64,000 bases of DNA from Pseudomonadota bacterium (lineage in GTDB: Bacteria; Pseudomonadota; Gammaproteobacteria; Burkholderiales; Gallionellaceae). A model generated the notes under the pieces. That model searched no databases. It was not told where the DNA came from and saw only the letters and a list, made by a program, of their open reading frames with translations. The stretch spans positions 1-64,000 of the forward strand of contig JAJYYO010000015.1 of the NCBI GenBank assembly GCA_021800795.1. Reading direction: 5' to 3'. Below, one piece after another: positions 1-64,000 of the stretch (the stretch's first letter is position 1; the number at the start of each line of letters is the position of its first letter). The position numbers and the translations under genes are program-made.

Positions 1-1457
<1,457 letters not shown>

Positions 1458-1484
1458 TTACCGCACCGCTCACCCCGCGTGAAA

Positions 1485-2693
1485 TTATCTTGATTCACCC
1501 GCGCAATATCTGCGCCGCGCAGCCTCCATTGCCATCTGTGCTATCTCAGCCTCATCCACCGGGTGCGTGTCGCGATAGATTGCATGACCGCGCCTGATCA
1601 CGACGAGTTGATTTTCCAGCGTATCGGGCGTCAGCAAAACGCCGAAATCGTCCGGCAGCCCATCAACGGCTGCGCCGGACATCCTGTCCAGCAGCAGATT
1701 TCCCAACGCCGGCGTGTAGTGAGACGAATCGGAGTACCAGCGCATCGTGCGCTTCATGTCGCCATCCAGCGGGACTGCCTCCGCACTGATTTCGTTGTAA
1801 CCGCTGAAATCCCACAACGGGAACGGAGCGCGATGGGCTCGCTGCGCCTCCTCGGTGTTGATTTGCACCAACTCGCGCTTCCATGTTTCCCATTTTTCCG
1901 TCAACCCCGCAGTGGCGATCACCTCCCACTGACGCGCATGCGAAGGAGAAATAAACAGTTTGAGTGCGATGTGCCTTGCGTACGCCAGTGCAATGATGCT
2001 GCGCATATCCTGCAAAGTGGAAGGCTGTCCGGGTGACGAAAAGGCATAGCTGCATGTCGGCGCGGGTAAATATTTCGATTGCAGATACATTTTTTCGCTG
2101 TTCATGAAATTGCTGCGATAGTGCCCCACCGGGGAGGGCGATGGCAGCCTTGCGCCGTTGCTGTAACAGCAGTCTCCGGGCTGCGGCGTTTTCTGTTTAT
2201 GGTGTTTCCAGCTATCCAGACTGGTGGTCACGGAAAATGCCAATTGGAACGGTCGTGTGACCGAAAAATTGTCCGTGACAAAATCGGAAGGCATGGGACG
2301 CAGTGCGTTAAATGTGAAAAAGTCCAGTCCGATCACGACAGATTTCAGATCGCTCTGAGCGGATGCCAGTTCAAGGAGGCGCAGCGTCTCGTTGATGGGC
2401 TGATCGAAGGTGGCCAGGTTGGCTGAGCGCAACCCCCCGACCGCAAGGTGTGCGGGATCGATGCCGATATCCGCACGCGACGTGCCCAGCACCACCACAT
2501 CGAGCTTTTCGCGGGCCAGCCGCACGGTCTTGAATACGCGCTCATTCAGAGTCAGCAACGGTTTTATTTCGCCTTTTTCCAACAGACCATGCGTCTGAAA
2601 AATAGCATAAGGATCTGCAGTCCAGTTGATCGCGGCCAGCCCCAGCGCCGTACAGAACGCCGAAAGAAAAAGATAAATAAGGTAGCGGCGCAT
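1485..2693 (-). CDS. Membrane-anchored SGNH/AlgX-like protein, partner of the adjacent O-acyltransferase
   Basis: A 402-residue protein with one N-terminal membrane segment (about residues 3-22) followed by an extracytoplasmic domain. A VVLGTSRADIGIDP segment resembles the block I nucleophile region of SGNH hydrolases, and a late DSSHYTP segment resembles the Asp-x-x-His block. The start is the ATG at 2693, two bases after the stop of the MBOAT gene, so the two are translated from one message. AlgI-type MBOAT proteins normally hand acetyl groups to such periplasmic partners for polysaccharide O-acetylation (family knowledge). The substrate here is unknown. Assignment as an O-acetylation partner is inferred from the pairing. 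Confidence 0.7.
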   Translation of the reverse strand: MRRYLIYLFLSAFCTALGLAAINWTADPYAIFQTHGLLEKGEIKPLLTLNERVFKTVRLAREKLDVVVLGTSRADIGIDPAHLAVGGLRSANLATFDQPINETLRLLELASAQSDLKSVVIGLDFFTFNALRPMPSDFVTDNFSVTRPFQLAFSVTTSLDSWKHHKQKTPQPGDCCYSNGARLPSPSPVGHYRSNFMNSEKMYLQSKYLPAPTCSYAFSSPGQPSTLQDMRSIIALAYARHIALKLFISPSHARQWEVIATAGLTEKWETWKRELVQINTEEAQRAHRAPFPLWDFSGYNEISAEAVPLDGDMKRTMRWYSDSSHYTPALGNLLLDRMSGAAVDGLPDDFGVLLTPDTLENQLVVIRRGHAIYRDTHPVDEAEIAQMAMEAARRRYCAGESR

Positions 2694-2695
2694 GG

Positions 2696-4273
2696 TCAGA
2701 ACTGAAAATAAAGAAACTCGCTGATCTGCGTCAGCGAGAATACCGACCAGGCAAACAGCATGCCCAGCACCATTGCCTGCAGGAAACCGGGGCGCCATGA
2801 CAGAAATTTCATCAGCCAACCGTCCGGTTCATCGAATTTTGCAACCTGCAGACTCTCCCAGGTCGGGCGATAGCGTTGCGTCATCTGCGCCACGTTCGGC
2901 AGAAACCATACGATTGCCAACCCCAGCACGATCAGGATCAAGGCCTTGTCCGGATTGATTCTGGATAACGGCGCCAGCCCGCTGAACATCACATTGAACT
3001 GCTCCAGCTTCTGCGCGTAAATCCCGAGATGATTCCCCGCCGAGTCGGACAGCGAAATGCCGCGCGCGCCCGACATGCCGGTCAGGATAGACAGCGCAGC
3101 GCTAAAACTTTCCGCCCTGAAAAACACCCAGGCGATCACCACCGACAAAAAGGTCAGCACAGCTGCAAAAGATCGGGCGATAGCACCACCCGGCCCCCAG
3201 CCCGCCTTCTCCTTGAAACTTCGCCAGGCATGGTTGATCAACAGATAAAAACCGTGCAGACCGCCCCACATCACGAAGGTCCAGCCCGCACCGTGCCACA
3301 AACCGCCCAGCAGCATGGTCGCCATCAGATTGGCATAGCGTCTTACCGTGCCTTTGCGGTTGCCGCCCAGCGCGATGTACAGATAGTCCCTGAGAAAAGC
3401 CGACAAGGTCATGTGCCAGCGCCGCCAGAACTCAATGATGCTGGTGGATTTGTAGGGCGAGTTGAAATTTAGCGGCAAACGCACGTTGAACATCAAAGAC
3501 AGACCGATCGCCATATCCGAATAGGCCGAAAAATCGAAATACAACTGCAAAGTGTAGGACAGCGCGCCTATCCACGCCTCGAAAAACATCGTCTGACCGC
3601 CCTCTCTTGCAACATCGAAGACCGGCGAGGAAAACGCCGCCAGAGAGTCCGCCAGCAGCACCTTCTTGGCGAGTCCCACCACAAAAATGCTCACGCCCAG
3701 CGCGATATTTTCCCAGTGCACCCGATAGGTTGTCGGGCGCGCGAACTGCGGCATCATCTGCGCGTGATGCAGGACCGGCCCCGCGATCAGATGGGGAAAG
3801 TAGGTCACAAACAGCAGATAGTGTATGAAATCGTATTCACGCACCTTGCCGCGCCAGGTATCCACCAGATAGGCAATCTGCGTGAAGGTAAAAAACGAGA
3901 TGCCCAGCGGCAGGAAGAATTCGCCTATCGGAAGTTTGCAACCGAACAGTGCGTTGAAGTTGGCGACAAAAAAGTTGGCATACTTGAAATAGCCCAGCAG
4001 CGCGAGATTCGCAGTGATTGAACCTGCCAGCAGCAGTCCAGCCGCCTTGCCGCGCTGCAAGCGATAGCCCATCAGATAGCCCGCCGCATAGTTGAATGTC
4101 ACGGACGCCATCAACAGGCCGACAAAGCGAGGATTCCACCAGCCGTAGAAGAACAGCGAGGCCGCGACCAGCCAGAGCGCTGCGAGGCGGCGGCTGACGC
4201 TGCCCAGGCGATAAAAAACCAGCAGTGCGGCCGGCAAAAAAGCAAAGATGAAAATATAGGAATTAAACAGCAT
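2696..4273 (-). CDS. MBOAT-family membrane O-acyltransferase (AlgI-like)
   Basis: A 525-residue polytopic membrane protein with about ten hydrophobic segments. The MBOAT signature is clear: EFWRRWHMTLSAFLRDYLYI at 281-300 and LLGGLWHGAGW at 321-331, with the presumed catalytic His at 327. AlgI/DltB-like members move acyl groups, usually acetyl, across the inner membrane for modification of exopolysaccharide or cell-wall polymers. It lies directly upstream of an SGNH-like gene in the same orientation. The pair is inserted between rarA and serS, neighbours in the usual betaproteobacterial order. No polysaccharide biosynthesis genes are in view, so the polymer is not known. Confidence 0.88.
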   Translation of the reverse strand: MLFNSYIFIFAFLPAALLVFYRLGSVSRRLAALWLVAASLFFYGWWNPRFVGLLMASVTFNYAAGYLMGYRLQRGKAAGLLLAGSITANLALLGYFKYANFFVANFNALFGCKLPIGEFFLPLGISFFTFTQIAYLVDTWRGKVREYDFIHYLLFVTYFPHLIAGPVLHHAQMMPQFARPTTYRVHWENIALGVSIFVVGLAKKVLLADSLAAFSSPVFDVAREGGQTMFFEAWIGALSYTLQLYFDFSAYSDMAIGLSLMFNVRLPLNFNSPYKSTSIIEFWRRWHMTLSAFLRDYLYIALGGNRKGTVRRYANLMATMLLGGLWHGAGWTFVMWGGLHGFYLLINHAWRSFKEKAGWGPGGAIARSFAAVLTFLSVVIAWVFFRAESFSAALSILTGMSGARGISLSDSAGNHLGIYAQKLEQFNVMFSGLAPLSRINPDKALILIVLGLAIVWFLPNVAQMTQRYRPTWESLQVAKFDEPDGWLMKFLSWRPGFLQAMVLGMLFAWSVFSLTQISEFLYFQF

Positions 4274-4278
4274 GCGCT

Positions 4279-5586
4279 TTACTTTTTCGCTGCCGCGTCA
4301 AGCTCCCGCAGGCGAGCCAGCTTCTCGGCTATCTTGCCTTCCAGTCCGCGATCGGTGGGCTGATAAAAACTGACCTCCGGCATGCCGTCCGGAAAATAGT
4401 TCTCGCCCGCCGCATAGCCGCCCGCCTCATTGTGCGCATAACGGTAGTCGCGGCCGTAATCGAGCTGTTTCATCAACTTGGTCGGTGCATTGCGCAAATG
4501 CAGCGGCACCTCGCGCGAGCTATCCTGCGCAACAAACGCGCGAACCGCGTTATACGCCGCATAGCCCGCGTTCGATTTGGCAGCTACGGCCAGATAAATC
4601 ACCGCCTGCGCCAGCGCCAGCTCGCCTTCCGGTGAACCCAGCCGCTCGTAGGTTTGCGCCGCATCGTTGGCCAGCTGAATCGCTCTGGGGTCGGCAAGCC
4701 CTATGTCTTCCCAGGCCATGCGCACGATGCGTCTTGCCAGATAACGCGCATCCGCGCCGCCGTCCAGCATGCGCACCAGCCAGTACAGCGCCGCATCGGG
4801 ATTCGATCCTCTGACCGACTTGTGCAGCGCGGAAATCTGGTCGTAGAACGCTTCGCCGCCCTTGTCGAAACGGCGCAGATTCTGCGCCAGCGTGTTGTCG
4901 AGAAAGGCGCTGTCTACCGTGCTGACACTCGCAGTCTCGGCGGCCGTTTGCAGCTGTTCCAGCACATTGAGCAGGCGGCGCGCATCGCCGTCGGCATAAC
5001 CGATGATGCGCTCGCGCGCATCCTCTGTAAAATTCAGTTCCGGCATCGCGACCTGCTGCGCGCGTTCGAACAGCTGCCCCAGTTCTTCTTCCGACAAGGC
5101 ATGCAGCACATACACCTGCGCGCGCGACAGCAAGGCGTTGTTCACCTCGAAGGAAGGATTTTCGGTGGTCGCGCCGATAAAGGTCACCAGCCCCTGCTCG
5201 ACGAAGGGCAGAAACGCGTCCTGTTGCGACTTGTTGAAGCGGTGCACTTCGTCCACGAACAGAATGGTGTGGCGGCCGTTTTGCTGCAACACCTGTTGCG
5301 CCTGCGCAATTGCTTCCCTGATGTCTTTCACGCCGGACAACACGGCGGACAAGGGCATGAATTCGGCATCGAAAGCGGACGCCATCAGGCGCGCCAGCGT
5401 GGTCTTGCCCACCCCCGGCGGCCCCCACAGGATCATCGAGTGCAGCTTGCCGGACTGAAACGCCAGCCGCAGCGGCCGTCCCTCGCCCAGCAGATGCGAC
5501 TGGCCGATCACCTCGTCGATGTGTTTGGGCCGCAGCCGCTCGGCTAACGGCGCTTCTGGTTGTGCTGCGGCGAATAAATCAGACAT
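4279..5586 (-). CDS. rarA: Replication-associated recombination protein A (AAA+ ATPase)
   Basis: A 435-residue clamp-loader-like AAA+ ATPase (MgsA/RarA family) that acts at stalled replication forks. Walker A is GPPGVGKTT at 55-63 and Walker B is ILFVDEVHRF with the acidic pair at 112-113. A sensor segment (GATTENPSFEVN) follows, and the C-terminal half carries the family's tetramerisation region. The length is normal. Its ATG overlaps the end of the truncated KilA-N frame by 8 bases, so it may be translationally coupled to the accessory island upstream. In relatives rarA usually follows lolA directly (established gene order). Confidence 0.95.
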   Translation of the reverse strand: MSDLFAAAQPEAPLAERLRPKHIDEVIGQSHLLGEGRPLRLAFQSGKLHSMILWGPPGVGKTTLARLMASAFDAEFMPLSAVLSGVKDIREAIAQAQQVLQQNGRHTILFVDEVHRFNKSQQDAFLPFVEQGLVTFIGATTENPSFEVNNALLSRAQVYVLHALSEEELGQLFERAQQVAMPELNFTEDARERIIGYADGDARRLLNVLEQLQTAAETASVSTVDSAFLDNTLAQNLRRFDKGGEAFYDQISALHKSVRGSNPDAALYWLVRMLDGGADARYLARRIVRMAWEDIGLADPRAIQLANDAAQTYERLGSPEGELALAQAVIYLAVAAKSNAGYAAYNAVRAFVAQDSSREVPLHLRNAPTKLMKQLDYGRDYRYAHNEAGGYAAGENYFPDGMPEVSFYQPTDRGLEGKIAEKLARLRELDAAAKK

Positions 5587-5863
5587 TGCTTTTCCCGGCT
5601 GCCGCGCTCAGTTTTTTGACCGAATCATTACCCAGCCCTAGCTGACTTTTAATTGTGGCGAATTCGCCATAATTAAGATCGAGGTTGTAAACCGTCTCCC
5701 GGATACCAAGAAATTCAACCGTGTTTCTGTTGCGCAGCCAATCCGAAATAAAAAAATCGCCATCCTTGGCCTTCAACATATCCGTCAAGGAGATGTAGTC
5801 CTGCCCGAAACGGGTCGCACTCGTGACCTCCGACCCTTTAACGTTGATGGTGCGATTTTTCAT
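5579..5863 (-). pseudogene. Truncated KilA-N-domain protein (N-terminal fragment)
   Basis: A 94-codon frame whose first 70 residues contain DYISLTDML, DFFISDWLRNRNTVEFLGI and YGEFATIKSQ, the signature of the first half of KilA-N domain proteins, which are usually around 250-290 residues. The second half of the domain and the C-terminal region are missing, and the frame ends 8 bases inside rarA. A very strong AAGGAGGAGGA ribosome site precedes the ATG. It is therefore either a remnant whose 3' part was lost when the island joined rarA, or a short protein that kept only the DNA-binding N-terminus. I favour remnant. Confidence 0.6.
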
Positions 5864-5973
5864 TCCTCCTCCTTACAGCAACATCTGAATACGTGTTTCT
5901 CGACCTCGTTCTGGCAGCGCAGAAACTCGCCGCCATCTGACTTGCCAGTAGCATTTTTTGGTTTTTTACCCAT
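5860..5973 (-). CDS. Small hypothetical protein (37 residues), possible RhuM-like N-terminal remnant
   Basis: The ATG at 5973 overlaps the PIN gene stop as ATGA, and the stop overlaps the ATG of the KilA-N frame in the same way, so it sits in a tightly chained translational unit. The peptide is rich in Lys, Cys and Glu. Its segment SDGGEFLRCQNEVEK resembles the start of RhuM-family proteins (GEFLIYQTEDG-like), but that family is several hundred residues long, so this would be a broken copy. The similarity is from memory and short. A genuine small linker protein is the alternative. Confidence 0.35.
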   Translation of the reverse strand: MGKKPKNATGKSDGGEFLRCQNEVEKHVFRCCCKEEE

Positions 5974-6443
5974 CAAAATGTCCAACCCTGTTGCTGCATG
6001 AATCCTTCGAGGTCTATGCAGGGGACATTGAAGTGTTGACACACGTTAGGAATTTTTGCAGCAGTAGGCTTGAGACGCTCTTCTGTAACAACTGTCCCAC
6101 CTCTAATTTTGGCGCAGGCAATAACAAAAGGATCTGCTACTGGCATACCCTTCAGTTTCTGTTGCTCTCCTATTAATGCTTGAAAATGGCTTACCTGAAA
6201 AATTGTTGCAACAAACTGAAGTTCAGCGGCTGTCGGAATAGTAAAAATTGACTTATTTTGCTTTGCCCAATCTAGCACTTCCTTGCTTATATTTTGTCGC
6301 TCCACCTCATTCCAAACTTCACGAGTGGAGATAAGATATTGCTGCTGAATCAATATATCCAAACCATCCCAAATAGTTCTGAATACGCTTGGATAGAAAT
6401 GTTGAAGTGAACGAATTGAACTGGTATCAAATACGTAAATCAT
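5973..6443 (-). CDS. DUF4411 PIN-like protein (probable toxin nuclease)
   Basis: A 156-residue protein of the DUF4411 type, a PIN-domain relative. Candidate metal-binding acids are D6 in VFDTSS, E46, D104 in VADPF and E121/E122. PIN proteins cleave RNA, often as toxins. The ATG overlaps the last bases of the XRE-ImmA gene by 4 bases, giving translational coupling. DUF4411 genes are repeatedly found next to XRE-ImmA/IrrE proteases (family knowledge), which supports a toxin-antitoxin role. The coding region is visibly AT-richer than rarA or ftsK, consistent with transfer. Confidence 0.8.
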   Translation of the reverse strand: MIYVFDTSSIRSLQHFYPSVFRTIWDGLDILIQQQYLISTREVWNEVERQNISKEVLDWAKQNKSIFTIPTAAELQFVATIFQVSHFQALIGEQQKLKGMPVADPFVIACAKIRGGTVVTEERLKPTAAKIPNVCQHFNVPCIDLEGFMQQQGWTF

Positions 6444-7612
6444 ACGGATGCACTTTGAAGAATACGTTGCTCTAGTCCTGCAAAAAGTTTAGGCTTAATT
6501 CCAAGCAAATCTGAGGCCTGCTCGACACTAAGTTGGTTTTTGTAATGGCGACTTACAACCTCCTTAGCGAAGCGATCACTGAGATAGACGTTTTGTGAGG
6601 CATACCAATTACCACCGCTTCCCTTTTTCTGTTGCGCAGCCCATGTTTCTGCCTTTTGCTTATAGAAAACATCAGTTATGCGGCCTTGATCCAAAAAGCG
6701 CCGCAATATAGCTTCACGACTTACACCATAGCGAGAAGCAAGTTCTGAAAAGTGCTGTTCAGTTGCTCTCTCGACGTTTACGGGAAATGATTTGGCCTGC
6801 ATCTCAAAATCAGATAAAGGAATCAATACCTCTGCTGCTATCGCATTACAAAATCGCTCCATCTGTTTTTCTTGATTCGGCAAATGTTCAACATATCGTT
6901 GATCAAATTTGCTTAGGCCGTTAACGTGGAATAATAAGTGTGCAAGCTCATGGAGCAAGCTAAAAATCTGTCTTGTTTTGGTTGTGCTGTTATTCAAATA
7001 GACAATAGGAAATTGCTCATCAACAAGGCAAAAACCTGAAATATCCTTTTGCTCAAAAGACTCTTTGAAAATAAATACACCCTTTTCCTCTATCGCTTTT
7101 CTCCACTTTTTCAGTCCGTGATCTTCATCTTTCCAGCGAGCTTGCTCTTCAATAGAAATACCAAGATATAAACGAATCATGGATGCTTGTTCCACGATCG
7201 AAGAGCTAGGAGACAAGGATAAATCACGCCAAATACAATGTTCGCTCGGATTACGAGCACCGAACAATTCCCTCAATGCAAGCTGAAAAGCGTGAGCACT
7301 GCGCAAATGCGTATGAGTGTTAACAGCAAGCGTTAGCAAATCCTCTGTTGGTAAAGTTCTAAATTCACGCACTGGTGTAACTTCTTCCGGTGGAGCTGGC
7401 AAAAAGAAAACGGCTAATGGACGCTTATAAATCTGATACGCTAATTTTTCCAGTTGGATATAGCTCGGAAAATTGTCTCCGAGCTCCCAAGCTTCAATCT
7501 CATCAACAGGTCGCTTCAAACGAAGCGCGACATCAGCAACCGACAAACCAATTGATTGCCTTGCCCAACGCATCACTTCCGGTCGCACCCCAGCAACAGG
7601 TTCGCTCTTCAT
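6440..7612 (-). CDS. XRE-family regulator fused to ImmA/IrrE zinc metallopeptidase
   Basis: A 390-residue protein. Residues about 10-65 are a helix-turn-helix of the XRE type, and residues about 200-290 are an ImmA/IrrE (COG2856) peptidase with the zinc motif HELAH at 221-225. Such proteins bind operator DNA and can cleave repressors or antitoxins. Here it is the first gene of a unit with the DUF4411 PIN protein, so it is the likely antitoxin/regulator. The ATG at 7612 is the natural N-terminus. The gene is AT-rich compared with the housekeeping genes around it, suggesting acquisition with the rest of the island. Confidence 0.88.
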   Translation of the reverse strand: MKSEPVAGVRPEVMRWARQSIGLSVADVALRLKRPVDEIEAWELGDNFPSYIQLEKLAYQIYKRPLAVFFLPAPPEEVTPVREFRTLPTEDLLTLAVNTHTHLRSAHAFQLALRELFGARNPSEHCIWRDLSLSPSSSIVEQASMIRLYLGISIEEQARWKDEDHGLKKWRKAIEEKGVFIFKESFEQKDISGFCLVDEQFPIVYLNNSTTKTRQIFSLLHELAHLLFHVNGLSKFDQRYVEHLPNQEKQMERFCNAIAAEVLIPLSDFEMQAKSFPVNVERATEQHFSELASRYGVSREAILRRFLDQGRITDVFYKQKAETWAAQQKKGSGGNWYASQNVYLSDRFAKEVVSRHYKNQLSVEQASDLLGIKPKLFAGLEQRILQSASV

Positions 7613-7664
7613 CTCACACTCCCATATCTTTCAAGAAGGAATTATCGCCTAAAGTAAACAACTC

Positions 7665-7706
7665 CAGCCCTCTATCTCCTGCAACGACTTCCTGACGCTT
7701 GGCCCG
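7665..7706 (-). pseudogene. Remnant of a DUF2130 gene 3' end
   Basis: Two short stretches here match the 3' end of the intact DUF2130 gene nearby. Bases 7667-7690 correspond to 8557-8580 (codons for SLQEIEGL) and 7691-7705 correspond to about 8646-8660 (codons for AKRQE). The roughly 65 bases between them in the intact gene are deleted and the frame is shifted. It lies upstream of the XRE-ImmA gene and may include part of its leader. It suggests that a second DUF2130 copy once stood here, or that the island arose by recombination within such copies. Confidence 0.5.
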
Positions 7707-7747
7707 CTGGCCCCTGACGGCTGGATACGCTTAGCTTAGTCCGACAC

Positions 7748-8065
7748 CTATTCGTTTATCACAAACGCCGCCTGAATATCGCGCGTTGTAGCTCCGCTGG
7801 CGATAAGCGCACGCACGATCAAATCGAGCGAAACCGAAGAATCGCCGGCTTCAATTTTAGCTATGCGCGACTGGCTCGATTTCATACGATGCGCGAGGTC
7901 AACTTGCGAGAGTTTGCGTTTGATGCGTGATTCTTTTACAGCGCTGATCAGCGAGAGCTTGAGTGCAACGAGCCGCGCTTCTTCATCGCTTAATTGCAGA
8001 AAATCCTCTGCGTTGCCGACTTTCCAGCCAGTGGCCTGGAGGCGCGCTAATTTATCAGTCTTCAT
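7748..8065 (-). CDS. XRE-family HTH antitoxin (HigA-like)
   Basis: A 105-residue protein with a helix-turn-helix at about residues 45-90, containing KRKLSQVDLAHRM and SSQSRIAKIEAGDSSVSLD. It lies 16 bases downstream of a HigB/RelE-type toxin gene in the same orientation, the toxin-first order typical of HigBA pairs. It should neutralise the toxin and repress the pair's promoter. No operator could be assigned with confidence. The specific subfamily name is not certain, so no gene symbol is given. Confidence 0.82.
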   Translation of the reverse strand: MKTDKLARLQATGWKVGNAEDFLQLSDEEARLVALKLSLISAVKESRIKRKLSQVDLAHRMKSSQSRIAKIEAGDSSVSLDLIVRALIASGATTRDIQAAFVINE

Positions 8066-8081
8066 GGCATTTATCCTCGTG

Positions 8082-8414
8082 CTAAATTGAGTTGTAGTGC
8101 TTCAATCTCGCCTTGCAAACGTCAATGACCGTCTGGGGCGTTTGGCTGGTGGTTTTTGCAAACACGTCAAGAATCACAATGGCTGTCGTATCAACGTAAT
8201 ACACAATGCGCCAAGTGCGATTGGCGTCGGTGATTCGTAATTCATGGCAACCGCGACCGATACCGAACATTGGCCTTGAATGCGGCAGCGATATATTGAT
8301 GCCTTCTTGCAGGTGTCGTAATAAAACGCCCGCCTCTACTCTTGCCTCAGCAGAAAAAGGTGGCGTTTTGACTTCGCCATGCAGCCATACCAGCGGTTTA
8401 CGCTGTCGGCTCAT
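8082..8414 (-). CDS. RelE/HigB-type (Gp49-like) toxin
   Basis: A 110-residue protein of the phage Gp49/HigB-like group of the RelE superfamily, which are ribosome-dependent mRNA endonucleases. The motifs ANRTWRIVYYVD and AIVILDVFAKTTSQTP match the central strands and C-terminal core of the family. I chose the ATG at 8414 over a TTG at 8450 because it gives the usual compact N-terminus. Neither start has a convincing ribosome site. The XRE antitoxin follows after 16 bases. Confidence 0.82.
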   Translation of the reverse strand: MSRQRKPLVWLHGEVKTPPFSAEARVEAGVLLRHLQEGINISLPHSRPMFGIGRGCHELRITDANRTWRIVYYVDTTAIVILDVFAKTTSQTPQTVIDVCKARLKHYNSI

Positions 8415-8505
8415 GCGATGAATTTTATGTCGGAATTGACATACACGCAAGGTGCCTGTACAAAGGCGACGGTCTTAGCATTTTTGTTGCCTATGCCTGT
8501 TGCCA

Positions 8506-9798
8506 TCATTCCTCCACATTGTTTGCAACGGGGGCGTCCAATACTTGAAGGCTTAACCCCTCGATTTCCTGCAACGATTTCCCGGCGATGCCCTGCAAGT
8601 CGCCGTACATCCCGACCGTCGCGCCCATCACGCGTTCGATCTGTTCCTGACGCTTGGCCCACTGTTTCATGATGACCTTTCGCTCCTTGTCCAAATCTTC
8701 CTGCATGGTGGAAAACGCCTCGACGATCGCTTCGACGCGCTGTTTAAAACGCGGGCCGGTAAGGTATTGGTAAACCATTTCGGTCTTGCTTTGCTGTCCT
8801 TCGGATGACTGACGCGCAAGAGCCAGTTCCAGCAAAGACTGACGCAAGATCATCGCAACCGGCAAGGCTGCCCGCGGATGCGTCACCCAGACACCCTCCA
8901 GCAACTCGAAAGTTTCTACGCCTTTAGGCAAAACTTGCGTGACGATCACCGCGATTTCCGCCTTGGCGGTGCGCTGATCCTCGCGCAGCTTGGTCAGCCA
9001 GCCGTCGCTCCAGTTTTTGGTGCGCTTGGATTCCCACAGGATCGTGCCGCCCGGCTGCCCGCCCGGGCTACGCACCCGATGCAGCGCATCGCCGCCGAAT
9101 TCACCCTTGGGCACAGGTTCAATGAGATCAAAGGGAAATTTGCTGCGCAACAGGTTTTCCAGTTCCAGCTCCTGAACTTCGCCCTGCAATTGTTGCGAGC
9201 CCTGTTCCGCACGGCGCTTGAGGTCTTCGATCTGTTTCTGCATCGCACTGATGGTTTGCTCTTTCTCCATCACCTTGAGCCGCTGTTCGTCCTCGGCTTC
9301 CTTTTTGGCGATGGTACGAACCTCGTTTAATCCGACCTGAACGCGTTTTTCTACTGTGAGTTCCAGTTCGCGCTTTTCGTCATCGAGTGCGCGCTGCTTT
9401 TTGATGAGATCGGCTTGCGCCTTTTGCGCCTCGGCCAGTTTCTCGTCGCGGGATTTAAGCAACTCCTGCAAATCGGTCAATTCACGCGCCTTGTTTTCCA
9501 GCTCGGCGGCGCTCGCCAGCTTGGCCTTTTTCGATTCTTCTGCAATAACATGGACGCGCTCAGCTTTTAACTGTGCTGCAACCTGATCCGCCACCTGATC
9601 GTCAAGCTTGCGCCTGGCATCATTAAGCTGTTTTTCCTTGTCGCGCATCGATTGTTCGCGCTGTGCGATATCGCTGTCCTTTTGCGCCAGTTGCTGCTCG
9701 AACTGTTTGCGGGTCGCGGCGATCAGCGGCGCTGCCAGCGATTCGTTGAGCTTGATCTCGGTCTTGCAGTTCGGACAGGTGATCGTAGGCTCAGTCAT
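8506..9798 (-). CDS. DUF2130 family coiled-coil protein
   Basis: A 430-residue DUF2130 protein. It begins with a Zn-ribbon-like CPNC at residues 9-12, continues through a long charged coiled coil (about 35-230), and ends with the conserved globular DUF2130 domain containing ILWESKRTKNW and VTQVLP. The function of the family is not established; a nuclease-like fold has been suggested for its C-terminal domain. The ATG at 9798 is preceded by AAGGAT at good spacing. It belongs to the accessory cargo between lolA and rarA, and a broken piece of a second copy lies at 7665-7706. Confidence 0.85.
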   Translation of the reverse strand: MTEPTITCPNCKTEIKLNESLAAPLIAATRKQFEQQLAQKDSDIAQREQSMRDKEKQLNDARRKLDDQVADQVAAQLKAERVHVIAEESKKAKLASAAELENKARELTDLQELLKSRDEKLAEAQKAQADLIKKQRALDDEKRELELTVEKRVQVGLNEVRTIAKKEAEDEQRLKVMEKEQTISAMQKQIEDLKRRAEQGSQQLQGEVQELELENLLRSKFPFDLIEPVPKGEFGGDALHRVRSPGGQPGGTILWESKRTKNWSDGWLTKLREDQRTAKAEIAVIVTQVLPKGVETFELLEGVWVTHPRAALPVAMILRQSLLELALARQSSEGQQSKTEMVYQYLTGPRFKQRVEAIVEAFSTMQEDLDKERKVIMKQWAKRQEQIERVMGATVGMYGDLQGIAGKSLQEIEGLSLQVLDAPVANNVEE

Positions 9799-9842
9799 GT
9801 CATTATCCTTGGCTATGTCACCGTTAATTGTTGAACGATTAG

Positions 9843-9879
9843 GTAGGGTGGATAAAGCGCGTGCGCTTATCCACCCTAC
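9843..9879. repeat. Palindromic intergenic repeat (GTAGGGTGG ... CCACCCTAC)
   Basis: A 37-base element with GTAGGGTGGATAA at one end and its complement TTATCCACCCTAC at the other, separated by a GC-rich centre. It forms a long hairpin in the 219-base gap between lolA and the DUF2130 gene. Sequences of this GTAGGGTGGATAA type occur dispersed in many proteobacterial genomes (recollection). It is built differently from the heptamer elements described below. It could also act as a transcription barrier before the accessory island. Confidence 0.7.
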
Positions 9880-10017
9880 ATATTTCACTTTAATTCATCA
9901 GGTTACGAAACATCAACACGCAATGATGAAGCTTTATCCTTTTTGAGTATCTGCGCCAGACTCTCGCTTGACAAGCAGCGCTCAAACTATCGAACTTTGC
10001 TTAATAGTTATTATTAT

Positions 10018-10629
10018 TCAATCACTTATAACATCCACCCCCTCGGGCGGGGTGAATTTGAACTGCCCGGCTGCCAGCTTGGGGTTGGCCTGCATGCCGG
10101 AAAAGCGCAATACGGTTTTGTGACCGAACGCATCGTTCAGCTCCATGACAACCAGCCCTGCCTGCGCGTCAAAGGCCATGTAAACAGCGGAAAAACTGCT
10201 GTCCGACCCTTTGGGCGTGGCCAGCAGCCAGTCCAGCCCGTCGCGGTTGCCGGCATCCTTCAGCGTAAAGCCGCGCTCGATTTCATTGCTGCCGGCCAGC
10301 AACGCGGCCGGGCTGCTGCCCAGCGCTGCATCGAGCTTCTTGACGGATACCTGATTCAGATCCTTGTCGTAAAGCCAGAATTTCGCGCCGTCGCCTACGA
10401 TGATCTGTTCATACGGTTTCCGGTAGGTCCAGCGGAACCTGCCCGGACGCTGAAACTGCATCACGCCGGATGCACTCTGGATGCGTTTGCCGTTCTGATC
10501 CAGCACCTCCTGAGTGAAATTCGCCTGCGCGGAATGCGTTGCCGCGATGAAGGTTTTCAGCTTTTCGATTGCACCGGCCTGGGCGGCGAGCGGCAGAACT
10601 GTGAGTAGTATTGCGAGAAGATATTTCAT
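10018..10629 (-). CDS. lolA: Outer-membrane lipoprotein carrier protein LolA
   Basis: A 203-residue periplasmic chaperone that receives lipoproteins from LolCDE and passes them to LolB. Residues 1-18 form a signal peptide ending at AQA. The mature part shows the LolA signature FTQEVLDQNGK, GVMQFQRPGRFRWTYRKPYEQ-like sequence (FRWTYRKPYEQIIV) and a C-terminal LKFSGMQ-like strand (VLRFSGM). The length is typical. It lies between ftsK and rarA as in other betaproteobacteria, but an accessory island now separates it from rarA. A heptamer hairpin element lies between it and ftsK. Confidence 0.93.
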   Translation of the reverse strand: MKYLLAILLTVLPLAAQAGAIEKLKTFIAATHSAQANFTQEVLDQNGKRIQSASGVMQFQRPGRFRWTYRKPYEQIIVGDGAKFWLYDKDLNQVSVKKLDAALGSSPAALLAGSNEIERGFTLKDAGNRDGLDWLLATPKGSDSSFSAVYMAFDAQAGLVVMELNDAFGHKTVLRFSGMQANPKLAAGQFKFTPPEGVDVISD

Positions 10630-10649
10630 TGTTTTTCTCTATAGTAGGG

Positions 10650-10732
10650 TTGAGGAGCGAGGATTGAGGATTGAGGATTGAGCTAAAGGCGGGACAGCGG
10701 GTTTCCCTGAATCCTCAATCCTGCTTCATTCC
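10650..10732. repeat. Heptamer hairpin element 1 (ftsK-lolA)
   Basis: One arm at 10650-10682 is GAGCGAGGATTGAGGATTG-like, in 7-base steps (GAGGATT). The complementary arm at 10708-10732 carries AATCCTCAATCCT. Read along the gene direction, the element begins within the ftsK stop region (TGA at 10728-10726) as AGCAGGATTGAGGATT. No T-run follows, so it is not a standard intrinsic terminator. It has the same architecture as the other heptamer elements in the window. Confidence 0.8.
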
Positions 10733-12996
10733 TTTCTTTCAGGTGCAATCACTTCACGGTTTCCGTTGCTCTGCATCGCGGTCACGATGCCGGCCGCTTC
10801 CATCTGTTCGACCAGACGCGCGGCGCGGTTATAACCGATGCGCAGGTTGCGCTGCACCAGCGATATCGACGCGCGGCGGGACTTGACCACGATGTCCACC
10901 GCCTGGTCGTATAAAGGATCGGCCTCCGCATCCAGCGTCGGCCCGCCATCTCCACTACTGTCGCCCGCATCTTCCAGCGAATTGAGCACGCCGTCGATGT
11001 ACTGCGGTTCGCCGTGTTCCTTCAGATATTCGGTGATGCGATGCACTTCCTGATCGGAGACAAACGCGCCGTGCACCCGTTGCGGATAGCCCGTGCCGGG
11101 CGGCAAATACAGCATATCGCCCTGACCCAGCAAGGCTTCCGCACCCATCTGATCGAGGATGGTGCGCGAATCTATCTTGGATGACACCTGAAACGCCACC
11201 CGCGTCGGCACGTTGGCTTTTATCAGCCCCGTGATCACATCCACCGACGGGCGCTGGGTCGCCAGCACCAGATGGATGCCCGAGGCGCGCGCCTTCTGCG
11301 CCAGACGCGCGATCAGCTCTTCTATCTTCTTGCCGACCACCATCATCAGATCGGCCAGCTCGTCGATGAACACCACGATCAGCGGCAACTCTTCGAGCGC
11401 TTCCGGATCATCCGGCGTAAGCGAGAACGGATTGGTCAGCGGCTTGTCCGCCTTGATGGCTTCGCGCAGCTTCTGGTTGTAGCCTGCGATATTGCGCACG
11501 CCCAGCGCCGACATCAGCCGGTAACGCTTGTCCATTTCCTGCACGCACCAGTTAAGACCGGAAGCGGCCTGACGCATATCGGTTACCACCGGGCACAAGA
11601 GATGCGGGATGCCCTCATACACCGACAGCTCCAGCATCTTGGGATCGATCAGCAGCATGCGCACCTGCTCTGGCGTGGCCTTGTACAGTATGCTCAGGAT
11701 CATCGCATTGATCCCCACCGACTTGCCGGAACCCGTGGTGCCCGCCACCAGCACATGCGGCATTTTGGCCAGATCCGCCACCACCGGCTTGCCGGAAATG
11801 TCCTTGCCCATCGCCATGGTCAGCATGGAATGCATGTCGGCATACACCTGCGAGCTCAAAATTTCGGACAGCTGCACCATCTGCCGGCGGGCATTGGGCA
11901 ACTCCAGCGCCATGTAGGTTTTTCCAGGAATGGTTTCGACCAGACGGATGCTCACCACCGACAGCGCGCGCGCCAGATCGCGCACCAGATTGGTGATCTG
12001 GCTGCCCTTCACGCCGACTGCGGGCTCGATCTCGTAACGCGTGATCACCGGCCCAGGATAAGCGGCTACCACTTTGACTTCCACACCGAAGTCTTTCAGT
12101 TTCCGTTCAATCAGACGTGAGGTGAACTCCAGCATGTCGGCGGATACGGTCTCTACCTGCTGTGTCGCCGGATCAAGCAGATGCAACGGCGGCAAGGGCG
12201 AGTCCGGCATATCGTCGAACAGCGTGATCTGTTTTTCCTCTGCAACGCGCGCCGACTTGACCACTTCCGCGACAGGCATCTCGATGTGTATCGGCTGATG
12301 CACCTCGACGCGCTTCTTCTCCACCTCGACCACCGCACTGCGCTGACTGGTGGCCTGAAGACCGATGCGCCTGTCCTGACGGGTCTGCCGGAATTGCCGT
12401 ACCCAGCAGTAGGCCGCCTCCAACTGCGCGCCCAGCCAGTCCATGAAACGCAGCCACGACAGACCGCTGAACAGGCTGAAACTGGCCGCCATCAGGGCCA
12501 GCAGCAACAGGGTGGCGCCGGTAAAACCCAGCCAGCGCGTCAATGTATTGCCGATCAGCATGCCGAACATGCCGCCGGGGGCGAGCGGCAAGGGCACTTT
12601 AAGCGTGTGCAAACGGATCGCTTCGAGTGCGCTGCTGGACAGCAGCAGCAAAACAAAACCGATGACGGCAACCAGGAGCGTTCTTTTGCAAAAAACGCTG
12701 TCAACGCGCAATCTGCGATAACCTGCCCAGACTTGTTGCAGCATGAACAGCACCAGCCACCAGGCAGACACGCCAAACAGATAAAACAACAGGTCGGACA
12801 AATAAGCGCCCAGCACACCCGCCGGATTGCCGGTCTGTGTACCCGCACTGCTGTGCGACCAGGCAGTATCGGCCGGATGGTAGCCATACAGCGCCACCGT
12901 GAAATACAGCGCCAGCGCCGCCAGCAACAGCCAGCGCGATTCGCGCACCAGGCCGAACAACTTGCTTCCCGGCAAGTCGTCTGCTGCTTCAGCCAT
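10726..12996 (-). CDS. ftsK: DNA translocase FtsK
   Basis: A 756-residue septum-located DNA pump that coordinates cell division with chromosome dimer resolution. Four membrane segments occupy about residues 20-170, followed by a short linker. The RecA-like motor has Walker [15 protein letters not shown] (near residue 420) and Walker B-type [13 protein letters not shown]. The C-terminal gamma winged-helix domain (from [11 protein letters not shown]) recognises KOPS sites. The linker is much shorter than in E. coli, as is usual for this group. The start overlaps the end of the response-regulator gene by 8 bases. Confidence 0.96.
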
Positions 12997-13642
12997 TTGA
13001 CGCCCCGACCAGCCCCAGATGTTCGGCCACCCGCACCGCCTCCAGACGGCTGCTGACCTTCAGTGTCTGATACACCGCCGCCACGTGAATTTTAACGGTT
13101 CCTTCAGCCAGATGAATGTGCGATGCAATTTCCTTGTTGCTCATCCCGGTGCAGAGATGCTGCAAAACTTCCATCTGACGCGGCGTCAGCCCGTAGCTGT
13201 TGGTGTGCATGCTGCGCTTGTCCGGATGCCCGGTATCCAGCGCATGGTAACGCAGGATTTCCGGCGGCACATAGACCCCGCCGGACAGCACCAGATTCAG
13301 GGCATCCAGCATGGTCTGCGCGGTCGAACTTTTGCTGACAAAACCCGACGCTCCGTAATTCATTACCTTTTCCATATTTGAACTGGCTTCCTCTCCCGAC
13401 ACGACCACCACCGGAATATGCGGATAACGCTGATGAAAATAACTGACCGACTTTGGCCCGTCGCTGCCCGGCATATGCAAATCCAGCAGCGCCAGTTCCA
13501 GTTCGGGATGCAGCTCGGCCAGCTTTAACGCATCCTGAAAATTAGCCGCCTCCAATATTTCCACATCATCTGACAACTGTCGCAACACATAGCGCATTCC
13601 TTCCCGGAACAGCGCATGGTCATCGGCAAACAAAATCTTCAT
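12989..13642 (-). CDS. NarL/FixJ-family response regulator (orphan)
   Basis: A 217-residue two-domain transcription regulator. The receiver has acidic residues at D7-D8, phospho-acceptor D54 in LLDLHMPG and K104. A LuxR-type helix-turn-helix covers about 150-212 ([22 protein letters not shown]). No histidine kinase is adjacent, so its signal is unknown. It overlaps ftsK by 8 bases and is probably co-transcribed with it. Its strong GGGGGGAG ribosome site lies beside the 3' arm of a long inverted repeat (13650-13699), which could mask it. Confidence 0.9.
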
Positions 13643-13649
13643 ACTCTCC

Positions 13650-13699
13650 CCCCGGATAAGCAGCTTTGCACAGGCTTATGCTTATCATAACATCCGGGG
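13650..13699 (-). promoter_or_regulatory. Inverted repeat in the leader of the response-regulator gene
   Basis: On the minus strand CCCCGGAT and GATAAGC (13699-13680) can pair with the 12-base 3' arm GCTTATCCGGGG (13661-13650), with an unpaired stretch in the 5' arm. The 3' arm runs directly into the ribosome site of the response regulator. A structure that hides the ribosome site or an operator dyad are both possible. The pairing is read by eye and no energy was calculated. Confidence 0.4.
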
Positions 13700-13740
13700 C
13701 TGTGAAAACCCATGTTGACGTAGCCGCTGAACAGCCTGCG

Positions 13741-14403
13741 TCAAGCTTGCTCCAGCAACTGCAAATCCAGTTTCTTCGCCACCTCATGCGCATCGGGCGC
13801 CTGATAACAGGGCAGCACACCCAGCAACGGCGCAGCTATGCGCTGCCGCAGAGCGGCGATATTTTCATTCAGCATAGGCATGCTTTCATCCAGGCAATTG
13901 GCCACCCACCCGGCCAGCCTCAAACCACTGGCTTTGATGAATGCCACTGTAAGCAGCGCATGATTGATGCAACCCAGCCGCATGCCCACCACCAGAATGA
14001 CCGGCAGATTCAGCTTTGCCGCCAGATCGGCCATGTCCTGATGGTCGTTCAGCGGCACGCAAAAACCGCCAGCCCCTTCCACAATCACCACATCGGCCTG
14101 TGCCGCCAGTTCGCTGTAGGATTGCAAGATCCGCTCCAGGTTGATGTTAACGCCAACGAATTTTGCCGCCAGATGCGGTGCGACAGCCTGTGCGAAGCAA
14201 TAAGGATTGATCTGACCATAGCTGGCCTGCACGTTGCCCGCAGCACGCAAACGCACGGCATCGTGCTCGTTGTCGTCGCATCCGGAAGCGACCGGCTTGA
14301 ACCCGGCCGCGCGATGCCCCTGCGCTGCAAAAGCATGCAGCAGCGCGCAGCTGACCAGCGTCTTGCCGACACCCGTATCGGTACCTGTCACGAAATAGCT
14401 CAT
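13741..14403 (-). CDS. bioD: Dethiobiotin synthetase
   Basis: A 220-residue ATP-dependent carboxylase that closes the ureido ring of dethiobiotin from 7,8-diaminopelargonate. The phosphate loop GTDTGVGKT is at residues 7-15 with K14. GFKPVASGC carries the second conserved Lys, and VEGAGGFCVPL is the magnesium/substrate segment. The start is the ATG at 14403, giving the usual MSYFVTGTDTG beginning. It is the last gene of the bioB-F-H-C-D series on the minus strand. Confidence 0.95.
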   Translation of the reverse strand: MSYFVTGTDTGVGKTLVSCALLHAFAAQGHRAAGFKPVASGCDDNEHDAVRLRAAGNVQASYGQINPYCFAQAVAPHLAAKFVGVNINLERILQSYSELAAQADVVIVEGAGGFCVPLNDHQDMADLAAKLNLPVILVVGMRLGCINHALLTVAFIKASGLRLAGWVANCLDESMPMLNENIAALRQRIAAPLLGVLPCYQAPDAHEVAKKLDLQLLEQA

Positions 14404-14406
14404 AAA

Positions 14407-14489
14407 TTCAGGATTGAGACCGCAAGGGTCTTCCCCGCACAACTAAGAGGCTACGCCCCAAGTTGTTACGTGAAGGATTGAGGATTGAG
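14407..14489. repeat. Heptamer element 2 (bioC-bioD)
   Basis: Two short copies of the GGATTGA heptamer tract lie between bioC and bioD: TTCAGGATTGAGAC at 14407-14420 and GAAGGATTGAGGATTGAG at 14472-14489. Here they are in the same orientation rather than inverted, so this is the least hairpin-like member of the family. The second tract begins 7 bases after the bioC stop codon. Confidence 0.55.
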
Positions 14490-14496
14490 TTTGCGA

Positions 14497-15366
14497 TCAT
14501 AGCTTGAATGACGTCTTGATGATCGCAGCGCCCTCGCGGGTGACACGCGGAGTCGGCTTCCAGGCATGACCATAGACGATTTCATAGGTCGCAGGCAGCT
14601 TGCCGTCCCGCCGCAGTTTTTCATAGTTTTCCAGCAAGCGGTTAAAGGCCGACTTTCCCATCAGCCCCTGGCCGCGCCCCTGAGTGGCGTTATGCGCGCC
14701 GATGGCTTTCAGATCCTGCAGCACCCCGCGTACGTCGTCGTAAGTCAGCGTCATGTATTCCATGTCCATCACCGGCTCGGAAAAACCCGCCTGCACCAGC
14801 ATATCGCCCACGTCGTGCATGTCTGCAAAACGGTTCAAATGGTTATTGTCGTCCACTCCGTTGAACGCCAACCGCAACTCCTTCAGGGTATCCGGGCCGA
14901 AGGTGCTGAACATCAGCAGCCCCTCTGTCTTCAGCACGCGATGCAACTCGACGAAGGTCGCCGGCAAATCGTTGCACCACTGCACGGCCAGATTCGACCA
15001 CACCATTTCGATGCTGCCGGTCGCCAGCGGCAAGGCTTCCACGTCGCCGCACACCGCCATCTGCCGCCCGCCGCCGAACAGTTTCCGCCACCAGCCTGAG
15101 CGGCTTTGTGCGGTCTGCAACATGCCGATGGCGATATCCAGGGAAATGGTCTGCGCATCGGGGTATTTCTCAGACAGTTGCCGTCCGCCCCAGCCCGTGC
15201 CACTGCCCGCATCGAGCAGCCGCGCGGGCTTCATCTTGATGTAGTCGAGGCGTTCCAGCATGCGCGTGCACACTTCGCGCTGCAACACAGCCGATGCGTC
15301 ATAGCCCGCTGCCGCGCGTGAAAAGGCGCGGCGCATCATCTTCTTGTCGATTTCAAATTCATTCAT
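14497..15366 (-). CDS. bioC: Malonyl-ACP O-methyltransferase BioC
   Basis: A 289-residue SAM-dependent methyltransferase that methylates malonyl-ACP so that fatty-acid synthesis can build the pimeloyl chain of biotin. The glycine-rich SAM loop is LLDAGSGTGWG at residues 50-60, followed by LDIAIGML and a VWSNLAVQWCND segment typical of BioC. It overlaps the end of bioH by 8 bases, so the two are translationally coupled. That makes sense because BioH removes the methyl group at the end of chain building. Confidence 0.93.
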   Translation of the reverse strand: MNEFEIDKKMMRRAFSRAAAGYDASAVLQREVCTRMLERLDYIKMKPARLLDAGSGTGWGGRQLSEKYPDAQTISLDIAIGMLQTAQSRSGWWRKLFGGGRQMAVCGDVEALPLATGSIEMVWSNLAVQWCNDLPATFVELHRVLKTEGLLMFSTFGPDTLKELRLAFNGVDDNNHLNRFADMHDVGDMLVQAGFSEPVMDMEYMTLTYDDVRGVLQDLKAIGAHNATQGRGQGLMGKSAFNRLLENYEKLRRDGKLPATYEIVYGHAWKPTPRVTREGAAIIKTSFKL

Positions 15367-16189
15367 GCAGAAAATCCACTACGTGTTTTACAAATTCTTC
15401 GGTATGAGACAAAAACGGCGCATGCGCCGCACCGGCTATCGTTGCCAGCCGCCCGCTGTGCATCTGCTCCGCCATATATTGCGAAGCTGCCGGCGGCGTC
15501 AAGGCGTCACGCTCTCCCGCGACCAGCAGCGTTGGCTGCGCAATCTCAGACAAGGCTGCGCGCAAATCGGTGTCATTCAGTATTGCAAGTCCTGCCTGCA
15601 AGGCCGCCGGATCAGGCTCGCCGCGACTTCTCAAACTCTGGCGCAGCGCCAGCAGTAGTTCGCGTTCCTGTTCGCTGCCCCGCACTTGCAGCGCCAGAAA
15701 ACGGCGCAGGGTCGATGCGTAATCCTGCTGCAGTGCGGCAGAAAAATCCGCCAGCGTTTCAGCTGCCATCGCGCAGCACCAATCGACCCGCTGTACAAAA
15801 CAGGGTGTGGAAGACACCAGGATCAGGCGATCCACCTGCGCTGGACGTCGCATCGCCCAGCGCAGCGCCAGCTGCCCGCCCAGCGACCAGCCGCAGACCG
15901 TCAGCGGCCCGGGAAATTGCGAAGATAGCTGATCAACGAGTGTGTCCAGGGTGAAGGGTGAAGGGTGAAGGGTGAAGGGGAAAACCGCCGCTCCGAACAA
16001 AGCCCCCTTCCCTCTTCCCTCTTCCCTCTTCCCGCTCAGGCCGTGCCCCGGCAAATCCACTGCCATCACCTGAAAATGCTCTGCCAGCTTTTCAAGAACG
16101 CCGCCCCACATCCCGCCGTGCATGCCCCATCCGTGGATGAACAACAGCGGCGCGCCCCGCCCGTAATGATCAACGTGCATGGCCGACAT
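15359..16189 (-). CDS. bioH: Pimeloyl-ACP methyl ester esterase BioH, with repeat-derived insert
   Basis: An alpha/beta hydrolase of about 276 residues that frees pimeloyl-ACP from its methyl ester. LFIHGWGMHGG forms the oxyanion region, GWSLGG holds the nucleophile Ser, and AGERDALTPP and GAAHAPF hold the Asp and His. Between VDLPGHGLSG and TLVDQL there is an extra stretch of about 30 residues encoded by an in-frame heptamer repeat element (15948-16037), absent from other BioH proteins I know. Starts are possible at GTG 16195, ATG 16189 and ATG 16180, with no clear ribosome site. I chose 16189. Confidence 0.88.
   Translation of the reverse strand: MSAMHVDHYGRGAPLLFIHGWGMHGGMWGGVLEKLAEHFQVMAVDLPGHGLSGKREEGRGKGALFGAAVFPFTLHPSPFTLDTLVDQLSSQFPGPLTVCGWSLGGQLALRWAMRRPAQVDRLILVSSTPCFVQRVDWCCAMAAETLADFSAALQQDYASTLRRFLALQVRGSEQERELLLALRQSLRSRGEPDPAALQAGLAILNDTDLRAALSEIAQPTLLVAGERDALTPPAASQYMAEQMHSGRLATIAGAAHAPFLSHTEEFVKHVVDFLHE
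15948..16037. repeat. Heptamer hairpin element 3, inside bioH
   Basis: The arm at 15948-15980 is four steps of AGGGTGA. The arm at 16003-16037 is three to four steps of TTCCCTC. The two arms are pyrimidine/purine complements with register mismatches, around a 22-base centre. The element has the same design as the intergenic heptamer elements but lies in frame within bioH, where it encodes a Gly/Arg/Lys/Glu stretch and a Pro/Phe/Thr stretch. Confidence 0.8.
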
Positions 16190-16240
16190 TTTCACATACC
16201 ATAAAAAAGTAGTCGACCAAGCACGTTTCCCTCACCCAAA

Positions 16241-16261
16241 CCCTCTCCCGGAGGGAGAGGG
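16241..16261. repeat. Perfect 9-bp hairpin between bioF and bioH
   Basis: CCCTCTCCC and GGGAGAGGG flank three bases. The hairpin is preceded by CCCTCACCCAAA, so the whole resembles the CCCTCACCC-CCCTCTCCC type of dispersed repeat common in proteobacteria (recollection). There is no T-run on either strand, so an intrinsic terminator is unlikely. Confidence 0.6.
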
Positions 16262-16284
16262 AACAAACGAATCGCTGCGCGAAT

Positions 16285-17445
16285 TTAAAACTCCTGTGCC
16301 AACTCATACAGCGCCTCCGTCAGACGATCCACATCAGAGGCCGTGTGCGCAGCCGACAGGGTGATGCGCAATCTTGCCGTACCCGCCGGCACGGTGGGCG
16401 GGCGTATTGCCGCAACCCAGATGCCGCGTTCGCGCAACGCCATACTCAAAGCCAGCGCCGCCTGATTCTCGCCGATCAACAAAGGTTGTATCGCCGTATC
16501 CGATTCCATCAACGGCCACGGCAGCCCTGTGAGCGCGGCACGCAACTGTGCAATCAGGCTCTGCAAATGACAGCGCAGTTCATCACCCCCGGCTATCAGT
16601 CGCAAACTCTCCAGCAGCGCCACGGACAGGGCGGGCGGTGTCGCCGTGGTGTAAACGTAGCTGCGCGCATTGTTGACCAACGTATCGATCACCGCCTGCT
16701 CCGCTGCCACGAATGCACCGGACACACCGGCGGCCTTGCCCAGTGTCGCCATGTAGATGATGCGCGGGGATTGAACGCCAGCAAAACTCAGCGAGCCGCG
16801 CCCCTGTGCGCCCGACACGCCGAAGCCATGCGCGTCATCCACCAGCAGCCATGCATCGTATTTTTCACACAAGCCCAGCAGCTCAGGCAACGGCGCCCTG
16901 TCACCATCCATGCTGAATACCGCATCGGTGCAGATCAGTTTGCGCCCGCGTTTTGTTTCCATCAACATGGCTGCCAGCTGTTCCATGTCGCAATGCGGGT
17001 AGCGTTTAACCGTTGCCCGCGACAACAGCATCGCATCGTTGAGAGACGCATGATTGAGCTTGTCGGCGAAAACCGTATCGTCTCTGCCCGTCAGCGCCTG
17101 CACCGCACCGAGGTTCGCCATATAGCCCGTGGAAAACAGCAGTGCGGCAGGTTTATTCACAAAGGCCGCCAGTTCATTTTCCAGCTGTTCGTGCGCCTCA
17201 AAGTGACCGCTGACCAGGTGCGCCGCCCCGGCGCCCACGCCATAACGTTCCGCACCCAGCTGCAGCGCCTCAACGAGTTGCGGGTGACTGGCCAGTCCCA
17301 GATAATCGTTGCTGCAAAAAGACAAATACGGCTTGCCGTCCAGCACCAGCTGCGGCGCCTGCGGGCCGGAAACGGTCCGGCGCTGACGCAACAGGCCCTG
17401 AGCCGCACGCTCGTCGAGTTGAAGTTGTAGTTCTGAAAATGGCAT
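16285..17445 (-). CDS. bioF: 8-amino-7-oxononanoate synthase
   Basis: A 386-residue PLP enzyme that condenses pimeloyl-ACP with alanine, the first ring-building step of biotin synthesis. The alpha-oxoamine synthase signature is clear: LSFCSNDYLGLASHP, NHASLND, VDDAHGFG (PLP-binding Asp) and TLGKAAGVSG with the Schiff-base Lys at about 237. I chose the ATG at 17445, which gives the standard length, over in-frame ATGs further upstream. It lies 46 bases after bioB in the same orientation. Confidence 0.94.
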   Translation of the reverse strand: MPFSELQLQLDERAAQGLLRQRRTVSGPQAPQLVLDGKPYLSFCSNDYLGLASHPQLVEALQLGAERYGVGAGAAHLVSGHFEAHEQLENELAAFVNKPAALLFSTGYMANLGAVQALTGRDDTVFADKLNHASLNDAMLLSRATVKRYPHCDMEQLAAMLMETKRGRKLICTDAVFSMDGDRAPLPELLGLCEKYDAWLLVDDAHGFGVSGAQGRGSLSFAGVQSPRIIYMATLGKAAGVSGAFVAAEQAVIDTLVNNARSYVYTTATPPALSVALLESLRLIAGGDELRCHLQSLIAQLRAALTGLPWPLMESDTAIQPLLIGENQAALALSMALRERGIWVAAIRPPTVPAGTARLRITLSAAHTASDVDRLTEALYELAQEF

Positions 17446-17491
17446 CAGCGTGCAGCTCGGGTTAGGCGCCATTTTGCGCCGTAACCCAACT

Positions 17492-18487
17492 TTAATGTTT
17501 CTCGGCAAACGGATACATGCCCAGTTTGTCCATCAACGCCCGGTCACGCTCAACCTCCGGGTTGCCGGTGGTCAATAACTGCTCTCCGTAAAAAATCGAA
17601 TTCGCGCCGGCCAGAAAACACAGGGCCTGCACTGCGTCGGACATCTGTTGACGGCCCGCGGATAAGCGCACTCGCGCGCGCGGCATGGTGATGCGCGCCA
17701 CCGCGATGGTGCGCACAAAATCCAGCGGATCGAGATCGGCCTGATCGGCCAGCGGCGTGCCTTCCACCTTGACCAGGTTGTTGATCGGCACGCTTTCAGG
17801 ATAAGGTTCCATGTTCGCCAGTTGCGCGATAAGCCCTGCGCGCTGCGTGAGATTTTCACCCATCCCGACGATGCCGCCGCTGCACACATGCATGCCGGCG
17901 CGACGCACCCGATCCAGCGTATCCAGCCTGTCCTGATAATCGCGGGTGCTGATGATGTCGCCGTAAAACTCGGGAGAGGTATCCAGATTATGGTTGTAGT
18001 AGTCGAGTCCCGCAGCCTTCAGCTGATCAGTCTGTTCGTCATTGAGCATCCCCAGCGTGGCGCAGGTCTCCATGCCGAGTTTGCGCACTGCACGGACCAT
18101 CTCAACCACACTCAGCATGTCCGCCTCGGAAGGCTCGCGCCAGGCAGCCCCCATACAGAAGCGATCGGCGCCCGCCTGTTGCGCGGCGCGCGCCGCTTTC
18201 ATCACTTCGTCCAGCTCCAGCATCTTGCGGTTTTCCACGTCCGTCGAATGGAACGCGGATTGCGGACAATAGCCGCAGTCCTCCGAACATCCGCCGGTCT
18301 TGATGGACAACAACGTCGAGAATTGCACCTGATTCGGATCGAAATGTTCACGGTGCACCTGCTGCGCACGGTACAGCAAATCAGCAAACGGCAACCTGAA
18401 CAGGGCTTCCACCTCCTCAACGCGCCAGCGCTGCGGACTCATGGATTTTTTAACGGGGGGGTGAAATTCTATGGTCTGGGTGTTCAT
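17492..18487 (-). CDS. bioB: Biotin synthase
   Basis: A 331-residue radical-SAM enzyme that inserts sulphur into dethiobiotin. The SAM-cluster cysteines are C67, C71 and C74 in CSEDCGYC. The conserved [22 protein letters not shown] and later [16 protein letters not shown] segments complete the family signature, with the Arg that ligates the 2Fe-2S cluster in the last one. The start is the ATG at 18487. It is the first gene of the bioBFHCD run and is divergent from comF with only 11 bases between their starts, so the bioB promoter must lie within the comF 5' region. Confidence 0.96.
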
Positions 18488-18498
18488 GTTTAGCGGGT

Positions 18499-19251
18499 AT
18501 GATGCGAAGTAGACCCGTGCATCATCGTGGAAAGGCCTGCGACTTGTCAATTTTCAACAAGAAAAATCTGAACAACAGCTTAATATTAAGGCATCTGTTG
18601 CCAGATCAACCCTGCGTGTTATGCGGCGACATGAGCCGTGATATTTGGTGCGATGCCTGCGATGCGGCCATGCCTTATCTGAACGCGCCGCATTGCCCGG
18701 TCTGCGCGCTGCCGACACCTCAGGGCGAGATATGCGGGCACTGCCTGAAAAATCCGCCCGCATTTAGCCGTACCCTCGCGGTATTCGGCTACCGTTTTCC
18801 GGCAGACCATCTGATCCAGTTGATGAAATACAGGGAGCAACTCGCCTTATCGCGAGCCTTCGCCGAAAAATTCGTGCATCGCCTGGACCGCTCCAGCTTG
18901 CCGGGCTGCCTCATTGCCATGCCGCTGCATCCGTCCAAACTGCAAAGTCGCGGTTTCAATCAGGCGCAACTGATCGCCGCACCCATCGCAAACCTTCTCG
19001 ATATACCGCTGCTATCCCTTGCCTGCCGCCGCTTGCGCGACACACCCTCGCAGACTTCTCTTGCCTGGAAGGCGCGCAGCAAAAACATGCGGGGTGCATT
19101 TGCCTGCGAGATGGATTTTTCAGGCAAACACGTTGCACTGGTTGATGATGTGCTCACCACAGGCGCCAGCATGAACGCGCTGGCTGAAGCCGTTCAACAA
19201 CGGGGCGCCGGCGCAATCAGCGCATGGGTGATCGCAAGGACCGCGGCGTGA
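18499..19251 (+). CDS. ComF-family phosphoribosyltransferase-like protein
   Basis: A 250-residue ComF protein, the only complete plus-strand gene in the window. An N-terminal zinc-ribbon region has paired cysteines (CVLC, CDAC, CPVC, CGHC) at about residues 40-85. A type I phosphoribosyltransferase fold follows, with the PRPP loop [13 protein letters not shown] near 211-223. ComF proteins help single-stranded DNA move into the cytoplasm during natural transformation, although the catalytic role is not established. The start is uncertain: ATG 18499 gives an untypical N-terminus, and a TTG at 18544 is possible. Confidence 0.88.
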
Positions 19252-19263
19252 GCAGCCATAACG

Positions 19264-19629
19264 CTACGCCGCCAGTTTTTTGATGCTTTCGAGTACAGCG
19301 TCGCCCTTGAAGGGCTTGACGATCCATCCCTTGATGCCGGAAGCCTTGCCGCGTTCTTTCATGCTCGGACTGCTTTCGGTCGTCAGCATGATGATATTGA
19401 CCGTGCTGTTACCCAGTTCGCCGCGAATCTTTTCGACCATGGTCAGTCCGTCCATATTGGGCATATTGATATCGCTCAGCACAAGCTTGATGCCGGGATC
19501 ACCCTTGATCTTGCTCAGCCCATCCTTGCCGTCCACAGCGGTCGCCACATCCAGCCCGCTCTTTTTCAAGAATCCTGCCACCTCGTCACGTACCGTGCTT
19601 GAATCATCCACAACAAGAATTTTTGCCAT
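19264..19629 (-). CDS. CheY-like single-domain response regulator
   Basis: A 121-residue stand-alone receiver. Acidic pocket D8-D9, phospho-acceptor D53 in LSDINMPNMDG, switch Thr at 83/84 and K105 in VKPF are all present, so it should be phosphorylatable. It is the last gene of the five-gene chemosensory-like unit running from 24379 and is convergent with comF (12 bases between stops). The likely donor is the CheA-like kinase at the start of the unit, and the CheX-domain proteins are candidate phosphatases. Confidence 0.92.
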   Translation of the reverse strand: MAKILVVDDSSTVRDEVAGFLKKSGLDVATAVDGKDGLSKIKGDPGIKLVLSDINMPNMDGLTMVEKIRGELGNSTVNIIMLTTESSPSMKERGKASGIKGWIVKPFKGDAVLESIKKLAA

Positions 19630-19648
19630 TTCGTTTCCTTAAAAGTTA

Positions 19649-20605
19649 TTAAAACAGTTCCAGTTCACCGGAATCAACGAACTCCTCCACATCGTGAGTG
19701 ATTTCCCTGAAGTCCTCCGGCGACCAGTTGAGATTGAAAATAAAGCGCTGATAGAGTTTCACCGTCCGACCGGTATGCTCATCCACCAGGGTATAGAGGA
19801 AGCATAGCTGGGGATTTTCCGTACCGAACGAGATGTATTTGTGCTTGTGATTGACAACCAGCGGAACCTGTATCTGATTACCTGACGAGCTTGTCGCATC
19901 GCCGATGTAACGGTTTTTGAATGACCCCCAAATCAGATTGGTGATTTCGCCTAACAGGCTGTTCACAGCCCGAAAGTTGGTGCCCACATCAGACGGACTG
20001 TAGCGACCCAGCACGTCAAGAATCGGCTCTTCCTCGGTTTGCAGCATCATGTAACCGCGGCACCAGTTACTCTCCAGCGGTATCAGGCTGAACACCTCGC
20101 CGAAAATGACACGGTCGCGAACGATATAAGGTGTACTCCAGGATATTGTCAGCTCCCTGAACTGGTTAGCCAGTACCGTTTCCGTAATTTCCGAAATGCC
20201 CCGCACCAGCGCGTTCGGATATACCAGGCTGAAGATGTATTCGTCTATCACGCGGCGCAGCGTGTTCATGTCGTCGGCCACATAAGCCGCACAAAACGCA
20301 GATCGTATGATTTCAGGCATATCATCCAGCGTTGCCTGACTTTCTCGACGAATAATGATGGGCAATTCGGGGCGGCAGGTATGTATCTTTAACGCGATTT
20401 CTGCATTTTCCCTGGCCGATCCACCGTAATTTTCGGAATAGAGTATCGCACCCAGATCGATGTTGGATTGCAGCACGGACATCAGACGATTCTTGCGCAC
20501 CTTGAGTGCGATAAGATTGTTGTTATCACAGAACGCCTTGATCGCCTCTGTATGCATCTGGCTATCATCAAGCACCAGCACCTTGCTGACAAGATTATTG
20601 CTCAT
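19649..20605 (-). CDS. Receiver-like domain fused to CheX-like domain
   Basis: A 318-residue protein. Residues 1-120 resemble a receiver (KVLVLDDSQMHTEAI at the start) but lack an obvious LxDxxMP phospho-acceptor segment, so this domain may be inactive. Residues about 130-310 resemble a CheX-type phosphatase domain (NSLLGEITNLIWGSFKN with the acidic/Asn helix). The ATG at 20605 is chosen because AAGGG lies 8 bases upstream; ATG 20620 is the alternative. The C-terminus DSGELELF closely resembles the TSGELEFF end of the neighbour upstream. Confidence 0.75.
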   Translation of the reverse strand: MSNNLVSKVLVLDDSQMHTEAIKAFCDNNNLIALKVRKNRLMSVLQSNIDLGAILYSENYGGSARENAEIALKIHTCRPELPIIIRRESQATLDDMPEIIRSAFCAAYVADDMNTLRRVIDEYIFSLVYPNALVRGISEITETVLANQFRELTISWSTPYIVRDRVIFGEVFSLIPLESNWCRGYMMLQTEEEPILDVLGRYSPSDVGTNFRAVNSLLGEITNLIWGSFKNRYIGDATSSSGNQIQVPLVVNHKHKYISFGTENPQLCFLYTLVDEHTGRTVKLYQRFIFNLNWSPEDFREITHDVEEFVDSGELELF

Positions 20606-20634
20606 TTTCATACCCTTCATAACGCCTGCCGATT

Positions 20635-21174
20635 TCAAAAAAACTCCAGTTCGCCGCTCGTGTCGATCGCATCGTTCAGATCGACAGCAAAATCTATCGG
20701 CGCATACCCGCACAGGCAAAGCGTCGCCTGCAGACGAACGGAATCGTTGATGGTGATGGCATGGCGAGACAGATACCCCGGTTTCAACTCATTCAGGAAG
20801 GGCAGACACCGTCCGCTCAAGGTATAGGGTGTGGACATCCCGAGATGAGGAAAATATCTCAACAACTCCTGGTTCATTGCACCGCTGCAAAGGTTGCCGA
20901 TTTCAGAGAAAAATTCCAGCAACGACTTGTCTGTGGTCTTGCTTAAAAAATAATTCCTCGTAGCCGAGTCTTCGCCGATATGAAAGATTGTCAAGACTCT
21001 GAACACCAGCGAGGAAATCGTCAGAACAACCATCTCTCTTTCTAAAAATTCGCTGTCTTTGCAATCGGTCATTTGTTCGATTACACAGCAATCGTCAGGA
21101 TTGAGAATAAGGCTTTTTTTGGCCGACTTACTGAAAATGTAATCGATACTTTGCTTGGATTGTTCGCTGATCAC
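20635..21174 (-). CDS. CheX-like chemotaxis phosphatase domain protein
   Basis: A 179-residue protein with a CheX/FliY-like core. FFSEIGNLCSGAMNQELLRYFP (about residues 88-109) fits the helix that carries the active-site acid and Asn in CheX. Such proteins dephosphorylate CheY-type receivers. Its last residues SGELEFF are repeated almost exactly at the end of the next gene, suggesting a shared docking tail. It stands between the MCP-tip protein and the receiver-CheX gene. Family assignment is by pattern only and more distant than for its neighbours. Confidence 0.65.
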   Translation of the reverse strand: MISEQSKQSIDYIFSKSAKKSLILNPDDCCVIEQMTDCKDSEFLEREMVVLTISSLVFRVLTIFHIGEDSATRNYFLSKTTDKSLLEFFSEIGNLCSGAMNQELLRYFPHLGMSTPYTLSGRCLPFLNELKPGYLSRHAITINDSVRLQATLCLCGYAPIDFAVDLNDAIDTSGELEFF

Positions 21175-21183
21175 GTTGTTTTC

Positions 21184-21951
21184 CTAGTGCAGGGCGGATC
21201 GGAGCTGACCAATTTTTGAATCCATAGCCGCAAATGCAGCCATCATCATCTTTCCGCTAGCCTGTATGTCCTGAAAGGTCGCCGTAGTAATCAGGTCATT
21301 CTTATTGAGACTTAGACCGTATTCCTGGGATAGCGCTTCCGAGCGTACCGCAAGGGCATTCACCTGTTCAGCGACAACTGCGAATCCGCGGCCCCACTCG
21401 CCTGCGCGCGCGGCCTCAATGGATGCGTTTAATGCAACCAGGATCACATGTTTGACTATGGACGCAAACTCTTTATTCTGCGTGCGCATGTGATAGTTTT
21501 GCTCCATCAGCGAATTCATCTCACCATGCCAATGCTCAAAAGTGATCGACACCTTTTTAAGCTGCGCAGACTCCTCCAGAATTTCCTTCATCTGTTGCAG
21601 CATTCCGGACTTGAGCTCCTCCTGCGCCGCTGTTGTACGGTGACGTTCATACTCAATGTCATTCTGCATCCCTGCAATACGCGAATTCAAGGAATCGACC
21701 AGCGCGCCCAGCTCTTCAGCTTTTGCCTGAAACGCCGCCTTTTCAGAATCAATCGCAACAATTTTTTCCTGGCATGCCGCAATTTCATCACTCATTTGCA
21801 GCCTGTTGCCATTCAATTCTGCCAGTTGAGCATCGAATGCCGCCTGCAAACCGTGTATATGATTTGCATGGCTCAATCTGAGTGCAAACCAGGTGATACC
21901 TGAGCAGAGCATACCGCCGAATAACGCACTGAAAATGTACTCCGTTATCAT
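21184..21951 (-). CDS. Membrane-anchored protein with MCP signalling-tip sequence
   Basis: A 255-residue protein. One membrane segment (about 5-25) is followed by a long coiled coil (35-165) and then the chemoreceptor hairpin tip [21 protein letters not shown] (174-194), the region that binds CheA and CheW in normal receptors. There is no periplasmic sensor domain and no HAMP, and the coiled coil after the tip is short. It may be a scaffold that joins the adjacent CheA-like kinase rather than a receptor. It lies 16 bases downstream of that kinase gene. Confidence 0.82.
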
Positions 21952-21967
21952 GATCGACTACCCAAAA

Positions 21968-24379
21968 TTACGCCTGTTTGAAAACAATCGCATCATTAGT
22001 GGCAACTTCCAGCAAAGTTTCATCAAATTCATGCTGATGATGGAACTCGAACCCTTCGACACTTTCCACCAGCGCTTCCGGCAGACACACGATAATTTCA
22101 AATTGACGGAAGTCTGCACCGACCTTGTCGTCGCTAAATTGAATTTTGATCGTGCCATTTTCCCGTCTGACAAAATCCCGCACCGCATCCATACCGACAC
22201 CGCGCCCCGAAACCTCCGTCACTTTTTCGGCAGTGGAAAATCCGGGAAGAAATATCAGGTTCGCTACTTGCTCATCGGACAGTTGATCCTCTGGATTGAT
22301 GAGTTGCTTTTCCATAGCGGTGTTGCGTATGTGCGCCAGAGCGAGCCCGCGTCCATCATCGCCCAGTTTGATTTGCAGCATTCCCTCATTTACATCCATC
22401 TGCAAACTGATCGTTCCGGCAGCAGGTTTGTTTGCCGCAAGACGCTCTTCGACACTCTCAAGACCGTGATCCGTCGCGTTCCTCAGCAGATGCATGAATA
22501 CGTTTTTCAGCATGCCGCCAGCCTGGTTATGCACAACGTAACCGTTATCCTGAACATCGATGATAGGCGGTAATTTACCCAGTTCCATGGCAAGCTCAGG
22601 CAGAGAATCGAAAACCCCTTCCAGCGTCTCAACGAGGCGTTCCGTGCCCAGCAAACGCAGGGTCTTGCGCACGGCATCGTGGGCTGCGCGCAGTTCGTCG
22701 AGATTGCCTGAAGTGGCCTTTTCCAGCCGATGTATCGTTTCCACAATCTGCTGCCTGTCCACCATCAGAAAATGCTCGATCCCGCCACGACGTCCCGGCC
22801 CTTTACGCCCCAAACTGAACTCGTTGATCCTGGCGTAGTATTCAACCGTTTCTTTAACCGCAATCAACTCATCCATCAGGGTCATCTGATCCCATGCAAT
22901 ATCAGGACGCGGTTCGCGCAGTTCAACATACGATTGCTCGACCCCGTGAACAATATTGGTCAGGTGTTTCAGTCCATAGGTACGCGCATTGCCCTTGATG
23001 GTGTGCATATTGCGAAATAATTTCGTCACAACATCTGAATTTTGCTGAGTGTGCTCGCGAATCAAGAGTTCGTTTTCTTCCACGAATCTCAAGGAACTGT
23101 TGATGAACTCATGGAATTTCTCCTGAGTTACCGCAAGGATTTCACCGATAATTTCCAGCTCGCGCTTTTGACTGTTTGCTTCCGCAGCCAGTGCGCGCAA
23201 TTCGGTTACATCGCGAATGCACAGCATCAATCTGACGGTGGTATCCGCATCATCGGTTATTGGCGACCAGCTCAAGTCGAGAATTTTTGTGCTGCCATCG
23301 TTCATCTTCTTTTCGATTTCACTGACCAGCAGATGCTTGTTGAATTCAAAGTTCATCGCATCTTCGCCGATGCAAGCGCCGGCAACCGCTTCGAGTTGCG
23401 ACAATTCGTCAACACCGAGCGTTGTATTGCTGAAGACGAGGCTCATGAAATCGCTACCCTCGATCTCTCTGGTATCGAAGATGGTTTCAAGATAGGCGGA
23501 ATATTCCGGATGCACCTTGTAGGCTTGAGTAATAGTCAGGATACCTTGCGGCATATTTTGCAGCATTGTCTGAATATCGTTGGTTTTCTGCTTCAGCAGC
23601 AGCGAATTTTCTTCAATCTTGCCTATCATCATATTGAAGGCCACGATGGACTTGCCGATTTCATCCAGACGTTTGACCGGAACGCGGCGTGTAAAATCCT
23701 GGCTAGTTGCAATCTCGCTCGTCGTAGCCTGCATCCGGCTTATTGGATTAATGATTTGACGGTACAAAATGATGCCAAAAACAGACAGAAGTACAACCAG
23801 AACAGCCGACACTGCTGCCACGCCGGTAGCGGTGCGCGAAAGGTTGCTGTTAAGAACGGAAATTGCAGCATCCTTTTCACGGGTTTTCTCTATTCTCAGC
23901 GTGTCGACTATCTGTTGCAACTCGCGTTGCAACACCACAACGTTGGAATAGTAAGCCGCACCGGCAAGATCGGCCTGTCCGGCCAGTTTAAATTTTACGG
24001 TATCGTCGATCGCGCCAAAGTATTCACTCAGATTATCCTTTGCCTGTTCTACCAGACCCTGTTGAGTCTTATCGGCAGCATGAGCCAATTGAAAATCGAT
24101 GCCTTCCTTGAGCTTAGCCTTGCTAACCGCAAGTTTTTCCGAAGCCTGCGCAGCTAGATTGGCATCGGGTTCAGAGATCAACGCCATCGTTACGAGTTGC
24201 ACTTCCTTCACTTGTGAGACGAGATCCGCGGTTGCAAGCGCGCTGGGCACTACATTTTCCGTAACATTTTTCACCTCGGCAGCATTAATCCTCGCCTGGT
24301 AAATGGAATAGCCGCCAACGGTGAAAATGGCAAAGACCGATAAAATAATCAGCAAGGTAATGCGATGTCGAATACTCAT
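21968..24379 (-). CDS. CheA-like membrane histidine kinase (sensor-HAMP-PAS-Hpt-HATPase)
   Basis: An 803-residue protein. It has two membrane segments (about 8-28 and 187-207) around a helical periplasmic sensor, HAMP (208-262), and a PAS-like region (268-395). An Hpt domain follows with phospho-His H459 in NMHTIKGNARTYGL. The CheA-like ATPase has N634 in HLLRNATDHGL, G1 DDGRG (674-678) and G2 GRGVGMD (725-731). There is no C-terminal CheW-like domain and no receiver, so it is not a standard CheA. It heads a five-gene unit whose last member is a free CheY. The role (motility, surface or another output) is not visible. Confidence 0.88.
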   Translation of the reverse strand: MSIRHRITLLIILSVFAIFTVGGYSIYQARINAAEVKNVTENVVPSALATADLVSQVKEVQLVTMALISEPDANLAAQASEKLAVSKAKLKEGIDFQLAHAADKTQQGLVEQAKDNLSEYFGAIDDTVKFKLAGQADLAGAAYYSNVVVLQRELQQIVDTLRIEKTREKDAAISVLNSNLSRTATGVAAVSAVLVVLLSVFGIILYRQIINPISRMQATTSEIATSQDFTRRVPVKRLDEIGKSIVAFNMMIGKIEENSLLLKQKTNDIQTMLQNMPQGILTITQAYKVHPEYSAYLETIFDTREIEGSDFMSLVFSNTTLGVDELSQLEAVAGACIGEDAMNFEFNKHLLVSEIEKKMNDGSTKILDLSWSPITDDADTTVRLMLCIRDVTELRALAAEANSQKRELEIIGEILAVTQEKFHEFINSSLRFVEENELLIREHTQQNSDVVTKLFRNMHTIKGNARTYGLKHLTNIVHGVEQSYVELREPRPDIAWDQMTLMDELIAVKETVEYYARINEFSLGRKGPGRRGGIEHFLMVDRQQIVETIHRLEKATSGNLDELRAAHDAVRKTLRLLGTERLVETLEGVFDSLPELAMELGKLPPIIDVQDNGYVVHNQAGGMLKNVFMHLLRNATDHGLESVEERLAANKPAAGTISLQMDVNEGMLQIKLGDDGRGLALAHIRNTAMEKQLINPEDQLSDEQVANLIFLPGFSTAEKVTEVSGRGVGMDAVRDFVRRENGTIKIQFSDDKVGADFRQFEIIVCLPEALVESVEGFEFHHQHEFDETLLEVATNDAIVFKQA

Positions 24380-24601
24380 GTAGATCTCACTCCTGATGGC
24401 AAAGAAAATTGCTCGGTTAAAAATGGCAACACGCGCATTTCAGATCGAGCACTACATCGTAACCATCAGGAATTACATTTGCGTGACAAAGAAATTACTG
24501 TTTTATTACGGAAATCGGAGGTAACACAGGAAAAATACGCGGTGATGTTTTGCAGTTGCTGAATTAGCCGAGCAACCGGATAAACACGAAAATCGGACGT
24601 T

Positions 24602-24624
24602 AAAAAGCCGGATTTCTCCGGCTT
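24602..24624 (-). terminator. Intrinsic terminator after rplQ
   Basis: AAGCCGGA pairs with TCCGGCTT over a 4-base loop, followed on the minus strand by TTTTT. It lies 30 bases after the rplQ stop and ends the alpha operon and with it the ribosomal supercluster. Confidence 0.9.
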
Positions 24625-24653
24625 CCTGTTTATTACTTTATAATTATTTCAGC

Positions 24654-25040
24654 TTACTCAGCATCAACCACTTCAGCGTCAGCCGGGCGATCCATCAGTT
24701 CAACCAAGGCCATAGGCGCATTGTCGCCCTGACGGAAACCGAACTTCAGAACGCGCAGATAACCGCCGTTGCGTGTTGCGTAACGTGGGCCCAGCTCATC
24801 AAACAATTTGGTTACCATTTCACGGTCACGCAGACGGGCAAAAGCCAGACGACGATTAGCCAGCGAAGGGCTTTTTCCCAGCGTCAGGATAGGTTCTGCA
24901 ACACGGCGCAGTTCCTTGGCCTTGGGCAGAGTAGTCTTGATGACTTCGTGACGCAACAGGGAAACTGTCATGTTACGGAACATTGCCAGACGGTGACTGC
25001 TGGTACGGTTGAGTTTTCTTAAACCTAAACGGTGACGCAT
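24654..25040 (-). CDS. rplQ: 50S ribosomal protein L17
   Basis: A 128-residue large-subunit protein that sits near the exit tunnel. The start [17 protein letters not shown] and [20 protein letters not shown] are diagnostic. It is the last gene of the alpha operon (rpsM-rpsK-rpsD-rpoA-rplQ) and is followed by a clear intrinsic terminator. Confidence 0.98.
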
Positions 25041-25095
25041 AATTTGCCTCTCTTAAACTTCAGTTATTCCACTAACGGCCATCTTTGCTGCTGCT

Positions 25096-26064
25096 TTAAG
25101 CAGCTGCGACCGGCCAGTTTTCCAGCTTCATGCCCAGCGACAAATTGTGCTCGGCAAGAACCTGCTTGATTTCATTAAGCGATTTGCGACCCAGGTTAGG
25201 CGTACGCAACAAATCGTTTTCGCTGTATTGAATCAGATCGCCGATGTAATGGATGCTTTGCGCCTTGAGACAGTTGGAAGAACGCGGAGTCAGTTCCAGA
25301 TCGTCGACCGGACGCAACAGGATAGGATCAACCTGCGGCACATGTTCTTTTTCAACAACCGGCTCGGTGCCTTCCAGCGCCGCAAATACAGAGAACTGGT
25401 CGACCAGAATACGCGCTGCATTGCGTATCGCCTGCTCGGGATCAATCGCACCGTTGGTCTCGATGGTCATGATCAGTTTGTCCAGATCGGTGCGCTGCTC
25501 GACACGCGCACTCTCAACGGCATAGCTGACACGGCTGACCGGGCTGAATGAAGCATCCAGCGCGATATGGCCCACTGCACGAGTTTCGTTCGGCAACTGA
25601 CGAGAAATAGCAGAAACATAACCACAGCCTTGCTCGACCTTGATCTGCATGTCCAGCTTACCGCCCGCAGTCAGATGTGCAATTACATGCGCCGGATTAA
25701 CCACTTCAACATCCGCATTTGCACTGATGTCGGCAGCGGTGACCACGCCAAAACCTTCTTTCTTCAGTGTCAGGACAACTTCCTTAACACCGTGAAGACG
25801 CAGCACGACACCCTTGAGATTTAACAGGATGTCGACTACATCTTCCTGCACGCCGTCTATCGTTGCATACTCATGCAGCACACCGGCCATCTTGACTTCG
25901 GTAGGCGCAGCGCCCGCCATGGAAGACAGCAGAATACGGCGCAATGCATTGCCCAAAGTGTGGCCAAAACCGCGTTCAAAAGGCTCCATGACCACTTTGG
26001 CCTGGGTCTCGGAGGTCTTTTGAACTTCTATGATGCGAGGTTTCAAAAAATCATTGTTATACAT
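25096..26064 (-). CDS. rpoA: DNA-directed RNA polymerase alpha subunit
   Basis: A 322-residue subunit that dimerises to scaffold RNA polymerase and contacts UP elements and activators. The N-terminal domain carries [20 protein letters not shown]. The C-terminal domain begins at about 245 and has [18 protein letters not shown], the helix-hairpin-helix that binds DNA. It lies in the alpha operon between rpsD and rplQ as in other proteobacteria. Confidence 0.98.
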
Positions 26065-26081
26065 AAGCTACTCCGCGTGGA

Positions 26082-26711
26082 TTACTTGGAATACAACTCA
26101 ACCACGAGATGCTCGTTGATGGTTGCAGGCAGTTCAGCACGTTGTGGACAGGCCTTGAATGTACCCTTGAATGCCTTGGTGTCCATTTCAATCCATTCCG
26201 GAAAACCGCGTGTCTCAGCCGCAGCGATTGCCGCCTTGATACGCAATTGCGCCTTGGATTTTTCAGCCACCTCAATCACATCTCCCGGGCGAACCTGGTA
26301 AGAAGGAATGTTGACGCGCTTGCCGTTAACCAGCAGACTGTTATGGCGAACCACCTGACGCGCTTCGGCACGAGAGGCGCCAAAGCCCATACGGTACGTG
26401 ACATTATCCAGACGGGATTCCAGCAATTGCAACAGCGACTCGCCGGTAATGCCGCGTGAGCTTTCAGCCTTCTTGTAAGTCAGGCGGAACTGGCGCTCAA
26501 GCACACCGTAGATGCGACGCACTTTTTGCTTTTCACGCAACTGACCACCGTACTCGGACAAACGCGTGTTACGCCGCTGACCATGCTGACCAGGCGGGTA
26601 AGCACGGCGCTCAACCGCACATTTGTCGGTAAAACATTTTTCGCCTTTAAGAAACAGCTTCTCGCCTTCGCGACGGCACTTACGGCATTTTGCATCAAGA
26701 TTTCTAGCCAA
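26082..26711 (-). CDS. rpsD: 30S ribosomal protein S4 (zinc-type)
   Basis: A 209-residue primary 16S rRNA-binding protein and, in many bacteria, autoregulator of the alpha operon. Its N-terminus has the four-cysteine zinc form (C9, C12, C26, C31), and the S4 RNA-binding domain is at about 98-160 ([12 protein letters not shown]). The start is a TTG at 26711, placed 7 bases after a GGGAG ribosome site. A second in-frame TTG at 26717 is too close to that site to be used. Confidence 0.97.
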
Positions 26712-26729
26712 GATCAACTCCCAAATAAA

Positions 26730-27119
26730 TTAGATACGACGCTTTTTAGGCGGGCGGCAACCGTTGTGTGGCACCGGCGTGATATCAGAAATGCTTGTGA
26801 TCTTAAAACCAGCTGCATTTAATGCACGTACTGTAGATTCACGACCTGGGCCTGGACCCTTGATACGCACTTCAATATTCTTGACACCGCATTCAGCAGC
26901 GGATTTGCCGACAACTTCGGCAGCAACCTGCGCAGCAAACGGCGTACTTTTGCGCGAACCCTTAAAGCCATTGGCGCCACTGGTAGACCAGGCCAGTGCA
27001 TTGCCCTGGCGATCTGTAATGGTTACGATGGTGTTATTAAAGGAAGCGTGAACGTGAGCAATTCCTTCAACCACGTTCTTTTTAACTTTTTTACGCACTT
27101 TCGTGCTTGGCTTAGCCAT
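26730..27119 (-). CDS. rpsK: 30S ribosomal protein S11
   Basis: A 129-residue platform protein that shapes the mRNA exit region. [19 protein letters not shown] and the basic C-terminus [13 protein letters not shown] are diagnostic. Second gene of the alpha operon. Confidence 0.98.
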
Positions 27120-27146
27120 AATTCAATCCTCTCGCGTTAAAGCAAC

Positions 27147-27512
27147 TTACTTCTTGGCGCCGGCGATTGCCTTGCGCGGACCTTTGCGCGTGCGCGCATT
27201 GGTACGAGTACGCTGACCACGACATGGCAAGCCACGACGATGACGTACTCCGCGGTAGCAACCCAAATCCATCAGCCGCTTGATGTTCATTGTCGTTTCA
27301 CGACGCAGATCACCCTCGACGGTAAATTTGGCAACTTCTTCGCGCAGTTTTTCAACTTCAGCGTCAGTCAAGTCCTTCATCTTGACGCTTGGGGTGACTC
27401 CGGCTGCTGTGCAAATGCTTTGCGAGCGAACTCGTCCGATACCGTAAATCGCGGTCAACGCGATTACAGCGTGTTGATGGTTTGGGATATTTACCCCTGC
27501 AATACGTGCCAT
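27147..27512 (-). CDS. rpsM: 30S ribosomal protein S13
   Basis: A 121-residue head protein that contacts the P-site tRNA and the 50S subunit. [12 protein letters not shown], the helix-turn region [13 protein letters not shown] and the basic tail [17 protein letters not shown] are characteristic. It is the first gene of the alpha operon. A promoter is visible just upstream, after rpmJ. Confidence 0.98.
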
Positions 27513-27540
27513 GCAGCTACCCTATCTTAAAAAAACGAAA

Positions 27541-27570
27541 ATTATATCATCAAAAACCAAGGCCAAACAA
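27541..27570 (-). promoter_or_regulatory. Promoter of the alpha operon (upstream of rpsM)
   Basis: On the minus strand TTGTTT (27570-27565) is followed after 18 bases by a consensus TATAAT (27546-27541). It starts directly after the rpmJ stop and 29 bases before the rpsM ATG, matching the location of the alpha promoter in E. coli. Confidence 0.7.
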
Positions 27571-27684
27571 TCAGCCCTGGCGTTGCTTGTGACGTGGCTC
27601 AGTGCAAATTACACGCACAACACGTTTACGAATAACAATCTTGCAGTTACGGCAGATTTTTTTAACTGATGCTTGAACTCTCAT
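27571..27684 (-). CDS. rpmJ: 50S ribosomal protein L36
   Basis: A 37-residue protein from [11 protein letters not shown] to RHKQRQG. It is the zinc-binding (C+) form, with C11, C14, C27 and H32 as ligands. It stabilises 23S rRNA near the peptidyl-transferase side. The gene lies between infA and rpsM, its normal place at the end of the spc operon. Confidence 0.97.
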
Positions 27685-27707
27685 TTTGCTTCTCCTGACT
27701 CGTTTAA

Positions 27708-27926
27708 CTATTTTGCGCGGAAGACTATTCGCGCTCTGCTTAAATCATATGGGGTCAATTCCACTGTCACCTTGTCGCCGGGTAAAATACGAATATAGTG
27801 CATACGCATTTTTCCGGAAATATGACCTAACACAACATGACCATTTTCAAGCTTGATTCGGAAAGTTGCATTAGGCAACGACTCCTCTATCTCACCTTGC
27901 ATCTGAATTACATCTTCTTTTGCCAT
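27708..27926 (-). CDS. infA: Translation initiation factor IF-1
   Basis: A 72-residue OB-fold protein that binds the ribosomal A site during initiation. [13 protein letters not shown] and [20 protein letters not shown] are diagnostic. Its ATG overlaps the secY stop as TAATG, so it is translationally coupled to secY. Location between secY and rpmJ is normal for betaproteobacteria. Confidence 0.97.
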
Positions 27927-29242
27927 TAGCGCGACAACCCACCTTTAAAATTAGCTTTTTTCAGCAAACTATCATATTGGTGTGTCATCAGGTAGGATTG
28001 CACCTGAGCCATAAAGTCCATCGTTACTACCACCAGGATCAGCAACGAAGTTCCACCGAAATAAAATGGAACGTTAAACTTTACAACTAGAAACTCAGGC
28101 AGCAAGCAAACCAGAGTAATGTACACAGCACCGATCAATGTCAGTCGCAACATGATCTTTTCAATATAACGCGCAGTCTGTTCTCCTGGACGTATCCCCG
28201 GCAAAAATGCACCGCTTTTCTTCAGGTTATCGGCAGTCTCTTTCGGGCTGAACACCAATGCCGTATAGAAAAAACAGAAAAACAGAATCGCGCCTGCATA
28301 AGCCAGAACATAAACAGGCTGTCCAGGCGATAGCATTTGACTGATATCCTTCAACCAACTCATGCCAGGTTCATTACCAAACCAGCCCGCAATTGTCGCA
28401 GGAAATAAAATCATGCTCGAAGCGAAAATCGGAGGAATCACGCCCGCCATATTCAGCTTCAGCGGCAAATGAGAACTTTGCCCGCCGTATATCTTGTTGC
28501 CAACCTGCCGCTTTGCATAATTGACCAGTATCTTGCGCTGACCTCGCTCAACAAATACCACCAGCGCTGTAACCGCTATTGCTCCGACAAACAGGAACAA
28601 CACCAGCGGAATCGAAAATGCACCGGTACGCGCCAGCTCAAGCGTACTGCCAATCGCATGCGGCAGACCGGCAGCAATACCCGCAAAAATAATCAGCGAA
28701 ATTCCGTTACCCAGCCCTCGCTCGGTGATCTGCTCACCCAGCCACATCAAAAACATGGTACCGGTAATTAATGTGATCATCGTTGTCATCTGAAACATCG
28801 AGCCGGGATGCAGAACCAGACCGGGCTGCGCCTGCAAGGCGACCGAAATTCCAAAAGACTGAAATACGGCCAGGCCCAGCGTTCCATAACGCGTGTACTG
28901 GGTGATCTTGCGTCGTCCCGACTCACCTTCCTTTTTCAACTGCTCAAGCGAAGGCACCGCTATCGCAGCCAATTGCATGATGATCGATGCCGATATATAC
29001 GGCATGATACCCAATGCAAAAATCGTAAAACGAGATAACGCACCACCCGAGAACATGTTGAACATGCCCAGAATGCCGTTCTTCTGCGATTTAAACAGAT
29101 CGGCAAGCACAACAGGGTCAATTCCGGGCACAGGAATATGTGCACCTATGCGGAAAACAACCAGCGCACCCAACAGAAACCACAGACGACGACTTAAATC
29201 GCCGTATTTGGCCTTAGGCACATCTTTAGTGACTTTGCTCAC
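27926..29242 (-). CDS. secY: Protein translocase subunit SecY
   Basis: The 438-residue, ten-helix channel of the Sec translocon in the inner membrane. [14 protein letters not shown], the plug region after TM1 and the cytoplasmic loop [21 protein letters not shown] are characteristic. I chose the GTG at 29242, which lies 7 bases after the rplO stop. The longer frame to 29281 would overlap rplO by 32 bases and add an untypical N-terminus. SecE of the same complex is encoded at 54678-55025. Confidence 0.95.
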
Positions 29243-29249
29243 GACATGC

Positions 29250-29684
29250 CTACTCTGCAATGCTACCGCCAGCGGCTTCAATCGCTGCGCGCGCGCCCTT
29301 GGTTATCAGCAAACCCTGCAAGACAACGGCACGGTCAATTTCTCCACAAAGAAAGACTTTGGCTGACAAAGCACCGGCGCGCACGATGCCGGCCTGCTTG
29401 AGCGCAAGTAAGTCGATGGTATCTACCGGCATCTTTTGCAGATCGGACAGACGAACTTGAACCGTATCGTCGCGGGTCAATGAAACAAAACCGCGCTTGG
29501 GCAAACGACGTTGCAAAGGCATTTGACCGCCTTCGAAACCAACCTTGTGAAAGCCGCCCGCACGTGATTTCTGGCCCTTGTGACCGCGACCGCATGTCTT
29601 GCCCAGTCCCGAACCGATACCACGTCCAACGCGACGCTTTGCGTGCTTGGCTCCAAGTGCTGCCTGAATAGTATTAAGTTGCAT
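29250..29684 (-). CDS. rplO: 50S ribosomal protein L15
   Basis: A 144-residue assembly protein of the 50S subunit. The Gly/Arg/Lys-rich N-terminus ([21 protein letters not shown]) and [18 protein letters not shown] are diagnostic. It overlaps rpmD by one base and precedes secY, the usual spc-operon order. Confidence 0.97.
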
Positions 29685-29872
29685 TATTGAGCCTCGTACT
29701 TAACCAGGTAGAAAACTTTGTTGATCATACCGCGAACACTAGGTGTATCTTCGAGCTCTACAGTATGGTTGATACGACGCAAACCCAAGCCGCGCAGCGT
29801 AGCACGATGCGATTCCTTGGTGCCAATCTGGCTCCTGAGTTGTGTCACTTTAATTGTTTTGGCTTGTGTCAT
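29684..29872 (-). CDS. rpmD: 50S ribosomal protein L30
   Basis: A 62-residue protein. [29 protein letters not shown]-like sequence ([13 protein letters not shown]) is the family core. It overlaps the start of rplO by one base and follows rpsE by 3 bases. Confidence 0.96.
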
Positions 29873-29875
29873 TTT

Positions 29876-30394
29876 TTACCCCAAAATTTCGTCGAGACTT
29901 TTGCCGCGTTTGCCAGCAATCTCGGACGGAGAATTCAATGCCTTGAGACCATTCAATGTTGCACGAACAACGTTGTAAGGATTGCTGGAACCCAGACATT
30001 TAGCCAGCACATCGCGCACACCGACTGCCTCGAATACGGCGCGCATCGCACCGCCGGCGATAATGCCGGTACCTTCGGAAGCAGGCTGCATCAGAACCTT
30101 GGCTGCGCCATGCTTGCCGATAACAGCGTGATGCAAAGTGCCGTTCTTAAGGTTAACCTTGACCAGATTGCGGCGACATTCTTCCATCGCTTTCTGGACT
30201 GCAACCGGCACTTCCTTGGATTTGCCCTTGCCCATCGCGATGCGACCGTCGCCATCACCCACCACTGCAAGTGCGGCGAAGCCCATGATACGTCCACCCT
30301 TGACAACTTTGGTGACACGATTCACGGCGATCATTTTTTCGATCATGCCATCATCGCGTTCCTCTTTTTGCATTTTTCCTTGCGGCTTAGCCAT
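29876..30394 (-). CDS. rpsE: 30S ribosomal protein S5
   Basis: A 172-residue protein that shapes the decoding centre and mRNA entry. [17 protein letters not shown] is the double-stranded-RNA-binding N-domain, and [18 protein letters not shown] belongs to the C-domain. The normal spectinomycin-loop residues around VVKGGR are present. Part of the spc operon. Confidence 0.97.
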
Positions 30395-30407
30395 TGCTCA
30401 ACTCCAA

Positions 30408-30764
30408 TTAGAACTGCAGACCATGTTCACGCGCAGCTTCAGCCAGCGCCTTCACACGACCATGATAACGATTACCGGAACGATCAAAGGCGACCTGAGC
30501 AATACCTGCGCTCTTGGCCTTCTCAGCGATACGCTGGCCCACTACGGCAGCCGCCGCCTTATTACCGCCATTTGCCAGATCCTTCTGCACATCGGCTTCA
30601 ACACTGGATGCACTTGCGAGAATCTTGCCGCCACAAGCAGAAATGATCTGCGCGTAGATATGCAAATTGGTACGGTGAACAGCCAAACGTACGGTTCTTT
30701 GTTCAGCAATACGAGCACGGGTTTTGCGTGATCTGCGCTGACGAGATGCTTTTTTATTCAACAT
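30408..30764 (-). CDS. rplR: 50S ribosomal protein L18
   Basis: A 118-residue 5S rRNA-binding protein with a basic N-terminus and the conserved [12 protein letters not shown] and [17 protein letters not shown] segments. Spc operon, between rplF and rpsE. Confidence 0.97.
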
Positions 30765-30775
30765 ATCCGCCTCAA

Positions 30776-31309
30776 TTATTTCTTCTTGGTTTCTTTCAGG
30801 ATCACCACTTCATCGCTGTAGCGCACGCCCTTGCCCTTGTATGGCTCAGGTTCACGGAAAGCACGAATTTCAGCGGCAACCTGACCTATACGTTGCTTGT
30901 CAGCACCCTTTAACACGATTTCTGTTTGCGTAGGCGTGGTGACTTGTACACCGGCAGGCATCACATAAGCGACCGGGTGAGAAAAACCCAAAGTCAGGTT
31001 AAGCGTGTCGCCGGCGGCCTGGGCGCGGTAACCCACACCAACCAGGGTCAATTTACGCTCAAAGCCAGTGCTTACACCTTTCACCATATTCGCCATCAAT
31101 GCACGAACCGTTCCGGACATGGCATCGGCCTGCTTGGAGCTGCTGGTTGCAGTACACAACAGACTATCGCCATCACGGACAACTTTGATGTCGCCCTTCA
31201 GACTTTGCTTAAGCGAGCCTAACGGGCCCTTAAATGAAATTTCATTCGCATCCAGATTAACTTCTACACCACTGGGCACGAGGACAGGATTCTTGGCTAC
31301 TCTAGACAT
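30776..31309 (-). CDS. rplF: 50S ribosomal protein L6
   Basis: A 177-residue, two-domain protein near the factor-binding site of the 50S subunit. [17 protein letters not shown] and the C-terminal [13 protein letters not shown] are diagnostic. Spc operon. Confidence 0.97.
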
Positions 31310-31319
31310 ATCTACCTCA

Positions 31320-31718
31320 CTACGCGACTACGCACAATACTTCGCCGCCAATACCATTGGCGCGTGCTTTGCGGTCGGTCATCAAACCCTTGGAAGTGGA
31401 AACAATCGCGATACCCAGGCCATTCATTACCTTGGGAATGTCATTGCTGCCCTTGTAAATACGCAATCCTGGACGACTGATGCGCTGAATTTTTTCAATT
31501 ACCGGACGCCCGCTGTAGTACTTCAGACCGATTTGCAGCGTAGACTTATTAGCCTCTCCCTGTTCGATCTTGAAACCGTCAACATAGCCTTCTTCTTTGA
31601 GAACCTCAGCGATTGCGATCTTCAACTTGGAAGACGGCATTGATACGCTGGCCTTTTCAGCCATCTGCGCATTACGAATGCGCGTTAACATATCGGAGAT
31701 TGGATCATTCATGCTCAT
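31320..31718 (-). CDS. rpsH: 30S ribosomal protein S8
   Basis: A 132-residue primary 16S rRNA-binding protein which in E. coli represses the spc operon by binding its mRNA near rpl[15 protein letters not shown] at the start and the C-terminal [20 protein letters not shown] identify it. A similar autoregulatory site was not searched for here. Confidence 0.97.
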
Positions 31719-31729
31719 AATATTTTCTC

Positions 31730-32035
31730 CTACCAGCTAGCCTTGACGATTCCGGGGATTTCACCACGCATCGCAAATTCACGAATTTTGATGCGGCCCA
31801 GACCGAACTTTCTGAACGTGCCGCGAGGACGCCCAGTCAAAGCACAACGATTACGCAAACGCACCGGGCTTGAGTCACGCGGCAAAGCCTGCAACTTCAA
31901 ACGAGCAGCTGCGCGATCTTCATCGCTCAGACTCATGTTTGATATAGTTGAATTCAACTGCGCACGTTTTGCTGCAAATTTCTTTACAGTGTCACGACGC
32001 TTTTGTTCGCGGTTAATCAATGACATCTTAGCCAT
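31730..32035 (-). CDS. rpsN: 30S ribosomal protein S14 (zinc-free form)
   Basis: A 101-residue long form without the four zinc cysteines found in the short form; a single Cys is seen in [13 protein letters not shown]. It contacts the head of the 30S subunit. Spc operon, between rplE and rpsH. Confidence 0.97.
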
Positions 32036-32045
32036 TAGTAATCCC

Positions 32046-32585
32046 TCATTTCTTTAATGGGAGTTTGAAAGCCAACAACAAAGCGCGCGCTTCTTCGTCG
32101 GTCTTCGCGGAAGTCGTGATCGTGATATTCATACCACGCAACGCATCGACTTTTTCATATTCAATTTCAGGGAATATAATCTGTTCTTTTATACCCATGT
32201 TGTAGTTGCCACGGCCATCGAAAGATTTTCCGGAAATTCCGCGAAAATCGCGGATACGCGGAATCGCAACAGAAATCAAGCGATCAAGAAAGTCATACAT
32301 GCGATCTTTGCGCAGCGTAACCTTACAACCAACCGGATAACCCTCGCGAATCTTGAAGCCGGCAATCGACTTCTTCGACATGGTAACAATGGGTTTTTGA
32401 CCTGCAATTTTCTGCATATCGCCAACCGCAAAATCCATTACCTTTTTGTCTGCAACCGCTTCACCCACACCCATGTTCAGCGTGATTTTTTCGATGCGCG
32501 GAACTTCCATGACAGACTTGTAGCCAAACTGCACCATCAAATCCTTAGCAATCTTTTCTTTGTAAATATCATACAAACGAGCCAT
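32046..32585 (-). CDS. rplE: 50S ribosomal protein L5
   Basis: A 179-residue 5S rRNA-binding protein that contacts the P-site t[17 protein letters not shown] and [20 protein letters not shown] are the family signatures. Spc operon. Confidence 0.97.
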
Positions 32586-32597
32586 GCCCTATACCCC

Positions 32598-32912
32598 TTA
32601 AGCGTCAACAACTTCGCCGTTGGATTTGAACACGCGAACACGGCGTCCATCTTCCAGCGTTTTAATACCGACTCGATCACCCTTTTTCTCGGCAGCATTG
32701 TATAAAGCCACGTTTGAAATATGAATTTTCGATTCTTTTTCGATGATACCGCCAGCCATCCCCTTCACAGGATTCGGCTTCTGATGTTTTTTAACCTTGT
32801 TGATACCGGATACCAGCAAATAGTCACCGAGCACCCTCAGCACGTTGCCGCGATTACCCTTATCCTTGCCAGCGATCACAATCACGTCATCGTTCTTTTT
32901 AATCTTACGCAT
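32598..32912 (-). CDS. rplX: 50S ribosomal protein L24
   Basis: A 104-residue assembly-initiation protein with a KOW motif near the N-terminus ([18 protein letters not shown]). Spc operon, second gene. Confidence 0.97.
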
Positions 32913-32938
32913 GTTTTCCTCGAATCTACCTGTTAACG

Positions 32939-33307
32939 CTAAAGCACTTCAGGCGCAAGCGAAACGATCTTCATAAACTTTTCAGTACGAAGCTCACGGG
33001 TTACCGGCCCAAAGATACGCGTGCCGATAGGCTCAAGTTTTGCATTCAGCAAAACAGCGGCGTTACCGTCAAACTTGACCAGCGAACCATCCGTACGACG
33101 CACACCTTTTGCGGTGCGAACGACAACGGCGTTATAGACTTCGCCTTTTTTCACACGGCCGCGTGGCGCCGCATCCCTGATACTTACCTTGATAACATCA
33201 CCAACGGAAGCATAACGACGCTTGGAACCACCCAACACCTTGATGCACATAACGGAGCGTGCACCAGTATTGTCAGCCACATCTAGAACAGACTGCATTT
33301 GTATCAT
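32939..33307 (-). CDS. rplN: 50S ribosomal protein L14
   Basis: A 122-residue protein forming part of the inter-subunit bridges. [16 protein letters not shown] and the [18 protein letters not shown] segment are diagnostic. It is the first gene of the spc operon. A 150-base gap with a promoter and two small hairpins separates it from rpsQ. Confidence 0.97.
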
Positions 33308-33400
33308 TATTTTATCTCCAACTTTTTCCGCTTACGGCGGCCAGTTTTGGAACCCGTTCGGGTTAAGGTCGCCGCAAGCGGCGATGCAACGAAGCCGCGT

Positions 33401-33428
33401 ATTATATGCAAATTATAGAAACTTGCAA
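33401..33428 (-). promoter_or_regulatory. Promoter of the spc operon (upstream of rplN)
   Basis: On the minus strand TTGCAA (33428-33423), 16 bases, then consensus TATAAT (33406-33401). A second TATAAT-like hexamer lies at 33417-33412. The predicted leader of about 85 bases before rplN holds two short hairpins (CGCCGC-TTGCGGCG and AACCCG-CGGGTT). In E. coli the spc promoter occupies the same rpsQ-rplN gap. Confidence 0.75.
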
Positions 33429-33457
33429 GCTAAAATTACTATTTACAGCAAATACCT

Positions 33458-33703
33458 TTAAGCCGCTTTGGCTACGCGCCAGGCTTTGGTCTTTGCAAGA
33501 GGACGACACTCTTCAATGGTGACCACATCACCTGTGTGAAACTCGTTAGCTTCATCATGTGCGTGATATTTTTTGGATACGCGAATAATCTTGCCCAGCA
33601 GCGGGTGTTTTACTTTGCGCTCGACCAAAACTGTAACCGTCTTGTCCATTTTGTCGCTTACTACCGTACCGGTCAGGGTACGCTTGAGTTTAGCTTCGCT
33701 CAT
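33458..33703 (-). CDS. rpsQ: 30S ribosomal protein S17
   Basis: An 81-residue OB-fold primary rRNA-binding protein. [18 protein letters not shown] is the signature. It is the last gene of the S10 operon and its start overlaps rpmC by 4 bases (ATGA). Confidence 0.97.
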
Positions 33704-33894
33704 GACTGTGCTTCCTTCTGCTTCATTACGGTTTTAATGCGCGCAATATCACGACGCACGCGACGCATTTCACTGGTCTTGGTCATTTGTTGCGTTGCAA
33801 CTTGCATACGCAGGCCAAATTGAGCGCGGGTCATAGAGAGCAGCTCCTGCTGCAACTCCGATTTTGTTTTGCTATTCAGTTCGCTAGCCTTCAT
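33700..33894 (-). CDS. rpmC: 50S ribosomal protein L29
   Basis: A 64-residue helical protein at the tunnel exit where SRP and trigger factor dock. [18 protein letters not shown] is characteristic. S10 operon, 2 bases after rplP and overlapping rpsQ. Confidence 0.96.
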
Positions 33895-33896
33895 GA

Positions 33897-34313
33897 TTAT
33901 TCACCTACCTGTCTGACGACAAACACAGTCGCAAGCGGCAACTTTGCAGAAGCCAGCTTAAACGCTTCGCGTGCCAATGTTTCATCCACACCATCCATCT
34001 CGTACAACATCTTGCCTGGCTGAATCTCGGCGACATAGTACTCGGGATTACCCTTACCATTACCCATACGAACTTCCGCAGGCTTTTTGGAGATAGGCTT
34101 GTCCGGAAATACACGTATCCAGATACGACCACCACGCTTGATATGACGGGTCATTGCACGGCGCGCCGCTTCAATCTGACGCGCCGTCAAACGACCGCGG
34201 GCAACCGACTTGAGACCAAACTCACCGAAACTTACCTTGTTACCACGTGTGGCAATACCAGTATTACGGCCTTTTTGTTCTTTGCGGTACTTTCTTCTAG
34301 CTGGCTGTAGCAT
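33897..34313 (-). CDS. rplP: 50S ribosomal protein L16
   Basis: A 138-residue protein at the A-site side of the 50S subunit. [17 protein letters not shown] and [19 protein letters not shown] are diagnostic. Its ATG lies 17 bases inside the 3' end of rpsC. S10 operon. Confidence 0.97.
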
Positions 34314-35004
34314 GCTTGGCTCCTGGCTTTTTTACACGTTTTTCAGGCTCGGCAGCGGCAGTTGCTGCAACTTCCTGTCCGATATCACCCTTGTACACCC
34401 AGACCTTGACACCGATAATGCCGTAGGTGGTCTTGGCTTCAGAAGTGCCATAGTCAATATCCGCGCGCAGGGTATGCAACGGCACACGGCCTTCGCGATA
34501 CCACTCGGTACGTGCGATTTCAATACCATTGAGACGGCCCGCGCTCATGATCTTGATACCGAGCGCGCCCAGTCGCATCGCGTTCTGCATGGAACGCTTC
34601 ATTGCACGACGGAACATGATGCGCTTTTCCAATTGTGCAGTGATATTATCAGCAATCAACTGAGCATCGATTTCAGGTTTGCGCACCTCTTCGATAGCCA
34701 GGTCAACAGATTGCAGACCCATGCGTTTGCGCAGCTCTGCGCGCAACAGTTCGATATCCTCACCCTTTTTCCCGATAACCATACCGGGACGAGCAGTGTA
34801 AATAGTCACTTTCGCGCTTTTTGCAGGACGCTCAATGATGATTTTGGAAACCATCGATGAAGCCAGCTTCTTTTTCAGGAATGCCCGAACCTCAATGTCT
34901 TTGAGCAACATATCAGAGAAATTGGCGCTGCTTGCAAACCACTTGGAATCCCAATTCTTGCGAACGCTTAACCGGAAACCGGTTGGGTGAATTTTCTGTC
35001 CCAT
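34297..35004 (-). CDS. rpsC: 30S ribosomal protein S3
   Basis: A 235-residue protein at the mRNA entry pore. [12 protein letters not shown], the KH domain with [15 protein letters not shown], and the C-terminal domain [15 protein letters not shown] are all present. Its 3' end overlaps rplP by 17 bases. S10 operon. Confidence 0.97.
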
Positions 35005-35013
35005 AATTTATCC

Positions 35014-35346
35014 TCAGCTTCCGACGCTAACAGTGATATGACAAGTCTGTTTTTCGATCTTGTTGCCACGACCCTTCGCACGCGCCATAAAACGCTTGAG
35101 CGAAGCCGCCTTGTCAACATAGATCACCTTGACTTTCAGCTCATCAATATCCGCACCATCATTATGCTCGGCGTTGGCGATTGCAGAATCAAGCGCTTTC
35201 TTGATGATACCGGCACCCTTTTTAGGGCTGAAATTTAGTATATTAAGCGCCTGAGCAACCGGCAGACCGCGAATCTGATCCGCCACCAGGCGCGCTTTCT
35301 GGGCCGAAAGATGAATGTTTTTTGCAACTGCAGTAGTCATAGTCAT
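35014..35346 (-). CDS. rplV: 50S ribosomal protein L22
   Basis: A protein of about 110 residues whose long loop lines the exit tunnel. [18 protein letters not shown] and the C-terminal [17 protein letters not shown] identify it. Three in-frame ATGs lie at 35349, 35346 and 35340. The ribosome site AAGGGGAG spaces best for 35346. Confidence 0.96.
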
Positions 35347-35357
35347 CATCGCTCCCC

Positions 35358-35636
35358 TTATCTCTTCGCTGCTTTTTTATCAGCAGCGTGGCCTTTGAAG
35401 GTACGCGTCAGGGAAAACTCACCCAATTTGTGACCCACCATATTCTCGGAAATATACACCGGAATATGCTGCTTGCCATTATGTACAGCAATCGTCAAAC
35501 CGACGAACTCAGGCAGCACCGTAGAACGGCGTGACCAGGTTTTAACCGGGCGTTTATCATTTGTAGCGCGCACTGTCTCAATTTTTTTGAGCAGATGTGC
35601 GTCGACAAATGGACCTTTTTTAATGGAACGTGCCAT
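35358..35636 (-). CDS. rpsS: 30S ribosomal protein S19
   Basis: A 92-residue head protein. [18 protein letters not shown] and [19 protein letters not shown] are diagnostic. S10 operon, between rplB and rplV. Confidence 0.98.
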
Positions 35637-35649
35637 ATTTAATTACCCC

Positions 35650-36477
35650 TTATGCCTTAAAACGACGACGTACAATCATGCCGTCTGTACGCTTGTTTCG
35701 ACGTGTACGGAATCCCTTGGCCGGCACACCCCATGGGCTGACCGGATGACGACCCGCGGCAGTCTTACCTTCACCACCACCGTGAGGGTGATCGACCGGG
35801 TTCATGACCACACCGCGAACGGTAGGACGTACGCCGCGCCAGCGCATCGCGCCTGCCTTGCCGATGGAACGCAGACTGTGCTCGGAATTGCCAACCTCAC
35901 CCAATGTCGCCTTGCAGTCGATATGCACTTTACGAATTTCACCTGAGCGCAAACGCAACTGAGCATAACTGCCCTCGCGCGCCAGCAACTGTACCGAAGT
36001 ACCGGCGGAACGCGCCAGTTGCGCCCCCTTGCCTGGCAACATCTCGATACAATGAATGGTCGAACCTACCGGAATATTGCGCAAAGGCAGCGCATTACCC
36101 GCCTTGATGGGCGCGTCCGAACCGCTGATCAACGCAGCGCCGGCAGAAACACCCTTGGGTGCAACAATGTAGCGACGCTCGCCGTCAACATATAACAGCA
36201 ACGCGATATTGGCGCTACGGTTAGGATCGTATTCCAGACGCTCAACCGTGCAAGGAATACCATCCTTGTTGCGCTTGAAATCGATCAGGCGATAATGCTG
36301 CTTGTGGCCGCCACCCATGTGACGAGTGGTGATATGGCCGTTGTTGTTACGACCAGCAGTCTTGGTTTGCTTTTCCAGCAAAGCCGCGACAGGCTTACCC
36401 TTATGCAATTCCTTGTTTACAACACGCAAAACCGCACGCTGACCCGGGGTTGTTGGTTTCAGTTTAATCAATGCCAT
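35650..36477 (-). CDS. rplB: 50S ribosomal protein L2
   Basis: A 275-residue protein essential for subunit association and peptidyl transfer. [16 protein letters not shown] near the N-terminus and [19 protein letters not shown] with the conserved His near residue 230 are seen. S10 operon. Confidence 0.98.
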
Positions 36478-36482
36478 GATAA

Positions 36483-36800
36483 TTATCCTTGCTCGCTTGC
36501 AGCGAAGTTAATTTCCTGACCGGAAGCCAGACACACATAGGCTTTCTTCCAGTTGTTGCGACGACCGATGAAGCGGCCGGAGCGCTTGATCTTACCCTTG
36601 ACGGACGCAACCTGAACGCTGTCAACTTTAACGCTGAACATGAATTCAACAGCCGCCTTGATTTCCGGCTTGGTTGCATCGGTGGCAACCTTGAAAATAA
36701 CCTGTTCGTGCTTGTCGGCCACGTAAGTTGCTTTTTCAGAGATTTGCGGAGCGATCAACACCTTCATCAAACGCTCTTGACTAAATGGCTGTGCACTCAT
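36483..36800 (-). CDS. rplW: 50S ribosomal protein L23
   Basis: A 105-residue tunnel-exit protein where trigger factor and SRP bind. [20 protein letters not shown] is the signature. Its start overlaps the rplD stop by 4 bases. S10 operon. Confidence 0.97.
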
Positions 36801-37423
36801 GCGAACATCTCCTCTATTTTAGCTACCGCACCGCGTGTCACAACGACACTGGGAAAACGAACCAGGCTGACAGGGTCTGCCTGATATGCTTCAAGAACCA
36901 GCACGTTAGGCAGATTGCGCGAAGACAGATAAAGATTTTCATCCACACTGTCCGTGATAATCAGCACACGACCCGTACCAAAACCCATACCCTTGATCTT
37001 GTCAGCCAGAATCTTAGTCTTGGGCGCATCAACAGTCAGATCTTCGATTACAACCAGACGGTTTTCAGATACCAGTTTGGAAAGAATCGCTGCAAAACCA
37101 GCGCGATACATCTTACGGTTAACTTTTTGAGTATAGTTTTCTTCTCCGGTGTTCGGGAAAATCTTGCCACCGCCACGCCACAGCGGGCTGGAAGCCATAC
37201 CGGCACGGGCACGACCGGTGCCTTTTTGCGCAAACGGCTTGCGTGTGCTCTTGGCAATTTCGCAACGACTCTTTTGCTTGCTGTTACCGGCGCGCGCATT
37301 GGCCTGATACGCTGTTACCAGCTGATGCACCAGATCTTCGTTGTACTCGCGACCAAACACCTCATCAGAAGCACTCATGTTGGAGCCAGCAAGACCTTTT
37401 TCGTTAATAACTTTAAGTTCCAT
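36797..37423 (-). CDS. rplD: 50S ribosomal protein L4
   Basis: A 208-residue protein whose extended loop ([14 protein letters not shown]) reaches the exit tunnel. In E. coli it also represses its own S10 operon through the leader RNA, so the hairpin at 38540-38563 is worth considering as its target. It overlaps rplC by one base. Confidence 0.97.
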
Positions 37424-38061
37424 TACACACCTGCCTTCACTGCCGGACGCACGATGATTTTGCTGTTTGTGCAGCCGGGAACGGCGCCTTTAACCAGCAA
37501 CAACTGACGCGCCACATCGACACGCACAATTTGTAAATTTTGAACGGTTCTTTGCTCGTCACCAAGATGACCCGTCATACGCTTACCCGGGAATACGCGA
37601 CCCGGGTCCTGCGCCATACCGATCGAACCCGGTACGTTATGGGACTTCGAGTTACCGTGAGAGGCACGACCTGATTTGAAGTGGTGACGTTTGATGGTAC
37701 CTGCGTAACCCTTACCTTTGGTTGTACCAGTCACATCAACGAGTTGACCTACCTGAAAAATCTCGACACTGACTGCAGCGCCAGCCTGAAGACCATGATC
37801 AGCAGATACGATAAATTCCTTCAGTGCACTTCCGGCTTCCACACCCGCTTTAGCGTAGTGTCCGGCAGCAGCTTTGCTGACACGGGTTGCACGACGAACA
37901 CCATGCGCCAATTGCACAGCGGTGTATCCATCGGTTGCAACGGATTTAACCTGAGTAACACGATTATTGGACACTTCCAGCACAGTTACCGGCAACGAGG
38001 ATCCGTCTTCGGTAAATACGCGGGTCATGCCAATCTTGCGACCGACAAGTCCTAAGCTCAT
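37423..38061 (-). CDS. rplC: 50S ribosomal protein L3
   Basis: A 212-residue assembly initiator near the peptidyl-transferase centre. [19 protein letters not shown] at the start and [20 protein letters not shown] containing the methylated Gln site are diagnostic. S10 operon; a heptamer hairpin element separates it from rpsJ. Confidence 0.97.
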
Positions 38062-38127
38062 TTTAATTTCCTCTTGTTAAGGGGCCAACTACAATTGGTC
38101 GACCGATTATGTACCACTAAAAAACAA

Positions 38128-38180
38128 GCTTGTAGCGTGTGGCTTGTAGCATTTTTGCCACCAGCTACCAGCTACCGGCT
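38128..38180. repeat. Heptamer hairpin element 4 (rpsJ-rplC)
   Basis: The arm at 38128-38150 has steps TGTAGCG, TGTGGCT, TGTAGC. The arm at 38158-38180 has CCAGCTA repeated with CCGGCTA. The arms are near complements around an ATTTTTG centre. In gene direction it begins one base after the rpsJ stop codon. No T-run follows on the minus strand. Confidence 0.75.
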
Positions 38181-38181
38181 A

Positions 38182-38493
38182 TTACTGCAACTTGATTTCC
38201 ACATCCACGCCAGCCGGCAGATCAAGTTTCATCAATGCATCGACCGTTTTGTCTGTTGGATCAACGATATCCATCAGACGCAGATGTGTGCGAATCTCGA
38301 ATTGATCACGGGATGTTTTATTCACATGAGGCGAACGCAATACGTCAAAACGCTCAATCTTGGTAGGCAAAGGAACAGGGCCGTTGACAACTGCACCAGT
38401 GCGTTTAGCCGTTTCAACAATCCGGGCAGCCGATTGATCTATCAAACGATAATCAAACGCTTTAAGGCGAATGCGAATTTTTTGACTTTGCAT
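38182..38493 (-). CDS. rpsJ: 30S ribosomal protein S10
   Basis: A 103-residue protein of the 30S head which also acts as NusE in antitermination with Nus[20 protein letters not shown] is the signature. First gene of the S10 operon. Its promoter and a leader hairpin are visible upstream, between rpsJ and tuf copy 1. Confidence 0.98.
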
Positions 38494-38539
38494 AATTTTC
38501 TCTGACTTTGTGCGGCAATGCCGCTAATTAAAGAACAAA

Positions 38540-38563
38540 CTCACGTGCAGGTATTCACGTGAG
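38540..38563 (-). promoter_or_regulatory. Leader hairpin of the S10 operon
   Basis: CTCACGTG and CACGTGAG form a perfect 8-bp stem over an 8-base loop, followed on the minus strand by TTTGTTCTTT. It lies at the predicted 5' end of the rpsJ transcript, downstream of the promoter at 38571-38599. It could be an attenuator, a binding site for L4, a 5' stabiliser, or a terminator for transcripts from tuf. Confidence 0.6.
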
Positions 38564-38570
38564 GGGGCGC

Positions 38571-38599
38571 ATTGTATGCGTACTTTATGAAACATGCAA
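38571..38599 (-). promoter_or_regulatory. Promoter of the S10 operon (upstream of rpsJ)
   Basis: On the minus strand TTGCAT (38599-38594), a 17-base spacer, then TACAAT (38576-38571). The expected start of transcription is near 38564, immediately before the leader hairpin. The spacing is ideal and both hexamers are close to the sigma70 consensus. Confidence 0.75.
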
Positions 38600-38605
38600 G
38601 GGAAA

Positions 38606-38667
38606 TCAGGAGCGAGGAACGAGCACAAAACCACTCTATCCTCAATCCTCAATCCTCAATCCTGCTA
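38606..38667. repeat. Heptamer hairpin element 5 (after tuf copy 1)
   Basis: The arm at 38606-38623 (TCAGGAGCGAGGAACGAG) and the arm at 38637-38664 (three steps of TCCTCAA) are near complements, following a GAGGANN heptamer. In gene direction it follows the tuf stop codon immediately (TAA then TAGCAGGATTGAGG). The spacer CACAAAACCACTC is identical to that of the copy after the second tuf gene, but unit numbers differ. Confidence 0.85.
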
Positions 38668-39858
<1,191 letters not shown>

Positions 39859-39904
39859 GCTTCACCTCTATTATCTAATAGTTATCTTTTTAACAGTAGT
39901 TATA

Positions 39905-39990
39905 AGTCGCTAGACGCTAGTCGTTAGTTGGCATTGTCCGCTTTGCGACATCAGCTTTAACTAGTGACTAACGTCTAATGACTAGCGACT
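39905..39990. repeat. Heptamer hairpin element 6 (fusA-tuf)
   Basis: The arm at 39905-39931 has steps TCGCTAG, ACGCTAG, TCGTTAG. The arm at 39961-39990 has the complementary CTAGTGA-CTAACGT-CTAATGA-CTAGCGA series. It begins four bases after the fusA stop codon. The unit ends in TAG in every step while the first four bases vary. Confidence 0.8.
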
Positions 39991-39994
39991 GTTG

Positions 39995-42088
39995 TTACTT
40001 CTTGTTCATAATCGCTTCGGCAACGTTCTTCGGCGCTTCGGTATAGTGCTTGAATTCCATGGTATAGGTAGCCCGTCCCTGAGTTGCAGAACGCAACGAA
40101 GTCGAATAACCGAACATTTCCGACAAAGGCACTTCCGCTTTCACAGACTTGCCGCCACCCAGCATGTCGTCCATACCCTGAACCATGCCGCGACGCGAGG
40201 ACAGATCGCCCATCACGGTTCCGGTGTAATCTTCAGGCGTCTCAACCTCTACAGACATCATCGGCTCAAGCAACACAGGACTGGCTTTGCGCATGCCATC
40301 CTTGAAAGCCATGGAAGCCGCCATCTTGAAGGCGTTTTCGTTGGAGTCCACATCATGATACGAACCGTCAAACAAGGTAACCTTGACATCCACCACCGGA
40401 AAGCCTGCAAGAACACCGCTAGGCAAGGATTCACGCAAACCCTTTTCAACCGCCGGAATGTATTCACGAGGAACGGTACCACCCTTGATCGCATCGATGA
40501 ACTCGAAACCTTTGCCGGCTTCGTTAGGCTCCATTTTGATCCATACGTGACCGTATTGACCGCGACCACCGGTTTGCTTCGCGTACTTGCCTTCGACTTC
40601 GACGGACTTGCGAATCGCTTCACGGTAGGCAACCTGAGGTGCACCGACATTCGCTTCTACGCCGAATTCGCGCTTCATGCGATCAACCAGAATCTCCAGG
40701 TGCAATTCGCCCATGCCGGACATGATAGTCTGGCCAGACTCTTCATCGGTACGCACACGGAAAGACGGATCTTCGGCCGCCAGACGACCCAGCGCCAGAC
40801 CCATCTTTTCCTGATCCGCCTTGGTTTTAGGCTCAACCGCGACGTGTATCACCGGCTCAGGGAAAACCATACGTTCAAGGATGATCGTATTGTTGATATC
40901 GCACAGCGACTCACCGGTGGTCACTTCCTTCAGACCGATACAGGCTGCAATATCACCCGCCAGAATCTCGTCAACTTCCAGGCGCTCGTTTGCGTGCATC
41001 TGCACGATACGACCGATACGCTCTTTCTTGCCGCGCACCGAGTTATAAACCGTGTCGCCTTTTTTCAATACGCCGGAATAAACACGCACGAAGGTCAATT
41101 GACCCACAAAAGGATCGGTCATCAATTTGAAAGCCAGCGCAGAGAAACTCTCGCCGTCATCCGCCTTACGCGTTGTCGGATTGCCGTCTTCATCTTCACC
41201 CTTGACATCAGGAATATCGACAGGAGATGGCATAAACATGATCACCGCATCCAGCATACGCTGAACACCCTTGTTCTTGAACGCAGATCCACACAGCATA
41301 GGCTGAATTTCACAGGCAATCGTACGCGTGCGCAGTCCAAAAATAATCTCTTCTTCGGTCAGTTCACCGTTTTCCAGATAGCTGTTCATCAACTCTTCGG
41401 ATGCTTCGGCAGCCGTCTCGACCATCTTCGCGCGCCACTCGGTCGCGCTGGCCAGCAATTCAGCCGGAATATCACGATAGTCAAACAACATACCCTGAGA
41501 CGCCTCATCCCAGTAGATCGCACGCATCTTGATCAGGTCAACCACGCCTTCGAATTTTTCTTCAGCGCCGATGGGAATCACAATCGGCACCGGGTTTGCG
41601 CGCAAACGCGTACCCATCTGCTCGACCACCTTGAAGAAGTTCGCACCCTGACGGTCCATCTTGTTCACAAAGGCCAGACGCGGCACCTTGTATTTGTTTG
41701 CCTGACGCCATACTGTTTCCGACTGAGGCTGTACACCGCCGACCGCACAGTAAACCATACAGGCGCCGTCCAGCACACGCATGGAACGCTCAACCTCAAT
41801 CGTAAAATCCACATGCCCCGGCGTATCGATGATATTGAAACGATGCTCTTCGTACTGCTTTTCCATACCCTTCCAGAAGCATGTCGTCGCAGCAGAAGTG
41901 ATCGTGATGCCACGCTCCTGCTCCTGCTCCATCCAGTCCATGGTAGCCGCACCGTCATGCACTTCGCCGATCTTATGACTTACTCCGGTATAGAACAGAA
42001 TACGTTCAGTTGTCGTCGTTTTTCCAGCGTCAATATGCGCGCTGATGCCGATGTTGCGGTAACGGTTAATAGGTGTTTTGCGAGCCAC
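39995..42088 (-). CDS. fusA: Elongation factor G
   Basis: A 697-residue translocase GTPase. [13 protein letters not shown] (G1), [18 protein letters not shown]-type G3 (DTPGHVDF) and NKMD (G4) are present, and all five domains are covered at normal length. Str operon order rpsL-rpsG-fusA-tuf. Confidence 0.98.
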
Positions 42089-42127
42089 GATGAATACCTA
42101 ACTATAAGTCTGATTAGTGATACAAAA

Positions 42128-42598
42128 TTAGAAACGAAAGTGCGAGAACGCCTTGTTAGCCTCTGCCATACGGTGAACTTCTTCACGCTTCTTCACCGCA
42201 CCGCCGCGACCTTCGGACGCATCGATCAACTCACCGGCCAGACGCATACCCATGGATTTTTCTCCGCGCTTGCGGGATGCATCACGCAACCAGCGCATCG
42301 ACAAAGCCATACGACGGGAAGGGCGAACTTCTACAGGCACCTGATAGTTGGCACCACCGACACGACGGCTCTTCACTTCAACCTGAGGCTTCGCATTGGT
42401 CAGCGCCAGATTGAAAATCTCGATCGCATCTTTGCCGGTCTTCTTGCCCACCTGCTCCAGCGCGCCGTACAGAATGCGCTCTGCAACAGATTTCTTGCCG
42501 GCGGTCATCAGTACGTTGACGAATTTGGACAAATCCTGATTGCCGAATTTCGGATCAGGCAACACTTCACGTTTGGGTACTTCTCTGCGTCTTGGCAT
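42128..42598 (-). CDS. rpsG: 30S ribosomal protein S7
   Basis: A 156-residue 30S head organiser which in E. coli also represses the str operon. [18 protein letters not shown] and [17 protein letters not shown] are diagnostic. Lies between rpsL and fusA. Confidence 0.98.
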
Positions 42599-42636
42599 AT
42601 CAACCTCAAATTAATTTAAAAATTACAGTCGCGCAC

Positions 42637-43011
42637 TTATTTCTTAGGGCGCTTGGTACCGTACTTGGAACGTGACTGTTTACGATCTTTTACACCAGCC
42701 GTATCCAGACTACCGCGCACCATGTGATAACGCACACCCGGCAAATCCTTTACACGACCGCCGCGCAGCAGCACAACCGAGTGCTCCTGCAGGTTATGGC
42801 CTTCACCGCCGATGTAGCTGATTACCTCAAAACCATTGGTCAGACGAACCTTGGCCACTTTACGCAACGCAGAGTTAGGCTTCTTGGGTGTTGTGGTATA
42901 CACGCGCGTACACACACCACGCTTTTGTGGTGAACTGCCAAGCGCCGGCACTTTGCTCTTTTCTACGATTGCGACACGCGGCTTGCGGATCAACTGATTA
43001 ATGGTTGGCAT
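42637..43011 (-). CDS. rpsL: 30S ribosomal protein S12
   Basis: A 124-residue decoding-centre protein. [12 protein letters not shown] and [16 protein letters not shown] are diagnostic, with the unmodified Lys at position 43 typical of streptomycin-sensitive strains. First gene of the str operon, 112 bases after rpoC. Confidence 0.98.
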
Positions 43012-43054
43012 TATCTACACATCCTAAAGTAATTTCTGAAATTCCGTTTATATT

Positions 43055-43108
43055 TAAAAAACAAAGGCATATCGTCACAGCAAGATTGATTCATCTGCTG
43101 CGACGATA
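43055..43108 (-). terminator. Hairpin and T-run between rpoC and rpsL
   Basis: TATCGTC-CAGCA and TGCTG-GACGATA (43108-43096 and 43082-43070 on the minus strand) form a 12-bp stem with one mismatch, followed by TGCCTTTGTTTTTT. This resembles an intrinsic terminator for rpoBC, possibly leaky because no convincing new promoter for rpsL was found after it. Confidence 0.65.
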
Positions 43109-43123
43109 AAAAGGTTGCAGATT

Positions 43124-47365
<4,242 letters not shown>

Positions 47366-47377
47366 GTGTAACTCCTT

Positions 47378-47455
47378 TAGGATCTAGGATCGAGGATCTA
47401 GGATTGAGGATTAAAGAACGGGCCTAGCTCAATCCCCGTTCCTCAATCCTGCTGC
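47378..47455. repeat. Heptamer hairpin element 7 (rpoB-rpoC)
   Basis: The arm at 47378-47420 has steps GGATCTA, GGATCGA, GGATCTA, GGATTGA, GGATTAA. The arm at 47428-47455 is a partial complement (CTCAATCC, CGTTCCTCAATCCTGC). In gene direction it begins directly after the rpoB stop codon as GCAGCAGGATTGAGG. It must be transcribed between rpoB and rpoC. Confidence 0.8.
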
Positions 47456-50400
47456 TTAGTTGCGCTCCAAATCCATATCAATTGCCAGGGAACGAATTTC
47501 CTTGATCACCACGTTGAAGGATTCAGGCATGCCCGCATCGATCTTGTGATCGCCCTTGACGATATTCTCGTAAACCTTGGTACGACCCGCCACGTCATCC
47601 GATTTGACGGTCAGCATTTCCTGCAAGGTATACGCCGCGCCATAGGCTTCCAGCGCCCACACTTCCATCTCACCAAAACGCTGACCGCCAAACTGCGCCT
47701 TACCGCCCAGCGGTTGCTGCGTGACCAGACTGTACGGCCCGGTTGAACGCGCGTGCATCTTGTCATCCACCAGATGATGCAGCTTCAGCACATGCTTGTA
47801 ACCCACGGTGACCGGGCGATCGAATGCTTCGCCGGTACGACCGTCATACAAGGTAGTCTGTCCGGACAGCGGCAAATCGGCCAATGCCAGCATGTATTTG
47901 ATTTCTTCCTCGCTGGCACCGTCGAAAACCGGCGTCGCAAAAGGAACGCCCTTGCGCAGGTTGCGACACAACTCGATGATTTCATCATCATTAAAGGCGC
48001 TAAAATCGACAGACTGACCATTGTTATTGTTATATATCTTGTCGAGAAACTTGCGCAACTCGATGACCTTGGCATTGGTCTGCAACATCTGGTCGATCTT
48101 CTTGCCCAGGCCTATCGCAGCCCAGCCCAGATGCGTCTCAAGAATCTGACCGATGTTCATCCGCGAAGGAACGCCCAGCGGGTTCAGCACCACATCCACC
48201 GGCGTACCATCGGCCATATAAGGCATATCTTCCACCGGCACGATACGCGAAATCACACCCTTGTTACCGTGGCGACCCGCCATCTTGTCGCCAGGCTGCA
48301 AGCGACGCTTCACCGCCACGTAGACCTTGACCATTTTCTGTACCCCGGCTTGCAGCTCATCGCCCTGGGTCATTTTTTTCTTCTTCAACTCGAACGCTGC
48401 ATCGAATTCGACACGCTTCTGGGCCAGACCGTCCTTAACCTGCTCCAGCTGGGCAGCCACCTCGTCATCCGCCACGCGGATGTCAAACCACTGATGATGC
48501 TCGACGCTGTCCAGATAAGCCTTAGTCAGCAAACTGCCCTTGGCAAGCTTCTTGGGGCCGCCGTTGGCTGCCTTGTCCAGCAACAGTTTTTCAAGCCGGG
48601 TGAAGGCATCGCTTTCCACAATACGCATCTGGTCAGCCAGATCCATCTTGTAGCGGCTCAGCTCATCATCAACGATTTGCTGTGCACGCCGGTCGCGCTG
48701 CAATCCTTCGCGGGTGAACACCTGCACGTCGATCACGGTACCGGAACTGCCGGCTGATACGCGCAAGCTGGTGTCCTTCACATCGGACGCCTTCTCGCCG
48801 AAGATCGCGCGCAGCAATTTCTCTTCCGGAGTCAGTTGCGTCTCGCCCTTGGGCGTGACCTTGCCAACCAGCACGTCACCTACCGCGACTTCAGCGCCGA
48901 TGTGCACGATACCGCAATCATCCAGACGAGCCAGCTGCACCTCGGACAGATTCGGAATATCGCGGGTGATTTCTTCCGTACCCAGTTTGGTATCACGTGC
49001 AACCACAGTCAGCTCTTCGATGTGTATCGAAGTGAAGCGATCCTGGGCAATCACGCGCTCGGAGATCAATATCGAGTCTTCGTAGTTGTAACCATTCCAC
49101 GGCATAAATGCGACCAGTACGTTCTGACCCAGCGCCAGTTCGCCCATATCGGTTGACGCACCGTCAGCCACCACGTCGCCGCGGGCAATCACATCGCCCA
49201 CCTTGACCAGCGGACGCTGATTGATATTGGTATTCTGGTTGGAACGCGTGTACTTGATCAGGTTGTAAATATCGACACCGACTTCACCTGCCGTTGTTTC
49301 TTCGTCATTGACGCGCACCACGATACGTGCAGCATCCACGTAATCGATGCGTCCTCCGCGAACCGCCTGCACGGCCGTTCCCGAGTCCAGAGCCACCGTG
49401 CGCTCGATACCGGTGCCGACCAGCGGCTTCTCGGCGCGCAGACAGGGAACCGCCTGACGTGACATGTTGGCGCCCATCAGGGCGCGGTTCGCATCGTCGT
49501 GTTCCAGGAACGGAATCAGGCAGGCGGCAACCGATACCACCTGCGAAGGCGACACGTCCATGTAGTTGATGGTATCTGGAGCCGCCAGAACGAACTCGTT
49601 GTGGCGACGGGCAGATACAATTTCGTCGGTGAAATTACCGTTTTTGTCCAACGCGGCATTCGCCTGAGCAATGGTAAAGTTGCTCTCTTCGATTGCAGAC
49701 AGGTAATCCACATCATTGGATACACAACCTCCGGTCACTTTTCGATAAGGTGTCTCGATAAAACCGTACTCGTTGGTACGCGCATACAGCGCCAGGGAAT
49801 TAATAAGTCCAATGTTCGGTCCTTCCGGCGTCTCAATCGGACACACGCGACCATAATGCGTCGGATGTACGTCGCGAACCTCGAAGCCTGCGCGTTCGCG
49901 CGTCAAACCGCCTGGCCCCAGCGCAGAAATACGACGCTTGTGCGTCACTTCCGACAGGGGGTTGGTCTGATCCATGAATTGACTCAGTTGACTGGAACCG
50001 AAAAATTCCTTGATCGCAGCGGAAATCGGTTTGGCATTGATCAAGTCATGCGGCATCAGGTTGTCTGCTTCAGCCTGACCCAGACGTTCCTTGACCGCGC
50101 GCTCAACACGTGCCAGACCCACGCGGAACTGGTTCTCTGCCAGCTCGCCCACCGCACGCACGCGGCGATTACCCAGATGATCGATATCGTCGATTTCACC
50201 GCGACCATTGCGCAATTCAACCAGAATTTTGACCACAGCCACGATGTCCTCGTTCGACAGAATGGAAGATCCGGTCAGTTCGGGACGACCCACGCGGCGG
50301 TTGAATTTCATGCGGCCAACCACCGACAGATCGTAGCGTTCTTCGCTGAAGAACAGCCCGTTGAACAAGCCTTCCACGGACTCTTCGGTGGGCGGCTCTC

Positions 50401-51535
50401 CCGGACGCATCATGCGGTAGATTGCCACGCGAGCGGTCCAAATATCGGTGGTCTCATCGGTGCGCAACGTTTGCGAGATGTACGCACCGTGATCGAGATC
50501 ATTGGTGTACAAAGTGTGCAGCTTGCTTATATTGGCTTCCTGCAACTTCAGCAGCAATTCCTCCGTCATCACGTCATTGGCATTGGCGATGATTTCACCG
50601 CTATCCTTGTCGACTATGTTGTTGGCGACAACACGCCCCAGCAGGAAATCATTGGCCACAGCCAGCTTGTCTATGCCCGCCTCCTGCATCTGGCGGATAT
50701 GACGCATGGTAATACGCTTGTCCTGCGCAACGATGATCTTGCCGGACTTGTCGAGAATATCGAACCGCGCAATTTCACCGCGCAAACGTTCAGCCACGAC
50801 TTCAAACTGTATGTTGCCCTTCTTGCCCAGTTGGAATGTGTCAAACTCATAGAACATGCTCAGCATGTCTTCATTGGAGAAACCCAATGAACGCAACAGG
50901 ATCGTCACCGGCATCTTGCGGCGACGATCGATACGGAAGTAGACGTAGTCCTTGGCATCGAATTCAAAATCCAGCCATGACCCGCGATAGGGGATAATAC
51001 GCGCTGAAAACAGCAACTTGCCGGAAGAATGGGTCTTGCCCCGATCATGCTCAAAGAACACGCCGGGTGAACGATGCAACTGGGAGACGATGACGCGCTC
51101 GGTACCGTTGATAACAAACGAGCCGGTATTGGTCATCAGCGGCATTTCACCCATGTAGACTTCCTGCTCCTTGACTTCTTTTACCGTAGGCTTGGAAGCT
51201 TCCTTGTCCATGATGGTCAGACGGACACGCGCACGCAACGGCGAAGCATAGGTCAGTCCGCGCTGCTGGCATTCTTTCACGTCGAATGCGGGCATGCCCA
51301 GCATATAGCTGACAAAATCCAGTCTGGCGTTTTTGGAATGACTTTCAATCGGGAAAATCCCGTTGAATGCGGCTTGCAAGCCCTCATTTTTGCGTTTTTC
51401 CAGCGGGGTATCAGCCTGCAAAAAAGCCGCAAAGGCTTCCAACTGGGTGGATAACAGGAAAGGAACCGGCAAAGCACCGATACGCTTGCCGAAACTTTTA
51501 CGAATACGTTTTTTTTCGGTAAAAGAGTAGCTCAT
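47456..51535 (-). CDS. rpoB: DNA-directed RNA polymerase beta subunit
   Basis: A 1359-residue catalytic subunit. The rifampicin-binding region reads [20 protein letters not shown] with wild-type residues, followed by [19 protein letters not shown] chose the ATG at 51535 ([20 protein letters not shown] upstream) over an in-frame codon at 51556. It is preceded by a strong terminator-like hairpin in the rplL-rpoB gap. Confidence 0.98.
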
Positions 51536-51616
51536 ATAATCTCCACGACTAGGCAAAAAGACAGGGGGCGAAAAGCCTGGGATCAGACTTCCCGTCCATT
51601 AGCTTCTTTAAGCGCC

Positions 51617-51646
51617 AAAAGGCTGACGGTAAGCCGTCAGCCTTTT
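51617..51646. terminator. Attenuator/terminator hairpin between rplL and rpoB
   Basis: AAAAGGCTGACGG and CCGTCAGCCTTTT form a perfect 13-bp stem over a 4-base loop, with T-rich ends on both strands. E. coli has a partial terminator that sets rpoBC expression relative to rplJL at the same position, so attenuation is the likely role. Confidence 0.88.
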
Positions 51647-51660
51647 GACAACACGTTGAC

Positions 51661-52032
51661 TTACTTGACTTCAGCGGTAGCGCCGGCTTCAATCAGTTGC
51701 TTGGCAACTGCATCGGCATCAGCTTTTGATACGCCTTCCTTAACAACCTTAGGCGCAGCATCAACCAGATCCTTGGCTTCTTTCAGTCCAAGTCCGGTGA
51801 TCACGCGTACCGCCTTGATCACGCTTACCTTGTTGTCGCCAATGGCGGTCAGAATGACATCGAATTCGGTTTGTTCAGCGGCGGCGACGGCAGGGCCGGC
51901 AGCCGGACCCGCAACAGCAACTGCTGCAGCAGATACGCCAAATTTTTCTTCCATTTGCTTGATCAGATCAGACAATTCCAGCACGGTCATACCGGCAACT
52001 GCTTCCATCAATTCAGCATTAGTAATAGCCAT
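51661..52032 (-). CDS. rplL: 50S ribosomal protein L7/L12
   Basis: A 123-residue stalk protein that recruits translation GTPases. The N-terminal dimerisation region, an Ala/Gly/Pro hinge near 38-52 and the C-terminal domain with [20 protein letters not shown] are present. It lies 30 bases after rplJ. Confidence 0.98.
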
Positions 52033-52062
52033 ATTGTTCTCCTTGTTCAGTTATTTCAAAAA

Positions 52063-52599
52063 TTAAACGGTTTCAGCAGCAGCTTCAGCCGAAGCTTCAG
52101 CAGGTGCTGCAACGGCGCCATTGGCATCGCGGATAGCTGCCAGCGTGCGAACGAACTTGGCGGTCGTCGCATTCATGGTTGCCATCAAGCGTGCAATCAA
52201 CTCATCGCGGCTTGGTGTTGCAGCGAGCACAGCAACTTGTTCTGCTGACAACAGCGAACCTGTCATTGAACCTGCCTTAACCACCAGCAAATTATTCGTC
52301 TTGGCAAAATCGCACAACACTTTTGCCGCAGCAACCGGGTCAGCACTCATGCTGTACACCAGAGGGCCGAACATACTTTCGGCTAACGGTTCAAACGAAG
52401 TGCCTTGTACCGCGCGGCGTGCCAATGTATTCTTCAACACATGCAGGTACACCCCTGATTGACGTGCTGTCGCACGCAATTTCGTGATGTCGGCCACTTT
52501 GATGCCACGGTACTCTGCCAAAACGATGGTTTGCGATTGCGCAACTTGTGCACTGACTTCCGCTACCACGGTTTGCTTTTCTTGCAGATTGAGACTCAA
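52063..52599 (-). CDS. rplJ: 50S ribosomal protein L10
   Basis: A 178-residue stalk base that holds L7/L12. I chose a TTG start at 52599: it is preceded by GGAGGA at 5-base spacing and gives the usual (M)SLNLQEKQ N-terminus with TIVLAEYRG soon after. An ATG at 52611 and a start at 52659 would add residues absent from relatives. L10-L12 normally represses its own mRNA through the leader upstream. Confidence 0.95.
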
Positions 52600-52708
52600 G
52601 TCTTCCTCCATTTTCCAGAATGCACTTTCATGCACTCCATCATTTACAACAGCGACCATGAGTCAGGAGAACAACCATTCCTGCTCGCGGACACACCATC
52701 TGCGGGGG

Positions 52709-52820
52709 ATTCAGGAATCAGAAGACAGGAATCAGGAATCAGAAACCCCCAAAACCATACAACCGCCCGTCATTTAAACCCGGATACTGATACCTGATTC
52801 CTGATACCTGATTCCTGGTT
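52709..52820. repeat. Heptamer hairpin element 8 (rplA-rplJ)
   Basis: The arm at 52709-52742 has steps AGGAATC. The arm at 52783-52820 has CTGATAC and CTGATTC alternating in 7-base steps, the complement of AGGTATC/AGGAATC. The arms pair well around a 40-base centre. Unlike most members it begins about 85 bases after the upstream stop codon (rplA). Confidence 0.8.
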
Positions 52821-52866
52821 CCACCGGTCTTTGATACTGACATCCGCCAGCAGTGCAAAGATATTT

Positions 52867-52892
52867 GGCGACAAGACTTACGCCTTGCCGCC
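52867..52892 (-). other. Hairpin downstream of rplA
   Basis: GGCGGCAAG and CTTGTCGCC on the minus strand form a 9-bp stem with one mismatch over an 8-base loop, starting about a dozen bases after the rplA stop. No T-run follows directly. It may be an RNA-processing or weak termination site between rplKA and rplJL. Confidence 0.45.
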
Positions 52893-52904
52893 GAACTTAA
52901 AACT

Positions 52905-53591
52905 TTATGCGTTAAAACTGGTCTGATCGACGCGTATGCCGACGCCCATGGTGCTTGACAGCGATACTTTGCGCATGAAGACACCCTTGGATGATGCCGG
53001 TTTTGCCTTAGCCAACGCATCGATCAACGCCAGCAGGTTTTCACGCAATGCTTCAGGCGCGAATGAAGCGCGGCCGATCGTGCATTGAATAATACCGTTC
53101 TTGTCGTTACGATACTGCACCTGTCCGGCCTTGGCATTTCTGACGGCACCGGCCACATCAGCCGAAACCGTACCGACCTTAGGATTGGGCATCAAACCGC
53201 GAGGCCCGAGAATCTGACCCAATTGCCCGACCAGACGCATCGCATCAGGACTGGCAATAACGACGTCGAAATTCAACTCACCCTTTTTAATCGACTCAGC
53301 CAAATCATCGAAACCAACGATATCCGCGCCGGCAGCGCGAGCTTCTTCAGCCTTGGCGCCTTGTGCAAATACGGCTACGCGCACCGTTTTTCCGGTACCG
53401 CGAGGCAACACCACTGAACCACGAACCAACTGGTCAGATTTACGCGCATCGATACCCAGATTAACAGCGACGTCTATCGATTCATCGAATTTTGCGACCG
53501 CATTTTCCTTGACCATAGTCAATGCATCGGTCAAAGCATACATCTTGTTGCGATCGACCTTGCTTGCAATTGCTTTATAGCGCTTAGACAT
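52905..53591 (-). CDS. rplA: 50S ribosomal protein L1
   Basis: A 228-residue mobile stalk protein that in E. coli represses the rplKA message. [20 protein letters not shown] and [18 protein letters not shown] are diagnostic. It overlaps the rplK stop by one base (TAATG). Confidence 0.97.
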
Positions 53592-54022
53592 TATTCGCCC
53601 TCCACGGTGATGCCGATGCTGCGCGCACTGCCAGCGATGGTGCGAACGGCCGCATCCATATCAGCAGCGGTCAGATCAGGCATCTTGGTTGTTGCAATTT
53701 CTTCCGCTTGCTTGCGGGTCAGATGACCTACTTTAGCGGTGTGCGGTGTCGCACTACCCTTTTGAATCCCGGCAGCCTTCTTGATCAGAATGGTTGCAGG
53801 CGGGGTCTTCATGATGAAGGTGAAGCTCTTGTCCGCAAACGCGGTGATCACCACCGGAATGGGCAGACCGGGCTCAACACCTTGAGTCGCAGCGTTAAAC
53901 GCCTTGCAGAACTCCATGATATTCAAACCGCGCTGACCCAATGCCGGGCCGATCGGTGGACTTGGATTTGCCTTACCTGCCGGCACTTGCAGCTTGATGT
54001 AGCCTATGACTTTCTTTGCCAT
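53591..54022 (-). CDS. rplK: 50S ribosomal protein L11
   Basis: A 143-residue protein of the GTPase-associated centre, needed for RelA activation. [20 protein letters not shown] is the signature, followed by the RNA-binding domain with [14 protein letters not shown]. First ribosomal gene after nusG. Confidence 0.98.
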
Positions 54023-54069
54023 GTTACTCTCCTATCGTACGGGTAAACGAGACTTGCATCTCTCCCCAA

Positions 54070-54143
54070 TCACGAGAAACAGCGAACGGGAAACCGCGCC
54101 TGCATTTATCGCAAGCTGCGTTCCCCATTCCCATCTCTCCCGC
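54070..54143. repeat. Heptamer hairpin element 9 (nusG-rplK), degenerate
   Basis: The arm at 54070-54097 has steps CGAGAAA, CAGCGAA, CGGGAAA. The arm at 54116-54143 has the rough complement (CGTTCCCCATTCCCATCTCT in 7-base steps). In gene direction it begins right after the nusG TGA. More diverged than the others, so membership is less certain. Confidence 0.55.
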
Positions 54144-54144
54144 T

Positions 54145-54678
54145 TCAGCCTTTTTCTACCTGGCCAAAATCCAGCTCTACCGGTGTCGCGCGACCAAAAA
54201 TAGTCACCGCCACCCGTATTTTATTTTTTTCGTAATTTACCTCTTCGACCATGCCGGTAAAATCGGTAAACGGACCTTCCTTGACACGCACAGCCTCACC
54301 CACTTCAAACAGCACCTTCGGTCTTGGTTTTTCGACGCCGGCCTGCATTTGCCGCATAATGTTCTGAACTTCCTTTTCGGTTATGGGGGTCGGGCGCATT
54401 GCAGACCCACCCAGAAAACCAGTCACTTTTGGCGTATTCTTCACCAAATGCCAGGATTCGTCGGTCATCTCCATCTCAACCAACACATAACCGGGAAAGA
54501 ACTTGCGTTCCGAAGTGACTTTCTGCCCCGCTTTCAGCTCCACCACTTCTTCCACAGGAACCAATATTTGACCAAACTTATCCTGCATACCCTCACGCTG
54601 AATCCGCTCGGCAAGGGCCCTGGATACGCTTTTCTCAAACTGAGAATACGTGTGAACGACATACCAGCTCATAGCCAT
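54145..54678 (-). CDS. nusG: Transcription termination/antitermination protein NusG
   Basis: A 177-residue RNA-polymerase-bound factor that joins transcription to Rho or to the ribosome. The NGN domain begins [13 protein letters not shown] and has [11 protein letters not shown]. The KOW domain with [18 protein letters not shown] is C-terminal. Its ATG overlaps the secE stop as TAATG. Confidence 0.98.
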
Positions 54679-55025
54679 TATTCAACCCGTCCCATCAGCT
54701 TATTTACCAACATCATCAAACTTGCATCGACCGTCCACAAAAACAAAGCCATAGTGATGGCAAACACAATAACCACCCCGGTTGTTTGTATTGTTTCTTT
54801 GCGGGAAGGCCAAACCACGCGCTTCGCTTCGGCCACGGATTCGCGACCGAACACCAGGAAGCGCTTTCCAGACTCACTTGTGGATGCCACCCCTGTAGCC
54901 AACAGCAAACCAGCCAGCACTGAAATCAATCTCAGCACTCCCGGGCTATCATGCAAGAGGTAGAAGCCCGCAACCCCCGCCGCCACCAGCAGAAATGCAA
55001 TTAGCAACTTGATTTTGTCCGACAT
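54678..55025 (-). CDS. secE: Protein translocase subunit SecE
   Basis: A 115-residue three-helix form of SecE (membrane segments about 7-24, 30-48 and 80-103). The conserved amphipathic stretch [16 protein letters not shown] precedes the last helix. It clamps SecY in the inner membrane. It lies between tRNA-Trp and nusG. Confidence 0.96.
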
Positions 55026-55059
55026 GCGTGATCGTTCCGATTAACTTTTACTTACAATT

Positions 55060-55135
55060 TGGCAGGCCAGGAGGGTCTCGAACCCCCAACCCTCGGTTTT
55101 GGAGACCGATACTCTACCAATTGAGCTACTGGCCT
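55060..55135 (-). tRNA. tRNA-Trp (CCA anticodon)
   Basis: 76 bases with a 7-bp acceptor stem (AGGCCAG with CTGGCCT), discriminator G and encoded CCA, D-arm GCTCAATTGGTAGAG, anticodon loop CTCCAAA with CCA, and T-arm GGGTTCGAGACCC. It follows tufB in the same transcription unit, the usual tufB-trpT-secE arrangement. Confidence 0.97.
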
Positions 55136-55140
55136 AAAAA

Positions 55141-55202
55141 TCAGGAGCGAGGAACGAGGAACGAGCACAAAACCACTCTATCCTCAATCCTCAATCCTGC
55201 TA
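55141..55202. repeat. Heptamer hairpin element 10 (after tuf copy 2)
   Basis: The arm at 55141-55165 has TCAGGAGCGAG plus two GAACGAG steps. The arm at 55179-55200 has two TCCTCAA steps. Compared with the element after tuf copy 1, this one has one more unit in the first arm and one fewer in the second, with the same centre. It starts at the tuf stop codon and lies 5 bases before tRNA-Trp. Confidence 0.85.
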
Positions 55203-56393
<1,191 letters not shown>

Positions 56394-56433
56394 ATTTTTT
56401 CCTTAGTCAAACGTTAACAATAATTACTAAATC

Positions 56434-56508
<75 letters not shown>

Positions 56509-56519
56509 AGAATTAACAC

Positions 56520-56593
56520 TGGAGCGGGTGAAGGGGATCGAACCCTCGTCGTAAGTTTGGAAAACTTCTGCTCTACCATTGAGCTACACCCGC
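56520..56593 (-). tRNA. tRNA-Gly (TCC anticodon)
   Basis: 74 bases with acceptor GCGGGTG/CACCCGC, discriminator T and encoded CCA, D-arm GCTCAATGGTAGAGC, anticodon loop TTCCAAA and T-arm AGGGTTCGATCCCC. Second tRNA of the unit. Confidence 0.97.
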
Positions 56594-56674
56594 AAGCCTT
56601 CCCTTCAAACAACGCCGTTAAAGCATGCCAATAAAAGCCGTACCGGCACTGAAAGCTGCACTGGTACTGAAAAC

Positions 56675-56759
56675 TGGTGGAGGGGGAAGGATTCGAACCT
56701 TCGTACTCTAAGAGGGCAGATTTACAGTCTGCTGCCTTTAACCACTCGGCCACCCCTCC
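56675..56759 (-). tRNA. tRNA-Tyr (GTA anticodon)
   Basis: 85 bases, a class II tRNA with a long variable arm. Acceptor GGAGGGG, D-arm GGCCGAGTGGTTAAAGGC, anticodon loop CTGTAAA, T-arm AAGGTTCGAATCCTT and encoded ACCA. First tRNA of the unit, directly after a consensus promoter. Confidence 0.97.
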
Positions 56760-56773
56760 AAATTGAACGCGTA

Positions 56774-56802
56774 ATTATGCAGATCGGCAACTTGCCTGTC
56801 AA
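56774..56802 (-). promoter_or_regulatory. Promoter of the tRNA-Tyr-Gly-Thr-tuf-Trp-secE unit
   Basis: On the minus strand perfect TTGACA (56802-56797), a 17-base spacer, then CATAAT (56779-56774), followed by a TACGCG discriminator. The start point would be about 8 bases before tRNA-Tyr. This is the best sigma70 promoter in the window. Confidence 0.88.
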
Positions 56803-56814
56803 TCTATTTTTAAT

Positions 56815-58110
56815 TTATTTTGTTCTATACAGGGCCGATTGCGCGTGCGCTTGCAATCCTTCACCCAAAGCGAGTGTCGAAGCGATTTTCCCCAGGGTCT
56901 GTGCGCCCTGCCTCGACACCTGAATCAAACTGCTGCGTTTTTGAAAATCATATACGCCCAGCGGCGAGGAAAAACGCGCAGTTCCCGAAGTCGGCAGCAC
57001 ATGATTCGGGCCCGCGCAATAATCACCCAGCGCCTCCGAGGTATAGCGTCCCATAAAAATCGCGCCTGCATGCTGCAATTTCGGCAACCAGACCTGAGGA
57101 TCTTCGATCGACAATTCCAGATGCTCAGGCGCGATGCGATTGCTGATGGCACAAGCCTCATCGAGGCTGGCGACTTGAATCAGCGCACCGCGATTTTCCA
57201 GCGCCGTCCTGATGATCTCGCGGCGCGGCATTTGTTCGAGCAGGCGGTCGGCGCTCATCGCCACCGCCTTGATAAAACCGGCATCCGGTGAGAGCAAAAT
57301 CGCCTGCGCCAATTCGTCGTGCTCGGCCTGCGAAAATAAATCCATCGCAACCCAGTCGGGATCAGTCAGTCCATCACAGATCACCAGAATTTCCGAAGGC
57401 CCCGCGATCATGTCGATGCCGCACACGCCAAACACGCGACGTTTCGCCGCTGCCACATAGGCGTTCCCGGGTCCGACTATCTTGTCCACCCTGGGGATGC
57501 TGGCCGTGCCGTAGGCCAGCGCAGCCACCGCCTGCGCGCCGCCGATGGTAAACACGCGGTCCACACCGGCCAGATACGCTGCCGCCAGTACCAGTTGATT
57601 TTTAACTCCATCCGGCGTCGGCACCACCATAATCAGCTCGGCCACCCCAGCCACCTTGGCCGGCAGCGCATTCATCAACACCGACGAAGGATAAGCCGCC
57701 TTGCCGCCCGGCACATACAGCCCCACCCGATCCAGCGGCGTCACCTGCTGCCCCAGCAGCGTGCCGTCCGCATCCTCATAGCTCCATGAGGCTTGCACCT
57801 GCCTCTGATGGTAGTCGGTCACGCGCAGTGCGGCAGCTTCAAGTGCCGTACGCTGCTCAGCAGGCAACGCTTCAAATGCTGCGCGCAACTCATCGCGCGG
57901 CAATTCCATCGCAGCAGCATCGGACAACGACATACGGTCAAACCTTGCCGTGTATTCCAGCACCGCTGCATCGCCGCGCTCACGCACATCCGCCAGAATC
58001 GCTGCAACCGTCGCCTCCAGCTTTTCATCTGCCGTAGTTTCATATGCCAGCAAAGCGTCAAGTTCACGATTAAAATTTGCGGAGCTGCTCGATAATTGTC
58101 TGATTTTCAT
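56815..58110 (-). CDS. hisD: Histidinol dehydrogenase
   Basis: A 431-residue zinc enzyme that oxidises histidinol to histidine in two NAD steps. [23 protein letters not shown]-like sequence ([16 protein letters not shown]), [31 protein letters not shown] with zinc ligands, and APEHLEL are present. I chose the ATG at 58110 over a TTG at 58122. In relatives it follows hisG; here an ubiquinone operon and a VapBC pair separate the two. Confidence 0.96.
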
Positions 58111-58140
58111 TTTATGAACCAAATTTATTGCGTTCCTCGT

Positions 58141-58169
58141 ATTTTAAAGGACAACTGCACAACCTTGAA
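58141..58169 (-). promoter_or_regulatory. Possible hisD promoter
   Basis: On the minus strand TTCAAG (58169-58164), 17 bases, then TAAAAT (58146-58141), 30 bases before the hisD ATG. The -35 match is weak. It lies in the 130-base gap after ubiT and would let hisD be expressed independently of the inserted operon. Confidence 0.35.
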
Positions 58170-58240
58170 AGTTATTACGGCATTCATTACATGACGAACG
58201 GCAGTTTTCCTGCATCAAATTCGCTTTCTGAGTTTTTCAA

Positions 58241-58702
58241 TCATCTCTTAAACAAATGCGACCTCATGTGGGCCATCACGTTTTTAGGCGCCAGCATGGC
58301 GGGTGTAAATTTCGGCAGCTCAAGTGCATCGAGGGTGTTTTTCGCCACCAAACCCAGCTCTGTGTCTCCATCCACCATCAGGCGTCGGCTGAAAAAAAGC
58401 GTATCGGGATCTTCCTTGCGGGTGGCCAGCAGATAGAAATCCTGCAACGTGGCGCTGACTGATAAATCTGGCACGCTCACGGAATGGATCGGTGTAAATT
58501 TGCCGGCATCGACGGTGAAATACAAATACAGTCCGAGATCCCTGACATGGATGGCAATATGCTTGCCGTGCAGCGGCGCAAGCGAACCTGTGATTCTTCC
58601 CAGTGTCAGGTCAAGCACCTTGGCAAAAACCCAGGATGGCGGGAAAGACGGCAACAGTAAAACCACTCCGGCTATAGACTTTGGAAATGTAAACTGTTCC
58701 AT
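58241..58702 (-). CDS. ubiT: SCP2-domain protein UbiT (O2-independent ubiquinone synthesis)
   Basis: A 153-residue SCP2-like lipid-binding protein (YhbT family). A hydrophobic N-terminal half is followed by the SCP2 strand pattern (LYLYFTVDAGKFTPIH, DLSVSATLQDFYLLATRKEDPDTLFFSRRL-type; DPDTLFFSRRL is visible). Together with UbiU and UbiV it supports ubiquinone synthesis without oxygen, probably by binding the isoprenoid precursor. It is 3 bases after ubiV and last in the unit. Confidence 0.88.
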   Translation of the reverse strand: MEQFTFPKSIAGVVLLLPSFPPSWVFAKVLDLTLGRITGSLAPLHGKHIAIHVRDLGLYLYFTVDAGKFTPIHSVSVPDLSVSATLQDFYLLATRKEDPDTLFFSRRLMVDGDTELGLVAKNTLDALELPKFTPAMLAPKNVMAHMRSHLFKR

Positions 58703-58705
58703 ACC

Positions 58706-59617
58706 TTAACTCCCGGCGGATAGGCGCTGATCAACATTCGACGTGCTCTGATCCATACCGGCCCGGCCATGCCAGTAACCGTCGCACGGCGCGTCCGCCA
58801 TCAGCCGCGCCATTTGAAACTGCGCCTCTTCAACTGACAGACGGCCTTCCAGCCGCTGGCGGAACAGCGCAAGAACTTTTTCTGTATAAAAAGGTTGCGG
58901 GCTGACGCGCAGCACATCCACCTGCTGCATATTATCCAGTTCCGCCAGCAGATTATAAATGCCGGACGATTGCGTCTGGATGCCGTTCAGCGCCAGAAAC
59001 GGCTGCCCCTCCCTTGTTTTCAGCGTCAATCCGTAAGGATGGTCGAGACAGCGGAACTGACAGTCATCCTTGGGCAGGTTGTAATGTCGTGCGGTAAAGC
59101 AGCGGGCGGAGAAGGCCAGCGGAAGACGTCCATAACCGAAAATCTCAGTCTCCATATCTTGCGGCTTATCAACGAGTATGTCGGAGAGCATCTGGCGGGA
59201 CATTTCTACCGGCATCACCCAGCGCTTAGCCCCCAACCCGGTCAGCAGCGCCAGCGTCTGCGGGTTGTAGGTATTGATGTGCGGGCCTGCAACGAATTCA
59301 TTTCCCGACAATAAATGCACCGCCCCCATGTCGTTGGCCTCCACCCTGAAACGGCCGTTTTCCGTCAGGCGGCGCAGAGTTTTCAGGTCGGACTCGGATT
59401 CGATCAGCGCCTGAGTAGACAGCACCACCTCCTTGCCTGCTGAGGCTAATTTTTCCGCTACCGCCAGCCAGTCCTCCAGGCGAAAAATATGGCGCTTGGA
59501 ACACACCGTCTCGCCGAGATAGACGATATCCACCTGCGCATCGCTGATCCGCTCGTAAAATTCGAACAGGGCGTCGCGCTGCCAATAATAGAGAATCGGG
59601 CCGAGAGACAGTTTCAC
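58706..59617 (-). CDS. ubiV: U32-family protein UbiV (O2-independent ubiquinone hydroxylation)
   Basis: A 303-residue U32 peptidase-like protein. Four Cys expected to hold a 4Fe-4S cluster are seen at C39, C173, C186 and C190, with the same spacing in the last three as E. coli UbiV. It partners UbiU to hydroxylate the ubiquinone ring using prephenate-type oxygen donors rather than O2 (established for E. coli). The start is a GTG 2 bases after the ubiU stop. Confidence 0.92.
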   Translation of the reverse strand: MKLSLGPILYYWQRDALFEFYERISDAQVDIVYLGETVCSKRHIFRLEDWLAVAEKLASAGKEVVLSTQALIESESDLKTLRRLTENGRFRVEANDMGAVHLLSGNEFVAGPHINTYNPQTLALLTGLGAKRWVMPVEMSRQMLSDILVDKPQDMETEIFGYGRLPLAFSARCFTARHYNLPKDDCQFRCLDHPYGLTLKTREGQPFLALNGIQTQSSGIYNLLAELDNMQQVDVLRVSPQPFYTEKVLALFRQRLEGRLSVEEAQFQMARLMADAPCDGYWHGRAGMDQSTSNVDQRLSAGS

Positions 59618-59619
59618 GT

Positions 59620-60621
59620 TTATTTCCAGGGACGGTGGTAAGCGCCGAGGGTGTTCTGCTGCCCCTCGGCCAATTTATTCAACTGCATCATCCAGGCAGG
59701 ATCGACGGCATAGTTTTCGGTATTTCTCATGGCGCTATCGATGGCGGCGCGCCATACCCGGGTCACCTGCTCGACATAAACCGGGCTGCGCTGGCGACCC
59801 TCGATCTTGATGGCGGATATGCCCATGTGCAGCATCGAAGGTATCAGTTCCAGGGTGTTGAGACTGGCGGGCTCTTCGATTGCATAATAGGTTTCGCCGC
59901 TGACCTCGAAGCGCCCTTTGCACAAGGTAGGGTAGCCCGCATTCTCACTGGCTGCGTAACGGTCCAGCAATACACCGTTCAGCCGCGACTCCAGCCCTTG
60001 ACGGGTTTGCTGCCAGCGCACCGCTTTGGCCGGGGAACACACCCCTGCCGTATTGGGTGATTCGCCGGTAACATAGGAAGACAGCATGCAACGCCCTTCC
60101 ACCATCACGCACAGGCCGCCGAAGCCGAATAGCTCGATTTCCACGGGAGTATGCTTCAGCAACTGCTCAACCTGCGTCAAGGACAATACACGGGGCAACA
60201 CCGCCCGCTGGATGCCGAAATGCTCATGGTAGAAATTGATGGCCTCGTAATTGGTCGCCGAACCCTGCACCGACAGATGCAAACGCAGCTCGGGATAAGT
60301 TCGACAGGCATAGCGCATCAGTCCCGCATCTGCGAGGATAATAGCGTCCACGCCGGCTTCCGCCGCATGATCCACCGCCTGCTGCCAGCGCTGCCAGGTG
60401 GCGGCCTGCGGATAAGTATTCAGCGCCAGCAAAACTTTTTTGCCGCGCGCATGGGCATAGCGCACCGCCTCGCCGGCTGCGGGAAGATCGAAGTTCAGGC
60501 CCGCAAAGGCGCGCGCATTGGTATTGCCGCGAAAACCGATATATACGCAATCCGCGCCGTTATCCACCGCCGCCTTCAGCGCAGGCAGACTGCCTGCCGG
60601 ACAAACCAGCTCAAGCGACAT
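59620..60621 (-). CDS. ubiU: U32-family protein UbiU (O2-independent ubiquinone hydroxylation)
   Basis: A 333-residue U32 protein. C171, C178, C195 and C234 match the 4Fe-4S ligands of E. coli UbiU (same spacing, offset by two). MELVCPAGSLPALKAAV-like N-terminus (LELVCPAGSLPALKAAV) is typical. It overlaps the end of the yhcC-like gene by 11 bases. Works as a heterodimer with UbiV. Confidence 0.93.
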   Translation of the reverse strand: MSLELVCPAGSLPALKAAVDNGADCVYIGFRGNTNARAFAGLNFDLPAAGEAVRYAHARGKKVLLALNTYPQAATWQRWQQAVDHAAEAGVDAIILADAGLMRYACRTYPELRLHLSVQGSATNYEAINFYHEHFGIQRAVLPRVLSLTQVEQLLKHTPVEIELFGFGGLCVMVEGRCMLSSYVTGESPNTAGVCSPAKAVRWQQTRQGLESRLNGVLLDRYAASENAGYPTLCKGRFEVSGETYYAIEEPASLNTLELIPSMLHMGISAIKIEGRQRSPVYVEQVTRVWRAAIDSAMRNTENYAVDPAWMMQLNKLAEGQQNTLGAYHRPWK

Positions 60622-61243
60622 GTCTCAATTCCTCGGTCAAAAATGGAGTTCCGACGCGGCTGCCCTGGCGCGCACCCCGCTGCCGCAACTCAGTTTCAAG
60701 GGCATTCAGCACGTTCCATTTTTCCGCGGTTTTTTGGTACTCGGCAAAGGTATGACCGCGCTTGACTCGCTCCAGCGTCTTGTCGAAGGCGGACTGCAGT
60801 CCCAGTTCCAGCCATACTTCCAGCCCCTGATCTCGGAAACGATTCAGCAAGTCCAGCACGTCGGATGAAACGCAGTCGGGCCGAGTGCCCACGGAAAGCC
60901 CGACCATACCGGGTTCTTTGAGCGCTTCGCGATAAAGCGCTTCCAGTGCCTCGACTTTGGCATAGGTGTTAGTGTAAGCCTGAAAATAGGCGATATATTT
61001 ACGGGCTCGGGTGCGCCGTAAAATGGCCAGGCGCGCCTTGGCGATCTGCGCCGCGAGATCGAGGCGGGCGTCGGCATGCGGGCTGAAAGAAATATTGTTG
61101 CAGAAGGAACAACCGCCCCGACCCTTGCTGCCGTCCCGGTTCGGGCAGGTAAAACCGGCATCCAGTGCGATCTTGTGAACACGCTCGCCATGACGGCGAA
61201 GCAGATCCTGTCCGAAGGTGTTGATTCTTTCCGAAAGTATCAT
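60611..61243 (-). CDS. Radical SAM protein, YhcC-like, with internal deletion
   Basis: A 210-residue protein of the TIGR01212/YhcC group. Cluster cysteines C33, C45 and C48 are in CPNRDGSKGRGGCSFC, and the next 125 residues follow the family closely. After GHTFAEYQKT (161-171) the frame jumps to a KWNVLNALETELRQRGARQGS tail that belongs to the far C-terminus. About 95 residues of the barrel are therefore missing compared with E. coli YhcC (309 residues). The deletion is in frame. The function of the family is unknown and activity of this form is doubtful. First gene of the ubiUVT unit. Confidence 0.85.
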   Translation of the reverse strand: MILSERINTFGQDLLRRHGERVHKIALDAGFTCPNRDGSKGRGGCSFCNNISFSPHADARLDLAAQIAKARLAILRRTRARKYIAYFQAYTNTYAKVEALEALYREALKEPGMVGLSVGTRPDCVSSDVLDLLNRFRDQGLEVWLELGLQSAFDKTLERVKRGHTFAEYQKTAEKWNVLNALETELRQRGARQGSRVGTPFLTEELRHVA

Positions 61244-61318
61244 TGATTGCCAAGGACCCGTTTCACGTCACCGATGTTTCACCCGAGGCAACTGTAGTAC
61301 GTGAGGGATAAGAATACC

Positions 61319-61332
61319 TTGATATAGATCAA
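61319..61332. promoter_or_regulatory. FNR/ANR-type binding site upstream of the yhcC-ubiUVT unit
   Basis: TTGAT-ATAG-ATCAA is a perfect match to the FNR dyad. It is centred about 82 bases before the yhcC-like ATG. With an activator centre at -41.5 the start would fall near 61284, with a TACAGT -10 candidate at 61296-61291. Oxygen-independent ubiquinone genes are known to be FNR-controlled in E. coli, so activation without oxygen fits. Confidence 0.75.
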
Positions 61333-61485
61333 TTGAAATTCAAACACGCGTCCAATGTATTGGCATGGATATGCAGTTTTTCATGACACTACGTTCAGTG
61401 AATGAGACGGCGCATGTACCTGACGGACGGATTTGTGTACACGTATCTTTCAGGGTGCAACAATACGCCCTGAAACAAAGGGTAT

Positions 61486-61899
61486 CTATTTTTCCTGGCT
61501 TTCGGTTGGTGCAATTATCGGAGGCTTCAATTTTGCCTTGGCAGCCAACTTTTTAAATTTCTGGTCGAATGTCGCCAGCGCCTTGCAACCTGTCGAGCCG
61601 GCATGATGCAGCGCATCAGCGAAATCCAAACCCGACTGATAGTATTGAAGCGCTTGTTGAATATCAGACTGTCTTTCAAAATTCATATTTCGTACTGACA
61701 ACAGCGCTTCCAATGATCTTATGATGGCTGGCTTATCCAGTGAGTACGCGCCGCGCAACACCCATTCAAGCTCCAGCGTCACCGTAAGCGGCACGAACAA
61801 CGCATTGCCCGTATCAATGAGCGAGGCGGCCTGACGAGCCTGCACCGGATCATCATTGGTCACCAGCCTTGCCAGAATATTGGTATCGAGCGCAATCAT
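61486..61899 (-). CDS. VapC-like PIN-domain toxin
   Basis: A 137-residue PIN ribonuclease. Conserved acids: D5 in ALDTN, E43 or E45 in LELEW, D92/D95 in LDFADALH, and D112 in TFDQKF. This is the usual VapC set. It follows the AbrB-type antitoxin gene by 6 bases. Part of the material inserted between hisG and the ubiquinone unit. Confidence 0.9.
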   Translation of the reverse strand: MIALDTNILARLVTNDDPVQARQAASLIDTGNALFVPLTVTLELEWVLRGAYSLDKPAIIRSLEALLSVRNMNFERQSDIQQALQYYQSGLDFADALHHAGSTGCKALATFDQKFKKLAAKAKLKPPIIAPTESQEK

Positions 61900-61905
61900 C
61901 CCGGA

Positions 61906-62145
61906 TCACGGTTTGTCCGCATATTTGGCAACGTCCATTTGTTCCGCAGAAATCGCCGCCCCTGCGTATCCGGCAATGCCAACACAGTCGGCTGCGCGTT
62001 TGGTTTTTCTGGCATCATCCACCAACGCCCTGAATCCACCTGCATCGGGCAAAACATTCAACCTCGTGCCAGGTGTTATACCCAACAGCCGGCGAATCTC
62101 CGCCGGGATAACCAACTGACCTTTTTCAGATACCGTTACAATCAT
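61906..62145 (-). CDS. AbrB/MazE-type antitoxin (VapB-like)
   Basis: A 79-residue protein with a swapped-hairpin AbrB DNA-binding fold at the N-terminus (VTVSEKGQLVIPAEIRRLLG). The C-terminal part should bind and inhibit the PIN toxin that follows. CAGGAG precedes its ATG. Two perfect dyads upstream around a promoter-like sequence are candidate operators. Confidence 0.88.
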   Translation of the reverse strand: MIVTVSEKGQLVIPAEIRRLLGITPGTRLNVLPDAGGFRALVDDARKTKRAADCVGIAGYAGAAISAEQMDVAKYADKP

Positions 62146-62169
62146 GATGGGCTCCTGAATTTATCTTGC

Positions 62170-62216
62170 CTGTTTAAACAGCGTTCATCATATCACGCTG
62201 GCTTACCAATGTAAGC
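62170..62216 (-). promoter_or_regulatory. vapBC promoter with two dyad operators
   Basis: On the minus strand TTACAT (62214-62209), 16 bases, TATGAT (62192-62187). The dyad GCTTAC-ATTG-GTAAGC (62201-62216) covers the -35, and the palindrome CTGTTTAAACAG (62170-62181) covers the expected start point. The layout fits autorepression by the antitoxin-toxin complex. Confidence 0.55.
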
Positions 62217-62340
62217 AGCACCCCTCGCAGTACCCGGCGGATAACAATATAAGAAGTCCGACAGGCTCCTAGGCTTGCTGCTTTAGTGACCGCCACGGTC
62301 GAATCACGTTAGTCGTAGATTCTAAATTCGACAGCGCAAC

Positions 62341-62979
62341 TCACCGGGCAAGCGCAAGAGAAAATGCTTCCAGCATGGGCCCAATCACATTGCGCTTCAA
62401 CTTCAACGCGGCCTGATTCACGACAAGACGCGAGGAAATATCGCTGATATGCTCGACCGCCTTGAGGTGATTGGCCTTGAGCGTATTGCCGCTGCTCACC
62501 AGATCGACGATCACATCGGACAATCCCACCAAAGGCGCCAGCTCCATCGAACCGTACAGCTTGATCAGGTCGATGTGCACACCCTTTGCGGCAAAATGCT
62601 CGCGAGCCGCCTTGACGTATTTGGTAGCCACACGCAGGCGCGCACCCTGTTTCACGGCAGACTCATAATCGAAATCATCGTGCGCCGCGACCATCATCCG
62701 GCAGCGTGCGATATTCAAATCCAGCGGCTGATACAAGCCTTCGCCGCCATGCTCGTTCAACACATCCTTGCCCGCGACGCCGATGTCCGCCGCTCCGTAT
62801 TGCACATAGGTCGGCACGTCCGATGCGCGCACGATGATCAACCGGACATCCGTGCGATTGGTACTGAGAATCAACTTGCGTGATGATTCCGGGTCTTCCA
62901 GCGCCGCAATACCTGCCGCGGCCAGCAAAGGCAGGGTTTCTTCAAAAATTCGGCCCTTGGACAGCGCAATCGTAATCAT
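62341..62979 (-). CDS. hisG: ATP phosphoribosyltransferase, short form
   Basis: A 212-residue short-form HisG, the first enzyme of histidine synthesis. Short forms lack the regulatory C-terminal domain and need HisZ (not in this window). [15 protein letters not shown] and the PRPP loop [12 protein letters not shown] are clear. I chose the ATG at 62979; the frame upstream to 63072 is made of heptamer repeat sequence. Confidence 0.96.
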
Positions 62980-62989
62980 GTTTTTCACA

Positions 62990-63075
62990 GTAAGTGGTAA
63001 ATGGTAAGTGGCAAGTGGTGAGTGAGCAACAAGTTGCCAAGCCAATGGCACTGACAACTTACCACTCCCCACTTA
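62990..63075. repeat. Heptamer hairpin element 11 (murA-hisG)
   Basis: The arm at 62990-63025 has steps TAAGTGG, TAAATGG, TAAGTGG, CAAGTGG. The arm at 63053-63075 has the complement (ACTTACCACTCCCCACTTAC in part). It begins directly after the murA TAG and ends 11 bases before the hisG ATG, so it also fills the hisG leader. Confidence 0.82.

Positions 63076-64000
<925 letters not shown>

Follow-up and report, generated by a model that had tools for sequence, protein, structure and literature searches.

Gene content of the locus

Within the window (the whole 64,000-nucleotide stretch of a Gallionellaceae contig that was analysed), five open reading frames form one close-packed operon on the minus strand. 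They encode a membrane histidine kinase of 803 aa (K; 21968..24379), a membrane protein with an MCP signalling tip (M; 21184..21951), a CheX/CheC-fold protein (X1; 20635..21174), a degenerate receiver fused to a CheX domain (X2; 19649..20605), and a single-domain CheY-like response regulator of 121 aa (Y; 19264..19629), with gaps of 16, 9, 29, and 19 nt (computed with the X2 start at 20605). An earlier note on this DNA had placed five such genes here and had seen no CheW, CheR, or CheB nearby, and both observations hold: when E. coli CheA, CheW, CheR, CheB, CheY, CheZ, and Tar were compared with the window ORFs (BLAST), K, M, Y, and a response regulator at 12989-13642 matched and no further match was obtained. 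Four other contigs of the same genome carry 10 matches to the CheW domain between them, showing that normal chemosensory systems exist elsewhere in it.

CheA normally acts through CheW and receptor arrays. Profile search of the window K protein identified 4HB_MCP_1, HAMP, Hpt, and HATPase_c domains and, in agreement with the earlier note, neither a CheW nor a receiver domain. It has hydrophobic segments near residues 1-28 and 180-213 and a four-helix-bundle sensor; further along are HAMP (205-256), a PAS-like region (about 270-390), the Hpt domain (440-506; codon of His459 at 23003-23005), P3-like helices, and the HATPase (624-758). The PAS domain, also part of the earlier description, is weakly supported: the profile has no match in the window protein, PAS was matched in 6/13 K members (best E 7.8e-4), PAS_4 in 3/13, and PAS_9 in 2/13, and the K model shows an alpha/beta unit spanning roughly residues 279-390.

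The remaining architecture recurs in other K members. Pfam Hpt and HAMP were matched in all 13 and 4HB_MCP_1 in 12, with TarH in one, and the phosphoacceptor His is present in 16/16. The H, N, and G boxes are retained in the 16 full-length kinases examined (this count leaves out those of L019, L022, L037/L038, and L047, which are split, cut, or truncated), all of which have 44-85 residues after GRGVG, too few for a CheW domain. CheW was likewise not among the profile matches of the 13 K members, nor of five kinases scanned singly. Sensors have been exchanged among loci, and the core is kept from about profile position 254 onward: the L021 kinase matches both TarH and 4HB (TarH scoring best), the L050 kinase has an N-terminal PAS_3 in place of HAMP/4HB, and no HAMP or 4HB match was found in a profile scan of the L048 and L076 kinases.

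K aligns with E. coli CheA over P1 and P3-P4, where the alignment ends; residues 628-747 are 46.7% identical to it (BLASTP), and the K profile against CheA alone gives E 2.7e-52, covering CheA from position 288 (the K model is of low confidence just before this part, with 530-543 below 50). Structural matches (Foldseek) mix CheA P3P4/P4 with other sensor kinases, a WalK model being rank 1. Judged by these alignments, the Hpt and P4 parts of K, and probably its P3 part, are descended from CheA, which bears out the idea of a CheA-like kinase that does its own sensing without CheW. What K shares with CheA is the Hpt phosphoacceptor domain and a HATPase of the CheA type, probably together with P3-like helices; unlike CheA, it carries a membrane sensor of its own (4HB/HAMP/PAS-like) and lacks both CheW/P5 and P2. 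Among 13,673 CheA sequences surveyed, 100% are reported to have a CheW domain (PMC10782961), although the set may have been assembled in a way that missed proteins lacking it.

M has a single N-terminal hydrophobic segment, a coiled coil, an MCP signalling tip at residues 162-211, and a short C-terminal part. The tip, which is what M shares with Tar/Tsr-type MCPs, covers only positions 42-91 of the 172 in the signalling profile; in contrast to those receptors, M has no ligand-binding, HAMP, or other receptor domain by profile search, and only a short part follows the tip. This fits the earlier description of a sensor-less membrane protein carrying just an MCP tip. The rest of M matches coiled-coil families only, weakly. 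Tip residues LNA.IEAAR.G..GRGF..VA are kept, whereas the segment before them is altered (KHVILV in M, FQTNIL in Tar). The C-terminal part holds an invariant TTxTFQDxQAxGxM segment (222-235) that is not seen in MCP matches; in the five genomes searched, the M profile also matches other proteins of MCP size, and these matches stop by profile position 223. The FQD of M (FQDIQAS; FQDLTGQ in CheZ) made a CheZ-type phosphatase worth considering, but this reading is not supported, as the position of the catalytic Gln of CheZ is Ser/Gly in M. No CheZ domain match was obtained.

X1 (179 aa, GTG start) gave no Pfam or NCBIfam match by itself, and Pfam CheX was matched by 11/13 of its orthologues with E values no higher than 1, the best being 3.3e-7. 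Its predicted structure has a mean pLDDT of 87.5; the PDB matches of ranks 1-33 are CheX/CheC/FliY and flagellar C-ring (FliM-type) chains (best E 1.1e-7; TM 0.37-0.62 by query length), the top ones being CheX. On the strength of this model, X1 has the CheX/CheC fold, and fold and orthologue matches together ruled out that it is unrelated to CheX. The ExxN motif (E91/N94; 20893-20904) is kept in 19/19 X1 proteins.

X2 had been described as a receiver-CheX fusion. Its start is corrected here from TTG 20719, which falls inside the preceding gene and would lengthen the protein by 38 residues, to ATG 20605, the most likely start by ORF coordinates and alignment. The CheX half stands, with a profile match in the C-terminal half (172-270) and an ExxN motif (E220/N223; 19937-19948) that is invariant in the 9 X2 proteins aligned. 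The receiver (about residues 1-120) is degenerate: in one MAFFT alignment, in which the Lys region aligns poorly, the acceptor Asp is missing in 12/14 and both Lys and Thr of the active site are missing in 14/14, and on these grounds the domain is very probably not phosphorylatable. Y, a canonical CheY, matches Response_reg and conserves D8/D9, D53 (19471-19473), T83, and K105, a D/D/D/T/K set retained in all 7 Y proteins compared. Two CheX-type proteins thus accompany one CheY, as had been proposed. X1 and X2 are similar to the CheX/CheC phosphatases of known structure (T. maritima, Borrelia, Vibrio, and Shewanella) in the X1 fold, the X2 profile, and the ExxN motif, for which an amide/acid mechanism has been described in CheX (PMC3035606); they differ in their common tail (see below) and in the degenerate receiver that precedes X2. 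Their phosphatase activity is presumed from these features.

Distribution and gene order

The unit was found in 20 genomes of at least seven families, whole in 11 and partial in nine. These counts exclude short matches around HAMP (L023-L025), a sensor-region match in a 956-aa protein (G125/L036), two loci at the same places as others (L010 and L011, as L037 and L035), and L077-L079. The set recurs, and its gene order varies by blocks (K, M-X1, and X2-Y). M immediately precedes X1 in 19/19 X1 loci (those 18 scored for the tail below, and L076), pairing with X1 rather than with K, and X2 immediately precedes Y in all 13 loci having both. X2 is absent between X1 and Y in five loci, indicating that it is not essential at the locus. 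In one genome (G436), M-X1-X2-Y lack an adjacent K at that locus; another (G067) keeps K-X2-Y, with no M-like best match and without appearing among the X1 matches listed.

In 21 stretches compared by BLAST, neither CheR nor CheW had a match, and the one ORF matched by CheB was matched through the receiver part only. The CheA, CheW, and MCP core of canonical chemosensory operons (F, Tfp, and ACF classes) is accordingly not found in these stretches, and the unit can be called chemosensory-like but non-canonical. No conserved flanking partner gene was evident from an all-against-all BLAST of the ORFs of 19 stretches: clusters of at least three loci comprised ORFs overlapping the module on the opposite strand or in another frame, ordinary MCPs with the ORFs antisense to them, and two small mixed clusters (five and three loci). 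A link to other che genes on the contig of the module was considered and not adopted: G067 has a true CheA there, and the long contig carrying the module of G571 has flagellar and CheW matches, to which we gave no weight as evidence. We found no description of such a unit in the open-access literature.

The shared C-terminal tail

X1 and X2 end in a common peptide (GELEFF-stop at 20635..20655 in X1; GELELF-stop at 19649..19669 in X2), which the earlier note did not mention. GELELF or a close variant ends X1 in 18/18 and X2 in 13/13 loci, with exact G[ED]LE[LF]F-stop in 15 X1 and 11 X2 proteins and close variants in three and two; L076, which is outside this count, has both tails. The residues before the tail are variable. 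Among 369 class genomes, 17 raw matches to the tail were obtained, two of which end in TGG rather than a stop. Nine of the 15 true-stop matches end ORFs of at least 60 aa, and every one of these is X1 or X2; the other six belong to ORFs no longer than 38 codons.

That both phosphatase-like proteins carry one short end tag suggests a private docking signal. CheZ offers a comparison of function only: it ends in VDDLLDSLGF, likewise a short acidic-hydrophobic peptide with a C-terminal Phe, and its C-terminal helix, on a flexible tether, is described as carrying the main affinity for CheY-P (PMC1447658). By this analogy, Y would be the first guess for the tag partner. However, the candidate peptide-binding face of Y shows no conservation enrichment (alpha4-beta5-alpha5 invariant at 15/31, other listed elements at 32/64, with element limits taken from general knowledge); without excess conservation for a CheZ/FliM-like peptide the case for Y is weak, and we dropped the idea of a conserved face.

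Proposed pathway and alternatives

On balance we favor a stand-alone kinase-to-CheY module with tag-recruited CheX-type phosphatases, M anchoring X1, and flagellar output. K would sense a signal through its periplasmic bundle, HAMP, and PAS-like region, and its CheA-type ATPase domain, whose residues are present, would phosphorylate His459 of its own Hpt domain. Phosphate would pass to Asp53 of Y and be removed by X1 and X2, with the conserved tag holding both near their substrate or a common partner, and M, cast as a scaffold in the earlier note, may, given its gene pairing, anchor X1 at the membrane. The missing neighbor K in G436 and the five loci without X2 between X1 and Y count against this reading. 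The earlier note had spoken of a small phosphorelay; kinase-CheY signaling agrees with our reading, but "phosphorelay" is generous, given that the anatomy implies that Hpt hands its phosphate straight to CheY, as happens in CheA. The flagellar motor is probably the output, a view based on co-occurrence: FliM is present in 20/20 module hosts and in 190/369 class genomes, counts that are not phylogenetically independent. A flagellar sigma-28 promoter upstream of K was also considered and dropped, as no site at 16 loci was clearly better than shuffled sequence (best p 0.11; consensus from general knowledge).

A rather unlikely alternative is that the module is an accessory input to an ordinary array, the M tip joining receptor trimers or binding CheW and bringing in X1, while K feeds a CheY pool shared with CheA. 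CheW occurs in all 20 hosts, which counts against claiming independence from normal arrays; the tip residues are kept, the M profile also picks up MCP-sized proteins in the five genomes searched, a Tar-like MCP gene lies in 7/21 stretches (L016, L020, L021, L033, L035, L047, and L050), and G067, whose stretch is outside these 21, encodes a 1004-aa CheA with a CheW domain on the same contig as its module. Nevertheless, a seat in the array needs the P5 domain that K lacks, M has the changed pre-tip segment and the C-terminal segment absent from MCPs, and the host CheY closest to Y shares only 46% identity with it. We consider it improbable that X1 and X2 are CheX-fold sequestering or scaffold proteins recruited to K or M by their tag: although the tag is common to both and distinct from the catalytic motif and the X2 receiver lacks active-site residues in most members, a non-catalytic protein need not keep the invariant ExxN pair. 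Almost no weight can be given to decay from a normal che operon. CheW, CheR, and CheB are missing and normal systems exist elsewhere in the genome, but all five window frames are intact with catalytic residues kept, and the complete set conserved across families refutes a remnant or fragment. Both doubts that the earlier note raised against itself, CheX unrelatedness and a che-operon fragment, are in this way answered.

More tentatively, the stand-alone module may represent a distinct chemosensory class that has given up the receptor-CheW-CheA array, in which sensing is done by a transmembrane CheA itself and a private C-terminal code (GELELF), read by one module partner, co-locates two CheX-type phosphatases, with a receptor tip converted to a membrane adaptor anchoring one of the two. 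A conserved CheA relative with its own membrane sensor illustrates how a chemosensory core may return to, or originate from, a kinase that senses directly. The common tag would be a small, easily mutated handle on phosphatase specificity for one CheY, which is relevant to cells holding several chemosensory systems.

Kinase and membrane protein of the operon

The five genes of the operon (hereafter, the module) lie on the minus strand, separated by 9 to 29 nt and transcribed in the order K, a membrane CheA-like kinase (24379-21968), M, a membrane protein with an MCP tip (21951-21184), X1, a CheX/CheC-fold protein (21174-20635), X2, a degenerate receiver fused to CheX (20605-19649), and Y, a CheY-like response regulator (19629-19264). 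The X2 start at 20719 in the earlier note is probably too early; we favor the ATG at 20605 because conservation among aligned X2 orthologues begins about there (~MxxxxxxxxLVSKVLVLD).

Based on Pfam, window K contains a four-helix-bundle sensor, HAMP, Hpt, and HATPase_c, with neither a CheW nor a receiver domain. HAMP, Hpt, and HATPase were found in all 13 aligned K members and 4HB_MCP_1 in 12 (TarH was the best match for the kinase at locus L021, with 4HB also matched), and PAS matches were weak (at best 6/13). In distant kinases, only the part from profile position ~254 onward is conserved: those of L048 and L076 lack a HAMP or 4HB match, and that of L050 has an N-terminal PAS_3 domain. Because the sensors vary whereas this part is kept, the sensor is exchangeable and the PAS-like/Hpt/ATPase core is not.

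Compared to E. coli CheA, the K profile aligned with P1 (9-108) and 288-494 (end of P3 and P4), and with nothing past 494. The H, N, and G boxes are intact in all 16 full-frame kinases, in which only 44 to 85 residues follow GRGVG. The structure model of K (mean pLDDT 79, pTM 0.39) matched CheA P3P4 and P4 entries among other sensor kinases, with a WalK model ranking first. In one survey (PMC10782961), a CheW domain is reported in all of 13,673 CheA sequences; K, having none, falls outside that set, and by that definition is CheA-derived, yet not a CheA.

M has a single, N-terminal hydrophobic segment, then a stretch resembling a coiled coil, and then the MCP tip, whose hairpin core is conserved in the alignment (LNA.IEAAR.G..GRGF..VA); the lead-in to the tip is KHVILV, compared to FQTNIL in Tar. 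C-terminal to the tip is a segment with invariant residues (TTxTFQDxQAxGxM) that is absent from ordinary MCPs of five searched genomes, which match the M profile no further than position 223. This segment (window 21247-21288) has FQD in common with the CheZ active site (FQDLTGQ), but not the catalytic Gln.

Two CheX-type proteins with a shared C-terminal tail

Window X1 alone matched no Pfam or NCBIfam profile, and 11 of 13 X1 orthologues matched the CheX profile. The X1 profile had six PDB matches, all of them CheX/CheC proteins (one labelled ‘putative chemotaxis protein’), but weak (best E 0.017). In a search with the predicted X1 structure (pLDDT 87.5; below 50 in the last eight residues), T. 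maritima CheX ranked first and ranks 1 to 33 were CheX/CheC/FliY and flagellar C-ring chains. X2 matched the CheX profile in 9/9 cases (best E against PDB 4.3e-8), and its N-terminal half resembles Y across 68 columns (hhalign probability 72.7). In one alignment, poor near the Lys, none of 14 X2 receivers has the active-site Thr or Lys and two have the acceptor Asp, namely L048 and L076, both missing that Lys.

X1 and X2 are only remotely alike (hhalign probability 29.4, tail included in the alignment), and their last six residues form one common motif, GELELF. Position by position, these residues occur in 18, 15, 17, 18, 14, and 18 of 18 X1 copies and in 13, 13, 13, 12, 10, and 13 of 13 X2 copies, one of which has an additional Lys after the tail; over the ten preceding positions, the commonest residue reaches 3-9/18 in X1 and 2-10/13 in X2. 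GELE[LF]F-stop has two matches in the window genome, X1 and X2 of the window (reversed control: 0). A wider pattern gave 17 matches in 369 class genomes, of which 15 end in a genuine stop codon; the reversed control gave 8 by our tally. Nine of these 15 terminate ORFs of at least 60 aa, every one an X1 or X2, including an extra X2 apart from any module. In genome G430, a second X2-like protein (L069:8897-9871) ends in GELEFF; its neighbors are another sensor kinase and another response regulator in place of a module. In the same genome, M (L050:10081-10896) ends in DFELDF, recalling the tail.

Proposed phosphotransfer, tail partner, and output

K would phosphorylate Y, and X1 and X2 would dephosphorylate it. 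Phosphatases of the CheX type act by placing an acid and an amide residue in the receiver (PMC3035606); these residues are invariant across aligned X1 and X2. The tail would dock both proteins to one common partner, for which Y is the favored candidate by analogy with CheZ, a phosphatase unrelated to X1 and X2: CheZ binds CheY-P mainly through a short helix at its C-terminus, connected by a flexible tether (PMC1447658), and the CheZ C-terminus is also acidic and hydrophobic with a final Phe. However, the Y face that would bind such a peptide is no more conserved than the rest of Y, so K or M may instead be the partner.

FliM is present in 20/20 host genomes (window genome included) compared to 190/369 class genomes, a co-occurrence that is only suggestive of flagellar output because the hosts are related to one another. 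No sigma-28-like promoter was found upstream of K. Because CheW occurs in all 20 hosts, the module may be linked to a chemosensory array.

Distribution and gene order of the module

Counting the window's own genome, X1 was found in 3/121 relatives (single-sequence search) and 5/369 class genomes (profile search), and K (E up to 1e-80) in 6/199 relatives, one via the sensor part only. A K scan of genome contigs identified 14 loci, of which 11 are true relatives, under the record names Janthinobacterium, Oxalobacteraceae, Oxalicibacterium, Burkholderiaceae, Trinickia, Paludibacterium, Formivibrio, and Proteobacteria. Plasmid records (72,556 searched; X2 in six, X1 in seven) add megareplicons of Caballeronia and Burkholderia, and Caballeronia sp. 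SBC2 has all five module genes whole. We found no description of the gene set or tail in the open-access literature using our search terms, on which this result depends.

Gene orders tabulated among 20 genomes were K-M-X1-X2-Y (window, L037, L035, L012, L021, L048, L050, L076), K-X2-Y-M-X1 (L016, L020, L034), K-M-X1-Y (L013, L014, L015, L017, L019), K-Y-M-X1 (L022), K-X2-Y (L033), M-X1-X2-Y (L049/L070), and truncated K-M-X1 (L047), with K cut by the contig end in L037 and L022. Across these loci, the pairs M-X1 and X2-Y are never split. Genome G571 has a lone K (L018:5723-8218) apart from the complete module L076, whose kinase has another N-terminal part. In G429 (L047:8718-9620), the kinase frame stops at ~300 residues with M directly next, and transposase-like ORFs, judged by eye, lie downstream.
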